Shown here: positions 1 to 64,000 of the stretch, one piece after another
Position numbering within the stretch: the first letter of the stretch is position 1
How the letters are laid out: the number at the start of each line of letters is the position of its first letter
Source: an uncultured Gammaproteobacteria bacterium
Lineage (GTDB): Bacteria; Pseudomonadota; Gammaproteobacteria; JAADHQ01
Length of the DNA: 64,000 nucleotides
Reading direction: 5' to 3'
Assembly (NCBI GenBank): GCA_947258655.1
Contig: CAMYJD010000001.1
Coordinates: 205,242 to 269,241, forward strand
Notes under the pieces: generated by a model
Databases searched by the model: none
The model's input: the letters and a program-made list of their open reading frames with translations, nothing else
Told to the model about the DNA's origin: nothing
Position numbers and translations under genes: made by a program

Positions 1-346
1 CTGTTGACGCCTTGGCCTGCAACGACTGACCATCCGCTTTATGCTGTGTCTGATTCACCTGTGCCATCAAAAATCGCGACAGGCCAATACCATGATTATT
101 AGCCATTTCCATCGCAACCTGTTTGTCGAACAGGTCATAGTACATGGACTTTTCATTGCTGTATTCGTCATTGACCTGAATGGTTTTGCGCATACCGGAT
201 AACATCATCTGCAGGAAGATGGCTTCAAACTGTTTGGCCACTTCACCGATCGCGTCCTTGTCTCCGGACTTGACCTGCGCCTTCAATGATTGCAGCGAGG
301 AAATTTCGGTATAGACACTGCTATTATGTGCGGTCAGATCGTTCAT
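1..346 (-). CDS. flgJ: Flagellar rod-binding protein FlgJ (partial, 3' end off the window)
   Basis: Reverse-strand translation MNDLTAHNSSVYTEISSLQSLKAQVKSGDKDAIGEVAKQFEAIFLQMMLSGMRKT...; position directly downstream of flgI. Confidence 0.88.
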   Translation of the reverse strand, partial: MNDLTAHNSSVYTEISSLQSLKAQVKSGDKDAIGEVAKQFEAIFLQMMLSGMRKTIQVNDEYSNEKSMYYDLFDKQVAMEMANNHGIGLSRFLMAQVNQTQHKADGQSLQAKAST

Positions 347-368
347 GAATAATTATCCTGATACCTTG

Positions 369-1490
369 CTAGATCACGATCAGCTCGGCACGCAGTGCAC
401 CGGCCTGTTTCAGCGCTTCGAGTATCGCGACAAGATCACCGGGGGCCGCTCCTACCTGATTGACCGCCCTGACGATTTCATCGAGTTTAACGCCCGGATT
501 GAACATAAACATACGGTTTTTATCCTGTCTGATCTGGATGTCGGATTTCGGTACCACTACTGTCTCACCTTCGGAAAAGGGCTCAGGCTGGCTGACTTCT
601 GCTGTTTCGGTGATCGTGACCGTCAGACTGCCATGGGTAACCGCAGCGGGCATGACCTTGACATGCATGCCTATTACAATCGTGCCGGTGCGCGAATTGA
701 CAATAATACGCGCAGGCGCCTCGGCTGGCACCACATTAATATTTTCCAGCAGCGACATGAAGGCAACACGTTGCGACATGTCTTTCGGTGAGCTAACCCT
801 GATCGAAGCGGCATCGATCGGTTTGGCTATACCCGGTCCAACTGTTTTGTTAATGGATGTGGATACCCTGCTGGCCGTAGTGAAGTCGGCCGTCTTCAGA
901 TTAAGGACGACATAATCGCCCTGCGTGAACGCATTCGGTACTGCGCGCTCGACACTGGCGCCATTGGGTATACGGCCAACACTGGGGACATTCAATGACA
1001 CTCGCGAACCATCGGTGCCGCTGACGCCAAGACCACCAACAATAAGATTCCCCTGGGCAACGGCATACACCTGACCATCGGCGCCTTTTAACGGCGTCAT
1101 CAACAGACTGCCACCGCGCAGACTTTTAGCGTCGCCAAGAGACGAAATCGTGACATCAATTGTCTGTCCCGGTTTCGTGAATGGCGGCAACGATGCATGC
1201 ACGGCAACCGCGGCAACATTTTTCGACTGCAGATTGACATTTGCCGGCACCGTGATGCCAAAGCGGTTGAGCATATTACGCAGGCTTTGCCGGGTAAAGC
1301 GGGTCTTGCCACCGGTGCCATCCAGTCCCACAACCAAACCATAACCCAGTAACTGATTGGAACGCACACCGGCAATCGAGACCAGGTCCTTGATACGCTC
1401 GGCATAGCTATTACTGACGAATATCGCCAGTAGCAGGCCCAGTACATATTTTGTAGATCGTTTTAATAACATGGTATTTGTGCCCGTCAT
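369..1490 (-). CDS. flgI: Flagellar P-ring protein FlgI
   Basis: [31 protein letters not shown]...; synteny. Confidence 0.97.
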
Positions 1491-1492
1491 GC

Positions 1493-2191
1493 CTAGAATG
1501 GCCAGTATTGACTGTTAAAGAAACGTGCCAGCCAGCCCATACGGTTGGCGTCAGACACTGCGCCCTGACCGCTATAGCTGATACGTGCATCGGCCAGTAA
1601 TGTAGAGGGCACGGAATTATTTCTGTCAATATCAAGCGGTCTGACAATGCCGGTAATCTGGATAAATTCCTCTCCCTGGTTCAGCCACATGCGTTTCTGG
1701 CCCTTGACGAACAGATTTCCGTTCGGGTAAACCTCGGCTACGGTCACAGAGATCGTACCGTTCAGGGCATTACTCTGGGCGCTGTCCCCTTCGCCAGTGA
1801 ATTCCTGTGATGATTCGATATTCGCACCGAGTACGTTACGTCCTTTCAGCGTCACGCCACCACCAAACACAGATGGTGTGCCCAGGTCCGTTGTATTTTC
1901 CTTTTTCGTTGATGTCGTGGCTTTTTTTATTGCATTGGTTTTTTCTGACAGCACGATCGTCAAAATATCGCCGACCTGACGCGCCTTCATATCTTCAAAT
2001 ATGAAACTGCTTGCCTGAGCCTGGTAGATGGAACCCATCTGTACCCGGCTGACCGGGCTCTGCGCCGGTTTGGTGGCTGCATATCGTTGATAATCCGGCT
2101 TTTGTTGCTGAACGGCGCAACCGCTGAACTGACCTGCGAACAGGCTTGCCAGTAATAGTCTGAATATGCGTCTGCTCCTGATAGTATTCAT
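1493..2191 (-). CDS. flgH: Flagellar L-ring lipoprotein FlgH
   Basis: Lipoprotein signal (FSGCA), [35 protein letters not shown]. Confidence 0.97.
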
Positions 2192-2247
2192 GCCTGTTAC
2201 CTTGTTGTTTACTGTACTGACAAAAACAATGCGATTATCATGCCAAC

Positions 2248-3033
2248 TTATAATTGTTGTGATGCATACTGCAGCATGTCGTCGGTAGTGGAAATGGCCT
2301 TTGAATTCATCTCATAGGCGCGCTGGGCCTCGATCATATTGACCAGTTCCTCGACAACATTGACATTGGAGCTTTCCAGGAAACCCTGCAATACACCACC
2401 CATTCCGGATGAGGTCGGAGCCGCTGTTTGTGGTGTGCCACTTGCGACTGACTCCCTGTAGAGGTTTTCACCAAGAGCTTCCAGTCCTGCAGGATTGACA
2501 AAATCTGACAGTTGCAGGGTGCCGATCGCTGTCGGTGATGTGGAACCGGATACCAAAGCTTCGACGACACCGTCCGGGCTGATGGTTAGACTAACCGTAT
2601 CGGACGGTACTGTCAGACTGGGTTCGAGGCTGTAACCGCTTGAGGTTACCACCTGCCCCTGCGAGTCCAGCTGGAAGGTGCCGTTTCGGGTATAGGCCGT
2701 GGTACCATCCGGCATTAACACCTGAAAGAAACCCTTGCCCTGGATCGCCATATCGAGTCTGTTCTCGGTACTGATAACATTGCCCTGGGTATGTATTTTT
2801 TCAGTGGCAACGGTGCGTACACCGGTACCCAGCGCCAGACCCGTAGGTGACTGTGTGGCCTCGGACGTCTGTCCACCAACCTGACGCAGATTCTGGTATA
2901 GCAATTCCTCGAATACTGCCCTGCCACGCTTGAATCCGTTTGTATTTACGTTGGCCAGGTTATTGGAAATAACCGCCATACGTTTTTGCTGTGCATCTAC
3001 ACCTGTTTTTGATATCCAAAGTGCGGGATTCAT
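2248..3033 (-). CDS. flgG: Flagellar distal rod protein FlgG
   Basis: MNPALWISKTGVDAQQKRMAVISNNLANVNTNGFKRGRAVFEELLYQ. Confidence 0.97.
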   Translation of the reverse strand: MNPALWISKTGVDAQQKRMAVISNNLANVNTNGFKRGRAVFEELLYQNLRQVGGQTSEATQSPTGLALGTGVRTVATEKIHTQGNVISTENRLDMAIQGKGFFQVLMPDGTTAYTRNGTFQLDSQGQVVTSSGYSLEPSLTVPSDTVSLTISPDGVVEALVSGSTSPTAIGTLQLSDFVNPAGLEALGENLYRESVASGTPQTAAPTSSGMGGVLQGFLESSNVNVVEELVNMIEAQRAYEMNSKAISTTDDMLQYASQQL

Positions 3034-3061
3034 AATCTCTCTCCAATAAAAATTGTATGCA

Positions 3062-3802
3062 TTAAGTCATCGAAAGCAGTTTCGATGAAACGTTGTCATT
3101 GTCCGATGCAGTTTTCATCAACTTGCTCTGCATTTCATAATTCCTCTGCAGTTCTATCATCTTGACCATGCTATCAATGACATTAACGTTACTCATTTCA
3201 ATCGCCCCGGACACCACTTTGACACTGGCATCCGCATCTGCCACACCGTCATCATTCAGGTAAAACAAACCATCAACACCTTTTGAAATACCAGTATGAT
3301 CCGGCTTGACCAGCTTGATCCTGTCTACCACAGCCAGGCTGGTTGAGTCCTGACCTAGGGCAATTACAGATACCGTGCCGTCTTCACCGATAGCAACCTT
3401 GCTCGCAGGCGGCAGTGTAATCGGGCCACCGTTACCCAGTACAGGCTGTCCCGAAGCCGTCGTCAATAAACCATTCGGGGAAAGTTGCAGACTGCCGGCA
3501 CGGCTATAACCCTCCTGCCCACTCGCAGATTGCACGGCGATAAATCCATTACCTTTAATTGCGATATCCAGATCGTTGCCGGTTGTGACTATACTTCCCT
3601 GTGAGAAGTCATTGCCATTGTCTTTAGCTACTGCGTAAGACCTGCTGTCATGACCACTGCCATAGACCGGCACGTCCTGAAAGGCACGCAGTTCGGCACG
3701 AAAGCCGGAGGTAGAGACATTGGCAAGGTTATGTGAATTGCTGGCCTGCGTATTCATTATCTGCTTCAGACCAGTCATTGAAATGTATAACATTTTATCC
3801 AT
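3062..3802 (-). CDS. flgF: Flagellar proximal rod protein FlgF
   Basis: MDKMLYISMTGLKQIMNTQASNSHNLANVSTSGFRAEL; synteny. Confidence 0.95.
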   Translation of the reverse strand: MDKMLYISMTGLKQIMNTQASNSHNLANVSTSGFRAELRAFQDVPVYGSGHDSRSYAVAKDNGNDFSQGSIVTTGNDLDIAIKGNGFIAVQSASGQEGYSRAGSLQLSPNGLLTTASGQPVLGNGGPITLPPASKVAIGEDGTVSVIALGQDSTSLAVVDRIKLVKPDHTGISKGVDGLFYLNDDGVADADASVKVVSGAIEMSNVNVIDSMVKMIELQRNYEMQSKLMKTASDNDNVSSKLLSMT

Positions 3803-3848
3803 GAATCACTCCTTAACAATTCCTACCCGATTTGGCTGCGCATCATCA

Positions 3849-5114
3849 TTAACGGATATTGATGATTGTCTGGGTAATCGTATCGGCGGTTTCGATAACC
3901 TGGGCATTGGCCTGGAAGTTTCTCTGTGCGGTTATCATGTTCACCAGTTGCTCTGTCAGATCGACGTTGGAACCCTCTAGTGCACCCGACTGCATGAAAC
4001 CTAGCGTTCCGGTACCCGGTGCACCGACCAGCGCGGCACCTGATTCGAATGTCTCTGCCCATGAGGTATCACCTTGCTGTGACAGCCCATTCAGATTACT
4101 GAAGTTGGCCAGAGCAACCTGTGCCAAAGTCAGCGACTGTCCATTGGTATAACGTGCAGTGATAACGCCTGTTTCACCCACATCCACACCACTCAGTCGA
4201 CCGGTTGTATAACCGTCTTGTAGTAAGGCATTGACACCAAACTCGGTCCCATATTGGGTTACCCCTGTCAATGAAATATCCACATCCATGTTCGAAGCAC
4301 CGGTGCCCGGATTGACCGGCTCATAACCGGCAAAGGTATTGATACTGCCATTGTTGGGTGAAACCGAGGTCAGTTTGCCATCGCTGGAAAAACTCAGTAC
4401 CACCGGGTCACCCGATGCACCACCGGCCGGTACAGCCTCAATAGGCGGATCACCGGCAGGGTTGGTCAGATAGGTATACATGTTCCAGGTACCCAGACCA
4501 GTCTTGCGGAAATACAATGTTTGCAGCATTGCATCACCTTGCGAGTCGTATGTCGTCAACGACGTTGAATGGTTATAACTGGTGGCATCATTAATATTAA
4601 ATGCAGCAGTTGGCACTGACTGTGAGGAATCGAGATTGGCCGTCAGATCGATCTGGGTCGTTGCATTCGGTGGCAGGTCATTGGTACTGAGCTGAATATC
4701 ACCCAGGGCACCGGTCACATTACCGCTAGTATCCGCCAGGTAGCCGGTCAGGCGCTGATTTTCACTGTTGACGACATAGCCGGCACGATCAACGCCAAAG
4801 CCGCCGGCGCGGCTGTATTTGGTCACACCGTTCTCATTGAGCCGGAAGAAACCTTCACCGTTGATGGCCAGATCGAGATTATTGTTGGTGAAATCAACAT
4901 TACCCTGGGCGAATTCCTGTTTGACATTGGAAATCTTGACGCCGGCACCGACGGCATTAGACGCGACACCCAGCGTCGTCGCCGCATAGATATCGGCAAA
5001 CTCTATTCTGGACTTCTTGAATCCGGTCGTACTGGCATTGGCCACGTTGTTACCGATGACGCGCAGGTCTGATGATGCTGCATTTAATCCACTTAAAGCT
5101 ATTCTGAATGGCAT
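3849..5114 (-). CDS. flgE: Flagellar hook protein FlgE
   Basis: MPFRIALSGLNAASSDLRVIGNNVANASTTGFKKSR...; C-term QLVNMITAQRNFQANAQVIETADTITQTIINIR. Confidence 0.97.
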   Translation of the reverse strand: MPFRIALSGLNAASSDLRVIGNNVANASTTGFKKSRIEFADIYAATTLGVASNAVGAGVKISNVKQEFAQGNVDFTNNNLDLAINGEGFFRLNENGVTKYSRAGGFGVDRAGYVVNSENQRLTGYLADTSGNVTGALGDIQLSTNDLPPNATTQIDLTANLDSSQSVPTAAFNINDATSYNHSTSLTTYDSQGDAMLQTLYFRKTGLGTWNMYTYLTNPAGDPPIEAVPAGGASGDPVVLSFSSDGKLTSVSPNNGSINTFAGYEPVNPGTGASNMDVDISLTGVTQYGTEFGVNALLQDGYTTGRLSGVDVGETGVITARYTNGQSLTLAQVALANFSNLNGLSQQGDTSWAETFESGAALVGAPGTGTLGFMQSGALEGSNVDLTEQLVNMITAQRNFQANAQVIETADTITQTIINIR

Positions 5115-5133
5115 AACGTTACTCCTATGGAAG

Positions 5134-5802
5134 CTAACTTATTTGCAATATTTCTGAGAATTTTCTGTCGCCGAGGCCGCGAATGCTGACATTGACCTCT
5201 TCACCGGCACCACCGAAGGTAATACTCTCTACAGGCAGATTGGCATAACTCTTGACGGCTATACTTTCACCATTGACCACAGCATCGATAGCGACACGGT
5301 AGCGACCTTCGGGTGCGAGTGTTCCGTCAGGCAATGTACCGTCCCATTGATACTTGGTAATTCCCTCACCGAGAGCTCCAAGACCGAAATTGTTGACTAA
5401 CTCTCCGCCAGGCCCGTAAACAGATACATTCACCTGCGACGCCTGGAATGGTAATTCGACTGCGCCGTTCATACCGATTTTAGTCAATGGCAAGGTGTCT
5501 GCGGGAACCAGAACATTGCGATTGATCAGGCTGGCAGCCTGCAATCCCTGATTGGGCACCATTGATGCCGAGAATTGTTCAAATGATTTCTGTAAATCCT
5601 GAATACCGGAAACCGTACCAAACTGTGCAATCTGACTCAGGAATTCACCATTCTCCATTGGCTTGAAGGGATCCTGGTTTTGTAACTGCGTTGTCATCAG
5701 TTTCAGGAACTGTTCCTGTCCGAGCTCATCCTTGGGCTTGGCCGCGGGTTTCCCGCCCAGGCCTATGTTCTGTAATACACTGCTATCTATTGCTGTTGTC
5801 AT
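5134..5802 (-). CDS. flgD: Flagellar hook-capping protein FlgD
   Basis: DELGQEQFLKLMTTQLQNQDPFKPMENGEFLSQIAQFGTVSGI. Confidence 0.96.
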   Translation of the reverse strand: MTTAIDSSVLQNIGLGGKPAAKPKDELGQEQFLKLMTTQLQNQDPFKPMENGEFLSQIAQFGTVSGIQDLQKSFEQFSASMVPNQGLQAASLINRNVLVPADTLPLTKIGMNGAVELPFQASQVNVSVYGPGGELVNNFGLGALGEGITKYQWDGTLPDGTLAPEGRYRVAIDAVVNGESIAVKSYANLPVESITFGGAGEEVNVSIRGLGDRKFSEILQIS

Positions 5803-5814
5803 AACAAACTAACC

Positions 5815-6228
5815 TCATTGTCCAATCTTGAGTGTGGCCAGCATCAACTGCTTTGCTGTGTTCATGACTTCAACATTGTTCTGATAAGAACGTGATGCTG
5901 AAATCATATTGGCCATCTCCTCGACAGTGTTGACGTTTGACCTGTACACATATCCTTCTGCATTTGCCATTGAGTTTTCCGGATCATACTCACTCACCGG
6001 CGTTGCCCGATTCTCCTCTATCCTCAATACTCTGACCGACGCCGCGGCCGGATTGTTTTGTGTCTCCTGCATAACTGCGGCGAACACTGGATTTTTCGCG
6101 CGGTAAACGCCTTCCTCTGTTGTACTGACATTATTGGCATTGGCCATATTACTGGAAACAGTATTCAGCCTGATGGATTGTGCACTCATGCCGGAACCTG
6201 CGATCTCGAATAAATTAAACAGACTCAT
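5815..6228 (-). CDS. flgC: Flagellar proximal rod protein FlgC
   Basis: MSLFNLFEIAGSGMSAQSIRLNTVSSNMANANNVSTTEEGVYRAKNPVF. Confidence 0.97.
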   Translation of the reverse strand: MSLFNLFEIAGSGMSAQSIRLNTVSSNMANANNVSTTEEGVYRAKNPVFAAVMQETQNNPAAASVRVLRIEENRATPVSEYDPENSMANAEGYVYRSNVNTVEEMANMISASRSYQNNVEVMNTAKQLMLATLKIGQ

Positions 6229-6231
6229 CGT

Positions 6232-6627
6232 TTAATCCTCCCTTAAAGCCTTCATCATGCCCTGGAACTTGCCCGTCAAGAAACGCAGTGTGGTCTGGTA
6301 GCGCACGGAATTTTCCGCAAACGCGGATTTCTCATGGTCCAGATCAACTGTATTTCCATCCAGAGATGCCTGAGACGGTACCCTGTATTTGAGTTGCATG
6401 CCCGCTGAATCCATACCAAACGAAGGTATGTGCGAGGCATTACTCTTCTGTAGTTGCAGCATATCGCCCTGACTGCTCTTGAGCGCCTGCTTGAAGTCTA
6501 TATCACGTGCCTTGTAACCTGGTGTGTCTGCATTGATAATATTTGAAGACAACGCAACTGCACGACGCGACTGAATCATCAATGCCTTCTCATGGCTTCC
6601 CAGGGCTTTGTCAAAATTTATTGGCAT
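6232..6627 (-). CDS. flgB: Flagellar proximal rod protein FlgB
   Basis: Start trimmed to MPINFDKALGSHEKALMIQSRRAVALSSNIINADTPGYKARDIDF; the longer ORF (to 6750) reads through a sigma54 promoter and a terminator. Confidence 0.95.
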   Translation of the reverse strand: MPINFDKALGSHEKALMIQSRRAVALSSNIINADTPGYKARDIDFKQALKSSQGDMLQLQKSNASHIPSFGMDSAGMQLKYRVPSQASLDGNTVDLDHEKSAFAENSVRYQTTLRFLTGKFQGMMKALRED

Positions 6628-6663
6628 TACTTTTTCCACTAAATGTATTCGTGCAATACATAG

Positions 6664-6679
6664 TGCAACAGCCGTGCCA
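6664..6679 (-). promoter_or_regulatory. Sigma54 (RpoN) promoter for the flgB operon
   Basis: Minus-strand TGGCACGGCTGTTGCA is an exact match to TGGCACG-N4-TTGCA, just upstream of flgB. Confidence 0.85.
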
Positions 6680-6724
6680 GAATCATCAAACGTATGAATT
6701 TTAAAGAGAAAGGATTTTATTCGG

Positions 6725-6767
6725 GGGAAAAACAAACCGCCTGCCGGCAATGTTTTCCGTCAGGCGG
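6725..6767 (-). terminator. Rho-independent terminator after cheR
   Basis: Minus strand CCGCCTGACGG-AAAACATTG-CCGGCAGGCGG followed by TTTGTTTTT. Confidence 0.85.
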
Positions 6768-6807
6768 CAATATTTGTTAGCGCGGCAGGCAAGTACCTGC
6801 AGGCTGT

Positions 6808-7653
6808 TCAGGATTTTAGCTGGTACACTACGCCACCATGGGTCCTGACCATATCCAGCTTGTCAGTAATTCCGGTGATCGACTCCGAACCGCCAAGAAA
6901 AATGTACCCACCAGGATTCAGGCAACGACACATTTTCTCAAGAATCTCTTGCTTCGATTCCGTTGAGAAATAAATCAGTACATTTCTGCAGAAAATAATA
7001 TCGAAACGTCCCAACAGGGCATAACTCTGCAGCAGATTCATCGTCCTGAACTGAATTCTTGATTTGATGATAGGGCTGACCTGCCAGTAATTCGGTGTTT
7101 CGCGAAAATATTTCTTTTTACGTTCCGGCGATAGCCCTCTGGCCATAGCCATATCGTCATAGTGCCCCTTCTCTGCGGCGCTAAGTATTGCCGGCGAAAT
7201 ATCCGTAGCTACAATCTGTACATCAGACTTGAGCATACCTGGATTACCGATCTGGAACTCGTTTACCGTCATACTGATCGAATAGGGCTCCTGCCCTGAA
7301 GAACAGGCAGAAGACCAGATTCGAATAGGTGTACGTCTGTTTTTTGAGAGTTCAGGGAAAATTTTGTCTTTCAGGGTGTTAAAAGGATGGATATCACGAA
7401 ACCATGAGGTTTCGTTGGTGGTCATCGCTTCTACTACTTTATTGGTCAGCTCACGATTTTTATCCTTGGTAAGCTTGCCCAGCAGCTCTCCCAATGATGC
7501 AAGCTTGTGCTCCTGCAACATTTTATTAAGTCGGCTGTTGACCAGGTATTGCTTGTTGTCACCAAGAACGATACCACACATATTCTCGAGATATTTTTGA
7601 AAATCCTGATAGTCTTTCGAGCTTAGTGCGCTTTGCGTTGCTTTTTGCATCAT
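6808..7653 (-). CDS. cheR: Chemotaxis protein methyltransferase CheR
   Basis: TNETSWFRDIHPFNTLKDKIFPEL...IRIWSSACSSGQEPYSISM...FDIIFCRNVLIYF. Confidence 0.96.
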   Translation of the reverse strand: MMQKATQSALSSKDYQDFQKYLENMCGIVLGDNKQYLVNSRLNKMLQEHKLASLGELLGKLTKDKNRELTNKVVEAMTTNETSWFRDIHPFNTLKDKIFPELSKNRRTPIRIWSSACSSGQEPYSISMTVNEFQIGNPGMLKSDVQIVATDISPAILSAAEKGHYDDMAMARGLSPERKKKYFRETPNYWQVSPIIKSRIQFRTMNLLQSYALLGRFDIIFCRNVLIYFSTESKQEILEKMCRCLNPGGYIFLGGSESITGITDKLDMVRTHGGVVYQLKS

Positions 7654-7863
7654 CGATTATAGCCTGTAACGATATAGTCCGGGACTGTTCCCTTCGTAGA
7701 TATTTTTTATTTCAATGGAAAAGCTGCATACTTGTCCATGACCGTAGTTTCAACGTATTCCCAATACCGTCCTATTGTTAATACTCAAATTCTGTTGTTG
7801 TGTGCAGAGGGCTGACATTTACCTGCATGCTAAATACTCCTTGTCCCGCTATCAACCCAGCAT

Positions 7864-8805
7864 TCATGCAGGATTGCCTTTTCTGTGCAAATCATCGATG
7901 GCTTCCATAACGCTGGTCGCCAGTTCGTCGGCATCAAATTTTGCGATAAACCTGTCCGCGCCAACCTTCTCCACCATGGCATTGTTAAATACACCACTGA
8001 GCGACGTGTGTAACATTATATATAGTTCTTTAAGAGCAGGATCCTTACGTAGTTCGGTTGTCAATGTATAGCCATCCATTTCTGGCATTTCAATATCTGA
8101 GATTACCAAGGCTATCTGCTCCTTGATTGGCCCCTGAGCTGCCATTTCCTGTAACTGATTCAGCGCATCCATACCACTTTTAGCCAGCACTGCCTCATAC
8201 CCGATCTGTTCCAACGTGCGTTTAACCTGGTTACGGGCAACAACGGAATCGTCGGCAACCAATATGCGCTTGACACCCTCTTCAATCTTGGGTGCCCCTT
8301 CGACAATATCATCAGATACTTCTACCTCGGCCCCTGTAACTTCGGACATAACCTGCTCGACATCAATAATCTCCACCAGGTCGTTATCGATCTTGGTCAC
8401 GGCCGTCAAATAACTACTACGTCCGGTCGCCTTTGGCGGCGGCATGATATCATCCCAGTTCATATTAATGATTCGATCAACTGAACTGACCAGGAAGCCC
8501 TGCGTGGTACGGTTATATTCAGCAATAACAATAAAGGCATCCTTGACATCCTTGACCGGTTTCATACCGATGGCCTGTGCCAGATCCATGACGCTGATGG
8601 TCTTGCCGCGCATGTTGGCCACGCCGCGAATGACACTGTCCGCATTCGGCATCTTGGTCAGCGGTGGACATTGTATGACCTCTTGCACCTTGAATACATT
8701 GATACCAAACTGCTGACGCCCACCCAGCCGGAACAACAGCAGTTCCAGGCGGTTGTGCCCGGCTAGTTGGGTACGCATGTCCACACTGTCTAAAAGTCCA
8801 GCCAT
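7864..8805 (-). CDS. cheV: Chemotaxis coupling protein CheV (CheW + receiver)
   Basis: MAGLLDSVDMRTQLAGHNRLELLLFRLGGRQQFGINVFKVQEV plus receiver domain (ILVADDSVVARNQV...LVISDIEMPEMDG); start set at 8805 because AGGAG precedes it. Confidence 0.93.
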   Translation of the reverse strand: MAGLLDSVDMRTQLAGHNRLELLLFRLGGRQQFGINVFKVQEVIQCPPLTKMPNADSVIRGVANMRGKTISVMDLAQAIGMKPVKDVKDAFIVIAEYNRTTQGFLVSSVDRIINMNWDDIMPPPKATGRSSYLTAVTKIDNDLVEIIDVEQVMSEVTGAEVEVSDDIVEGAPKIEEGVKRILVADDSVVARNQVKRTLEQIGYEAVLAKSGMDALNQLQEMAAQGPIKEQIALVISDIEMPEMDGYTLTTELRKDPALKELYIMLHTSLSGVFNNAMVEKVGADRFIAKFDADELATSVMEAIDDLHRKGNPA

Positions 8806-8852
8806 ACCATTTCTCCTGACAAGTATATTTCCTATTATTGTGTACCTCACCT

Positions 8853-8880
8853 ATAACGGCGCTGGCATGAATAAACTTGA
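8853..8880 (-). promoter_or_regulatory. Candidate sigma28 (FliA) promoter for cheV
   Basis: Minus strand TCAAGTTT-N12-GCCGTTAT versus TAAAGTTT-N11-GCCGATAA. Confidence 0.5.
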
Positions 8881-8892
8881 GTAATTCGTTTG

Positions 8893-8908
8893 CGGCATAG
8901 CTCTTGCA
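8893..8908 (+). promoter_or_regulatory. Candidate sigma54 promoter for flgA
   Basis: CGGCATAGCTCTTGCA: GG and GC elements at canonical spacing (TGGCACG-N4-TTGCA). Confidence 0.6.
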
Positions 8909-9006
8909 TAATCACTGATAGACACAGATTTATCGACCAATTCGACAGTATTTTGACACATGAGCCTGATATAAATCATATATTATTGTTTTTTATGGAT
9001 TTTATA

Positions 9007-9720
9007 ATGACAGTCAGTATTCGCATACTCGTAATCAGCATCCTGAGCGGCTTCTTTATGCCGTCATTCTCAGTCATGGCGGCCACCGGTTTGATGGATC
9101 ATGAGGATATCAGAAGGCACGTCAGGCAATACCTGCAAAACAGGACTGCTGAACAGGGCCTGACTGATGCCACGATCGAGATTGGACACATCGACAAGCG
9201 CCTGAAACTGAGCAACTGCGAATCCGGACTTGAGGTCGTTTTTGCTAACAAGCGCTTGCCCGGTAATGTTTCACTCGCAGTACGTTGCAACTCAGACAAG
9301 CCCTGGAAAATATACATGCAGGCCACAGTGAACGCCTATGCAATGATCTATGTCGCCCGTGCACCCATTTCCCGTGGTAGCACATTCAATGCCAGTGATC
9401 TGATCAAGCAGAGACACAATATTACTTCTTTGAACGGAAATTATGTGGCAGAGATGAAAAATCTCAAAGGCCAGGTAGCCAGGCGTCACATCCGTACGGG
9501 CGAAATAATAAAACCGTCTGTTGCGGTCAAATCGAAGCTAATTAAACGCGGCGAACAAGTCACCATTATTGCAGAGACGGCAGGTATCAAGGTACGCATG
9601 ATGGGCAAAGCAATGAACGACGCCTCTGCAGGCGAGCAGGTACGCGTCAAGAACAACAACTCCAGACGTATCGTAGAGGGTATTGCGATAACCCGTGGAA
9701 TTGTAAAGATTAATATGTAG
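9007..9720 (+). CDS. flgA: Flagellar P-ring assembly chaperone FlgA
   Basis: SAF-type protein APISRGSTFNASDLIKQRHNITSLNGNYVAEMKNLKGQVARRHIRTGEIIKPSVAV; start trimmed from ORF 8890. Confidence 0.92.
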   Translation: MTVSIRILVISILSGFFMPSFSVMAATGLMDHEDIRRHVRQYLQNRTAEQGLTDATIEIGHIDKRLKLSNCESGLEVVFANKRLPGNVSLAVRCNSDKPWKIYMQATVNAYAMIYVARAPISRGSTFNASDLIKQRHNITSLNGNYVAEMKNLKGQVARRHIRTGEIIKPSVAVKSKLIKRGEQVTIIAETAGIKVRMMGKAMNDASAGEQVRVKNNNSRRIVEGIAITRGIVKINM

Positions 9721-9730
9721 GCAATATGGC

Positions 9731-9757
9731 TAAAGGATGCGCGTATATTGACGTTAA
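9731..9757 (+). promoter_or_regulatory. Candidate sigma28 promoter for flgM
   Basis: TAAAGGAT-N11-GACGTTAA against consensus TAAAGTTT-N11-GCCGATAA, exact 11-nt spacer. Confidence 0.65.
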
Positions 9758-9798
9758 ATATAACGGTGTAGTGCACCTTTAATCCGGGAGTATCCAGC

Positions 9799-10110
9799 AT
9801 GACGATTAACATTAATGACATAAATAAGCCTCAGGTGAACAGCAGCGGCCATAGCAGCCCTATCAATAAAGATAGCAACCGCACTACTGCTGAAAAAGGC
9901 ACTACCCAGCAGAACGATACTATAGTATTGACTGATTCAGCACGGCAGATACAGCAACTGGAAAAACAGCTGGGATCAATTCCGGTAGTTAATACTGAAA
10001 AAGTAGCCGAAGTCAGGGAAAACCTTAACAGCGGCAACTATACGATTTCTTCAGAGCGAATTGCAGAAAAATTTACCCGCTATGAAGCCTTCCTGCAACA
10101 GGCCAGTTAG
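9799..10110 (+). CDS. flgM: Anti-sigma28 factor FlgM
   Basis: MTININDINKP...VLTDSARQIQQLEKQLGSIPVVNTEKVAEVRENLNSGNYTISSERIAEKFTRYE. Confidence 0.95.
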   Translation: MTININDINKPQVNSSGHSSPINKDSNRTTAEKGTTQQNDTIVLTDSARQIQQLEKQLGSIPVVNTEKVAEVRENLNSGNYTISSERIAEKFTRYEAFLQQAS

Positions 10111-10121
10111 GGAGAAATAAC

Positions 10122-10601
10122 ATGAACAAAAAAGACAGCTATATCGAACTCGGTATTATGCTTGATGCCGAGCTGGCGCATACCGAGGCAATGATTGCAC
10201 TACTGAAAAAAGAAGGCAAGATTCTGCCCAGAGACACAGATGCCCTGCTGGAAATCAGTGAACAAAAGAATTGCCTGCTGAAAAAACTGGAACAATGTCA
10301 TATAAATCGAAATTCACTGCTACAGGCCTTCGGTTACAATCCTGATCAGCATGGATTGGAAGCATGTATTGCATGGTGTGACCTTGATGGTAAACTACAG
10401 AGCAAATGGAATGAGTTCAAGGAACAGGTAAAAACATGCAGGACACAAAATCAATTAAATGGAAGCGTTATGGATTCCAGTCTACGTGTCGTCAAGCAGG
10501 CCCTGTCAATCCTGTATGGACAGCAACTCTATGAAAACACCTACGATGCCAATGGGCAGGCTGAATCGGGGAACAAGGGTAGAAGTATCGCCAAGGCCTG
10601 A
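10122..10601 (+). CDS. flgN: Flagellar export chaperone FlgN
   Basis: Small helical protein directly after flgM; ALLEISEQKNCLLKKLEQ...NRNSLLQAFGY. Confidence 0.85.
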   Translation: MNKKDSYIELGIMLDAELAHTEAMIALLKKEGKILPRDTDALLEISEQKNCLLKKLEQCHINRNSLLQAFGYNPDQHGLEACIAWCDLDGKLQSKWNEFKEQVKTCRTQNQLNGSVMDSSLRVVKQALSILYGQQLYENTYDANGQAESGNKGRSIAKA

Positions 10602-10652
10602 TGCTGTATTCAAGCTGCCTAATATACACACAGATATAAAAATATTACTGTT

Positions 10653-11360
10653 TTGAACGGCGAGACGATCACAAATCCTGTTGAATCTGCGCGGCTACTG
10701 GATAAAATTCGGGCCCGGCACTCTCTGATTCAGATATCCATGCCCGGAGTACCCGAGGTATTCTTTAGTGCCATCCTGTCGATTAATCCGGAACATGAAT
10801 ATATCCTGCTCGATGAAATAAATTCCAAAAGTGGTCATGAGCTGTTACTGATCCATAAAAAAATGAACGTGGTCACCAAAATTAATGGTATCGAGATACG
10901 TTTTTCCGCTAATTTACTTAACACAAGTAATCAGGACGGCACGGCTATCTATAAAGTCGAATATCCCGAAAGCGTACTATATCTGCAAAAAAGACAAAAT
11001 TTCCGTATCAATATCGGCCTGGGTATAAACATACCGATAAAACTAAAGCGGGAAGACGGCATTCCCGTATACGGACACATGATCAACCTGTCCGAAACCG
11101 GCGCTGGCATTGAACTCGACACGCCCTGCCCGGTACATATTGCCGAGATACTGCCGCATTGCGAATTAAGGATCTCCGAAGACAATATTATAAAATGTCA
11201 GCTTGAAATCAGATACATCAATGAGAACAACAGCAATCACATCCAGCGTATCGGTGGGCAATTCCTTGGCCTCAGCGGCGCACAACAACGGGAACTGGCC
11301 AAACTGGTCGTTGAACTGCAACGCGACCTGATGAAACGGCTGCCGAAGGACGAAGCCTGA
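10653..11360 (+). CDS. PilZ-domain flagellar brake protein (YcgR-like)
   Basis: RQNFRINIGLGINIPIKL...GHMINLSETGAGIEL pattern of PilZ (RxxxR ... D/NxSxxG); TTG start; follows flgMN. Confidence 0.85.
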   Translation: MNGETITNPVESARLLDKIRARHSLIQISMPGVPEVFFSAILSINPEHEYILLDEINSKSGHELLLIHKKMNVVTKINGIEIRFSANLLNTSNQDGTAIYKVEYPESVLYLQKRQNFRINIGLGINIPIKLKREDGIPVYGHMINLSETGAGIELDTPCPVHIAEILPHCELRISEDNIIKCQLEIRYINENNSNHIQRIGGQFLGLSGAQQRELAKLVVELQRDLMKRLPKDEA

Positions 11361-11380
11361 ACCGAATAGTTTCGGGTATC

Positions 11381-11421
11381 AATATATAATCTTAAAATAA
11401 TTAATTTTAAGATTATATATT
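11381..11421. terminator. AT-rich perfect palindrome, possible bidirectional terminator
   Basis: AATATATAATCTTAAAAT-AATTA-ATTTTAAGATTATATATT (18-bp perfect stem). Confidence 0.5.
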
Positions 11422-11439
11422 TTCATCACAAAGGCACAA

Positions 11440-11835
11440 AGAATAAAATGAATGGTCCTTTGCTCCTGCGCCTACATATATTACTATGTCATTGCGAACG
11501 CTAGTGAAGCAATCTGTAAAACGAAGTCATCCGACAATTGTTACGACTCGACATATAACCTGACAGACCACCGCTGTAAAAAACGATCCCTGTTTATTCT
11601 TCTAATGAATGGTCCTTTGCTCTCGCAACTACATATATTACCTTGTTATTGCGAACGCTAGTAAAGCAATCTGTAAAAAGGAGCCGTCAGACATTTGTTA
11701 TGATTCGAGATAAAACCTGACAGAGCGACGCAATTACTCGCGTGAACGCTGTTCATCTTTCACACTAACAGCACTTTGTCATTTGCGAATGGAGAAATAA
11801 TTTTTTGCGAGAGTAGTTAAGCAGCCTGTATTAAT
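11440..11835. repeat. Degenerate tandem copies of a dispersed GTCATTGCGA-type intergenic repeat
   Basis: GTCATTGCGAACGCTAGTGAAGCAATCTGTAAA at 11488 and a near-identical copy at 11645; both preceded by AATGAATGGTCCTTTGCT; decayed third copy near 11800. Confidence 0.8.
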
Positions 11836-11874
11836 AGTTTATCCCGTTTCTGGACCACAACTGACTACCAGACC

Positions 11875-12498
11875 CTACCTGCGTATATGCTTTATGTAAT
11901 CCGACTTTGTATCGATATCTGCCAATCTGTCCAGCAAACGATATTTCAGCCGCCTATGCTTTATCCTGGCCAGGGTCTGTTGTAAGACCATGCTGGTACT
12001 CCAACACATATGAGTAAATAAATGCGGATGGGGCTGCGACATCGCAATCAGACCATAACCGCCATCCTCCGTCGGCAGCAGCACAATATCTGCACCGCGG
12101 TGCATCATGCCTAGTGTCTCCACGATCACAGCATTATCGATTCCCGGAATATCCGCGCCAATCAACACGCCATAGTGGTTTGACCTGTTTACTCTGAACG
12201 CATGCGACATCCGCTGTCCCAGGTCATAGCCCAGTTGCCGCTTCAATTCAATATCAAATTCACGCGCGCACCTGCGAAAGAACGGGTGACGGGTATCGGG
12301 AGAGCACCACAGCTGTATCTTTATGTCAGTGAGCTGCGACAGTTTTTCCAGCAAGGCATATAACATCTGCTGGTATATATTCGCCGCCTTGCGCATTCCG
12401 AGGCTGCACCCAAGCCGGGTCTTGACCTGCCCTGCAATCGGAGCCTTGGCAAATATCATTAGTACGCATTCGCCCTTAGCTCGCTGTTCAGCGTTCAT
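11875..12498 (-). CDS. TIGR04282-type (DUF2064) glycosyltransferase
   Basis: LMIFAKAPIAGQVKTRLGCSLG...VLIGADIPGID...DIVLLPTEDGGYGLIAM. Confidence 0.88.
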   Translation of the reverse strand: MNAEQRAKGECVLMIFAKAPIAGQVKTRLGCSLGMRKAANIYQQMLYALLEKLSQLTDIKIQLWCSPDTRHPFFRRCAREFDIELKRQLGYDLGQRMSHAFRVNRSNHYGVLIGADIPGIDNAVIVETLGMMHRGADIVLLPTEDGGYGLIAMSQPHPHLFTHMCWSTSMVLQQTLARIKHRRLKYRLLDRLADIDTKSDYIKHIRR

Positions 12499-13162
12499 AC
12501 ATCCTCGCCAGCGTGGCGGTATCGACACCGATAAAATAAAGAAAACGCATCGTCCACATCAGCAGAATAGTTCTCACAATACCCTTTTCCTGCCAGCGAC
12601 GACTGGAAGTCTGCAGGTGTGTCGTCGCAATGATTGGAGACGAATGTTTCTTCAGACGTTTGCAAATTTCGATGTCTTCCATAATTGCAATATCGCTATA
12701 ACCGCCGATGGTGTCGAACAGGTTTTTATGGATAAACAGGCCCTGATCACCGGTGCTGATCCCGGTCAGACGTGAACGCAGATTCATCATCAGGCCAATA
12801 ATTCTATAAATAACGGATGCTCCACTCAGACGTACATTAAAGCGTCCCCATTGCGACTCACCCACCTGCGTTAACGTTTGTAGATAATTCTCCAGCGGTT
12901 CAGGAAAGCTACTGTCAGCATGCACGAACCACAACACATCCCCAAGTGCATGTCCGGCAGCGCCATTCATCTGTGCAGCACGCCCCTTGTCGGCCTGGAT
13001 CACCTCCACGCCCGCAGGTAGATCCGCACAGCCCCCATCGCTGCTGCCGCCGTCGGCAACAATGATCTGATGACCATGAGCCAGCGCAAGCTTTAGCTTT
13101 TCAAGCAATGCATGCAATCTGTGTGATTCATTATAAACCGGGACAATAATCGATATTTTCAT
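12488..13162 (-). CDS. TIGR04283-type family 2 glycosyltransferase
   Basis: MKISIIVPVYNESHRLHALLEKL...VADGGSSDGG...VEVIQADKGRAAQMNGAA...VLWFVHADSSFP. Confidence 0.92.
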   Translation of the reverse strand: MKISIIVPVYNESHRLHALLEKLKLALAHGHQIIVADGGSSDGGCADLPAGVEVIQADKGRAAQMNGAAGHALGDVLWFVHADSSFPEPLENYLQTLTQVGESQWGRFNVRLSGASVIYRIIGLMMNLRSRLTGISTGDQGLFIHKNLFDTIGGYSDIAIMEDIEICKRLKKHSSPIIATTHLQTSSRRWQEKGIVRTILLMWTMRFLYFIGVDTATLARMYER

Positions 13163-13247
13163 CGTAAGTTATTGGTTTATCATCCAAATATACCGAAAAA
13201 TGGCTATGCTAGCAGAGCGAATTTAGCATATAATAGCCCACTTTAAT

Positions 13248-13324
13248 GCCCCGGTAGCTCAGCAGGATAGAGCAATCGCCTCCTAAGCGATAGGTCGGAC
13301 GTTCGAATCGTCTCCGGGGCGCCA
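13248..13324 (+). tRNA. tRNA-Arg (anticodon CCT), CCA encoded
   Basis: Acceptor GCCCCGG/CCGGGGC, anticodon loop CTCCTAA, T-loop TTCGAAT, encoded GCCA. Confidence 0.95.
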
Positions 13325-13465
13325 TTTATATTAAAAGAATATCAAATAATCAAATCCCATCCATTTATACCTGACAAGCAGGATTCGAACGTCCGACGTC
13401 ATAAAACAGTGTTCGACAACACAGCGGGAGCTGTGTTGAACGGTGGAGCTTGCGACACCGGCCCC
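13306..13465 (+). repeat. tRNA-3'-end-seeded repeat, unit 1
   Basis: Starts in the tRNA with AATCGTCTCCGGGGCGCCA; matches 13513-13671. Confidence 0.9.
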
Positions 13466-13512
13466 CGATCTGGCAACAGCCAGTCGTAAGAATGGAATAT
13501 ATTTGAGCGAAT

Positions 13513-13671
13513 AATCGTCTCCGGGGCGCCAGTTATGTCAAAGAATATCAGCAAATCGAATCCCACCCATTTATACCTGACGAGCAGGATTCGAACGTCC
13601 GACGTCATAAAACAGTGTTCGACAACACAGCGGGAGCTGTGTTGAACGGTGGAGCTTGCGACACCGGCCCC
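13513..13671 (+). repeat. tRNA-3'-end-seeded repeat, unit 2
   Basis: AATCGTCTCCGGGGCGCCA followed by a near-identical ~140-bp body, offset ~206 bp from unit 1. Confidence 0.9.
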
Positions 13672-13728
13672 GAATGTGCAATCAAGGGTCGAAACCGAAC
13701 AATGAAATCGTCTGTCTCAACGATACAA

Positions 13729-15930
13729 TCAGGTACTCCGCTTCACATCCAACACATTCGACAACTGCGATATCTTTGCCAGCAAACGGCTCAGCTGCTG
13801 GGTACTGCCGACTTCAACGGTCAATTTCATCCTCGCCATGTGGTCCTTGATGTCGGTCATCGTGTTCATGCTCAGGACATTGATTTTTTCATCGGTCAGC
13901 ACGCCGGTGATATCCCGTAACAGTCCCTGACGGTCATAGGCGAGCACGGACACATCGACGGGATAGGTAGTTTCCTGTTTCTTGCTCCACGAGACCTCGA
14001 TCAGACGTTCCTGCCCCTGCCTGAGAATATTGGAACAGTCGGCGCGATGGATCGTAATCCCCCTGCCCTTGGTGATATAGCCGATTATTGGATCGCCCGG
14101 GGCCGGCTTGCAGCATTTTGCCATCGTCGTTAACAGGTTGCCGACGCCATAGATCTTGACATCTCCCTGCACTTCCCTGGCTTCGGAGATTTTTGTTTTC
14201 TGTAATACTTCGGCATCGGGATCACGTGGCGTGGACAGATCATGGGACGCATCGGCTATTTGTGCAACGCTGACATCGCCCTTGCCGATCGAGGCCGACA
14301 GGTCCTGTATATTCTTAAAACCCAGCTTATTGGCCAATGAATCATGATTGAGACCGGACAGGCCCAGGCGTCCGAGTTCCTTCTCAAGGATATTCCTGCC
14401 AGCACGGATATTCTTTTCCAGGTCCTGATGAGTGAACCAGGCACGCACCTTGGCCCTGGCCCGTGATGTCTTCAGATAGCCGAGATGGATATTGAGCCAG
14501 TCCCTGCTCGGCGTACCGTTCCTGGTACTGAGGATCTCGATCTGATCACCCGTCTTCAGTGCATAGATCAATGGTACAATAGAGCCATTGACCTTGGCGC
14601 CACGGCAACCATGTCCGATTTCGGTATGGATATGGTAGGCAAAATCAAGTGGCGTCGCTCCCATCGGCAGATCGACGACATTGCCCTTGGGTGTCAATAC
14701 ATACACCCGGTCTTCAAACACCTCGGACTTGAAGCGATCGACGAAACCGTTGGCATCGGCCTCCTCGTCCTTCCATTCGAGTAACTGGCGCAGCCACATG
14801 ATCTTCTGCTCAAAACCGGGATCATAGCGCGAGCCTTCCTTGTAACGCCAGTGCGAGGCAACCCCAAGCTCGGAGCGCTCATGCATTTCATGGGTCCTGA
14901 TCTGCACTTCCAGAGTCTTGCCACCGGGGCCGATAACGGCCGTATGCAGGGACTGGTAATTGTTGCCCTTCGGAGTGGCTATGTAGTCATCGAATTCCCT
15001 GGGTATATGCGGCCACAGGCCGTGAACGATGCCGAGCACGGCATAACAGTCGGCCACGCTATCGACCAGCACCCTGACTGCGCTGACATCAAAAATGTCA
15101 TGAAAGTCGACACCCTTTCTCTCCATTTTTTTCCAGATACTGTAGATATGTTTGGGACGTCCAGTTAATTCCGCAGTAATATTTGCGCTGACAAACTCCT
15201 TTTTCAGGATTGCGATGACCTTGTTGATAAACTTTTCCCGGTCAAGGCGTCGCTCATCCAGCAGTTTGGCTATTTTGCTGTATTGCTCCGGTTCCGTATA
15301 GCGGAATGACAGGTCCTCCAGTTCCCACTTGATCTGCCAGATCCCCATGCGATTGGCCAGCGGTGCAAAGATATCCATGGTTTCGGCCGCAATCCGTTTA
15401 CGCTTTTCCGTTTTCAGGTGCGACAACGTGCGCATATTATGCAGGCGGTCTGCGAGTTTGATCAGGATAACGCGTACATCCTCAACCATGGCCAATAGCA
15501 TTTTCCTGAGGCTCTCGGAATTGTCCCACTTGTTTTTGCTCTTGTCGTTGCCGGTTGATGTCCCTCTGACCAGTTCCATCTTGGTCACGCCATCGACAAG
15601 ATTACTGATAGAGCTGCCGAATATAGATTCGATCTGCGCAAGCGTGACCGACGTATCCTCGACCACATCGTGTAATAGCGCCGCGATAATGGATTCATAA
15701 TCTAGATGCAGTTCAATCAGGATACCGGCCACCTCAAATACATGAATGGCATACGGGTCTCCGGACGCACGTTTCTGGTGTTTATGTGCAACCAGTGCCA
15801 TGGTAGCGGCTTCTCTGATCCGCTCCTGCTGGTCATCCGGATACAGCGAACCGAGGCTGCTCATCCACTGGTCAAGGGAAAAGCTTTCAGTTCTGACCCG
15901 TTGCCTGTTCGGCTTACTGGTGCTGACCAT
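13729..15930 (-). CDS. relA: RelA/SpoT-family (p)ppGpp synthetase (RelA-type architecture, HD motif retained)
   Basis: ALLHDVVEDT; KWELEDLSFRYTEPEQYSKIAKLLDERRLDRE; EFDDYIATPKGNNYQSLHTAVIGPGGKTLEVQIRT; TGS (DLPMGATPLDFAYHIHTEIGHGC) and ACT domains. Confidence 0.93.
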   Translation of the reverse strand: MVSTSKPNRQRVRTESFSLDQWMSSLGSLYPDDQQERIREAATMALVAHKHQKRASGDPYAIHVFEVAGILIELHLDYESIIAALLHDVVEDTSVTLAQIESIFGSSISNLVDGVTKMELVRGTSTGNDKSKNKWDNSESLRKMLLAMVEDVRVILIKLADRLHNMRTLSHLKTEKRKRIAAETMDIFAPLANRMGIWQIKWELEDLSFRYTEPEQYSKIAKLLDERRLDREKFINKVIAILKKEFVSANITAELTGRPKHIYSIWKKMERKGVDFHDIFDVSAVRVLVDSVADCYAVLGIVHGLWPHIPREFDDYIATPKGNNYQSLHTAVIGPGGKTLEVQIRTHEMHERSELGVASHWRYKEGSRYDPGFEQKIMWLRQLLEWKDEEADANGFVDRFKSEVFEDRVYVLTPKGNVVDLPMGATPLDFAYHIHTEIGHGCRGAKVNGSIVPLIYALKTGDQIEILSTRNGTPSRDWLNIHLGYLKTSRARAKVRAWFTHQDLEKNIRAGRNILEKELGRLGLSGLNHDSLANKLGFKNIQDLSASIGKGDVSVAQIADASHDLSTPRDPDAEVLQKTKISEAREVQGDVKIYGVGNLLTTMAKCCKPAPGDPIIGYITKGRGITIHRADCSNILRQGQERLIEVSWSKKQETTYPVDVSVLAYDRQGLLRDITGVLTDEKINVLSMNTMTDIKDHMARMKLTVEVGSTQQLSRLLAKISQLSNVLDVKRST

Positions 15931-16260
15931 TTTAATTACCTGTCAGTGTCGAAAAAGAACCGCAATGCGAATCTGCATCAGGCAATGTGCCCAGAGTCGG
16001 AATATAAACTGTGAATATTGTAATAATGCCAGGCATATGTTTAATTCCGCGGTAAAGGAATCGCTGCCCTTCCCATCATACCGTGTAGTTATATGATGTA
16101 TTAATATTGCTGTATTGCTATACACCCTGTCAATGTTGTATTTATTAGCAGCAGGCTGGCGATGTATGCAGTGATGTTCGCGATGATCCGGCCGTCATAG
16201 ATTCGCCTGGATATGATCAGATGCAAATACACAGGCAAGCAATTTATCTGTCGATATTAC

Positions 16261-17325
16261 CTATTTTCTGAGATTCCATTCGGCAAGGTTCTTGTATTCT
16301 TTATACCCACCACTGCTGACATATTTGATTACATTTTTCAGACGACTGAAATGTGCCACGGATGCCACACGCAGCACTTCTTTGCCGGACTCATCATAAA
16401 AAACCAGTGTCGGCGTATAAAAGATACCGAGCGATTCCGCCCAGGCTCTGGCGGTTGTTTTATTACCGTCGACGTCGACGATGGGTTCTGCACTCCACAT
16501 ATCGAACTGGACGACATCAAATTTATACATCTGCCCGGCGAGAATGGTCGTCGAGAATGCATCAGCATGCAATACATCGCAGGCATGACAATTTGCCTGC
16601 TCAAAGATAACCAGCAAGGGTCTCTGTGCCTTGATCCTGTTTCTGCCCAGAATATATGGCCTGCTCATGGCAAATGGAAGGTAGTTCAGACTGTCATCGT
16701 CAATCCTGTCAAGCTTGTTTGCCCTGGCGAGATAGTCTCTGAAGGTTTCCGTTTGATAATGTTTGTCTGCTGCATATTCGAGAGCGGCGCTGAAGGTATA
16801 GGGCGCATAATAACCGACCATGCGATGCACCTCATTCCCTTCCAGATCATAGAAGATCAGCGTCGGGGTAAAATTCGCCTTGCGCTGCACGGCGAATTCA
16901 TTTTCCGTCATATTTTCACCGGAAATCAACGTCACACTCCGGCTGCCGCGGACATCGATTGCAACCACATCGAAATTTTCCTGGGTATAATTTTTAATAT
17001 CGGTTTTGGCAAAATTAACTTCCAACAGGACCTTGCAATAAGGACATCGTTCCATGCCGAAATATATAATCAGGCCTTTTTTTCCGGCCTCTTTTGCTTC
17101 ATCCAGGTCCTCTTGTATATCGAGAAAACTTAACTTGAACCAGTCCGGATTTTTAATCGGTTCGTCCAGCACGGTATCATCGAAACCAGGTTCACCGATT
17201 GTGATTTCTGCTGCCTGCAGTGTTTCAAACAAGGACAAGGCGAACACAATAAACAAAATGCACTGTTTAATATATACATGCAGGTTTTTCTGGGAATACA
17301 GCACTATTACAACCTGTTCATTCAT
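16261..17325 (-). CDS. Exported protein with two thioredoxin-fold (SoxW-like) domains
   Basis: Hydrophobic N-terminus; FGMERCPYCKVL and FEQANCHACDVLHADAF, each followed by TPTLIFYD / TPTLVFYD. Confidence 0.85.
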   Translation of the reverse strand: MNEQVVIVLYSQKNLHVYIKQCILFIVFALSLFETLQAAEITIGEPGFDDTVLDEPIKNPDWFKLSFLDIQEDLDEAKEAGKKGLIIYFGMERCPYCKVLLEVNFAKTDIKNYTQENFDVVAIDVRGSRSVTLISGENMTENEFAVQRKANFTPTLIFYDLEGNEVHRMVGYYAPYTFSAALEYAADKHYQTETFRDYLARANKLDRIDDDSLNYLPFAMSRPYILGRNRIKAQRPLLVIFEQANCHACDVLHADAFSTTILAGQMYKFDVVQFDMWSAEPIVDVDGNKTTARAWAESLGIFYTPTLVFYDESGKEVLRVASVAHFSRLKNVIKYVSSGGYKEYKNLAEWNLRK

Positions 17326-17406
17326 TAGCTCAAAATCTTGAGATACTTTTCAAACCAATATCCCTGCTCCCTATCTGGCTGTCAGGCAACAGGAACTATA
17401 TATCTG

Positions 17407-19167
17407 CTACTTCAATCCCGGTGAACGCGCCTCGAACATAATAAAACCATTTTTGGTTTCGGTTGCCTCACCCAGTCTTACCGGAATATTATCCGCCTGC
17501 CTTTTGATAAAGGCAGGTGTCCCTTCCACGTAACTTACATAACGTGGCAATATCAACTGCCATGCCTGGTCCAGATCCCGTATAAGTATCCCTGGTAACA
17601 GGTCCTGGCTATTCTGATTCTGCCCCGGTTCCATAATCGTAACCGCTTCTGCCAGGCTCGACATCTTGACAACGGCCACATCAACCTGACCATTACTCGG
17701 ACGATCAAGCCGGGTGATATATCCCAGCTGCGGTTCTCGTTGCACGCCATCCTCGTTCACGCGAAAAGCTATCATATGCCCCACTTCCATAGCATGCATA
17801 TACCTCGTTTCCACTGTCCGCATCAACAGTCCACCTTCGCTCTCATTGATTATCACCCACTCGCAATCTAGCTCACTGGTTGCTTCGTCAACCAGCAACG
17901 ATGAATGTTTGGCAGCTGCATTATGGAACCCCGATTCGTTTTCCTGTTCAGGCGCCCCATGGGTCTGTTCATAGAGCAGGCGATAACATTCAGAAAGACC
18001 AGTATAAACATCTACGCTCATGGCGCCGAAAAGCGTTTTGCGCTCGTCAGTTCGTTGTGACGGCGATAAACTTCTTTCAAGCAGGTTCAACAATCCCTGG
18101 TTGCTGGCCAAATCGGCGACCTTACCATGCGGTTGCAATCGTTTTTTTTCTTCGTTGCCGATAAATTTCTTTTTCTGCAGTTCATCCAAATCCCAGCTAA
18201 CCTGTTCTTTCAGTTTGCTGAGATTAATATAGCAACCCGTAGTGGCTTCGATTTCGTTAAATCCCGGTGGCCTGTCCATATCGGCATAGGTTACGACAAA
18301 GTCCCGATACGGCTGTTGCGGTTCACCAAGACTCATATTGATCAGATCTTCATGTTTGTGCAGGTACTGCTCGATAGTCTGGATGGATTTTGACGGCCAA
18401 CTACTGATATCCAGCAGCCCGAACAGTTGTATGGATACATACATCGAGGCCACGCTTCTTGTTAAATTGTCATCACTGATGATCCCCGCAGCCTTCAATA
18501 ATCCAAGATCCCCTGTCATATCAGCATCAGTCGATGGATCAAGGATTTCAGTGTAAATAAAAAAAATGGAGTTCAGGTCTTTCCATTCCTGGGGTGATAA
18601 CTTCTGGAAGCGAATACCCAGATAACGCTGTAGCCATATGATTAGCTCAATAATTCGTACTGAGCTGTAGTCCACCCTGTCCAGTTTCTGATTAAATTTC
18701 CATAAAGACAGTCCATAATCGGATGCCAGAATGATCTTGTAGGAAAGAATCAGATTACGTAATAGTGAAATTGCGGACGTCAGCTCAGTCATGCGTTCGC
18801 TGTTTTCAGGAAAGCTTGCGCCCTTGGAGACATACTTCCTGTATAGATCGGTCAATGCGCGAGCACATCTATGCAACACGGTATCGCTCAGCTTGAGGCG
18901 GACATTCGGTTTCAACTCGACCCGGTTCAGCTGCTGAAGATACTTATCGCCTTCCTGTACCTGCCGACAACTCTCTACCGCTAGATTATTGAGCTGCTCC
19001 TGAATCCTTGCCGGATTTATATCCAGCCCCTTGGGTCTGGGTACCAGGTGCGGTATTCTGAAATCCATATCTTCCCTGCGCAGATCTTCAGGTTGACCTG
19101 AATCATCCCTGCGAAATGGCAAACGAAAATTTGACAAATATTGCTTCATATACCTTTTTACAATCAA
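17407..19167 (-). CDS. Large protein of unknown function, possible C-terminal PilZ-like domain
   Basis: 586-aa ORF with good coding character; C-terminal WVIINESEGGLLMRTVE...VGHMIAFRVN segment. Confidence 0.7.
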   Translation of the reverse strand: MIVKRYMKQYLSNFRLPFRRDDSGQPEDLRREDMDFRIPHLVPRPKGLDINPARIQEQLNNLAVESCRQVQEGDKYLQQLNRVELKPNVRLKLSDTVLHRCARALTDLYRKYVSKGASFPENSERMTELTSAISLLRNLILSYKIILASDYGLSLWKFNQKLDRVDYSSVRIIELIIWLQRYLGIRFQKLSPQEWKDLNSIFFIYTEILDPSTDADMTGDLGLLKAAGIISDDNLTRSVASMYVSIQLFGLLDISSWPSKSIQTIEQYLHKHEDLINMSLGEPQQPYRDFVVTYADMDRPPGFNEIEATTGCYINLSKLKEQVSWDLDELQKKKFIGNEEKKRLQPHGKVADLASNQGLLNLLERSLSPSQRTDERKTLFGAMSVDVYTGLSECYRLLYEQTHGAPEQENESGFHNAAAKHSSLLVDEATSELDCEWVIINESEGGLLMRTVETRYMHAMEVGHMIAFRVNEDGVQREPQLGYITRLDRPSNGQVDVAVVKMSSLAEAVTIMEPGQNQNSQDLLPGILIRDLDQAWQLILPRYVSYVEGTPAFIKRQADNIPVRLGEATETKNGFIMFEARSPGLK

Positions 19168-19291
19168 TTCAAACAGTTAACTGCCATATATGCAGAATAA
19201 TCTATTTTCAGGCAAACTGCTATATATTTCTCCACGCTTTGCGTAAGCCATAAATAACTGTTTTATTTATGTTTTATCCCCGATGCAAACA

Positions 19292-19525
19292 CTAACCCAC
19301 CTTGTCTAGGGAAACCAGCTTATTGTTTTGATCAAACTCCAGCCGAAAACGCCCATGGACGCCATCCTGCCTGACAAATTTATGTATAAATTGCGCAGGA
19401 AACTGCACCTTCATATTATTTTCTGTCGTTACCATGACATGATGGATATGGCCCTGATAATATTGCAAGCATACATCATGACTGATATTCAGATTAAAAT
19501 ATAATGTTCTTGATTGCCTGTTCAT
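19292..19525 (-). CDS. DUF2835 family protein
   Basis: LYFNLNISHDVCLQYYQGHIHHVMVTTENNMKVQFPAQFIHKFVRQDGVHGRFRLEFDQNNKLVSLDKV. Confidence 0.85.
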   Translation of the reverse strand: MNRQSRTLYFNLNISHDVCLQYYQGHIHHVMVTTENNMKVQFPAQFIHKFVRQDGVHGRFRLEFDQNNKLVSLDKVG

Positions 19526-19540
19526 CTGTAGGATTATGCC

Positions 19541-19885
19541 ATGTCTGAGCCAGAATATTTTCTCGAAAAAAAACCTACTGATAACGACGCATACTTTTCA
19601 TTCACAGGGCACCTGCAACAAACATCAGTCATCTGGCACGTGCATTTGACGACCTGCCGCTCCTACATGCGAACTTCAGTAACACAGCACGATGTTTGCA
19701 GACAGTTTATCGATATAGGAAAAGGCGAGCAAGATGGCCATTATCAAGCGCAAATTTGCCTGAATATCCCGCGCATTGATAATGCCGCTATATTGAAAAC
19801 CATGGTCATGATGCGGCAATATAAAAAACTTGCCCCGGGACGACATGAATACGGCGAAGCTGTTCAGTTATCTGTGGACAAATAA
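19541..19885 (+). CDS. Hypothetical protein
   Basis: 114-aa ORF divergent from the DUF2835 gene; 3' end overlaps the convergent NERD gene by ~22 bp. Confidence 0.6.
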   Translation: MSEPEYFLEKKPTDNDAYFSFTGHLQQTSVIWHVHLTTCRSYMRTSVTQHDVCRQFIDIGKGEQDGHYQAQICLNIPRIDNAAILKTMVMMRQYKKLAPGRHEYGEAVQLSVDK

Positions 19886-20436
19886 GTGGTTAACTGCCGC
19901 CATGCTGATTTTTCAGTCTCGGCAATATCCTTTGCATTCGTTTTAACGAATTGCGCACCTAGTTCTTTCAGTAACAAAACGTTCTGCGGCCGCCCCTTGG
20001 GAAAATCTGCACTATCGGTGAACAAGATCAATGCCTGAATCTTTTGCCCGGGAAGAACCTGCCTGAGTAGTTCAATTTTACGCTCAAGTTCGAAGAATGG
20101 GTTGGTAAACTTGTAGCTTTTACCCGCAAGCACTTGGGTCCATTGATTGATTTGTTCCGAAGCAAATATATGGCCGGCATAATCCTTCAGTTCAAGCACT
20201 ATTATCCCGTCCTTATGCAGCAGTATATAGTCAAAATAGGCATATTGATCTTCGCCCATATCCAGTGACGTATTGGCAAGAAAATCGCCGGAAATTTTTT
20301 TGACAACCCGCCTGATTTTTCTCAGTTGCCGGTTTTTGCCTAAAAGTCGATAGGTAAAATAAACAATAATAAGTACTAATAAAAAACCGCCGAGTAGCAA
20401 GGTAATAGTTTCATACGAGTCCAGTGCATCCAACAT
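19864..20436 (-). CDS. NERD-domain (nuclease-related) membrane-anchored protein
   Basis: N-terminal TM helix; YAYFDYILLHKDGIIVLELKDYAGHIFASEQINQWTQV. Confidence 0.88.
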   Translation of the reverse strand: MLDALDSYETITLLLGGFLLVLIIVYFTYRLLGKNRQLRKIRRVVKKISGDFLANTSLDMGEDQYAYFDYILLHKDGIIVLELKDYAGHIFASEQINQWTQVLAGKSYKFTNPFFELERKIELLRQVLPGQKIQALILFTDSADFPKGRPQNVLLLKELGAQFVKTNAKDIAETEKSAWRQLTTYLSTDN

Positions 20437-20506
20437 CTATATATTTCCCGTTACTAGCCCTGTCATGGACATCAAATGTGTATCGATCCGTAATATTTTA
20501 CCGTAA

Positions 20507-23500
20507 CTACCCTTCATAAGGCCATTCCCGCCACGCCTGTAACATTGGAAAATACAGCCCCAGGCGAATGGGCCTGTTGTCGATGAGACGGATTATGCGA
20601 GCATAGGCCTCCAGCTGATGAAAGTAACGTGCCTGCTCTCTGTCGAGAAACTCTTCTATCCCGGCGCCGGTGTGACTGCCGGTTTTATAATCTATGATCC
20701 AGCGTATGCCTTCCTTGTCGATAAAGGTGCGGTCGATCACAATATGCCTGGGTTCGTCCCCGAGCCGTCCTGTCAGGGCATATTCAGAACGTGCATGCAC
20801 GTGGTCGGGGGCCAGTATCCACTGCCCTCTGGGATCGCTGAGGCTGTTTTGTATAGAGGCAATAACCCTGTCGGTCGCAGTGGGGAGGTCTGCTTGACCT
20901 ACACCCAGTTGACGTAACAAATTCCGGCATCGTCCCCGGTATTGCTCTGCATTCATTCGCCTCGGATCATCTTTCCTCAGGACACTGATATGCTGTAATA
21001 CTTCGTGCACTGCCATTCCGATATGTCTGGCTGTCTCACTTGCCCAGTCAAACTCCAACAACTCCTGATCCAGATTGGGCGATTGCGCTCCTGACTGACA
21101 GGCAATCGGCGCTTCAGGTAACACCCAGTGCAGCGGGAGCCGGTTAAAAGACTGTAACGAGGGCTCCGCGTCTGCTGGCGTGTCTGCTTCAGTGCTACCT
21201 GATCCACTCGTGATGAAACGTCCGAATGTCTCCTCGAATAAGTCGCTAACACCCGGCCACAGCGTGGATAGTAGTGAACCGGGGGCCGGTCCGCGCAATT
21301 CGGCCTTGGCTTCATCGATCATATAATCAACATGCCCCAGCAGATGCAGTCGCTGTCGCGCCCTTGTCGCGGCCACATATAAAAGACGGCCGTTTTCATA
21401 CAAACCTTTCTGATTGTCAAAATCGGCCAGCAGCTTGTACTTGCGATTGATCTCGCCACCGGTCTGCCGGATCGGTGCCATCAACAGGTCATTAGCAGCG
21501 GGTTTACGTGGTCGCTCGAACCATTTCATCAGATCACTGTCATTTCTCCCCGGCCTGTAACCGAGTCCAGGCAGGATGACCGTGTCAAATTCCAGGCCCT
21601 TGGATTTATGCATGGTCATGATCTGCAGGGTTTCATCGGCCTTGATATCCGGCAACGAAAACAGTTTTTCCACGGATCTGAAAAGCTCCCTGTTTCTGTC
21701 GGGAAGTGGTATCGTCTCCAGTTTTTCCAGCAACTGGAAAAAGACCTCTGCATCCTCAAGGTCGGTTGCAGTGCTTAAGCTGGCCGGGCCGCCCAGCATG
21801 CACCAACTGCCTTCAATCCAGTCGCGCATACTGCGGCGCTGGGCATTCTCCATGGCCTGACGGAATATGTCAGCGACCCGCTCGAGGCGCTCCCGACCGT
21901 TGCTACTGAGGCCATCGATACTTGCAGTATCCGCTATAACTTCTGCGAGCGTTTTTGTCGGGGAAGACGTACACAGACTGTGCAAGTCAACCAGATCCAG
22001 CCCGCACCAGGGAGCACGTAAAGCGCCCAGCCATGCAATTCTGTCCGCCGGGTGAGTCAATGCCTTGACCAGGGCCAGCAGGTCCTGAATAACCGGACGC
22101 TGCGACAACGCTTCAATTTCGACGGCCCTGAAATTGATCGCAGCGCTACGCAATGCACGCACGATCTCGAGCAGGTGTGTGCGTCCGCGCACCAGAATCG
22201 CTATACTGCCCTGTGGATTTTCCTTCCTGGCTGTGTCGATGATTTGCGTGATTTGTTGTGCTTCCGCGATGTCCTGTTTGCCAAAAAACGGGGATATGTG
22301 GCAGGCAGGTCCTGGCAAGGATTCATGAAAGGCCATCGATTCGACATAACTGACCGCACCCGTTTCCATATCATCATGTGCAGGTAGAATATTACAGAAG
22401 TTGTTGTTGACCCAGTCAATAATCCCTGCCTGTGAGCGGAAATTAACCTGCAAAGAAACAGTCTGTAAAGCAATCTCACCGAGTCCACTCTGCCATGCCT
22501 CCAGGAACAGGCCTACCTCGGCCTCGCGAAAACGATAAATAGATTGCATCGGATCACCCACCAGAAACAGCGTCCTGCCATCATCCTGCTGCCAACCCGC
22601 GGTTAGTCTTTTCAATAACTCGAACTGAGACAGTGATGTATCCTGGAATTCGTCGACCAGAATATGACTGATGCGGTAATCGAGGGCAAGCGCGAGGTCA
22701 GTTGGATTGTCATCATCGCCAAGGGCCTGAATCGCTGCACGAGACATCGCGGTAAAATCCACGCTGCCGGTTTCGGAAAATACCAGTTCCAGTTGTGCCG
22801 CGGACAGACGCAATAACTCGAACAGGGCCTGCAGGGTCTGCCATTCATCCTCCGTGTAGCGTGGGTCGGGTAAATGGCGGATGGCGTGCAGCTTTTGTAA
22901 CGCAGCAGGCGACTCCTGTATTTGCTCCAGTAGCTTCTGCATACGCGCTTTCATGTCCGTAAACAACAACTCCTCTGCATTGCTGGTTGCTGCTGATTTG
23001 GGCGGAAAACCCTGCTTTTTCGTCATCGATTTGCGTACACTGCCTTTGTCAGTCAGCAATAGATCGGCTATGGTCCTCCATGCCGGCAAGTCAGCGATAG
23101 TACTTCCTGGAAAACCGGACTCGATATCTGGCAATGTTTCATGTGTAGGCCTGTGCGCAAATGAAAAACCTAACATCTCACCCAGGTCTGTATTGATTGC
23201 ACTCGGCCATACTGACTGCAGGTCCAGCAACATGCCTTCTATCAGACGACCCAGGGCCGCTTCCAGACTGTCGCGGTCGATCCTGGGATGATCGGGATCG
23301 GCGACATGGCGTAACCATTGCTCCCGTTTGGCCAACATGTTGCATATCAACTTCTGCAGGTATTCCATGCGATTATCAAGATGCGCCAGCAGATAACCTA
23401 TGGACTCTGACCAGCCGGATTCAGATTCCAGTTCATCAATGGTATTTTTTGCGGCCAACCGGTATAGCTCATCCGCATCCTCGCTCACCGCGGGTGTGGC

Positions 23501-23911
23501 GCCAAAATGCGACAATAATGGCATCTGGCTCACCAGGCTCGTACACAGCGCATCTATGGTCTGTATGCGCAGGCGCGCCGAATTCGACATCAGTCGCCAG
23601 TCACGCTGACTATCCTGCTCAAGCACCTTGCAAGCCAGTTGCCAGGTTTGGCGCTGATAATCATCCACAGGTGCAGGTTCACGTGCGCCTTGCAAGGCGG
23701 TGATAATCCTTTCGCGCATCTCGCTTGCCGCCTTGCGGGTGAAGGTGATCGCAAGAATCTCCTCAGGTTCTTCGACGCGAGCCAGCAAGGTGAGAATACG
23801 TTGTACCAGCAGCCCGGTCTTGCCCGAGCCTGCAGGCGCCTGAACAATAAACGAAGCCCCGGGATCGATGGCCCGTTCTCGTTCATGCAGATCTACAAGC
23901 GCCTGATTCAT
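20507..23911 (-). CDS. AddA-like UvrD-family helicase/nuclease
   Basis: Walker A FIVQAPAGSGKTGLLVQR; TFTRKAASEMRERI; ILVDEFQDTS; GDPMQSIYRFREAEV; C-terminal VIDRTFIDKEGIRWIIDYKTG nuclease motif. Confidence 0.93.
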   Translation of the reverse strand: MNQALVDLHERERAIDPGASFIVQAPAGSGKTGLLVQRILTLLARVEEPEEILAITFTRKAASEMRERIITALQGAREPAPVDDYQRQTWQLACKVLEQDSQRDWRLMSNSARLRIQTIDALCTSLVSQMPLLSHFGATPAVSEDADELYRLAAKNTIDELESESGWSESIGYLLAHLDNRMEYLQKLICNMLAKREQWLRHVADPDHPRIDRDSLEAALGRLIEGMLLDLQSVWPSAINTDLGEMLGFSFAHRPTHETLPDIESGFPGSTIADLPAWRTIADLLLTDKGSVRKSMTKKQGFPPKSAATSNAEELLFTDMKARMQKLLEQIQESPAALQKLHAIRHLPDPRYTEDEWQTLQALFELLRLSAAQLELVFSETGSVDFTAMSRAAIQALGDDDNPTDLALALDYRISHILVDEFQDTSLSQFELLKRLTAGWQQDDGRTLFLVGDPMQSIYRFREAEVGLFLEAWQSGLGEIALQTVSLQVNFRSQAGIIDWVNNNFCNILPAHDDMETGAVSYVESMAFHESLPGPACHISPFFGKQDIAEAQQITQIIDTARKENPQGSIAILVRGRTHLLEIVRALRSAAINFRAVEIEALSQRPVIQDLLALVKALTHPADRIAWLGALRAPWCGLDLVDLHSLCTSSPTKTLAEVIADTASIDGLSSNGRERLERVADIFRQAMENAQRRSMRDWIEGSWCMLGGPASLSTATDLEDAEVFFQLLEKLETIPLPDRNRELFRSVEKLFSLPDIKADETLQIMTMHKSKGLEFDTVILPGLGYRPGRNDSDLMKWFERPRKPAANDLLMAPIRQTGGEINRKYKLLADFDNQKGLYENGRLLYVAATRARQRLHLLGHVDYMIDEAKAELRGPAPGSLLSTLWPGVSDLFEETFGRFITSGSGSTEADTPADAEPSLQSFNRLPLHWVLPEAPIACQSGAQSPNLDQELLEFDWASETARHIGMAVHEVLQHISVLRKDDPRRMNAEQYRGRCRNLLRQLGVGQADLPTATDRVIASIQNSLSDPRGQWILAPDHVHARSEYALTGRLGDEPRHIVIDRTFIDKEGIRWIIDYKTGSHTGAGIEEFLDREQARYFHQLEAYARIIRLIDNRPIRLGLYFPMLQAWREWPYEG

Positions 23912-26628
23912 AAATCTTCTTCGCTATATGCGGTATTCGGCCCGGATAGCTCATGAATACGGCACAACTGTGTCAGACTGCAGTACTGGCAACTACCCGG
24001 ATATTTGAGCGGAGCAACGGCCGCATGTCCCTGTTTATATTCCTCTGCCAGTGACTCCATCGCCTGCTTCCATTGTTCCATCAACCCCGCCCAGTCACCT
24101 GCCGCTCGCGCCTGTGGCAATTGCTCACAGGATTTTACCCCGGCGATGACACCCTGCTCACGTGTAATGCCCTTGAATTGTGATTCGCCGGATTTTAACT
24201 GCGCAAACAGCAGACCGCTCAGCTGCTCAGGCAATGCCAGGCTATATAATGGTAGTTGCGGTTCTTCCGGCCGGGATCCAAACCATTGCGCCGGCGTGAC
24301 GCTGCCGGTTTTATAATCAATAAGCAGTCTCTCGCCACTTTCAAGCTCATCGATACGGTCTATTTTCAGTCTTATGCGCATATCCTTGATACAGAGTTCT
24401 ATTGTCTGCTCTGTGGCGATGACTGCAAAAGGTTGACGTTGTTTTTCCACTTCAAGCCATGCATATACCAGTTGTTGCAATCGTTCCTGTTCAAGCAACC
24501 TGAAACGTTGGTTGAAGGTTTGCCCTGTTTGTTGTTCAAGCCCATCAATGGCGCGGGCAACACTATCTGTTATCCTGTCATGCAGATCATTTGCCGACAA
24601 TTTCAACAGATTAAGCTGATTCATGGTCCGTTGCCATATATATTCCATGACCTGATGCAGCAGGCTGCCCCGTTGTGCCGGATCGAGCCCCATACCTGCT
24701 TCTGTCATCGGTCTCGCAGCAAGGCGTAATTCGGCAAATGCCCTGAACGGACACGAAGCCTGTAGCTTAAAAATCTGACTCCCTCCTCTGACTTTGTGAA
24801 CATCTGCTAGTGGGACTTTTGTGTCATGCCACTTCTCCAATTGCGCAGAACTGAAAATAGCACTGCGCCATAGGTTCTGCTGCCATTGTGGCAACTGTTC
24901 CCTGTCGCGTTTCTGAAACGACTGCAGCAAAGGACTGGGCCTCAACACATCGTCATGATTGCGGGCCGGATAGCTGAAGATCACTTCTCTGGCATTGCCT
25001 GCGAGCCTGGCTGTTATCTGCGCGGCGACCTGTAGCTCACGCCTGGCACTGGAGTGCGGCATCATTCTTTGCCTTTGCAAGGCTGCGGGAATAAACGGAT
25101 TGGGCCTCGGTATCGGTGGCCAGATGCCGTCGTGCATTCCCATGGCCCATAGATAATCAAACTCAAGACCACTGGCTTCCATTACACCCAGCACCTGAAC
25201 GGCGACCTCGTCCGAACGTGGCTGAAATATCCTTTCACTGGCGGCCTGCATCAGTATCCTGTTGGTCTGGTGAATATTCATGCTGCCGCCGATATGGTCC
25301 AGTTTTACAAGATCACATAACATGTTGTTCCAGGCTTCGACTGTCTGATATTCCTCACTCGAAAGCGTCCTGCCCCTGCTGAACTCAAATGCTGCCAGCA
25401 AGCCGGTAAAAAGTCGGCTCCACTCTGTAGTACTACACTGCTGCGGCAGTTCATTGATTAGTGTGCGATAACGCAACAACATGGCATGCAACAAGGGACA
25501 GTGATAGGGCTCGGCGTTATTGCCGGCACAGCTCATCAACATGCCCATGGTAATATCGGCCTGACCATATTCGCGCAGTTGTCTGTCGAGTTGCGCACGC
25601 GAGAAACGTTCCTGTTCCCATCCACCAATATAGGGTGACTGCAGGATTAGCGATACCTCCTCAAGGGCAAAGCGCTTTTTCTGCCATCGCAATATAAGCA
25701 GCGCTGTCTGCACAAGAGGATATTGAATTAATGTTCTACCCAGAGAAATATTATAGGGACGCTGAAAGTCATATACCCCCGGATGCAGGGATGGGGGTAC
25801 AAATACCCGATCGAATATCCCTTGCAACATGGTCTTGAGTTCACCCAGTTCAGGCACGACAATCGCAACCTTTGCCGAACAGTCGTTTTGCACAATATGT
25901 CGCGCCCAACGTGCAGCATGTTCAATCTCCTCACGAACATGCTCGAACCTGACCGTGGACACATCGGTAGTTAGCGGTTTTTTCTCAAGCCACTCAATCG
26001 CACATGAGTGCTGCTGCATCGTCTGCAATAAAAGTCGCTGCTGGGGAGTCAGCTCATCAAATCCAGTAAGGATGATTCTGTCGGGTAGTTGCAGCCTGCC
26101 CGAGGATATCAGTTTGCACATCACTGCAGGCAGCTGTGCAAGTGTTATCCAGGACTCCTGCTGACATCTTTGATCAAAGGCTTCACACCAGAAAAGAAAG
26201 GCTCGGCTGTCCTCATTATGTAGATAGTGGAAATCATCCTTGCCCAGTTGCCATGCGTGCATAAGCTCCCAGGCACTGGCACATTGACGGGCGGTCGCGG
26301 ATAATTGCAACATCGCCCTGTCTGTGACCGCCTTGTCGATGACCTGCTCCCACAACAATCGTTCCTGCACATCTGACAGTAACAAGGGCGCCTTTTCAGC
26401 TTCATGCGCATCGATGATATGGCTTAAACTACGCCTGAGCCAGGCATTCCATGGTAAGATATCCGCGGTTTCCCATACCTGCTCAGCGCGCTCCATGCAC
26501 ATCTGGTCGAAGCCCTGTTGCAGTGAATGCGCAAGACGCAGGTTACCTGTTATCAGGGTCACGCCCGGATCAATCCTGCTGACAATCTGTTTATGTTCTA
26601 TAAATTCAGGCTCGGAGAAGTCTGTCAT
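23908..26628 (-). CDS. AddB-like PD-(D/E)XK nuclease / probable DNA repair protein (TIGR03623-like)
   Basis: LIDYKTG nuclease motif; Cys motifs ASCPF and GSCQYCSLTQLCRI consistent with a Fe-S cluster; ATGA overlap with the helicase gene. Confidence 0.88.
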   Translation of the reverse strand: MTDFSEPEFIEHKQIVSRIDPGVTLITGNLRLAHSLQQGFDQMCMERAEQVWETADILPWNAWLRRSLSHIIDAHEAEKAPLLLSDVQERLLWEQVIDKAVTDRAMLQLSATARQCASAWELMHAWQLGKDDFHYLHNEDSRAFLFWCEAFDQRCQQESWITLAQLPAVMCKLISSGRLQLPDRIILTGFDELTPQQRLLLQTMQQHSCAIEWLEKKPLTTDVSTVRFEHVREEIEHAARWARHIVQNDCSAKVAIVVPELGELKTMLQGIFDRVFVPPSLHPGVYDFQRPYNISLGRTLIQYPLVQTALLILRWQKKRFALEEVSLILQSPYIGGWEQERFSRAQLDRQLREYGQADITMGMLMSCAGNNAEPYHCPLLHAMLLRYRTLINELPQQCSTTEWSRLFTGLLAAFEFSRGRTLSSEEYQTVEAWNNMLCDLVKLDHIGGSMNIHQTNRILMQAASERIFQPRSDEVAVQVLGVMEASGLEFDYLWAMGMHDGIWPPIPRPNPFIPAALQRQRMMPHSSARRELQVAAQITARLAGNAREVIFSYPARNHDDVLRPSPLLQSFQKRDREQLPQWQQNLWRSAIFSSAQLEKWHDTKVPLADVHKVRGGSQIFKLQASCPFRAFAELRLAARPMTEAGMGLDPAQRGSLLHQVMEYIWQRTMNQLNLLKLSANDLHDRITDSVARAIDGLEQQTGQTFNQRFRLLEQERLQQLVYAWLEVEKQRQPFAVIATEQTIELCIKDMRIRLKIDRIDELESGERLLIDYKTGSVTPAQWFGSRPEEPQLPLYSLALPEQLSGLLFAQLKSGESQFKGITREQGVIAGVKSCEQLPQARAAGDWAGLMEQWKQAMESLAEEYKQGHAAVAPLKYPGSCQYCSLTQLCRIHELSGPNTAYSEEDL

Positions 26629-26809
26629 GCGTGTATTGCCAGATAATGGTAACAGCTATCGTTATACCACAGGGCTTGCTATTGAGGCATAAAAACCGGG
26701 GCGTCCCTGACATAAGGACTTGTTAACAATATGCAGTAATTATGCGCAATGCAATCAGATCGTTCAGACTCGATCGAGGACATCGGCCCATACCTGCATA
26801 GATCATATA

Positions 26810-27484
26810 CTAGACCCGCAATACGAGGACAACAATGGCTATGACGACCGCTATCGTAACTGCAACGGTAAGGTACAATGAACGTCTGCTGTTGTCGTCT
26901 CGCGTTCTGTCATGTAACGCATGTTCAATATCAGCCAATTCAGCGCGGTGGTCATGCCGATGCTTGCCGCTGGGGTGTTGGGCATTACGCACCGCCGTTC
27001 CTCCAGTCATTTCATCGTGCATTGCCGTGTCATTATCCATGGCAATGACAGTATCCCCTGCAGATGGTTGCGCTATCACTTGGTTACTGCCCGCTTCGCC
27101 TTCCTGCCCAATACCTTCGTCCGCGGCTGCGATCATCGCTTCCAGTCTGGTACTGCTCAGCATATCCGTTGTGTCCGGAGCTTTCTTGGGTGCGCCCTGG
27201 TCAGTATAGAATACTACCTGGTAACCACCTGCTGTAATAATATCACCTGAATGCAGGGTATGCCTGATCACCCTTTTACCATTGACGAAGGTTCCGTTCG
27301 TACTCCCCAGGTCTTCCACATGACTCGCCTTAAAAACAGTCACAATCTTTGCATGATGGGCGCTGACCGTCTCATCCTCCATCTGGACATCGTTATCTGC
27401 CGCTCTCCCCAGTGAAATTGTTCCATGATCCAGGACCCGTTCGTCAACCTGGAACGTTCCATGGTTTATTGTAATTTTATTCAT
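26810..27484 (-). CDS. FHA-domain protein with C-terminal transmembrane helix
   Basis: ISLGRAADNDVQMEDETVSAHHAKIVTVFKASHVEDLGSTNGTFVNGKRV; C-term LTVAVTIAVVIAIVVLVLRV. Confidence 0.92.
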   Translation of the reverse strand: MNKITINHGTFQVDERVLDHGTISLGRAADNDVQMEDETVSAHHAKIVTVFKASHVEDLGSTNGTFVNGKRVIRHTLHSGDIITAGGYQVVFYTDQGAPKKAPDTTDMLSSTRLEAMIAAADEGIGQEGEAGSNQVIAQPSAGDTVIAMDNDTAMHDEMTGGTAVRNAQHPSGKHRHDHRAELADIEHALHDRTRDDNSRRSLYLTVAVTIAVVIAIVVLVLRV

Positions 27485-27761
27485 ACCCCGCAACCCTCTA
27501 TAACGCGATCAATATAAACTCTTACAGGATTCCCTCCTTTAATTTTGTCGTCCGTTATTACACTACTGACATGCCCGCTATTGCTTCTCTGTATTTAACA
27601 TGGGAAATATTTATTATACAGATGATATTGTTATTCTAACTACATCCATTGCATTATATTATTATTATGTTTTCAGGCAAGTAGTCGACACCGGTGCCTT
27701 CATCAGTAATACTGCATTAATTCATAGACTAACACAATAAAACCATTTCGAAACTTTAATC

Positions 27762-28097
27762 ATGTTTTTTATCTGTAAATACGAGGATTTACTGGTAAAA
27801 CCAGTGCAAACCCACAATATCCATATCGATAATACTAATTACTCTATAATCCTGCTAGCCAGAGACGATCAAGTTTATGCCTTTCATAACAGGTGTCCGC
27901 ATACCTGGATAGGTCTTGATGCCGTCGACGACCAGATCATCAGCGGCTGCGGCCAATACCTGCAATGCTCAAGCCATTTCGCCCAGTTTCGCATGCAGGA
28001 TGGTTATTGTGTATATGGCCCGTGCAACGGACAATCATTATTACGGCTGGATGTCACAATAGAGGACGGCAACATTTTTCTGCTGCAGGCAGTGTAG
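27762..28097 (+). CDS. Rieske [2Fe-2S] ferredoxin-like protein
   Basis: NRCPHTWIGL ... LQCSSHFAQFRMQDGYCVYGPC (CxH ... CxxH). Confidence 0.9.
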   Translation: MFFICKYEDLLVKPVQTHNIHIDNTNYSIILLARDDQVYAFHNRCPHTWIGLDAVDDQIISGCGQYLQCSSHFAQFRMQDGYCVYGPCNGQSLLRLDVTIEDGNIFLLQAV

Positions 28098-28111
28098 ATG
28101 ATTCAAGTACT

Positions 28112-28768
28112 ATGAACAGCATTGAAAAACCATTACCGATATTGTATTCATTTCGCCGCTGCCCTTATGCGATGCGGGCACGCATGGCGATAAAATACAG
28201 CCAGGCAGTTGTTGAACTGCGCGAGGTCAAATTATCCGCCAAGCCACACAACCTGCTGGAAATTTCACCGAAGGGTACAGTCCCTGTACTACAGCTTGAA
28301 GATAGTACCGTGCTGGAAGAAAGCATTGATATTATCCATTGGGCATTGTCGGGATATGATCCGCAAGATTGGTCATTGAGTAAGGAAGATACGTTAAGGT
28401 CCAGGGCGATGGAGCTTGTGTGGGTAAATGATCACACTTTTAAACCACACCTGGACCATTACAAATATTCGGACCGCTACCCTGAGTGGCCTGCCATACA
28501 TTATCGCCAGCAGGGTATGGAATTTCTGCAATTACTTGAGAGCCATCTGCAACAAAACAGACATCTGCTGACTGATCATATTTCCATTGCAGATATATCG
28601 ATCTTTCCGTTCGTCAGGCAATTTGCCTATGTTGACAAGGAATGGTTCGAGTCCACAAACTTGCCTAGACTACAATCATGGCTGCATAAGTTCATAGATT
28701 CTTCATTATTTAAAATGATCATGGAAAAGTATCCACCTTGGGATGAGAATAATGCCGTGATTTTCTAG
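28112..28768 (+). CDS. Glutathione S-transferase family protein
   Basis: LYSFRRCPYAMRARMAI...GTVPVLQLEDSTVLEESIDIIHWAL. Confidence 0.92.
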   Translation: MNSIEKPLPILYSFRRCPYAMRARMAIKYSQAVVELREVKLSAKPHNLLEISPKGTVPVLQLEDSTVLEESIDIIHWALSGYDPQDWSLSKEDTLRSRAMELVWVNDHTFKPHLDHYKYSDRYPEWPAIHYRQQGMEFLQLLESHLQQNRHLLTDHISIADISIFPFVRQFAYVDKEWFESTNLPRLQSWLHKFIDSSLFKMIMEKYPPWDENNAVIF

Positions 28769-28861
28769 ATCATTTGCATCCACGTCTGTAACATGGCAAT
28801 TATGTCCATAAGCAGATGTTGAGATCCGGTCCTGGCCGACTACGGCAAACTACCGACGAAC

Positions 28862-31669
28862 TTATTTCTTTTTCAATTCGAGCGCCTTGAGACTTGTGGA
28901 TTCGAACACTCCAGGCATTCCAATACCATAACCCTGCACATAATCGATTGAAATACGATTTAGCTGATGCAGTATTTCTTCATCCTCCACATACTCGGCG
29001 ATCGACTTCATATCCATAACATGCGAGACATAGTTGATTGCATGTACCATGGCCTGACTGACCTTATTGGTGGCAACATCCCTGATCAGCGAACCATCCA
29101 ATTTGACAAAATCCACTGGCAGATTTTTCAGGTAATCAAAGGAACTCAGGCCCGAGCCAAAATCATCAAGGGCAAAACTACAGCCGATATCCTTGAGTTT
29201 TAGGATAAATTGACGCGCATATTCCAGGTTGGATATCACTGCACTCTCGGTTATTTCAAAACACAGCTTTTCCGGTGCGACGCCGGTCTGTTGTATTTGC
29301 TCGATAATAAAGTCGACCATTTCCATATCGCTCATTGATTGCCCGGACAGATTAATCGAGCACAGATCCAGCTGTATTCCTGCCGTCTCGTTATTGCTTA
29401 TAGATAATAATGAATGCTTGATCACCCACTTGTCTATTTGTGGCATCAGGTGAAAGCGTTCGGCTGTCGGAATAAATGCCGACGGCAAGATCAGTTTGGA
29501 GCCCTCTTCTTCACCGCTGAGCATACGCACCAGGATTTCACCATGCAATCCCGCACCCGGTTTCTTACCGCCTGTTTCAATGATCGGCTGGAAGTGTAGT
29601 TCAAACAAGTCGTTATCGAGAGCATGCTGGATACGCTGCATCCATTGCATCTTGTCCCGATGTTCGGCGACCTCAACATCTTCCGGCTTGAAAACATGCA
29701 CATAGTTTCGCCCGCGTTCCTTGGCGACATAGCAGGCGGAGTCTGCTGCCTGTAGCAGTTCTGTCAGACTCGTGGTCTGTTCCAGCATCGGCACCACTCC
29801 TATACTCAGACCAACCCGAAAAACGTCACCCTCCCATGTAAAGCGAAATTCCTCTACTGCAGCGCGCATTTTCTCGGCAATTTCCTCGGCCATGAACAAT
29901 GGACATCCAGGTAACAGCACGCCAAATTCATCTCCCCCCAACCGGGCCAGGGTATCGGATCGACGCAACAGGTCCTGCATCAGATTGGCCAGTTGCTGCA
30001 ACAGCTTGTCACCGGCATGGTGTCCGGCGGTATCATTGACCGCTTTAAATTGATCCAGGTCGATATAAAAAATAGCATGTTTTTTCTTGCCGCTCTGGGC
30101 GGTACGCAAGGCCTGTTCCACCCGATTCTCGAACTCCACCCTGTTGGGCAGGCTGGTTAATGCATCATGCGTGGCCTGATGGACCAGTTGTTTGGTTAGA
30201 CTGCGGATCTTGGTTACATCACGGAATACCAGCACAGCCCCAACGACCGCGCCCATCAGGTCGTGTATCAGTGTTGCGGTCAGTTCTATCGAAACCTGCC
30301 TGTTGTTGTCTTTATGGACCAGCATAACAGGCTCTAGATTGTCGACCTTTTTTCCTTCCTCCATCCAGTCTACCACGGACAGTTCGATATGCTGACCCTT
30401 GTCTTCGTCCACCAGGTTCATAATCGCCATCAACGGATTACCCTCGGCATTGGCAAGATCCCAACCCGTTAACTCCTCCGCCTTCGGATTCAAATAATCC
30501 ACCAGCCCATCCAGTCCCGTCGTCACGACCCCATCACCAATTGAGGCCAGCGTGACACGCAGACGTTCTTTCTGTCTGAATAATGCCTCCTCTGCCTGAC
30601 GCTTGTCAGTAATATCCCTGGCGGTTCCCTCAAAGCCTGCTATGTCATCATTCTTGTAGAAATAGTGCGTGTTTACAGAGACCCATACCTCTGTACCATC
30701 CTTATGGCACAGGCGCAATTCATAGTTATGTAACTGCCCCAGATTTCTATCCAGTGCGTGTTTGAAATCACCCTGATCAGCAGCGTTGGCAAACAATGTT
30801 GTCCATGTATTGTCTATTAAATGTTCGGGTTTATATCCCGTCATGAACTCAACTGCGGGGGAAATACGCATTATCCTGCCATTATTATCGACACGAAAAT
30901 AGGTGTCCTGCAGATCCTTGAGGATCTCGCTCAATTCGTTTTCGGAGGCACGTATCTGTTCTTCCGCGCGTTTGCGTTCCTCGACCTGGTGCAATAATTC
31001 CTTGTTAGACTGTTCCGCAAGGCGCTGGCTTTTCAAGGCCTGGTCTCTGGTGTCCGTCAAATTCTGCATCAATACTGTATTTTGACGGGTCACCGAGCGA
31101 ATGCGTGATAGTAAGAAGCCATGTTTGTTGGCCACTGCAGCCATGACCATCGCGACCAGCATTAGCAGCAACCAGATGGCCATATCGACGATATTGAAGT
31201 CTCTGATGGCTATATATAGGGGTGCTGCCATTGCGGGTAAGAAGAATGCCACGAACGGCCACGGCCGCAGGCTGGCGCCGATAAAACTGGCCAGAACCAC
31301 GACAATCAGTATCATCAATAGTATTTTGTCCGGCACCTGCGCCACACCCAATAGTATAAGCGGGGTAATGACAATCCCTGCCCACAGTACTCCATTGGAC
31401 AGACAGGCGAGAATGTGTAGCGGTCCGGGTTCCTGAGTGGAGCCTGCTGTGGCTTTCAGGGTGCTCTGGGTAATGATACGTACAATAGCGATGGCGACCA
31501 GCAAACCGATAAACAGGGCCGGGATCGCGACAGCCTCGGAAGATACCAGGGTAGTGATCAATGCCGATGCGGCAACACCCTGCAATAACAACTCAACCAG
31601 TAGCAATTGCATTCTCAGGCGAAGATCACCTAATAACGAGCGATCAGCGCTCTGTGTAGGCCTGTTCAT
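28862..31669 (-). CDS. Membrane PAS-PAS-GGDEF-EAL cyclic-di-GMP signalling protein
   Basis: Multi-TM N-terminus, two PAS/PAC blocks, LARLGGDEFGVLLPG, EILVRM, LDDFGSGLSSFDYLKNLPVDFVKLDGSLI. Confidence 0.96.
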   Translation of the reverse strand: MNRPTQSADRSLLGDLRLRMQLLLVELLLQGVAASALITTLVSSEAVAIPALFIGLLVAIAIVRIITQSTLKATAGSTQEPGPLHILACLSNGVLWAGIVITPLILLGVAQVPDKILLMILIVVVLASFIGASLRPWPFVAFFLPAMAAPLYIAIRDFNIVDMAIWLLLMLVAMVMAAVANKHGFLLSRIRSVTRQNTVLMQNLTDTRDQALKSQRLAEQSNKELLHQVEERKRAEEQIRASENELSEILKDLQDTYFRVDNNGRIMRISPAVEFMTGYKPEHLIDNTWTTLFANAADQGDFKHALDRNLGQLHNYELRLCHKDGTEVWVSVNTHYFYKNDDIAGFEGTARDITDKRQAEEALFRQKERLRVTLASIGDGVVTTGLDGLVDYLNPKAEELTGWDLANAEGNPLMAIMNLVDEDKGQHIELSVVDWMEEGKKVDNLEPVMLVHKDNNRQVSIELTATLIHDLMGAVVGAVLVFRDVTKIRSLTKQLVHQATHDALTSLPNRVEFENRVEQALRTAQSGKKKHAIFYIDLDQFKAVNDTAGHHAGDKLLQQLANLMQDLLRRSDTLARLGGDEFGVLLPGCPLFMAEEIAEKMRAAVEEFRFTWEGDVFRVGLSIGVVPMLEQTTSLTELLQAADSACYVAKERGRNYVHVFKPEDVEVAEHRDKMQWMQRIQHALDNDLFELHFQPIIETGGKKPGAGLHGEILVRMLSGEEEGSKLILPSAFIPTAERFHLMPQIDKWVIKHSLLSISNNETAGIQLDLCSINLSGQSMSDMEMVDFIIEQIQQTGVAPEKLCFEITESAVISNLEYARQFILKLKDIGCSFALDDFGSGLSSFDYLKNLPVDFVKLDGSLIRDVATNKVSQAMVHAINYVSHVMDMKSIAEYVEDEEILHQLNRISIDYVQGYGIGMPGVFESTSLKALELKKK

Positions 31670-31719
31670 GCGATTTTGGATCCAGTTGATCGTTCACGAT
31701 CATATAGTTGTAATGTATG

Positions 31720-31895
31720 TTTAAGGAAGCTCTGACTAATTCGAAATTTTATGTCATTGCGAGCGCAGCGCGGCAATCTTTTAAATAGAATCATGTGTTT
31801 GCAGATTGCTTCGTCGTTACACTGCCGCTCATAGATATTTCAAATGAATGGTACTTTGTCCTCGTAATGACTAATAAATTCAGAGCTTCCTTAAA
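31720..31895. mobile_element. MITE-like element, 176 bp
   Basis: Perfect 16-bp termini TTTAAGGAAGCTCTGA / TCAGAGCTTCCTTAAA; inner inverted GTCATTGCGAG / CTCGTAATGAC; no ORF. Confidence 0.82.
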
Positions 31896-32255
31896 TACAG
31901 CGTAGCGGTATAATGTACTTTATCAATTGAATTATCAAGCCTGACTGATCACGACAACAGCCCATATTGGCTGCCGTGCTGATGAATTTTTCCAGCCTTG
32001 GGCCATTTTTCGGATACATGATTTATCACTGACTGTCGGCTGGAAAGCGCAGCGGATTTTCATGCAGATGGCCATACGGAATCGAGTCCGGCTGACTGTC
32101 ATACCATCCAACGCGTGCAGGACAACCTGGCTTATAAGGTGTAATCGACACAATAAAATTACATCCCTCTAGCAGAGGCTGTCACACCTGTTAATATTTA
32201 GGCGATTTTCATCTATTATCTAGTATATCCAACAACGGTAATTATTGACTCATTT

Positions 32256-33047
32256 ATGTCAGAGAATCAAATCTGGATTGAACACATTGGCAATCAACCC
32301 TTGATAGCGACTGCTATCCATGCCGGGCATGAGGTTCGACACGAACTGTTACCGCTACTGGCACTGGACGATGCGGAACGTGCCAGGGAAGAAGACCCAT
32401 ACACAGACTATCTGGCCAAGGTAGTACCGACCTGGCTTGTCCCAACCCGCTCACGCTTTGAAGTAGACCTGAATCGTAGTCGCGACGAAGCTGTATACAC
32501 AGAGCCTGAAATGGCCTGGGGGATGCACCTGTGGAAGGAACCACTGCAAAAGGATGAAATAGCTGATTCCCTGAAGGAATATGACAATTTTTATGACGAA
32601 CTGCGTGAATTACTCGATAAGATGGTCGACCACTTCGGGCATATCGTCATCCTGGATTTACATGCCTATAATTATCGGCGTTCGGGCCCTGAGCACGAGC
32701 CTGCCGACCCTGCTACCAATCCCGAAGTCAATGTAGGCACCGGCACCATGCTGGACAGGGAACGTTGCCTTCCATTTATCAAACGTTTTATGTCTGACCT
32801 GAGAAATTACAATTTTATGGGCCGGCATCTGGATGTTCGTGAGAATGTAAAATTCAAGGGCCGGCAACTTGCCGAATGGATTCATAATAATTACCATGAC
32901 AGTATTTGTGTACTGTCAATCGAATTCAAGAAATTCTATATGGATGAATGGAGCGGCATTGGCGATATAGAGCAGATACAGGCCATCCGTGATGCACTGC
33001 AGTCCACTATACCGGGTATTCTACAGGAATTAAAAAAATTAGAATAA
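32256..33047 (+). CDS. N-formylglutamate amidohydrolase family protein
   Basis: AIHAGHEVRHELLPLLALDDAERAREEDPYTDYLA...VEVDLNR-like and HIVILDLHAYNYRR motifs. Confidence 0.9.
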   Translation: MSENQIWIEHIGNQPLIATAIHAGHEVRHELLPLLALDDAERAREEDPYTDYLAKVVPTWLVPTRSRFEVDLNRSRDEAVYTEPEMAWGMHLWKEPLQKDEIADSLKEYDNFYDELRELLDKMVDHFGHIVILDLHAYNYRRSGPEHEPADPATNPEVNVGTGTMLDRERCLPFIKRFMSDLRNYNFMGRHLDVRENVKFKGRQLAEWIHNNYHDSICVLSIEFKKFYMDEWSGIGDIEQIQAIRDALQSTIPGILQELKKLE

Positions 33048-33054
33048 CATCCCA

Positions 33055-34932
33055 ATGGCATATATCAGTCGTGACAATCTGGAAACCATCATACAATCAT
33101 TGCAGGGAAATATACCGCTACGTCTACAATTACCAAACGACGGACGCATTCATATCGACCGGCAATTGCCTTTCCTGATTGTATATCGTCGCCCCTGCGC
33201 GCATACTGACCTGGGCACCGAACGCCTGGTCCTTGGTGAAGCTGCATATATTATTGCTGACGACACTGCAGAACATACAGAAGAACTCTCCCATCTTATA
33301 AGCGATATTCTTACGGTACAGAAGAATGTCTTCGGAGCCTGCCTGCTACTCGAAATATGGTCCGGTCCTGAGATTACCGATGAATCGCGGCAACCGGGTT
33401 TTCATATATACGCTCCCACGCACGGCGCATCGAATTCGTTTCTGGAATCCATGGAAAATGCTCTGCTAGGTATCAGTATTAATAAACAGAATCCATCGGT
33501 ATCAATCAGCTATCGCAGTCAGGTAACACCAACCTCTTTCGTGACGCTGTTAACGGACGAACAGATCCGGCAATTGAACTGCCTGACTATTGGCCTGGAA
33601 ATCGCGCCTATCTATCGTGATTTCAGCACTGGCACACTACTGCCATTTCGCCTGCACAAGCTACACCACAAACTTGCACGTGCGCTCAAACGCAGCCTGT
33701 ACTCCTTTGTACACGAGTGCACTCCGCTACGCCCCACTCATTTCCATGAACTCGGACGGCGTTTCATGACCGACCCTGTTTATGAAGCCGATTCAAGATT
33801 GGCAGCTATCAGCTCCCGCTTTGACCTGTTATTGCATGTAACCCCGACCAATGCATTATCTGCGTGGCATGAATTTGAGAAACACGCCTATCAAAAAACA
33901 CCGGAATTTCTCTATAGACCCCGCCCTCTAGATCCCGGCATTGTCAAACGTGAGCTGTTTGCCATCGAGATCGAACAAATAGAGGACCCGACCCTGGCCT
34001 ATATGTTCTCCAAAAAACGCCAGGAACTGGATCGCCAACTGACATTGATAGCGGACCGCAATACACCTCGTTTTCTGCTGGGCAGTCGCCAACTGTTTGG
34101 TGACATAACAACAGACTTGCTTGCACTTGCGCAGCAAATACTCGATATCGAAAATAAACCCGGGCACGTGCGCGACCCTGACAACTACCTGGGCGCTGCA
34201 GATATTGCCCGCCACGCCAGAGATGAACTCAGTTATTACAGACAGCTAGATCCAACATTTTCGGCACAGGCAGAAGTCCGCGACGACATCACAGGCGTGC
34301 TCGTGTCAAAAGGAAATTTCCTGATTGGCACAGATGCCAGGGTTGTGCCTGCCAGACTCAAGGCCACGCTCGCACATGAAATAAGCACGCATGCACTGAC
34401 CTATTACAATGGTAGCCAGCAGCCATTCAAGGAATTACACGCCGGTATGGCCGGTTACGAATCCATGCAAGAAGGCCTGGCTGTGTTGAATGAATACCTG
34501 GTGGGCGGGCTGGATTTTATGCGCATGCGCTTGCTGGCCTGCCGTGTACTTGCCGTACAGATGATAACCGACGGCGCCAGTTTTATAGACACCTTCAGAC
34601 AACTGCACCAGGAATACCATGTTGCACCCTACACAGCCTTTACCATCGCGATGCGTGTGTTTCGTGGCGGTGGTTACACCAAGGACATGGTGTATTTACT
34701 GGGTCTGCAGAATATTCTCGACTACATAGCCGAAGGCGGCGACCTGCACAGGCTTTATGTCGGCAAAATTGCCTATGAATACAGACACGTTATCGAGGAA
34801 TTACATTTACGCCGGGTTATCACTGAAGCGTCGTTATTACCAAGGTTCCTGGATGATGAGGATAGCAAAGGACGGCTGCAAAAGCTGCAACAGGGCATCA
34901 CAGTGCTTGAGCTTGTACAGGAAATACAATAA
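33055..34932 (+). CDS. DUF1704/QEGLA-motif (MATCAP-like) zinc metallopeptidase
   Basis: LAHEISTHALTYYNGSQQPF (HExxxH) and ESMQEGLAVLNEYLVGG (QEGLA). Confidence 0.93.
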   Translation: MAYISRDNLETIIQSLQGNIPLRLQLPNDGRIHIDRQLPFLIVYRRPCAHTDLGTERLVLGEAAYIIADDTAEHTEELSHLISDILTVQKNVFGACLLLEIWSGPEITDESRQPGFHIYAPTHGASNSFLESMENALLGISINKQNPSVSISYRSQVTPTSFVTLLTDEQIRQLNCLTIGLEIAPIYRDFSTGTLLPFRLHKLHHKLARALKRSLYSFVHECTPLRPTHFHELGRRFMTDPVYEADSRLAAISSRFDLLLHVTPTNALSAWHEFEKHAYQKTPEFLYRPRPLDPGIVKRELFAIEIEQIEDPTLAYMFSKKRQELDRQLTLIADRNTPRFLLGSRQLFGDITTDLLALAQQILDIENKPGHVRDPDNYLGAADIARHARDELSYYRQLDPTFSAQAEVRDDITGVLVSKGNFLIGTDARVVPARLKATLAHEISTHALTYYNGSQQPFKELHAGMAGYESMQEGLAVLNEYLVGGLDFMRMRLLACRVLAVQMITDGASFIDTFRQLHQEYHVAPYTAFTIAMRVFRGGGYTKDMVYLLGLQNILDYIAEGGDLHRLYVGKIAYEYRHVIEELHLRRVITEASLLPRFLDDEDSKGRLQKLQQGITVLELVQEIQ

Positions 34933-35984
34933 TGCGCCTGGCCATGGTTGTAAACAACATCGACACAGAACGACCTGATTATACCACCACCTATCTGGCG
35001 ATGGAGGCAACCAATAGAGGGCATGAGGTCTGGTATATAGACTTGTCCGACTTTATCTATGATCCCGATGAAAAGGTACATGCGCATGCATGCAGGGTGC
35101 CGATGCGGAAATTTCGTTCATATCGGGTCTATCTGGATACCCTGCGCAGCGAGTCTGCCATTAGGGAACGGATTACAGTAGAAGATCTCGATATATTGTT
35201 GCTACGCAATGATCCGGCTGAAGATGTCATTGATCGCCCCTGGGCACGACTGGCAAGTATCAATTTCGGTCGTCTGGCGGTCCGCCACGGGCTAATCGTA
35301 CTAAACGATCCTGTCGGCCTGACCCAGGCCATCAATAAGATGTATCTGCAATATTTTCCTAAAAAAATACGGCCGCGCACATTAATCAGCAGAAACAAGG
35401 ACGAGATCAAGGCATTCATTGAGGCACAGGGTGGCTATGCTGTCCTCAAGCCCATTGCCGGATCGGGTGGTCATAATGTATTCCTGGTACAACCCGCAGA
35501 TAAAGCCAACATCAATCAAATGATAGAGGCCATTAGACGTGAAGGTTATGTTATTGCCCAGGAATACCTGCCTGAAGCAATCCACGGAGATACCCGTCTG
35601 TTTATGATGAATGGCAAACCTCTGCGTTGCAATGGCAAATATGCCGCGATTCAGCGTGTACGTAAACCGGGTGATGCGGATATGCGCAGTAATATAACCG
35701 CGGGGGCTACTGCCGAAGCCGCACATATCAACGAAACCATGCTTGATTTGGCCAATAAAGTCAGTCCTAAACTGATCCACGATGGTATATTCCTGGCCGG
35801 TCTGGATATTGTCGGTGACAAGATCATGGAAATAAACATGTTCAGCCCGGGTGGTATAGACAACGCCAGCGAACTGGAAGGTTGCAATTTCAACCGCGAA
35901 ATCATTCTTGCCCTGGAACACAAGGTTAACTACAGACGCCAGCATGGCGACAAAATTGATAACAGGGAACTGGCTTGCATCTGA
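34932..35984 (+). CDS. ATP-grasp (glutathione synthetase-like) ligase
   Basis: YAVLKPIAGSGGHNVFLV; VIAQEYLPEAIHGDTRLFMMNGKPL; GLDIVGDKIMEINMFSPGGI; TAATG stop/start overlap with the preceding gene. Confidence 0.93.
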   Translation: MRLAMVVNNIDTERPDYTTTYLAMEATNRGHEVWYIDLSDFIYDPDEKVHAHACRVPMRKFRSYRVYLDTLRSESAIRERITVEDLDILLLRNDPAEDVIDRPWARLASINFGRLAVRHGLIVLNDPVGLTQAINKMYLQYFPKKIRPRTLISRNKDEIKAFIEAQGGYAVLKPIAGSGGHNVFLVQPADKANINQMIEAIRREGYVIAQEYLPEAIHGDTRLFMMNGKPLRCNGKYAAIQRVRKPGDADMRSNITAGATAEAAHINETMLDLANKVSPKLIHDGIFLAGLDIVGDKIMEINMFSPGGIDNASELEGCNFNREIILALEHKVNYRRQHGDKIDNRELACI

Positions 35985-36163
35985 ATGCTATGTCTTGCCA
36001 GCATGACATATGGAATTCACGTATGACGCGAGCCTGTTACACATGAGTCTATATAATCGCAGTCAGAGATGATACTTTATAATACTTGTGACTGTAATCA
36101 ATTGCCTGTATTTTCTGTTATTACTTTACTTCTATATTCTGTTCAGACAAGCCACTTGATTCA

Positions 36164-37042
36164 ATGCAAAAACACATAACAAGACTGTCAGAGCTTATCG
36201 CAAATCCCGCCGGGTTCATGTTACAAGTCATATCTGACTTCAGGAAAAACCAGGGCTTTCTGTTATCCGGTGCAATAGCCTACTATACCCTGCTCTCGGT
36301 CGTGCCGATGTTCGCACTGTTTCTGGTGGTACTGTCCCAGGTCATGGATACGCAACAGTTACTCGATACAGCGGCCAATTACCTGGAACTGATAGCCCCG
36401 GGACAATCCAGCGCTATCATTGAACAAATATCAGCTTTTCTGCAAAACTGGAGGGTGGTCGGAATTATAGGTTTTCTGATATTGCTTTTTTTCAGTTCGC
36501 TTGCATTCACATCACTCGAAAATGCCATGTCAGTCATATTCCATCATCGCGTGGCCATCCATCGCCGTCATTTCCTGATCTCGGCCATTATGCCTTATTT
36601 ATATATACTGTTATTGGCGCTGGGTCTGTTAACTGTCAGTGCCATTAGCGCAGCACTATATGCCGCCGGGGATCAGGCGATCATACTGTTCGGTCATACC
36701 ATCACACTACATGGAACTACGGCAGTAGTTATATATATACTTGGCCTGACAGGTGAAATCCTGTTGTTGACATCACTGTACATGGTCATGCCAGTCGGAC
36801 ACCTGGTATTCCGCCATGCATTGATCGGTGGCTTGACTGCAACACTGTTATGGGAGTTGACCCGCCATTTTCTGGTCTGGTATTTTTCAACATTATCCCT
36901 GGTCAATGTTATTTATGGCTCCTTCACATCCACGATCATTATCCTGCTAAGCTGCGAAGCCGCTGCATTGATCCTGCTGTTCGGGGCCCAGGTCATTGCC
37001 AGTTATGAACACCTCGATACACAACATTCCCACAATTTATAA
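36164..37042 (+). CDS. YihY/BrkB family inner-membrane protein
   Basis: FLLSGAIAYYTLLSVVPMFALFLVVLSQV...; LVNVIYGSFTSTIIILLSCEAAALILLFGAQV. Confidence 0.92.
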   Translation: MQKHITRLSELIANPAGFMLQVISDFRKNQGFLLSGAIAYYTLLSVVPMFALFLVVLSQVMDTQQLLDTAANYLELIAPGQSSAIIEQISAFLQNWRVVGIIGFLILLFFSSLAFTSLENAMSVIFHHRVAIHRRHFLISAIMPYLYILLLALGLLTVSAISAALYAAGDQAIILFGHTITLHGTTAVVIYILGLTGEILLLTSLYMVMPVGHLVFRHALIGGLTATLLWELTRHFLVWYFSTLSLVNVIYGSFTSTIIILLSCEAAALILLFGAQVIASYEHLDTQHSHNL

Positions 37043-37397
37043 ATTATTAAGATCATCACAGATTGACACAAATCACCCTATAATGTTTAATTTTATATAA
37101 CACGCGAAATCTGCCTGATTGTTTACCTACAGCGATGCTCTACGCACGATGGTTTGTGAATACGGCAGCTGTTAATCCTGAAGCGAAAACTCAAAATTAT
37201 ATGTTAACACATTGATATTGTTATTTATTAATTGTCTTGATTTATCAGCTACTGGACTGGATTCAATGTTTATGACCATGTCCTGAGCATCGCAAGCATT
37301 TAATAAAAATATATGATTAATTATTGATATATCGTTATTTATGACATAATATATGTGGTAATGTTTAAATGTTATTTAACACGCAGAGGAAAGGGGA

Positions 37398-37709
37398 ATG
37401 ACTGGTATTACTGACAAAATTCAGGGAGACGATGTTCTCGAACTGGAGATTACACATGGGGCGCTCACACTGGGTCGTGGAGAACACAATAGTTGTACGT
37501 TTGCATGCGATTCGGTTAGCACACACCACGCCCGGATCACTACATTATTCAATGCCTCTTATATAGAGGATCTCGACAGTACCAATGGCACCTATGTCAA
37601 TGGTAAAAGGATCCACAAGCATACCCTACATGATGGTGATACAGTGATGCTGGGGGAACAACTGATCAGGGTTGTCAAAACCGATATCGATATAACATCA
37701 GTAGCATGA
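37398..37709 (+). CDS. Small FHA-domain protein
   Basis: LTLGRGEHNSCTFACDSVSTHHARITTLFNASYIEDLDSTNGTYVNGKRI. Confidence 0.92.
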   Translation: MTGITDKIQGDDVLELEITHGALTLGRGEHNSCTFACDSVSTHHARITTLFNASYIEDLDSTNGTYVNGKRIHKHTLHDGDTVMLGEQLIRVVKTDIDITSVA

Positions 37710-37742
37710 TACGAAAATCGGGCCAGGTGAAATAATTAAGCA

Positions 37743-38435
37743 TCACCTGGTCAGGAAATAAATTACCTTCACCGACTCGTTAAACTCGATCACACCAGGC
37801 TCAAAGGCCGACTCAGCTCTGGCGTCACTGGCTTTATATGACAGGCGAGAAGATGATAGCACCTGGCCTGCGGACAGGTGGCTGATCGAATAGACGCCTC
37901 CCAGCTTCTCGGCAACATTGGACACCAGCAATTCTGCCTTCAGGCGCGCATCGTCGACCGCGCGCTGCAAAGCCTTTTTCCTGACTTCGCGCTCTTTCGA
38001 GAACTTGAGATAACTGGTGTTGATGCGACCAACACTAATATCCAGCAAGGTCCTGATAAAGCGATCGTATAAAGCAAGCTCCCGCAATGTTATCTCGACA
38101 TTTCGTGACACTTCCGTGCCGACATAGACCTGCTCCTTGTTACGCCAGTTGTAATGCGGCGTAATCCTGAGCTGCGTAGAAGTGATATCCTGCTTGTTGA
38201 TTCCAAGTGCCTTCAGGCTCGTTATCAATTTTGCCGAGCGCATTTCTACCTGTTCACTAACAGACGCTACATCCTTTCCCGTCTCAATGATACTCAGCGA
38301 CATATACAGGGTATCAGGCACAACCTTCATTTTGTAGTTACCCGTAACTACGATATGTGGCTCACTGGGTAATGACTCTGCTGAAAGCGAAAGACTTATA
38401 GACAGCAATAATAAAAAAGTAATTTTTTTCATCAT
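37743..38435 (-). CDS. SIMPL-domain (DUF541) periplasmic protein
   Basis: Signal peptide; PHIVVTGNYKMKVVPDTLYMSLSIIETGKDV...LQRAVDDARLKAELLVSNVAEKLGGVYSIS. Confidence 0.92.
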   Translation of the reverse strand: MMKKITFLLLLSISLSLSAESLPSEPHIVVTGNYKMKVVPDTLYMSLSIIETGKDVASVSEQVEMRSAKLITSLKALGINKQDITSTQLRITPHYNWRNKEQVYVGTEVSRNVEITLRELALYDRFIRTLLDISVGRINTSYLKFSKEREVRKKALQRAVDDARLKAELLVSNVAEKLGGVYSISHLSAGQVLSSSRLSYKASDARAESAFEPGVIEFNESVKVIYFLTR

Positions 38436-38565
38436 TCAAGCGTTACCATGATACATTCCTGGTATCTCTGCCACCTATCAAGATTGCAGTAAATACAATC
38501 TATCTGAATTGCTACAGCTGCTCTCCCTTATGTCGTCCACAGCCAGATGTTCACAATAGGCAACA

Positions 38566-38925
38566 CTATTTTTTAATCCAGTTCCCTGGAGATAATTGTA
38601 TATATTGTCCTGAGGGTGTTTTATCGATAGCTTTTTTCCCTGCCAGTTTTTCCACTACATCAACTGAAGTACCGTTTCGCTTGGCTATATCCTCGTAATA
38701 CTGCCTGCGAGCCTTGTTGATCCGGTTGACCAGCGCTATCACATCGGGCGAAGACTTGATTATGCCGAGGTATCCATCGACCTTCTCACCCACCAGTAAC
38801 TGGGATTTTGCATCCGGTAACTCGATCGCCATCGATGACATCGGCCATGCAATAAGCACAGCAGTTGTTGCCAGGACCATTGCCAGGAAATACTTTTGTA
38901 TACACGCTGCCATATCAATAACCAT
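38566..38925 (-). CDS. ydbL: YdbL-family (DUF1318) protein
   Basis: VGEKVDGYLGIIKSSPDVIALVNRINKARRQYYEDIAKRNGTSVDVVEKLAGKKAI. Confidence 0.92.
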   Translation of the reverse strand: MVIDMAACIQKYFLAMVLATTAVLIAWPMSSMAIELPDAKSQLLVGEKVDGYLGIIKSSPDVIALVNRINKARRQYYEDIAKRNGTSVDVVEKLAGKKAIDKTPSGQYIQLSPGNWIKK

Positions 38926-38929
38926 TTAA

Positions 38930-39127
38930 CTAGAATAAACCGGTTTCCTTACTGAACATCTCATCAAGGTCCTTATCTACCTTAACCTTGATTTCATGCT
39001 CAATTTTAACATTTAGATTGATAGTGATCGGCTTTTCGGGCGCCTCGAGCTGTACACGTGGTGTGCAGCCATATAGAATGCCCGTTACGACCAATAAGTT
39101 ACATAATAAGATACAAGATTTATTCAT
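38930..39127 (-). CDS. ynbE: YnbE-family lipoprotein
   Basis: Lipobox YGCTPRVQLEAPEKPITINLNVKIEHEIKVKVDKDLDEMF. Confidence 0.92.
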   Translation of the reverse strand: MNKSCILLCNLLVVTGILYGCTPRVQLEAPEKPITINLNVKIEHEIKVKVDKDLDEMFSKETGLF

Positions 39128-39208
39128 CCCTTCTCTCTGATCAATATTTAAATCTGATTACAGAATAGCACCTCATCGGCACTTCATCCAGCCTGGTTAT
39201 CAATCTTT

Positions 39209-41953
39209 TTACTTGCCCTTGAGGACACGCTCGCCTATTTTCTCACTAATCCGGTCTCCCAACTGAATACTACGAACAAGCTGCAACACATTCTCTTCCA
39301 GTTTCACATTCAGATGTACAGGCCGGCCATTCTGGAATTCAGGATTAGAGCCCTGCAGACGGATTTGCATGACCAGACTGCCATCAGGGCTATAGTCAAC
39401 ATCGGCAAGCAGCTTGTTGTAATTGAAATCCGTCAAGGCTTGCAGCAACATGGCAATATTTGCATTTGATTCAGCCAGATTATTTACCCGCTCATTCGGT
39501 GTATAACGTAGCTTCCCCCCAGGAGGACGCGCCCTGATATTACCGTTCCTGACCAATACTCCATCTCGGCTGAAATCAAAAGGTAATTCCCCATCAATGA
39601 CTCCGGTTCCATATATTCCCTGGTTTTGCTCCAGTTCCAGTAGCTTGGCGACGTCGACATGACGAATCGTCACAGTAAAGGGATTGCTTTTTCTGTCCAG
39701 ATCAACATGAATGTGCGCACTCTGTATTTCCCCACCTAAGGTCCGCGCACTCAAACTGTTAATTGTAAATTGCTTTTTACCCGATGTTGAATAATCCATA
39801 TTGGCCATTAATGTGATAGCACTAACAGGTACACCTGGATTCACTTCAGCAATACGGATTGCAACAGGTTGTTTCAGAGTAATACGTTCCCATCCCTGCA
39901 ACTGTAACGCTGCATTCAGTCCCTTAAAATCAATCTTTTCATAGCGGCCAGCAAGCTGATTAATCTGGATCTGAGTATCCTGTACGATATCAATCCCGGC
40001 CTGTGAGGTCTTGTTATTTCCTATGGACGGTTTCCAGCTTAGCCGTCCCGTGACCACCAAACTACCACCATCAAGTTGCAACGGATATGGACGCCGATCA
40101 AACAGTGGATCTGTAATCGATTTTGACGCCGTGAAACTGACTGGCATCAGGCTAAAATCCATCCTGCCCTTATTGGACACAGGGCGATGGTGCATATCCA
40201 GTTTAGCCTCGATTGCTCCCTTGGCGGCATACAGCCTCGCTTGTGCAGTGAAAGCTTTGTCACTTAATGTGATATCAGCATTGATTTTGTCCAGCTTTAC
40301 TGTTTGCTTGCCCGACAGCAGGGTAACTCCACGCATATCCGAATTCGCCTGGAGCCGCCAGTCGCGCCCCTTTAAACTGATGAACTTGATATGGGCATTA
40401 ACCGATCCGGAATGCAGCATATGCTGCGCAATGCCGATTTCCGGTACTTTAAAACCCATATCAAATTCACTGCAATACCATTCTCTACTACGGTTTTTAT
40501 AGCCGCATTCTGCCTTCGACTCCAGGCTGAGGCCAAGGGACTTGATACGCAACTTGTCGGACTGGTAGCCACTGGCAGACACGCTTGACTCAGGCTGTAT
40601 GTTAACGACCAGTCCTGCATCACCATAGGCAAGATCCATTTCACCCTGCGCACGTACTGTATCGGCGGTTATAATAGTAGGCTTGGTACTGTCTACATTA
40701 AAAATAAGCCGGCTATGTAGTCGTAACGACGGATACAAACTGATACTCGGCGCCAGAACCCTTGTCCTGAGTCGGACTGCGCTGCTGTCGTCACCATAGT
40801 GCAGATGTACTGCCTGCTCAGCGCTCAATCTGCTCTGACCCACATTCATACCCACTGCCGTTTCGCCCTTAAGACCATCCGGGGTACTGATATTCAATTT
40901 CTGGTTTTCGAGCTTGGCAGCCAGTTTACGTGACTGTTTACTTTCTAGCGTAGCGTGCGGGATTAATGGTATCAATGACAAATACGCGCTCTTGTCGAAA
41001 TTCCATTTAAGCAAACCAGCATCAAGCCGAAGCCGCAAAGGAATATTCGCCACAATATCCCGTGCATGATCTGTCCAATGCTGTGCAGCCAACTCGATAT
41101 CAATATCGGCCTGCATCTGTGATGTCTGGAGCCACTGACTTAGACTGAGTGATTCGGCGACCGGCAAACTTAGCTCTCCCTGCGCAACTACCTTACCTGT
41201 CAAACCTTCAATGACCTGTTTAATGCCCCATGCAGTTAGTAGAGATGAGATCTTTTCGAGATCGGCACTGGCCATCCACGTGCTTTGTAGATGGTTGTCC
41301 TCTAATTTTAACCCGCTCGTACTCAGATCAAGCAGACTGAAATCTTTTAGCGGTTCGTGTACAAGCAAACGCATATCACCCGATTGAAGCACTAGCAGAT
41401 TGGTCTGTATCCGGTCATGTCCCTGGCGGGATATATTCATTTGTGCCTTTAGCTGTTTATCGTTCACACTGATATCGGCACCGATATCAACAGCGACACC
41501 CTTGTGCTCGGTGTTGCTGTAAATGAGCCTGGTATGCTTTATAGCGAGCAAACGGAAGGGAATGTCCTTGAGCGATGGAAGTGAAATTGCTTTCATTTCA
41601 GTGCTTGCCGGCTTGGCCTTAAGCTGGCGCTGCGCAACTGTTATATCTGCTGTCGACACTGTAATCCGATCAAGGCGACCGGATAGCAAGCCGGAAATAC
41701 TGTAACTGAGTTGTATATCCCGCGAATGTAGCTCAATATGCTGCTGTGAGCCGATATAGTTAAAACCGAGCTTGCTAATCCTGGCATGCTGCAGATCCAA
41801 TGTATCAATATTAACAACAGGATCACGCGCACCCGCTTGTTGCAGCTGATATTTAACAAGCGCCGTAACGATGGCTGGCAAGCTGAAATAAAGGCCAGCG
41901 ATTAACGCACTACTGATAATAATCCACAAAAACAGACGTTGATATCTACTCAA
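39209..41953 (-). CDS. ydbH: YdbH-family AsmA-like protein
   Basis: 914 aa, single N-terminal TM, beta-rich; ends with GVIDGELPFDFSRDGVLVRNGNIRARPPGGKLRY; synteny with ynbE-ydbL. Confidence 0.9.
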   Translation of the reverse strand: MSRYQRLFLWIIISSALIAGLYFSLPAIVTALVKYQLQQAGARDPVVNIDTLDLQHARISKLGFNYIGSQQHIELHSRDIQLSYSISGLLSGRLDRITVSTADITVAQRQLKAKPASTEMKAISLPSLKDIPFRLLAIKHTRLIYSNTEHKGVAVDIGADISVNDKQLKAQMNISRQGHDRIQTNLLVLQSGDMRLLVHEPLKDFSLLDLSTSGLKLEDNHLQSTWMASADLEKISSLLTAWGIKQVIEGLTGKVVAQGELSLPVAESLSLSQWLQTSQMQADIDIELAAQHWTDHARDIVANIPLRLRLDAGLLKWNFDKSAYLSLIPLIPHATLESKQSRKLAAKLENQKLNISTPDGLKGETAVGMNVGQSRLSAEQAVHLHYGDDSSAVRLRTRVLAPSISLYPSLRLHSRLIFNVDSTKPTIITADTVRAQGEMDLAYGDAGLVVNIQPESSVSASGYQSDKLRIKSLGLSLESKAECGYKNRSREWYCSEFDMGFKVPEIGIAQHMLHSGSVNAHIKFISLKGRDWRLQANSDMRGVTLLSGKQTVKLDKINADITLSDKAFTAQARLYAAKGAIEAKLDMHHRPVSNKGRMDFSLMPVSFTASKSITDPLFDRRPYPLQLDGGSLVVTGRLSWKPSIGNNKTSQAGIDIVQDTQIQINQLAGRYEKIDFKGLNAALQLQGWERITLKQPVAIRIAEVNPGVPVSAITLMANMDYSTSGKKQFTINSLSARTLGGEIQSAHIHVDLDRKSNPFTVTIRHVDVAKLLELEQNQGIYGTGVIDGELPFDFSRDGVLVRNGNIRARPPGGKLRYTPNERVNNLAESNANIAMLLQALTDFNYNKLLADVDYSPDGSLVMQIRLQGSNPEFQNGRPVHLNVKLEENVLQLVRSIQLGDRISEKIGERVLKGK

Positions 41954-42122
41954 ACCGATGCATCCCTGACACCAGTTTGGGCAATAATCCCGCTATAAAT
42001 ATAATTGATCTGACTGCGTATACTGAAAAACCGTTTTCGATAATCGAAATCAGTGGCACAACACATTACCATTACCTCAATCCGAGTAGATAACCTGCTT
42101 CAATACAAACCCGCGCAACAAT

Positions 42123-42896
42123 CTAGCGCACCAGGATCAACAAACAGGAGAGCACATCCAACAATCTGCGTACTTCACCTCCCTGTTTCAGTAATATATT
42201 TTCAAGCGGCAATATAACCAGACCGGGTGAATGGGCCTTGACCACGTTTATAATATTTATGATATTATATTCGTCTACATGCAGGCATTTGACCTGGTAT
42301 TTGCCTGGTGGTAACTGCTCCAGCACTTCGTCCTCTTTAGATTGACTGGTGGTCAACACCAGTAACGGCCTCATCGCAGCCTCGGCATTCATCGACTTGA
42401 TAACCCTGACGGCCCTGTGTGCCTGCAATGATCCATCATAAAACAATACAACAGGACGGCTTCTGTCTGTTGATACGGTACGATCCCTGTCTTCTGTCAG
42501 GCGTTTTTTAGGTGTCATCAGGATCAATTGATAATCTTCAGACTCCCTGATGACGGATTCCAGGCGTGGTCCCCTGACCGTACGGAATGAACAGCCTACA
42601 TGGGATAATTCTGACATTTCCTCCAGCACCTGACGCATCTGTGCTGCAACAGCATTCAGATTGCGTTCTATTGAACGGCTACTCAAATCGCGTGACAGCG
42701 CCGTGTTTAAGGTAATTTCCCGCGTAAACGGTAAATTCGCCAGCTGCAGTAATTCTGTATCCTCGATAAACAGACCACACAAATTCGCCTGCAACCGTGA
42801 AGCGAGTATAACAGCGGTCTCCATGATGGATATATTGAATCCCCCGCAATCCACGCTGATGATTATGCGCTCGATATTATGATTTGTATCATTCAT
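42123..42896 (-). CDS. Universal-stress-protein-like protein
   Basis: IERIIISVDCGGFNISIMETAVILASRLQANLCGLFIEDTEL; start could be 42908. Confidence 0.72.
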   Translation of the reverse strand: MNDTNHNIERIIISVDCGGFNISIMETAVILASRLQANLCGLFIEDTELLQLANLPFTREITLNTALSRDLSSRSIERNLNAVAAQMRQVLEEMSELSHVGCSFRTVRGPRLESVIRESEDYQLILMTPKKRLTEDRDRTVSTDRSRPVVLFYDGSLQAHRAVRVIKSMNAEAAMRPLLVLTTSQSKEDEVLEQLPPGKYQVKCLHVDEYNIINIINVVKAHSPGLVILPLENILLKQGGEVRRLLDVLSCLLILVR

Positions 42897-45321
42897 TTTC
42901 AACTTCACGTTCGTCGGATTTCATCGTACTTGAGTATTCCCTGCGTTTTCTTGTCAATTCCTCAAGACGATTCTGCACCCTGCCATTGATAGTCACGGCT
43001 GGATATTTGCCTTGTTCATCCGCAGCTCCCGCGCTCAAACCTGTCAGTATCTCCATCGCATCGTCAATCGTATCTATGGCGTAAATAGAAAACTGCTGCT
43101 GGCGTACTGCATCGACTACATCATTACGCAACATAAGATGCGTGATATTTGAACGTGGTATAATCACACCCTGCTCTCCATTCAGGCCACGCGCCGAACA
43201 GATATCAAAAAAGCCTTCCACCTTCTCATTGACGCCACCAATCGCCTGAATCTGCCCTAACTGGTTGACAGAGCCTGTGATTGCCAGTGATTGTGCCAGT
43301 GGGATCTCTGCAAGCGCCGATAATAATGCACACAACTCTGCCGCAGAGGCACTGTCACCTTCGACCTGCGCATAGGATTGTTCGAATACGAGACTTGCCG
43401 ACAATGAAAGTGGCTGTTCTCTGGCATAGCGACCTGCGAGGTAGGATGACAATATAAGCACACCCTTGGAATGAATCGCACCTCCCAGTTTAACTTCTCG
43501 CTCAATATCGATAACCTTGCCCGAACCCAGTCTCGCGGTTGCTGTCACGCGTGAAGGGCGCCCGAATGCATAGTCACCCAGCTGAATGACTGTCAACGCA
43601 TTGATCTGAGCAACCTTGCTACCATCTGTTTCCAGCAGGTATATATCCCGCAGTACCTGCTCATGCATGCGTTCGCGAAGCTGATCGAGACGTTGTATAC
43701 GTGTATCGATCGCCTTCTGAACATCATCACTGCAGATCACATCATGATCCTGCTCGGAAGCCCAGTAGTCTGCTTCGCGCATCAGATCGAGCAGGTTTCC
43801 CATATGCAGGGAAAGTTTTTCACTATCTTCGGCTTTCCTTGCACACTCCTCGATAATACGTGCTACACCAGCGCCATCGATCGGTTTCAGCTCGTTCTCG
43901 TGTTGTAAACTCGCAATCCATTTTGCATAAAGTGTTGTACTCTCAGGACTACGATCGAAATCTTCGGCAAAATCTGCGGCAACCTTGAACAACTGGTTAA
44001 ATTCCGGATCATATTCCTTGAGTAGATAATAAAGCAGGCGATCTCCAGTTAGCACAACCTTGACATCTATCGGTATCGGCTCCGGTTCCAGAGATATCGT
44101 ACTGACAATACTCAACATCTGCTCCATGGACTCGATCCGTACTTCATGTGCACGTAAGGCCCTTTTCAGCCCTTCCCATGCAAAAGGTGACAACAGGATC
44201 TTTCTTACATCCATGACCAGGTAACCGCCATTCGCACGATGCAATGCCCCGGCCTTGATCAGGGTGAAATTGGTAAGTAATGTACCCAATTGCGCCATAT
44301 GCTCTATACGACCCATCAGATTATGGTAGCTGGGATTATCCTCGTAGATGACGGGTGCACCGGTGACATTGCTGTTATCGACAAGCACATTGACCTGATA
44401 CTGCATGATAAGACCCGACAATTGCTTGTTCTCTTCGAGCGGTTGCTCAGCACTACCATGTTTTCTGAATTCATCGACATTATCAATAATGTTATCATTA
44501 ACTGCATCAATGAATTTCAGCACTTGCGGGAAATCATGATACCTGTTTTGCAGATCGGCGATAAACTGATCCACTGTCATCTGAGAAATTTCCCGATTGA
44601 GCTCCTTAACCCTGGCCCTGCTTTCCTTGGCCCAGACAGGTATCTGGCGGATGGCCTTCCTTATTTCCTCTTCTATTTCAGTTGTTTGTTTTCTGATTTC
44701 TTCCTGCTCTGCTTCGGGTAGTTTCTCAAACTCTTCTGGTGATAATATTTTATCTTTGCGCCTTGGACCAATGGTATAGCCGCCGGGTGTACGCATCAGT
44801 ACGATATCTTTTTCAGCTGCCTTTTCGCTTATTTTCGCAAAAACATTTTCCTCCTTCGCGTTAAGCTCATCATTGATCTCCTGCACACGTGCCCTGTATT
44901 CATCACCTTCGAATGCAGCCGGTATCGCCACCAACAGGTCGTCAATCAGCTGCTCCATGTCATCACGCAGTTTGTTGGCGAATCCGGCCGGCAGCTTCAT
45001 CGCTATGGGCTTATGGTAATGCTCGAAATTATTGACATAACACCAGTCGCTGGGGACTGGAGAATCTTTCACCTTGGAGTCAAGCAGGCGTTTGACCATG
45101 GTATGTTTACCAAGACCTGTCGAGCCCGCTACATACAGATTATAGCCATCATGTTGTATGCCGATACCAAATTTCAGTGCCTCCAAAGCACGTGGTTGGC
45201 CGATGCTCTCAACCATGACACCCAAATCTTCAGTCGTTTTAAACCCAAAAGTGGATACATCACAGGCATGGTAGAGTTGTTCCGGTGTCAATGTATAATT
45301 ATTCTTGTTTACAGTATCCAT
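42889..45321 (-). CDS. Lon-like (S16) ATP-dependent protease, LonB/YcbZ-like
   Basis: VAGSTGLGKHTMVKRLL; HRANGGYLVMDVRKILL; protease GDSASAAELCALLSALAEIPL and GGVNEKVEGFF (Ser/Lys dyad). Confidence 0.92.
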   Translation of the reverse strand: MDTVNKNNYTLTPEQLYHACDVSTFGFKTTEDLGVMVESIGQPRALEALKFGIGIQHDGYNLYVAGSTGLGKHTMVKRLLDSKVKDSPVPSDWCYVNNFEHYHKPIAMKLPAGFANKLRDDMEQLIDDLLVAIPAAFEGDEYRARVQEINDELNAKEENVFAKISEKAAEKDIVLMRTPGGYTIGPRRKDKILSPEEFEKLPEAEQEEIRKQTTEIEEEIRKAIRQIPVWAKESRARVKELNREISQMTVDQFIADLQNRYHDFPQVLKFIDAVNDNIIDNVDEFRKHGSAEQPLEENKQLSGLIMQYQVNVLVDNSNVTGAPVIYEDNPSYHNLMGRIEHMAQLGTLLTNFTLIKAGALHRANGGYLVMDVRKILLSPFAWEGLKRALRAHEVRIESMEQMLSIVSTISLEPEPIPIDVKVVLTGDRLLYYLLKEYDPEFNQLFKVAADFAEDFDRSPESTTLYAKWIASLQHENELKPIDGAGVARIIEECARKAEDSEKLSLHMGNLLDLMREADYWASEQDHDVICSDDVQKAIDTRIQRLDQLRERMHEQVLRDIYLLETDGSKVAQINALTVIQLGDYAFGRPSRVTATARLGSGKVIDIEREVKLGGAIHSKGVLILSSYLAGRYAREQPLSLSASLVFEQSYAQVEGDSASAAELCALLSALAEIPLAQSLAITGSVNQLGQIQAIGGVNEKVEGFFDICSARGLNGEQGVIIPRSNITHLMLRNDVVDAVRQQQFSIYAIDTIDDAMEILTGLSAGAADEQGKYPAVTINGRVQNRLEELTRKRREYSSTMKSDEREVENE

Positions 45322-45417
45322 ATCTCATCTTTTTGTTTATCGAATTACGTCTAAACATGCAGTATTCCACTATTTTATCTGACACTCGTCAACAACTATG
45401 TGAAAGTATCATGATGG

Positions 45418-46173
45418 TCAGGGCCGCTTGCTCTTTTCGATCAGGGTGTCGACCAGATCCATGGGTAGCGGGAAAACGATCGTATTGCTACGCTCGCCTG
45501 CGATTTCTGTCAGCGTTTGCAGATAACGCAACTGTAATGCCTGCGATTGTTGGGAAAGGGTTTTGGCTGCTTCAAGTAACTTGACCGAGGCCTGCATTTC
45601 ACCTTCAGCATGAATAACCTTGGCGCGCCGCGCACGTTCAGCCTCTGCCTGCTTGGCAATCGCCCGAACCATACTTTCATCCAGGTCAACGTGTTTGATT
45701 TCGACATTACTGACCTTGATACCCCAGGCATCGGTCTGTTTGTCGAGTATATTCTGCACATCAATATTCAGACGTTCCCGTTCGGACAACATCTCATCCA
45801 GTTCATGCTGACCCAGTACCGAGCGCAACGTTGTCTGTGCGAGCTGACTGGTCGCCATGTAATAGTTTTCTACCTGGATAATGGATTTCTCCGGATCTAT
45901 GACACGGAAATACACCACCGCATTGACCTTGACAGATACGTTATCACGAGAGATGACATCCTGACTCGGAACATCCATAACGACAGTTCGCAAATCCACC
46001 CTGACCATCTGCTGGATGAACGGGATAATGATTATGAAACCGGGGCCCTTCACTTTCCAGAAACGGCCGAGCAGGAAAACGACGCCGCGCTCGTATTCCC
46101 TCAGTATCTTGATGGCACTGAAAAGAAAAAGTGCAACAAATGTTACTACTATATAAAGCGTATATAGTGTCAT
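45418..46173 (-). CDS. Slipin (stomatin/SPFH family)
   Basis: [67 protein letters not shown]. Confidence 0.96.
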
Positions 46174-47537
46174 TGTTCTTGCTCCTGTGTGTATTTACTG
46201 AACGGCTTGACGTGCAGGATCAATCCCTTGATACCGACAACCTCTACTGCCTGGTCTTTCTGCAAGGGACTATCGCTGGCTGCGCGCCAGGTTTCTCCAT
46301 GCACAGCTACACGTCCTTCATGTTCGAAGTCCTGCAATACCACGGCCTCGCTACCCACCAGTTCTTCGTGGCCGCTGACAACCGGTCTGCGCCTGGCCTT
46401 GATCGCCATCCCAACTACGAAAATAAACAATAACGCACTACTGATGGTAAATGTAATAATGACCGACAGATCAACACCAAAACCGGGCACATCGGTATCC
46501 ATCAAGATAATGGATCCGATGACAAATGCAACGGTCCCGCCGATGCCTAAAATACCAAAGCTCGGCTGAAAGGCCTCTCCGATCATCAGTGCGACACCCA
46601 ACAGGATCAGGCCCATACCGGCATAGTTTATCGGTAACAACTGGAACGAATACATTGCCAATAACAAGGCGATGGCCCCGATCGTCCCCGGCACAATAGC
46701 ACCCGGATTGGAGAATTCAAGGATCAGTCCATAAATACCCATCAACATCAGGATATAGGCTACATTCGGATTGGTGATGACACTAAGCAATCGGCTGCGC
46801 CAGTCCGGGTCAATCTCGCGGATGGCCAGTCCTGTGGTATTCAAGGTTCGTTCACGACCCTGAACCATGACCTTACGGCCATTGATCTGTGTCAGCAGGT
46901 CAGCCATACCGCTGGCAACAATATCGATGACATTGAGCTTAAGGGCTTCATTAGCCTGTAGACTGGCGGCCTCGCGCACGGCTTTTTCGGCCCATTCCTG
47001 GTTACGTCCCCGTAATTCAGCGAGGCCACGAATATAGGCCACTGCATCATTGATGATCTTTTTTTGCATAGGATCCTTATTCGCTACCTTGTCTTTTTCA
47101 TCCTTGCCACTGATGTCGGGTGGCGATATCCCACCGACCTTGACCGGTGTGGCAGCACCGAGGTTGGTGCCCGGGGCCATCGCCGCAACATGGCTGGCAT
47201 AAAGGATATAGGTCCCTGCGCTCGCGGCACGTGATCCGCTCGGGGCAACATAGGTCACGACAGGTACAGATGAATTGATAATATTCTTGATAATCCCGCG
47301 CATGGCAGAATCAAGCCCCCCGGGCGTATCCATACGAATTATGACGAGTTCTGCCTGTTGCTGATCCGCCTTTTCCAGAGAGCGCACAATATAATCCTCG
47401 GTTGCAGGACCAATGGCATCATTCACAAGCAGGCGTATGGCAATCCGCTCTCCGCTTTCTGCTGTCAATACAGGCGACAACAGGCAAGATACAAGCAGCA
47501 TTGAAATAATCGCGAATAGCCTTGTCGTTACCATAAA
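46170..47537 (-). CDS. nfeD: NfeD-family membrane serine protease
   Basis: [53 protein letters not shown]. Confidence 0.95.
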
Positions 47538-47796
47538 AAATGATTCCCTGAATAACAATGTAAGCATAGACAATGTACCGTATAGTTGCGAGACATGTCA
47601 CCGTTTATAATTCCATGTTTTCCTTATACTGGATAATGACTTTAAAATTGATGATATAAATCAATACTCTTTATTATTCTTTGTACTAATATTTGTAATA
47701 TAGTTGCATTTATGTGGCAAATATTCATACATGCTGCAGTTATGTCATGTTTTAATATTATTAGCAGACGTGCTATTTCAGATACGGAGAGCATCA

Positions 47797-48930
47797 ATGG
47801 AAGACATGTTCAGTTATAGCGATGAATTGGGTCCGCTAAAGGTCATTCATGTTCATGAACCTTCCGTTAACCTGAAGGCTGTCCTGGTTATCGACAATAT
47901 CGCCAAGGGTCCTTCCATCGGTGGCGTACGTATGGCAGCCGATGTCAGCACTGAGGAATGTATACGCCTGGCCAGGGCCATGACCTTCAAGAATGCCGCC
48001 GCCGGGCTCCCCCATGGCGGTGGTAAAGCCGTACTCTATGGCGATCCAAAAATGCCCAGGGAAGAGAAGGAGCGCCTGATCAGGGCCCTCGCCAATGCAC
48101 TGCGCAATGAGGAAACCTATATCTTTGCACCGGATATGGGAACCGATGAGGAATGCATGGCCTGGGTCAGGGATGAAATCGGGCGCGTGGTCGCATTACC
48201 GCGTGAAATAGGCGGCATACCGCTTGATGAAATCGGTGCAACCGGCTGGGGATTGAGCCATGTAGTCGACGTAGCCTTGCAGCATTGTGATTTTGAACTG
48301 CAGGGCGCGCGCCTGGTCGTACAGGGTTTTGGTGCCGTCGGCATGCACGTAGCACGCTTTCTTACCGCCAAAGGCGCCATTCTCGTCGGCGTAGCCGACT
48401 CGCGTGGCGCCATTCATAATGCAAATGGCATCGATGTCGATATATTATGCGAGATCAAAAAGGACGGCAAATGTGTCAGCGAATATGCCGATGCTGTAAC
48501 AATGGAGCGTGATGATGTCATTGGTGTGGAATGTGATATCTGGATACCGGCGGCCAGACCCGATGTGGTCAACAAGGAAAATGTACATCGTCTGAATACC
48601 AGGCTCGTGGTTGAAGGCGCCAATATTCCATTTACGCATGATGCCGAAAAATACCTGCATGAAAAAGGTATTCTGTGTGTCCCCGACTTTATTGCCAATG
48701 CCGGTGGCGTCATCTGCGCGGCGATGGAATACCACGGCTCCAGCGAGGCCGCCGCATTGGCAACCATCGAGGAAAAACTTAAACGTAATACCAGCCTGGT
48801 ACTGGATGCCGTCAAGCAAAAACAGGTCTTGCCGCGCGAGGCCTCGATGGAACTCGCTGTTGAGCGCGTTAAAAAGGCCATGGGCTTCCGCCGCTATTCA
48901 CTGTTCTCATCAGCACCGGGATTTACCTGA
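47797..48930 (+). CDS. Glu/Leu/Phe/Val dehydrogenase family protein
   Basis: IGGVRMAADVSTEECIRLARAMTFKNAAAGLPHGGGKAVL; LVVQGFGAVGMHVARFLTAKGAILVGVAD. Confidence 0.95.
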   Translation: MEDMFSYSDELGPLKVIHVHEPSVNLKAVLVIDNIAKGPSIGGVRMAADVSTEECIRLARAMTFKNAAAGLPHGGGKAVLYGDPKMPREEKERLIRALANALRNEETYIFAPDMGTDEECMAWVRDEIGRVVALPREIGGIPLDEIGATGWGLSHVVDVALQHCDFELQGARLVVQGFGAVGMHVARFLTAKGAILVGVADSRGAIHNANGIDVDILCEIKKDGKCVSEYADAVTMERDDVIGVECDIWIPAARPDVVNKENVHRLNTRLVVEGANIPFTHDAEKYLHEKGILCVPDFIANAGGVICAAMEYHGSSEAAALATIEEKLKRNTSLVLDAVKQKQVLPREASMELAVERVKKAMGFRRYSLFSSAPGFT

Positions 48931-48967
48931 TACTGATACAGTAATAATTTAGCAAATAGGAACCGTT

Positions 48968-49900
48968 ATGTACCGTATACGTTTTCATGGACGGGGTGGA
49001 CAAGGCATGAAGACCGCTAGTCGCATCCTCGGTACGGCCTTCTTCCTCGAAGGCTATGAGGTCCAGGATGCGCCGCGTTATGGTGCCGAACGCCGTGGCG
49101 CGCCGATATTCGCCTATGTACGCGCCGACCATGCCGCGATCAATGAACGCGGTATTATCCAGCATCCCGACCTCGTGATTGTTGCGGATGATAGCCTCGT
49201 ACCGGTAGCCGGCGCTGGCGTGGTTACCGGCATCGATGCACATACAGTGTTACTGATCAATAGTGACGAGCCCCCCGAACTGTGGAAACAGCGTCTGAAT
49301 TTCGCCGGCCAGGTATTTACGCTACCTGTCGAAACGGAAGATCGTGCCGAGTTACGCTTCATCGGCGCAACCTGTTCAGGTGCCGCGGCACGCCTGCTCG
49401 GCGTTATCACACGCGCTTCATTGAGCCAGGCAATCACAGAGGAATTACAGGCCTTGGGTGATGCCGTCGTCGACAAGAATCTGGCCAAGGCGCTAACGGC
49501 CTATGACCTGATGGAAGCACATCGCGGCTGTGTCGGTACCAGCAGCAAGGTTTCTGCTACCGACTACCAAAACCCGGCATGGGTCAATCTGCCTTTTGAT
49601 GACGCCCGTATTGCTGCGCCGGCGATCCATGCCGCCGCTACCAGCGTGCAGGTCAATACCGGCTTATGGCGTACATTACGCCCCGTTATCGATTACGAAC
49701 TGTGCAATAAATGCTGGTGGATATGCAGCAGTTTTTGTCCCGATGGCGCCATTGATGTCGATGATAAGGGTGTCCCGCATATCGACTACGACCATTGCAA
49801 GGGCTGTATGGTCTGTGTTGCGCAATGTCCACCACATGCCATTGCTTCGGTGCCGGAACAGGAAGCCCAGGCACAAGATGCAGCGGGAGAAGTGACATGA
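48968..49900 (+). CDS. 2-oxoacid:ferredoxin oxidoreductase, fused gamma-delta subunit
   Basis: MYRIRFHGRGGQGMKTASRILGTAFFLEGYEVQDAPRYGAERRGAP; C-terminal CNKCWWICSSFCPDGAI and CKGCMVCVAQCP. Confidence 0.95.
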   Translation: MYRIRFHGRGGQGMKTASRILGTAFFLEGYEVQDAPRYGAERRGAPIFAYVRADHAAINERGIIQHPDLVIVADDSLVPVAGAGVVTGIDAHTVLLINSDEPPELWKQRLNFAGQVFTLPVETEDRAELRFIGATCSGAAARLLGVITRASLSQAITEELQALGDAVVDKNLAKALTAYDLMEAHRGCVGTSSKVSATDYQNPAWVNLPFDDARIAAPAIHAAATSVQVNTGLWRTLRPVIDYELCNKCWWICSSFCPDGAIDVDDKGVPHIDYDHCKGCMVCVAQCPPHAIASVPEQEAQAQDAAGEVT

Positions 49901-51168
49901 AACGCATGCTGTTAACCGGTAATGGTGCGGCAGCCTGGGGCGCACGTCTGGCAGCAACAGACTATATCCCTGCGTTTCCGATCACACCGCAAACCGAAAT
50001 TATCGAAGCTTTGGCCAACTGGATCGATAATGGCGCAATGAATGCACGTCTGGTTACACTGGAATCCGAACATTCGATGATCACCGCAGCGGGAGCGGCC
50101 GCCGCGACTGGCGTCCGTGTATTCAGTGCGACCTCGAGCCAGGGACTGCTGTATGCCATGGAGATGCTGTACACGGTATCGGGATGGCGTGCCCCGTTCG
50201 TACTGACCAATGTGTCGCGCGGCCTGGCTGCACCGATCACGCTGGAATCAGACCACACCGATGTCATGGCCGCTCGTGATAGTGGCTTCCTGCAAATTCA
50301 TTGCGCGACCTGCCAGGAGGTACTGGACAGTACCCTGATCGCCTATCGTCTGGCAGAAGATGCACGCGTGCGCCTGCCCGTGATTGTCAATCTGGACGGT
50401 TTTTATTTGTCCTTCACACGTGAGCCGGTACAACTCCCGGATCAGCAGATTGCAAAGGAGTTTGTCGGTCGATACGACGCAGAAAATATACGTTTTCGCG
50501 CCAGCGCACCGGTCAGTCAGGCCGTTGCCGTGCTCGGTGGTTCACCCTATTCCTACTTTCGCTATGAGACCCATCTGGCCGCACAAAATGCACTGCTCGT
50601 GTACGACGAGGTGGCAGCGGAATTTAACCAACGCTTTGGCAGACAACACAATGCGATCGAGGAATATCGCAGCGACGATGCCGACATTTTATTTGTCATG
50701 ATGGGTTCATTCGCGACCAAGGCAAAAGAAGCGGTCGACCTGTTACGTGATTCTGGCCAGGCAGTCGGTTTGTTACGCCCGCGCCTGATCAGGCCGTTCC
50801 CGACGCAATCGTTTCAACACCTGCTCGGCGGAAAAAAAGGTATCGCCGTCATCGACCAGAACCTGTCGATGGGCATGGGCGGCGTATTGCACGCCGAACT
50901 GAGTTCGGCACTGTATGGCCACGCCAATGCGCCTGCTACCCTGGTCAGTTTTATCGGTGGTCTGGGCGGTCGCGATATCAGTAGCGAGGAATTTTTTGAG
51001 ATGGCGGCGGTTACCCGCCGTGCCGTAGACGAGGGTGTCACACCTGCACCGCGTTTACTGTATAACGAAACCGAATTACGCGAGATCAGGAAACTACAGG
51101 CCGTTGCCCAGAGCGAGCGTGAAGAACTGCACAACAGTGCTGACAAGCCCAGCGGAGAGCAGCAATGA
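49897..51168 (+). CDS. 2-oxoacid:ferredoxin oxidoreductase, alpha subunit
   Basis: LLTGNGAAAWGARLAATDYIPAFPITPQTEIIEALANW; ATGA overlap with previous gene. Confidence 0.95.
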   Translation: MKRMLLTGNGAAAWGARLAATDYIPAFPITPQTEIIEALANWIDNGAMNARLVTLESEHSMITAAGAAAATGVRVFSATSSQGLLYAMEMLYTVSGWRAPFVLTNVSRGLAAPITLESDHTDVMAARDSGFLQIHCATCQEVLDSTLIAYRLAEDARVRLPVIVNLDGFYLSFTREPVQLPDQQIAKEFVGRYDAENIRFRASAPVSQAVAVLGGSPYSYFRYETHLAAQNALLVYDEVAAEFNQRFGRQHNAIEEYRSDDADILFVMMGSFATKAKEAVDLLRDSGQAVGLLRPRLIRPFPTQSFQHLLGGKKGIAVIDQNLSMGMGGVLHAELSSALYGHANAPATLVSFIGGLGGRDISSEEFFEMAAVTRRAVDEGVTPAPRLLYNETELREIRKLQAVAQSEREELHNSADKPSGEQQ

Positions 51169-52091
51169 CTGACACAGCCGAAACCATATTCAAACGTCTC
51201 CGCGACCTGCCATCGACACATTTACTCGGCACCGGCACACCGATGTGTGCCGGCTGTGGCGGACTCCAGGCCCTGCATCAGATCTATGACATCATCGGCG
51301 AGAAATCGGTGTTTATCAATGCCGCCGGTTGCATGACCCTGTTGTCGGTATTCCCGTTCACACCGTTTCGGGGCTCATGGTTGTATACCGCAATGGCCTC
51401 GGCACCGGCCGGCGCCCAGGGTGTACGCGATGCCCTGGATATACTGCTGCAACAGCAACGCATAGCGGCGGAAGAGGACATGGAAGTGGTCGTACTGACC
51501 GGTGACGGCGCCGCCTATGGCATGGGTCTGTCGTCCACATCGGGAGCAATGGAACGTGATCTGGATTTCCTGTATATCTGTTATGACAATGAAGGTTATG
51601 GCAATACCGGTCAGCAATATTCCGGCGCCACACCACATGCGGCATTGACCTCTACCAGCAAGGGACCGCGTGGTTTCAGCGGTTTCAAGAAAGATCTGTT
51701 CTCGATATGGGCCGCGCATGAACCGGCCTATGTCGCCACCGTCATCGGTACCGAGCCGCTGGATCTCGCTCGTAAGATCGACAAGGCCCGCAACATGACA
51801 GGCCCGCGCATGATTATCGCCCTGGCACCGTGCCCGACCGGCTGGGACTATGATCCGAAGCAATCCGTCGACATCGGAAAGCTGGCCGTCAGGACCGGTA
51901 TCTGGCCATTGAAGGAATACGAGAACGGCAAGGTCGTGCACACGAAGATACCGAAGCAACGCAAGCCGGTTGAAGAATATCTGCAATGTCAGGGACGCTT
52001 CCGCCACCTGTTCGAACCGCAACGTAATGATGAACTGATCGATGCGCTACAGGCCAAAGTCGACAGTTATTGGCGAGACATCACCGAGTAA
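51165..52091 (+). CDS. 2-oxoacid:ferredoxin oxidoreductase, beta (TPP) subunit
   Basis: GTGTPMCAGCGGLQALHQI; VVLTGDGAAYGMGLSSTSGAMERDLDFLYICYDNEGYGNTGQQYS. Confidence 0.95.
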   Translation: MTDTAETIFKRLRDLPSTHLLGTGTPMCAGCGGLQALHQIYDIIGEKSVFINAAGCMTLLSVFPFTPFRGSWLYTAMASAPAGAQGVRDALDILLQQQRIAAEEDMEVVVLTGDGAAYGMGLSSTSGAMERDLDFLYICYDNEGYGNTGQQYSGATPHAALTSTSKGPRGFSGFKKDLFSIWAAHEPAYVATVIGTEPLDLARKIDKARNMTGPRMIIALAPCPTGWDYDPKQSVDIGKLAVRTGIWPLKEYENGKVVHTKIPKQRKPVEEYLQCQGRFRHLFEPQRNDELIDALQAKVDSYWRDITE

Positions 52092-52123
52092 TCGCAGTCA
52101 GAGCAGATGATAAAGGAAGCGAT

Positions 52124-53833
52124 ATGAACGCCATGCAAAAAAGCTATTTTCATCGCGGTGGCACACAAGCCTTACTGGGCGCGACAATCCCGGAACACTT
52201 CACCGACATTGTGCAGCGCTTTCCTGCTCATGAAGCGCTTGTGTCTCTACCACAACAGCAACGCCTGAGCTATCGGGAATTAGCGAACGCCATCGATGAA
52301 CTGGCCCGCGCTCTGGTCGGCTCGGGCTTCAACAAAGGCGATCGCATCGGCGTATGGTCCACGGATAACGTCGAATGGTTATTGTTACAGATGGCCACGG
52401 CGCGCATCGGTGCGGTACTGGTCAATATCAATCCTGCCTACCGCCCCAAGGAACTCACCTACGCACTGCAACGTTCCGAGATACATGGCATTTTCACGAT
52501 CCCGTCTTTCCGCAGCAGTGATTATGTCGCGATGCTGCTGGAACTGATCCCGGAACTGCAGCAGGACAACAACGGGCAACTGCATAGCAAGGTGTTCCCT
52601 AGCTTACGCAAGGTCGTCCTCTATGATCCCGCGCACGCCGACCAGACCACACGCCCGCATCCCGGTTTTGTCATCTGGTCCGAAGTACTGGCTGCGGGTA
52701 CAAACGTATCGATCGACACAGTAGACGCCATCACCGCATCACTGGACCGGGACGACCCGATCAATATCCAGTACACATCGGGCACCACCGGCTTCCCCAA
52801 GGCCGTCGTGTTAACGCATCACAATATCCTTAACAATGCCTGGTTCTCGGCCAGGGCCATGCACTTTAGCGAGCATGACCGGCTGTGCATCCCGGTACCC
52901 TTTTATCACTGTTTTGGCATGGTGCTGGCCAATCTGCTGTGCCTGTCGGTCGGCGCCTGTATGGTGATACCGGCCGAGCATTTTGATGCCCCGGCCGTCT
53001 TGCATGCGATAGAGGCCGAGCGCTGTACCGCCGTACACGGCGTTCCGACCATGTTCATCGCCGAACTGGAACATCCGGATTTTGCCAACTATGACCTGTC
53101 CAGCCTGCGCACCGGCATCATGGCCGGCGCACCCTGCCCTGCGGCACTGATGAAACGCGTCATCGAAGACATGCATTGCGGCGAGATCCTGATTGGCTAT
53201 GGTGAAACCGAGGCCTCGCCGTTAACGCACCTGACCACGCGCGACGACAATATGGAGCGGCGCACTCAAACAGTTGGCAAAAACCTGCCGCACCAGGAGG
53301 TCAAGATAATCGATATCGAGACGGGCGCGACCGTACCACTGGGTCAGATCGGCGAAATCTGTTTTCGCGGCTATCACATCATGCGCGGATATTATGGTCA
53401 ACCAGACAAAACAGTAGAAACCATCAACGAAAGCGGCTGGTTATATTCCGGCGACCTGGGCACGATGGATGCCGAGGGCTATGTACGCATCACCGGCAGG
53501 CGCAAGGAAATGATTATCCGCGGCGGCGAAAACATCTATCCAAAAGAGATCGAGGAGACGCTGTTTACGCACGCGAAGATTGCCCAGGTGGCCGTGTTTG
53601 GCATCCCGGATGAATACTACGGTGAGGAAGTCATGGCATGGATACAATTGCATGCCGGACAACAGGCCAGTGAAGAAGAAATCCGTGAATTTTGTAAACA
53701 ACAGATGGCACATTTCAAGGTACCTAAATTTATATGGTTTGTGAAAGAGTTCCCGATGACGGTCACTGGCAAATTGCAGAAGTTCCGCATGCGGGAAATG
53801 GCCATGGACAAGCTGAAGATTCAATCGCAATAA
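52124..53833 (+). CDS. AMP-forming acyl-CoA synthetase
   Basis: IQYTSGTTGFPKAVVLTHHNI; GYGETEASPLT; GWLYSGDLGTMDAEGYVRITGRRKEMIIRGGENIYPKEIE; PMTVTGKLQKFRMRE. Confidence 0.95.
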   Translation: MNAMQKSYFHRGGTQALLGATIPEHFTDIVQRFPAHEALVSLPQQQRLSYRELANAIDELARALVGSGFNKGDRIGVWSTDNVEWLLLQMATARIGAVLVNINPAYRPKELTYALQRSEIHGIFTIPSFRSSDYVAMLLELIPELQQDNNGQLHSKVFPSLRKVVLYDPAHADQTTRPHPGFVIWSEVLAAGTNVSIDTVDAITASLDRDDPINIQYTSGTTGFPKAVVLTHHNILNNAWFSARAMHFSEHDRLCIPVPFYHCFGMVLANLLCLSVGACMVIPAEHFDAPAVLHAIEAERCTAVHGVPTMFIAELEHPDFANYDLSSLRTGIMAGAPCPAALMKRVIEDMHCGEILIGYGETEASPLTHLTTRDDNMERRTQTVGKNLPHQEVKIIDIETGATVPLGQIGEICFRGYHIMRGYYGQPDKTVETINESGWLYSGDLGTMDAEGYVRITGRRKEMIIRGGENIYPKEIEETLFTHAKIAQVAVFGIPDEYYGEEVMAWIQLHAGQQASEEEIREFCKQQMAHFKVPKFIWFVKEFPMTVTGKLQKFRMREMAMDKLKIQSQ

Positions 53834-54148
53834 GACGCCATCAACGTACAACATTCTGGAGACGGTCTCCCTTCGCAAATAAGCGGTTAGCGTCTATGCC
53901 ATTATGGGTACAAACAGCTTTGCCAGCGTGTTGGTTAAGGCCAGGCCCCAGCGGCTGCACGGATATTCGTATCCACTCTGCCAGCATCCGTGAGGCGTGA
54001 TTATCCCTCCACAGCTGAATATAAAATTAATCCCATTCTATTGTTTATACTGAATTTTTATAGATTTATTTTATACAGTTAAAGTCCCAGTATAGAAAGC
54101 CGATATAAATATTGTTAATTTTTATTAAACTTTTAATATGGGTCGGTC

Positions 54149-54988
54149 ATGCCAGGCAAAATGAGCACATTTTTAATATTACTTTTATCATGGAATTGTT
54201 TCGCCAGTGATATTGAAAAGGCCGATGTTGAACGTGTCTATACTATAGGTATCGTTCCGCAGTTCGATATAAGACGGCTGCATGATATATGGACCCCTAT
54301 TCTGAATGAACTGCAAGCGCGTACAGGGTATCGCTTTATGATTCGCGGTTCCGCCACCATTCCCACGTTCGAACAGGAACTGATTTCGGGTACCTTCGAC
54401 TTTGCCTATATTAATCCCTTTCATGCACTTATCGCCAATCGCTCTGTAGGTTACATACCTTTGCTCAAGGATGTCGGTCGTCAATTACATGGCATTATAG
54501 TGGTCGCCAAAGACAGTCCAATCGAATCGGTTACAGAACTGGCCGGCAAAACCATTGCATATCCGGCACCGAACGCCCTCGGCGCAACTCTGCTGGTAAA
54601 GGCTGAATTACAGGATAAATACGGCATCAGCACATCGCAACGCTATGTTCTGACACACAGTTCGGTCTATCTCAATGTCGCATTGGGTGAAGTCGTGGCC
54701 GGAGGCGGCGTTCAAAAAACACTCGACCGTCAGTCACCCGCTATACGCGAGGCCGTGAAAGTGCTTTATAAGACCCGGGGAGTCGCAGCGCATCCGATTG
54801 CTTCTCACCCCCGCGTACCCGAATCCGTCAGACAAGATGTTATTGATGCCCTCCTGGCAATAGGAAAGACAGAGGCCGGCAAAGCGCTTCTGGCCAGGAT
54901 TCCAATGAAACAGATTGACACTGCTTCATTGACAGATTACAAATCAATCGATGATATGAAACTCGAACGATTTTACCAGAAATTCTGA
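54149..54988 (+). CDS. PhnD-like (phosphate/phosphonate-type) periplasmic binding protein
   Basis: YTIGIVPQFDIRRLHDIWTPILNELQARTGYRF...FDFAYINPFHALIAN...LAGKTIAYPAPNALGATLLVKAEL. Confidence 0.9.
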   Translation: MPGKMSTFLILLLSWNCFASDIEKADVERVYTIGIVPQFDIRRLHDIWTPILNELQARTGYRFMIRGSATIPTFEQELISGTFDFAYINPFHALIANRSVGYIPLLKDVGRQLHGIIVVAKDSPIESVTELAGKTIAYPAPNALGATLLVKAELQDKYGISTSQRYVLTHSSVYLNVALGEVVAGGGVQKTLDRQSPAIREAVKVLYKTRGVAAHPIASHPRVPESVRQDVIDALLAIGKTEAGKALLARIPMKQIDTASLTDYKSIDDMKLERFYQKF

Positions 54989-54993
54989 TCAAT

Positions 54994-57216
54994 ATGCGCA
55001 TACGTTATAAACTGTTCCTGCCTATTGCAGTCGCCTTTACCATCATTGTAGCGATAATGCATTTCATCTGGTTACCCGAGATGCTTGCCTACGAACAAGA
55101 CAAGATTAGTCAACAGGAACATGCTGTATTAAGAAGCATGGCACCCGGATTCTCCCGGGCTATATTGCTGGGCAATTATGCGGACCTGTATGAATCGATC
55201 AATGAAGGTATGCTTGATAAAACTTTAAAATGGAAACAAATAATTGTCACAAAAGTGGATGGCAAAAGAATTTATCCATTGACAAAACCGGAGAAAATCA
55301 GTGGCGAGTATTTATTAAACATTGAACAGGATATCCAACGTCTGGGAAAAAAGATTGCCAACGTAGAGCTGACATTTGATTGGGAACAGGAATTCACTAC
55401 CCATTATCAACGGGTCATAAAAATGGAATTATGGATGATACTGATTTTCGGTGTGATCGTATGTGCAGCCGGCCTATGGCAGCACTATACAATTCGCAAT
55501 CCTCTGGAAAAACTGATCATAGCAGCCTCAAGACTGGCAAAAGGTGATTACGATGCATTGCTGCCCAAATCCGGAAGAGATGAACTCGGTAATCTCAGTG
55601 CCGCTTTTGGCAATATGCGGGAAAAACTTAAAATAACACAAAATGAGCTTATCGATGCTTTAGCTAGCGTCAAGACGAGTGATACGCGTAACAAGACCAT
55701 TCTGGATAATCTCGGGGATGGCCTGGTCATCATTAATAATAAGGGTATCATTGAAACATTCAATCAGGCATCTGAAAAGATTTTCGGCTATGTTGCCGAT
55801 GAAATCATCGGGCAAAATGTATCTGTATTATTGCCCGAACATGAACGTGCAGAGCATCAAGACTACATAGATAATTCCACGATCTACCAACAACGCATAT
55901 TACATAAAACACGCAACCTGTATGGCCGTCGCAAGGACGGGGCTACATTCCCGTTGGAAATCAATGTAGCACCAATACAGGGCGCGAAAAATGGTTTTGT
56001 CGGTGTCTTACGTGATATTACAGAACGCATTAATTCCGAACAAGAACTGAAGGCCGCCAAAACAGATGCCGAGAACGCCAACCAGGCCAAGTCCGGCTTC
56101 CTGTCCAGCATGAGCCATGAACTACGCACACCGCTCAATGCAATTCTTGGTTTTGGACAATTGCTGGAATCTCAATATGGCGAGATGCCTAAAGAGGAAT
56201 TGCAGGAATATATAAAATATATCCTGAAGTCAAGTTACCACTTGTTGGACCTGATCAATGAGGTCCTCGATCTGTCCCGCATCGAAGCCGGGCATCTGAA
56301 TTTGCAGCCGGAAGCTGTACCTCTCTCTCGAAGAACCGAAGAATGTATAACACAGATCGTTACTGGAATAGCAAAACAACACAATATTACTATAATGAAC
56401 CAGGTTGATAATCCTGATATCGCCGTGCTCGCCGATCCTCTGCGATTCAGACAGATACTCATTAATCTACTCAGCAATGCGGTCAAATATAACCGCCATG
56501 GCGGTCTGATCACACTCAAAACCGAGCCGGGCGCTGATGGCAGAATAAGAATACTGATTTCCGATACAGGCAAGGGTATTGCACAAGATGACCTGGACAG
56601 ATTATTCCAGCCTTTTGAACGTCTTTCTTACAAAAACAGTAATATCGAAGGTACCGGCATCGGCTTGACCGTTACCAGGCAACTGGTCGAAGCGATGGAC
56701 GGCACTATCGAGGTACAGAGTACTGTAAACCAGGGCTCTACTTTCTGTATCGAACTGCCGCTGGTCGCGACAAGCTATAAATCCATGAAAAGCTGTAATT
56801 GTTCTGCTGCCGAAAACAAGCACTTTGATTATTCACATTGCAAGATCCTGTGTATCGAGGATGATCCAGCCAGTTCCCGTTTGATGGTAGATGCATTGAA
56901 ACGCAGGGAACGATATGAAATATTGACGAGCATGTCTGCAGAGCAAGGTCTGACAATTGCCGAGGAGGAACTTCCAGACATTATTCTGATGGATATCAAT
57001 CTGCCCGGAATTGATGGAAAAGCTGCTTTGAAGATTCTCAGAAGTCTTCAAGATACCAGCACCATTCCAGTCATCGCAGTTACAGCCAATGCCATGGGGA
57101 GTGATATCAAGGAAGGCCTGGAAGCAGGTTTTGATGAATACATAACAAAACCAATTAATATTGAACGGCTGTATGCTGTTATCGACGAACAATTAGCCAG
57201 ATCAGCACAGACGTAA
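54994..57216 (+). CDS. Hybrid histidine kinase (TM-HAMP-PAS-HisKA-HATPase-REC)
   Basis: SSMSHELRTPLNAILGFGQLLE; LINLLSNAVKYNRHGG; GTGIGLTVTRQLVEAMDG; ILMDINLPGIDG. Confidence 0.96.
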   Translation: MRIRYKLFLPIAVAFTIIVAIMHFIWLPEMLAYEQDKISQQEHAVLRSMAPGFSRAILLGNYADLYESINEGMLDKTLKWKQIIVTKVDGKRIYPLTKPEKISGEYLLNIEQDIQRLGKKIANVELTFDWEQEFTTHYQRVIKMELWMILIFGVIVCAAGLWQHYTIRNPLEKLIIAASRLAKGDYDALLPKSGRDELGNLSAAFGNMREKLKITQNELIDALASVKTSDTRNKTILDNLGDGLVIINNKGIIETFNQASEKIFGYVADEIIGQNVSVLLPEHERAEHQDYIDNSTIYQQRILHKTRNLYGRRKDGATFPLEINVAPIQGAKNGFVGVLRDITERINSEQELKAAKTDAENANQAKSGFLSSMSHELRTPLNAILGFGQLLESQYGEMPKEELQEYIKYILKSSYHLLDLINEVLDLSRIEAGHLNLQPEAVPLSRRTEECITQIVTGIAKQHNITIMNQVDNPDIAVLADPLRFRQILINLLSNAVKYNRHGGLITLKTEPGADGRIRILISDTGKGIAQDDLDRLFQPFERLSYKNSNIEGTGIGLTVTRQLVEAMDGTIEVQSTVNQGSTFCIELPLVATSYKSMKSCNCSAAENKHFDYSHCKILCIEDDPASSRLMVDALKRRERYEILTSMSAEQGLTIAEEELPDIILMDINLPGIDGKAALKILRSLQDTSTIPVIAVTANAMGSDIKEGLEAGFDEYITKPINIERLYAVIDEQLARSAQT

Positions 57217-57247
57217 AACCGACAATTCAAGAATCAAGAATGGGGTC

Positions 57248-57517
57248 GGTGACAATTGATAATCATTCGCATTACTATTAGCCACCAACCCGAATGGCGC
57301 TTACTAAAACGAAAAAGCTGTCATTGCGATCGTAGTGCGGTATTCCGTTTCAGGCGCCATCCTGTGTCATGTAATGCGATAATTCGATATGAAGTTTAAA
57401 AGATTGCATCGCTACAACCACCAGAAATCTTTTTAAGGTATGACCCGTTGGCTCGCAATGACGAGAAATTATTATCCTGACGGGTATTTTCTCCTTAAAT
57501 AAGTACCATTTGTCACC
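57248..57517. repeat. Intergenic inverted-repeat region related to the GTCATTGCGA family
   Basis: GTCATTGCGATCGTAGTGCGGTATTCC at 57320 and inverted CTCGCAATGAC at 57452; outer GGTGACAA / TTGTCACC. Confidence 0.6.
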
Positions 57518-57647
57518 AATCTGTTGTTTAAGGGTACGAAGGATACCCATTATTCAACACATGGATTATAATATAAATAGCGGCCCTGAATGCTGAATAA
57601 CAAGTTCAGTCACCACAACAACAAACTGTAGAAAAGGGAGTCGAGTC

Positions 57648-58394
57648 ATGGAAAACAATAATCAACCTGAACAACCAGCCACCGATGAAAACACAAAAGT
57701 GGACCCCAGCATGCTCGAATCGATACCGGCGTACATGAAGCAAGTCATCCTCAATCCGGTACAATTCTATTCATCGACCATGAAAAAGTCCGGTGGCTTT
57801 ATCGAACCACTGATATTCATGATAGCGATGGCCCTGATTACAGCCGTGATTATGGCCGTGATCGGATTAATTGGATTTGGCCCAGTGGGCATGATGGCAA
57901 TGGGATTTACCGGCATTATTGTGATTCCAGTCATTGTCACGATCTTTGGCTTTATTGGTGCGGCCATAGCCTTTATCATCTGGAAAATCATGGGCTCTGA
58001 ACAGGATTTTGAAACCGCCTATCGTTGTGTCGCCTATTCCTATGCCTATGCGCCGGTGGCTGCGCTCGTTGCGGGGATTCCTTATCTGGGCACAGTAATC
58101 TCGTCGCTATGGCCAATGGCACTGCTGGCCATCGCCAGTATTCATGTGCATCAACGTAGCGAGAAAGCGTCGTGGGCCGTGTTTGGCATTCTCGGACTTG
58201 TCTTCTTGTTGATGGGATGGGGCGCCGAGAGCACCGGCAGGCAGATGGCGACTGAAATGGAAGGCTGGTCCAGGGAAATGGAACAGAAATACGGCGATCC
58301 AGAAAATATGACACCGGAAGATGCGGCCAAGGCTGCCAGCGAGTTTTTCAAGCGCATGCAAAAGGAACAAGAATCAAGCCAAGCGGGAGAATAA
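57648..58394 (+). CDS. YIP1-domain-like membrane protein
   Basis: VILNPVQFYSSTMKKSGGFIEPLIFMIAMALI...; multi-TM; C-term FGILGLVFLLMGWGAE. Confidence 0.8.
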   Translation: MENNNQPEQPATDENTKVDPSMLESIPAYMKQVILNPVQFYSSTMKKSGGFIEPLIFMIAMALITAVIMAVIGLIGFGPVGMMAMGFTGIIVIPVIVTIFGFIGAAIAFIIWKIMGSEQDFETAYRCVAYSYAYAPVAALVAGIPYLGTVISSLWPMALLAIASIHVHQRSEKASWAVFGILGLVFLLMGWGAESTGRQMATEMEGWSREMEQKYGDPENMTPEDAAKAASEFFKRMQKEQESSQAGE

Positions 58395-58449
58395 TGCTGT
58401 GTTGTCAACATAGGCGTAGATAATCCTGCCTGGCCTACTATTGCGTATA

Positions 58450-60177
58450 TCAACATCGTGTCGCGTTCAGCAATTTGATCAGCTGGCCTAATGGACGACT
58501 GTTAAGGACATCCCTTTTTTCCAGCCAGCCACGACGCGCCTGATGTATACCTCCCGCCAGATTATCGAAGTCGGCCGGCCCGTGGGCATCGCTGTTGATG
58601 CTTACCAGTACACCCTGTTGCTTTGCCTGCTGACAATAGGTGTCATTCAGATCCAGGCGCTGCGGCTGACTATTCAGTTCCAGATAACAGCCACGTTCGG
58701 ACGCCGCTGTGATGACACGTGACATATCAACATCATAGGCACTGCGCTCCCCCAACAGGCGTCCGCTGGGATGGGCAAGCATAGTAATATATTTCGATTC
58801 GATCGCGCGCAGGATGCGAGTCGTCTGCCTGGCGCGTGAAAGATGGAATTTACTGTGTACGGCGACGATGACAATATCCAGCTGCGACAATATACTGTCG
58901 TGATAATCCAGGCGGCCATCTTCGAGTATATCGACCTCACTGCCCTTCAGTATTTTAAAATCACTGAATTTGGCATTCAACCTGTCAATCGCTTCCAGTT
59001 GTTTGTGCAAGCGGGCTTCATCCAGGCCATGGGCCACCTTCAACGACTGTGAGTGATCGGTAATCGCGATATATTTCAATCCCAGTTTGCGTGCGCTCCG
59101 GGCCATTTCTTCTATGCTGGCATGGCCGTCTGATGCCTTGCTATGTACATGCAGATCACCCTTCAGGTCTCCATAGGTAATCAACTCAGGTAGTTTATGT
59201 TGCTGTGCGGCCTTGATTTCCTGGTCACCGTTGCGCAATTCGGCTTGTATATAGGGTAGGCCCACGGCCTTGAATATGGATTCCTCGGTTTTGCCAGATA
59301 TGCGTTTGTCACCCCTGAACACGCCATACTCGTTGATCTTCAGGCCACGCTGTTGCGCCAGTTTACGTATCTTGATGTTATGTGCCTTGTTACCGGTAAA
59401 ATAATGTAATGCCGCACCAAAACTCTGTAGCTCGACAACACGCAGATCCACCTGCAGGCCATTACGCAGAAAAACAGTCGCACGCGTGCTTCCCTTTGAT
59501 ATCACTTCGGTAACTTCATCGTAGTCGACGAATTGTTGCATGACGGGGCTATCATCTTTGGCACTGACGAGGATATCCAGATCACCGACCGTCTCCTGCC
59601 CGCGCCGATAACTGCCGGCCACGACCACCTGCTTTACTCCAGGCACAGCTTCAAGATAGGTAACCAATGGATCCGCATACAGGTGCGCGGTATGATGCAA
59701 AAAACGCTTGTCCTGGCTACGCTGTGATTTGATCGATTCGAGGATACGTTGTTCTGTCTTTGCGCCAAATCCCGGCAGCTTGCGTAGCTGGCCCGAGCTT
59801 GCAGCATGCTGTAGTTGTTTGAGGGTCTTGATATTTAGGTCCTGATACAACACGCGCACCCGCTTCGGACCGAGACCCGGTATATGCAGCAGGTCCTCAA
59901 GACTGGCGGGCACTTCCTTATGCAATTTATCGAGTGCTTCGGCATGACCGCTGGCGATAATCTCTTCTATCTTGGCAGCCAGACTTGTGCCGATACCCTG
60001 CAACGTGGTCAGGTCAGTACCGTTGGCCAGCATCTGTTCCAGTTCATGTCCCAGACCACGGATTGTTCGCGCCGCATTTCGATAGGCACGCACGCGAAAT
60101 GGATTGGCATTTTCAATATCCAGCAGATCTGCCATTTCATCGAATATCACTGCGATATCTTCGTTATGTATCGGCAT
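58450..60177 (-). CDS. polX: PolX-family DNA polymerase with PHP domain
   Basis: [88 protein letters not shown]. Confidence 0.95.
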
Positions 60178-60331
60178 CGCTCATGGTCCTGCATCTACGT
60201 TACTATTTATCATACGAGCGCTACAGGAACACTGCAACCGGGTATTTCAACCATTACCGAGTTTCAGTGCGTACGTTTTATGCTAAAGTTAACTGCATAA
60301 GCAGACGTAGGCATGCACACACAATAACAAT

Positions 60332-61543
60332 ATGACGACAGCACCGACTTTGGCAGATGTTCACGCCGCACGTGACAGGATCAGTGATGTGATCTACATG
60401 ACCCCGTGTGCACGCTCGGAAACACTGAGCCAGATGCTTGGCTGTGATCTCTACCTGAAGCTTGAGAATTTACAGATCACGGGGTCATTCAAGGAACGAG
60501 GTGCACTGAACAAGATCCTGCAACTCGATGCGCAACAAAAAGCGGCCGGTGTCATCGCCGCATCCGCCGGCAATCATGCCCAGGGGGTTGCGCATGTGGC
60601 ACGCAAGTATGCCATCCCGGCGACGATTGTAATGCCGGAAACCACACCCTTGGCAAAAATCCACGGTACCCGGGCCTTGGGCGCAAGCATTATCCTGCAT
60701 GGCAGCAGCTATGATGAGGCCTATGACAAGGCCGTTGAACTGCAGCATCAACAGGGCTCGACGCTGATTCATGCCTTTGACGATCGTGATGTCATTGCCG
60801 GACAGGGAACAATTGGACTGGAACTGTTACAACAGGTCCCGGACATGGACATGGTCGTGGTACCCGTCGGTGGCGGTGGCCTGATTGCAGGCATCGCCGT
60901 AGCTATCAAACAGACACAACCTGAGGTGCAGATTATCGGTGTCGAGGCCGAGCGCATGCCGGCGATGCAGGCCAGTCTGAGCAGCGGTAAAGCCGAACCC
61001 CTGCGCTTTGCCAATACCATCGCCGACGGTATTTCGGTCGCCAGAGTGGGTCAGCACACCCTGCCTATCGTCAGTGATTGTGTTTCCGGTATTGTCACCG
61101 TCACAGAAGAGCAGATCGCGCTGGCCATCATGACCCTGCTGGAGCATGAAAAGACCCTGGCCGAAGGTGCCGGGGCGGTTGGCTTTGCCGCGCTGCACTA
61201 CCGCCAGATCGAGCAGTTTAAAGGTAAGAAAGTCGTCGTCGTCATCAGCGGCGGCAACATCGACATGACCATGCTCGCGCGCATCCTCGAGCGCGGCCTG
61301 CAAAGCGATGGCCGCCTGGCCCGGATCCGGGTGATCGTGCCCGACAGGCCCGGTAATATCGCCGAACTGTCTGCATTGGTCGCAGAACACCGCGCCAATA
61401 TCCTCGCGATTACACAGAACCGTTCTGTCAGCGAGGTTGAACTGGGCGAAAGCGAGGTCGAACTGTTACTGGAAGCCAGGGGCTGGAATCATGTGGATGC
61501 GATTACCAAGTCTGTACGTAAACACGGTTACAAGATGAAATAA
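60332..61543 (+). CDS. ilvA: Threonine dehydratase with C-terminal ACT domain
   Basis: LENLQITGSFKERGALNKI; VIAASAGNHAQGVAHVARKYAIPATIVMPETTPLAK; VVVPVGGGGLIAGIAVAIK. Confidence 0.93.
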   Translation: MTTAPTLADVHAARDRISDVIYMTPCARSETLSQMLGCDLYLKLENLQITGSFKERGALNKILQLDAQQKAAGVIAASAGNHAQGVAHVARKYAIPATIVMPETTPLAKIHGTRALGASIILHGSSYDEAYDKAVELQHQQGSTLIHAFDDRDVIAGQGTIGLELLQQVPDMDMVVVPVGGGGLIAGIAVAIKQTQPEVQIIGVEAERMPAMQASLSSGKAEPLRFANTIADGISVARVGQHTLPIVSDCVSGIVTVTEEQIALAIMTLLEHEKTLAEGAGAVGFAALHYRQIEQFKGKKVVVVISGGNIDMTMLARILERGLQSDGRLARIRVIVPDRPGNIAELSALVAEHRANILAITQNRSVSEVELGESEVELLLEARGWNHVDAITKSVRKHGYKMK

Positions 61544-61550
61544 ACCAGTG

Positions 61551-62474
61551 TTATTTTTTTACCAGCGCCTTGTATAGCGCCTCGCCCAGTATCGCATGGA
61601 CCCGTGCCGTCGGGTGAATTTCATCGAAGAAAAAAAACTGGTCGAAGTTGAGCCCAAAATTACAATCCGGATGAAAGGTCAATGTCGACGGACTGAAACA
61701 GGCATCGGTGGTATTGCTGATTCCGAATCGATTGGCACGTTTACCCAGTTTATTGAAAAACTTGAACAGATCAAATTCGGTAATGTGCAGCTCCTTATTA
61801 TGCGCCAGCTTGCGCAAGGTCTTGTGCAGCGCCACCCTATACACCTGACTTAACATGCGCGCACGTTTGTTTAGTTTGGGCTTGTTAAGCGATGCTGCCA
61901 GCAGGCCTGTCTCGGGGATTTTACCGATATTGGGTGAGTTTATGACCAGGAACGAGCGTGCACCGGAGTGGGCCAGAATCTCGATCGATAGTTTAACCTG
62001 TGCCACCGCGGCAATAACCGTAGCTATCGCCGAGCTCAGCTGCGGATCGTCACGCGCAGCACGCACATCATTGCCACCGATTTTAATCACATATAACGCA
62101 TCTGCGGGGGCCACATAGCTGTGATTGGCCTGGAACGCGAGCAACTGGAAACCGAGATCAATGATTTCAGTACCCAGGGCATTGGCCCCTGCTACGGCAT
62201 AGTTGCTGCCCTCGTCCTGAAAGATCAGGTGTAGAGATGCTTTTGCATCCAGACCCAGCTTCGCGGCCATAACCTCAACGGCCACCGGGCCGTTACTGAC
62301 GCGGTTCATGAAATAGGGATCCGGAAAGGGACCGGTCAAGGTAGCCAGATTACCCGTATCTGACAGGCTGTCACCAAACACGTACACACGGCTGAACTGG
62401 TCGGCGGCATGTACCCAGCCGGAGAGGAGCAATACAAACAGAAGAATGATATGGAAGGGCCTGAATCTAATCAT
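61551..62474 (-). CDS. Secreted SGNH/GDSL-family lipase/esterase
   Basis: Signal peptide; VYVFGDSLSDTGNLATL; YVIKIGGNDVRAA; FFFDEIHPTARVHAILGEAL. Confidence 0.93.
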   Translation of the reverse strand: MIRFRPFHIILLFVLLLSGWVHAADQFSRVYVFGDSLSDTGNLATLTGPFPDPYFMNRVSNGPVAVEVMAAKLGLDAKASLHLIFQDEGSNYAVAGANALGTEIIDLGFQLLAFQANHSYVAPADALYVIKIGGNDVRAARDDPQLSSAIATVIAAVAQVKLSIEILAHSGARSFLVINSPNIGKIPETGLLAASLNKPKLNKRARMLSQVYRVALHKTLRKLAHNKELHITEFDLFKFFNKLGKRANRFGISNTTDACFSPSTLTFHPDCNFGLNFDQFFFFDEIHPTARVHAILGEALYKALVKK

Positions 62475-62599
62475 ATTATATGACCTCCATTTCGAACATG
62501 ATACGAGCTGGCGAATTTAACCAGACTACTTACAGCATAGTTCACAGATCATGAATGTAAAGATTGAGCGTCAAACCTGTACTGAGTTCGGCCCATGCG

Positions 62600-63154
62600 C
62601 TAGCGCATCATGGCCGCAAATCCGTCCCGCGCTGGTACCGGCGCATGCACGAGGTTGTAGTGGCATTGTATGCAGGTGGTCTTGTCGGCAAACGAACGCG
62701 CATGTTCACGCTGTCCCTGTTCACCGGCAACGGCGATCTTGCGCATATCATGGCAACTCCGGCAGTTGGCGCTGTCATCGGCCAGCATCGCATCACGCAC
62801 GCCGTAGGCGAGTTGTGTACGCCGGGCTTCCCATACCTTGGGATCCTGGAAATCATTGACCAGCTCCGCCCACACGTCCTTGACACCGCCCTTCACATGG
62901 GCCCAGCTTTTGGCCAGCAAACCACGCGCGGGCATATGACAGTCAGCGCAACCGGCAATGATACCGGTACCCGATGTACGATGCGCAGAGTGCTGGTAGA
63001 CCGCGTCATTGACGACGTAGGCCTGCATGGAATGGCATGAGCCGCCACAGAAGGCATCGCTTGATGTGTAATGATCAACCTCATCGGCAATCAGGCTAGC
63101 TGCTACACCAATAACAATACCGAGAACTATAAAGGTCAATGTTGTTTTTCTCAT
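62600..63154 (-). CDS. NapC/NirT-type tetrahaem cytochrome c (quinol dehydrogenase)
   Basis: N-terminal TM anchor; CGGSCHSM, CADCHMP, CRSCHDM, CIQCHYN; start trimmed from ORF 63265. Confidence 0.9.
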   Translation of the reverse strand: MRKTTLTFIVLGIVIGVAASLIADEVDHYTSSDAFCGGSCHSMQAYVVNDAVYQHSAHRTSGTGIIAGCADCHMPARGLLAKSWAHVKGGVKDVWAELVNDFQDPKVWEARRTQLAYGVRDAMLADDSANCRSCHDMRKIAVAGEQGQREHARSFADKTTCIQCHYNLVHAPVPARDGFAAMMR

Positions 63155-63201
63155 CGGGATTACCATGACTGCCCTTGTAATGATGCCGAGTCCACCCCGG
63201 T

Positions 63202-64000
63202 TTATTCCGGGTGAACGTTGCCAGCCTCCTCGATCGCCCAGCTCCTGTCCTTGTCGGTATGACATGCGAGACAGGCGTACTCCACGCTCAGAAAGGCATG
63301 GCCGTCATCGTTAATGCGCACGAACTTGCCATCGTCGCTAAACATATTCCATAACGGATGCGGCTTGATGCGGAATATATGCGCACGTACATCACCCTCG
63401 GGTACCTCGCCACCGATAAACTTTTGCTTCACCGACACGGCCGACTTGGCCGCCCTCGGCATATGACAGGTGATGCACTCGAACTTATCCTTGGCATGGA
63501 TCTTGACAACCTGTTTTTCATGACAGACCAGACAGGTTTTCTTTGTGCCCTTGAAGCCACCGTCTTTATATTTCACACTCCTGTGTGGATCGTGGCAGGC
63601 GCTACACTTCAGGTTGCGGTGTGGCGAGGCCAGAAGGTCCTCGTATTGCTCGTGGTGGCGGATCAATCCCTTGTTCGAATCGATCCGGGTCACACGACCG
63701 CGGCGATGGCAATCGCCGCAATTTTCCTCGAATGGCTGGGCTATTTTTTCCGGGTCGTTGCTATGCGCGAGGCCGGGACCATGACAGCCCTCACATGTAA
63801 CACCGGGTTCGAACCAGGTTCCATGAATGCCCGGCAAGCCGTCCTGATGGGGGCCGTCCTTACCGCTCGCCTTCCAGCCTGTGGTATGACAGCTACCACA
63901 GGTATAGGGTTTACGCACGCCTGCACTGGCACTGTATCCACTCCAACCTGCCTCGGTCTTTAGATCTGCATTGGGCAGATTATACTGGCGGTTCTTGTCA
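63202..64000 (-). CDS. Multihaem cytochrome c (at least seven CxxCH visible), 5' end off the window
   Basis: CGSCH, CEGCH, CGDCH, CSACH, CLVCH, CITCH, CLACH; frame stays open to the window edge (DKNRQYNLPNADLKTEAGWSGYSASAGVRKPYTCGSCH). Confidence 0.9.
   Translation of the reverse strand, partial: DKNRQYNLPNADLKTEAGWSGYSASAGVRKPYTCGSCHTTGWKASGKDGPHQDGLPGIHGTWFEPGVTCEGCHGPGLAHSNDPEKIAQPFEENCGDCHRRGRVTRIDSNKGLIRHHEQYEDLLASPHRNLKCSACHDPHRSVKYKDGGFKGTKKTCLVCHEKQVVKIHAKDKFECITCHMPRAAKSAVSVKQKFIGGEVPEGDVRAHIFRIKPHPLWNMFSDDGKFVRINDDGHAFLSVEYACLACHTDKDRSWAIEEAGNVHPE

What the first reader, a model, noticed from the sequence alone, without database searches (positions are those of the whole stretch)
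32256..35984. Three-gene operon: N-formylglutamate amidohydrolase, QEGLA/MATCAP-like zincin and ATP-grasp ligase, possibly a ligate-and-trim peptide modification system
Seen: the three genes are nearly fused (7-bp gap, then a TAATG stop/start overlap), with an HExxxH motif (34375-34392) and QEGLA in the middle gene and a glutathione-synthetase-like ATP-grasp in the third. Known: the DUF1704 family (PF08014) includes eukaryotic MATCAP tubulin carboxypeptidases, and tubulin tyrosine ligase is itself an ATP-grasp enzyme. Bacterial members carry only an indirect name (flavohemoglobin expression-modulating QEGLA protein). Inference: the operon may encode addition and removal of a C-terminal amino acid on a peptide or protein, or assemble a small formyl- or glutamate-containing peptide, with the amidohydrolase releasing or deblocking it. 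The substrate is unknown.
Basis: partly seen in the sequence, partly recalled or inferred. Interest (0 to 1): 0.78.

Follow-up and report, generated by a model that had tools for sequence, protein, structure and literature searches.

The report
Conserved peptide-ligase and double-peptidase operon
Three neighbouring genes, one that joins amino acids and two that probably split them off, travel together in at least seven bacterial phyla and look like a make-and-break system for an unknown small glutamate-containing molecule, which one published low-salt experiment links to life in dilute water.

Summary
In detail: three intact genes, 7-bp gap, TAATG overlap, HExxxH where stated. The trio is a real, ancient unit. 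Among 80 loci nearest to the long form of the middle gene, 62 have room on both sides, and 56 of these carry FGase, MATCAP-like zincin and ATP-grasp together, 54 in the same simple order, across at least seven phyla; the three proteins' distances correlate (r 0.82-0.87). All predicted catalytic residues are kept.

The middle protein's first ~225 residues are a degenerate FGase domain (catalytic His replaced, usually by Trp) in front of the zincin, and Photobacterium and some other Gammaproteobacteria carry a true FGase-zincin fusion beside the ligase. The ligase is a separate clade beside glutathione synthetase, not tubulin-tyrosine-ligase-like; the genome has its own GshB and lacks urocanase.

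Published RNA-seq shows two adjacent Photobacterium damselae genes with the names of the fused version, up 27.5- and 38.4-fold at low salt.

Best reading (0.5): a cytoplasmic make-and-break cycle on a small, probably glutamyl, peptide, tied to hypo-osmotic adjustment. Substrate and direction are inferred. A protein C-terminus as target is less likely. I found no paper describing the trio.

The parts
32256..33047 (+). FGase-like amidohydrolase (PF05013), M14-carboxypeptidase-type fold, predicted active; the only PF05013 gene of the genome
   Evidence: AlphaFold model pLDDT 95 matches FGase 2q7s (TM 0.78) and more weakly M14 carboxypeptidases; H22, E45, E46, D71, N73, R74, D134, H136, E223 identical in 70 of 70 family members and H25 in 68
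33055..33729 (+). N-terminal degenerate FGase domain of the middle protein (about residues 1-225), predicted catalytically dead
   Evidence: hhalign against the FGase family P=6.4e-6 over 165 colinear columns, controls 0.05-0.45; same order of helices and strands as the FGase model; FGase D134/H136 replaced by E100/W102 (E 85 of 86, W 72 of 86) and the H22...E45 segment missing
33790..34929 (+). MATCAP/QEGLA zincin domain (PF08014), predicted metallo-carboxypeptidase
   Evidence: H441 E442 H446 E473 R497 R534 R537 K543 D544 Y547 identical in 86 of 86; model pLDDT 93 matches 7z6s human MATCAP (TM 0.69 on target, prob 1.0); profile match 7z5g E=9e-12
34375..34392 (+). HExxxH zinc motif (HEISTH, residues 441-446)
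34468..34482 (+). QEGLA motif (residues 472-476), with the predicted third zinc ligand Glu473
34932..35984 (+). ATP-grasp amidoligase of the PRK12458 clade, sister to glutathione synthetase
   Evidence: own clade with support 100/100; K136 K173 R222 R242 R252 D292 E300 N302 shared with GshB

Best explanation
The operon encodes a cytoplasmic make-and-break cycle for a small peptide, most likely a glutamyl or gamma-glutamyl peptide. The ATP-grasp ligase activates a peptide carboxylate as an acyl phosphate and adds an amino acid (inferred from its GshB-sister position and kept catalytic residues). The zincin removes the C-terminal residue again (inferred from MATCAP, a proven carboxypeptidase family that also removes glutamates). 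The FGase, with an M14 exopeptidase-type fold, hydrolyses an N-acyl or amide bond of a glutamate and is positioned by pairing with the degenerate FGase domain in front of the zincin (inferred from the real fusion in relatives). Under low external salt the module is switched on to adjust the pool of this glutamate-derived solute (inferred from one RNA-seq study of a relative). Shown: conserved three-gene unit, degenerate domain, intact catalytic residues, separate ligase clade. Inferred: chemistry, substrate, direction, physiological role.
For: Unit: 56 of 62 loci with room on both sides have all three genes (54 adjacent in order by script; L076 and L103 by eye), no fourth gene recurs across lineages; distance correlations 0.83, 0.87, 0.82, none of 2000 permutations as high; in 291 genomes of the class, trio-type ligase and long zincin co-occur in 11, ligase alone 2, zincin alone 2 (Fisher 2e-16, inflated by relatedness). 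Fusion: FGase and zincin in one ORF beside a ligase in L034, L049 and Photobacterium L143, and fused without a nearby ligase in L035. Not glutathione or histidine metabolism: separate GshB on contig C6, no urocanase, HutG score 20 against 279. Not TTL-like: ligase clade 100/100 next to GshB. Osmotic link: PMC10308900 reports A0J47_RS17020 GshB up 38.4-fold and A0J47_RS17025 QEGLA up 27.5-fold at low salt, adjacent locus tags, and Photobacterium L143 shows that such a pair is ligase plus FGase-zincin fusion; in L154 a solo ligase of the Photobacterium-type clade lies in a row with CorA, an MscS channel, RimK and an AstE/AspA M14 hydrolase. Precedent for ligase plus protease on polyglutamate: RimK-RimB and RloABC, with hypo-osmotic phenotype (PMC12239564).
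Against: No substrate, product or activity is known for any bacterial member. The low-salt data are from the fused Photobacterium-type version in another organism, whose own locus I could not fetch, and low salt changes many genes. The duplicated ligase and zincin arrays (L085, L103, L123) could mean linear biosynthesis of a longer peptide, not a cycle. The zincin is 17% identical to MATCAP over the aligned part, so carboxypeptidase activity is an extrapolation. The L154 array is a single case.
Confidence: 0.5

Rival explanations
1. Linear biosynthesis of a specialised peptide metabolite: ligase(s) build a di- or tripeptide, FGase removes an N-acyl protecting group, the zincin trims a C-terminal residue to give the final product.
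For: Duplicated ligases or zincins in L036, L073, L074, L085, L091, L103, L123; GshB-clade ligases make small peptides (family knowledge); compact operon.
Against: No transporter, regulator, resistance or other tailoring gene is conserved around the trio; spread over many unrelated phyla suggests a general role.
Confidence: 0.25
2. Reversible modification of a protein C-terminus or side chain (addition and removal of Glu or another residue), like tubulin tyrosination or RimK-RimB on ribosomal protein S6.
For: MATCAP/TMCP enzymes act on tubulin tails (PMC10499314); short-form DUF1704 lies beside RimK and the RimB-type PF05618 protease in one lineage (L011, L014, L016).
Against: The trio ligase is in the GshB part of the superfamily, not TTL or RimK; no target gene is linked; the RimK-linked DUF1704 is the other, short form and only one family has it.
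Confidence: 0.15
3. Catabolic salvage of glutathione-like or N-acyl-glutamyl peptides, with the ligase re-making the useful peptide.
For: Two hydrolases to one ligase; FGase family is known from N-formylglutamate breakdown (family knowledge).
Against: No urocanase or second FGase in the genome and no conserved uptake system.
Confidence: 0.07

Closest known systems
Glutathione synthetase GshB (PRK05246/TIGR01380; 1GSA)
   Same: Fold, ATP/Mg residues and the conserved arginines (R222, R242, R252 here)
   Different: Separate clade (100/100), below the GshB equivalog cut-offs, 12 positions conserved but different, among them SPT to SPG after the Mg-binding Asn; the genome has its own GshB
Human MATCAP/TMCP tubulin carboxypeptidases (PF08014; 7z5g, 7z6s)
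   Same: HExxxH with a later Glu ligand, N-x-x-x-Q-P and K-D-x-x-Y-L motifs; TM 0.69 on the target
   Different: 17% identity; carries a degenerate FGase domain in front; operon with a ligase and an active FGase
N-formylglutamate amidohydrolase HutG (TIGR02017; 2q7s)
   Same: Fold and family PF05013
   Different: HutG equivalog score 20 against a cut-off of 279; no urocanase in the genome
RimK-RimB and RloA-RloB-RloC ligase/protease modules
   Same: ATP-grasp ligase coupled with a dedicated protease; polyglutamate cleavage and hypo-osmotic phenotype reported for Rlo (PMC12239564)
   Different: Their proteases are retropepsin-like, here a zincin and an M14-type fold; RloA is secreted, whereas I see no signal peptide by eye here; different ligase clade

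Membership tests
Glutathione synthetase (GshB) equivalog | Score above the GshB equivalog cut-offs | tested here: not met
   203.6 against 272 and 193.9 against 299 bits
Glutathione synthetase (GshB) equivalog | Groups with GshB in a tree | tested here: not met
   53 trio ligases form one side of a branch at 100/100; 12 GshB form another
PRK12458 subfamily (NF009110) | Score above curated cut-off 408 | tested here: met
   417.9 bits
ATP-grasp amidoligase | ATP/Mg-binding Lys, Asp, Glu, Asn present | tested here: met
   K173 89/89, K136 87/89, E300 84/89, N302 85/89; D292 at 90% or more of the ligases and in at least 10 of 12 GshB
PF08014 MATCAP/DUF1704 | Profile score and HExxxH plus Glu zinc site | tested here: met
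   E=3e-81; residues 86/86; MATCAP fold
PF08014 MATCAP/DUF1704 | C-terminal carboxypeptidase activity | not testable with these tools
   Known for human TMCPs only (PMC10499314)
TIGR02421 QEGLA | Score above cut-off 338.65 | tested here: not met
   310.2 bits: related but outside that equivalog
HutG N-formylglutamate deformylase | Score above cut-off 278.75 and a histidine-degradation pathway | tested here: not met
   20.4 bits; no urocanase
PF05013 FGase | Profile score, fold and catalytic residues | tested here: met
Tubulin tyrosine ligase-like ligase | Closest to TTL or RimK and not to GshB | tested here: not met
   Nearest solved relatives are GshB then RimK, no TTL hit; tree next to GshB, TTL itself not included
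Anti-phage defence system | Match to PADLOC-DB | tested here: not met
   No match for any of the three

The most novel reading that the evidence does not exclude
A widespread, unnamed bacterial pathway makes and degrades a small glutamyl peptide as part of adaptation to low osmolarity, using an active FGase paired with a dead FGase domain that carries a MATCAP-type carboxypeptidase; the eukaryotic tubulin carboxypeptidases would come from the protease of such prokaryotic ligase/carboxypeptidase systems.
Probability: 0.3. Interest if true: 0.8.

Novelty: new variant of a known kind. Interest (0 to 1): 0.62.

Why it matters
Genome annotation calls these genes N-formylglutamate amidohydrolase, flavohemoglobin expression-modulating protein and glutathione synthetase, all three probably misleading here. 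If the reading is right, a general metabolite pathway present in Sinorhizobium, Planctomycetota, Bacteroidota and many Gammaproteobacteria has been hidden behind those names, and a published low-salt response in Photobacterium gets a concrete enzymatic candidate that can be tested.

Tried and rejected
Glutathione synthesis by the ligase: rejected, separate GshB and separate clade. Histidine degradation: rejected, no urocanase. Defence system: no PADLOC match. RiPP with a precursor peptide: 196 small ORFs within 600 bp of 60 trios gave only matches among close relatives. Fourth partner gene: recurring neighbours are lineage-specific (Pontibacter, Parapedobacter) or common families such as PAS/GGDEF sensors and ABC ATPases; BrkB, the downstream gene here, was found in only a few loci. 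Short-form DUF1704 as part of the same system: not generally, only one lineage has an adjacent ATP-grasp. Literature: no paper names DUF1704 with ATP-grasp or QEGLA with the amidohydrolase; one paper names QEGLA at all; guessed S. meliloti locus tags gave nothing useful. Promoter and terminator scans gave no more than shuffles. My guess at the PMC id of the Iyer et al. 2009 amidoligase survey opened an unrelated paper, so I cannot exclude that it mentions this neighbourhood.

Full report
OBSERVATION. Pfam and NCBIfam give PF05013, PF08014 and GSH-S_ATP/PRK12458. None of the three has an obvious signal peptide by eye, so I take them as cytoplasmic.

CONSERVATION. PF08014 comes in two forms in the class: short (mostly 430-480 aa open frame, best Pfam scores) and long (mostly 600-700 aa), to which the window belongs. 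A scan of GTDB genomes with an alignment of the long form gave 80 loci, from Gamma- and Alphaproteobacteria, Bacteroidota (Pontibacter, Sphingobacterium, Parapedobacter), Balneolota, Planctomycetota, Acidobacteriota, Gemmatimonadota and Thermodesulfobacteriota. Plasmid records add Sinorhizobium (79 of 127), Rhizobium, Ensifer, Shinella and Aminobacter, with the annotated trio in Aminobacter, Shinella and S. meliloti. Of 62 loci with room on both sides, 54 were scored by script as having an upstream FGase and a downstream ATP-grasp on the same strand; two more (L076 with an over-extended FGase ORF, L103 with a doubled zincin) have all three. These loci were chosen as the best matches to the long form, so they do not sample all PF08014 genes. 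The converse test was run on 291 genomes of the class: trio-type ligases (E below 1e-100, next match 1e-72) occur in 13 genomes, 11 of which have a long zincin; two zincin genomes lack the ligase, one of them with a broken gene. Three other genomes of the window's genus lack PF08014, so presence is patchy. Pairwise distances of the three proteins over 52 loci correlate at 0.82-0.87 against a permutation maximum of 0.25; this shows joint inheritance, and part of it is simply shared species history.

A DEAD FGASE DOMAIN IN THE MIDDLE PROTEIN. Residues 1-245 matched no Pfam or NCBIfam model. Profile-profile comparison with the FGase family gives P=6.4e-6 over 165 colinear columns, with unrelated pairs at 0.05-0.45; with query and template exchanged the value is weaker, 5.9e-4. 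The predicted structures have the same order of elements, and Foldseek puts nucleoside phosphorylases and zinc exopeptidases behind MATCAP and M32 carboxypeptidases for this model, consistent with an FGase-like fold in the N-terminal half, though the matched range is not shown. The FGase catalytic Asp-x-His is replaced by Glu-x-Trp in most members and the first zinc-site segment is absent. In L034, L035, L049 and Photobacterium L143, a complete FGase with all catalytic motifs occupies this very position in one ORF with the zincin. The simplest history is an ancestral FGase-zincin fusion, a second FGase copy as a separate gene, and decay of the fused copy; the reverse order of events is possible. 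Pairing of the live FGase with its dead homologue is an inference.

CATALYTIC PARTS. FGase: H22, E45, E46, D71, N73, R74, D134, H136 and E223 are invariant in 70 sequences, H25 in 68; the model matches FGase 2q7s and, more weakly, M14 carboxypeptidases. Zincin: H441, E442, H446 and E473 and a further set of residues (N452, Q456, R497, R534, R537, K543, D544, Y547) are invariant in 86; the model matches human MATCAP 7z6s. Ligase: residues for ATP and Mg and the arginines shared with GshB are kept, while 12 positions are conserved differently. The tree puts 53 trio ligases on one branch (100/100) beside GshB; the Photobacterium-type ligases form a third group, where long branches make the exact join uncertain. 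The window's genome has its own GshB and just one PF05013 gene, and no urocanase.

ROLE. In Photobacterium damselae, adjacent locus tags A0J47_RS17020 (GshB) and RS17025 (QEGLA) rise 38.4- and 27.5-fold at 1% NaCl (PMC10308900). In Photobacterium sp. DA100 such a pair is the ligase followed by the FGase-zincin fusion. I could not fetch the P. damselae locus itself, so that these two genes are this pair is an inference from a congener. In L154 a ligase of the Photobacterium-type clade is followed by CorA, MscS, RimK and an AstE/AspA hydrolase. RimK-RimB and RloABC show that bacteria pair ATP-grasp ligases with proteases on polyglutamate, and Rlo mutants fail in hypo-osmotic media (PMC12239564). 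Together these make a glutamyl product and an osmotic role the best guess, not more.

VERDICT. The unit, the dead domain and the separate ligase clade are shown by sequence and structure prediction. The reaction and its purpose are inferred. I rate the system a new variant of the known kind 'ATP-grasp ligase with dedicated peptidase'.

Noticed in passing
L011:2680-4085, L014:2707-4043, L016:21-1265: Short-form DUF1704 gene beside RimK and a RimB-type PF05618 protease; all three loci are from one family.
   Followed up: partly
L154:7020-11991: Solo ligase of the Photobacterium-type clade in a row with CorA, MscS channel, RimK and AstE/AspA hydrolase, a possible hypo-osmotic gene set.
   Followed up: partly
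L085:7856-15832, L103:6238-14330, L123:7247-15120: Planctomycetota carry expanded arrays with two zincins and three ligases.
   Followed up: no
G030:C45:2571-3666 (in L048): A long-form zincin broken by several stop codons: the system can decay.
   Followed up: no
window 26810-27493 and 37398-37709: Two ORFs that look by eye like FHA-domain proteins on either side of the trio; not searched.
   Followed up: no
window 27762-28768: ORF that looks by eye like a Rieske-type protein, overlapping an ORF whose second part looks like a glutathione S-transferase; not searched.
   Followed up: no
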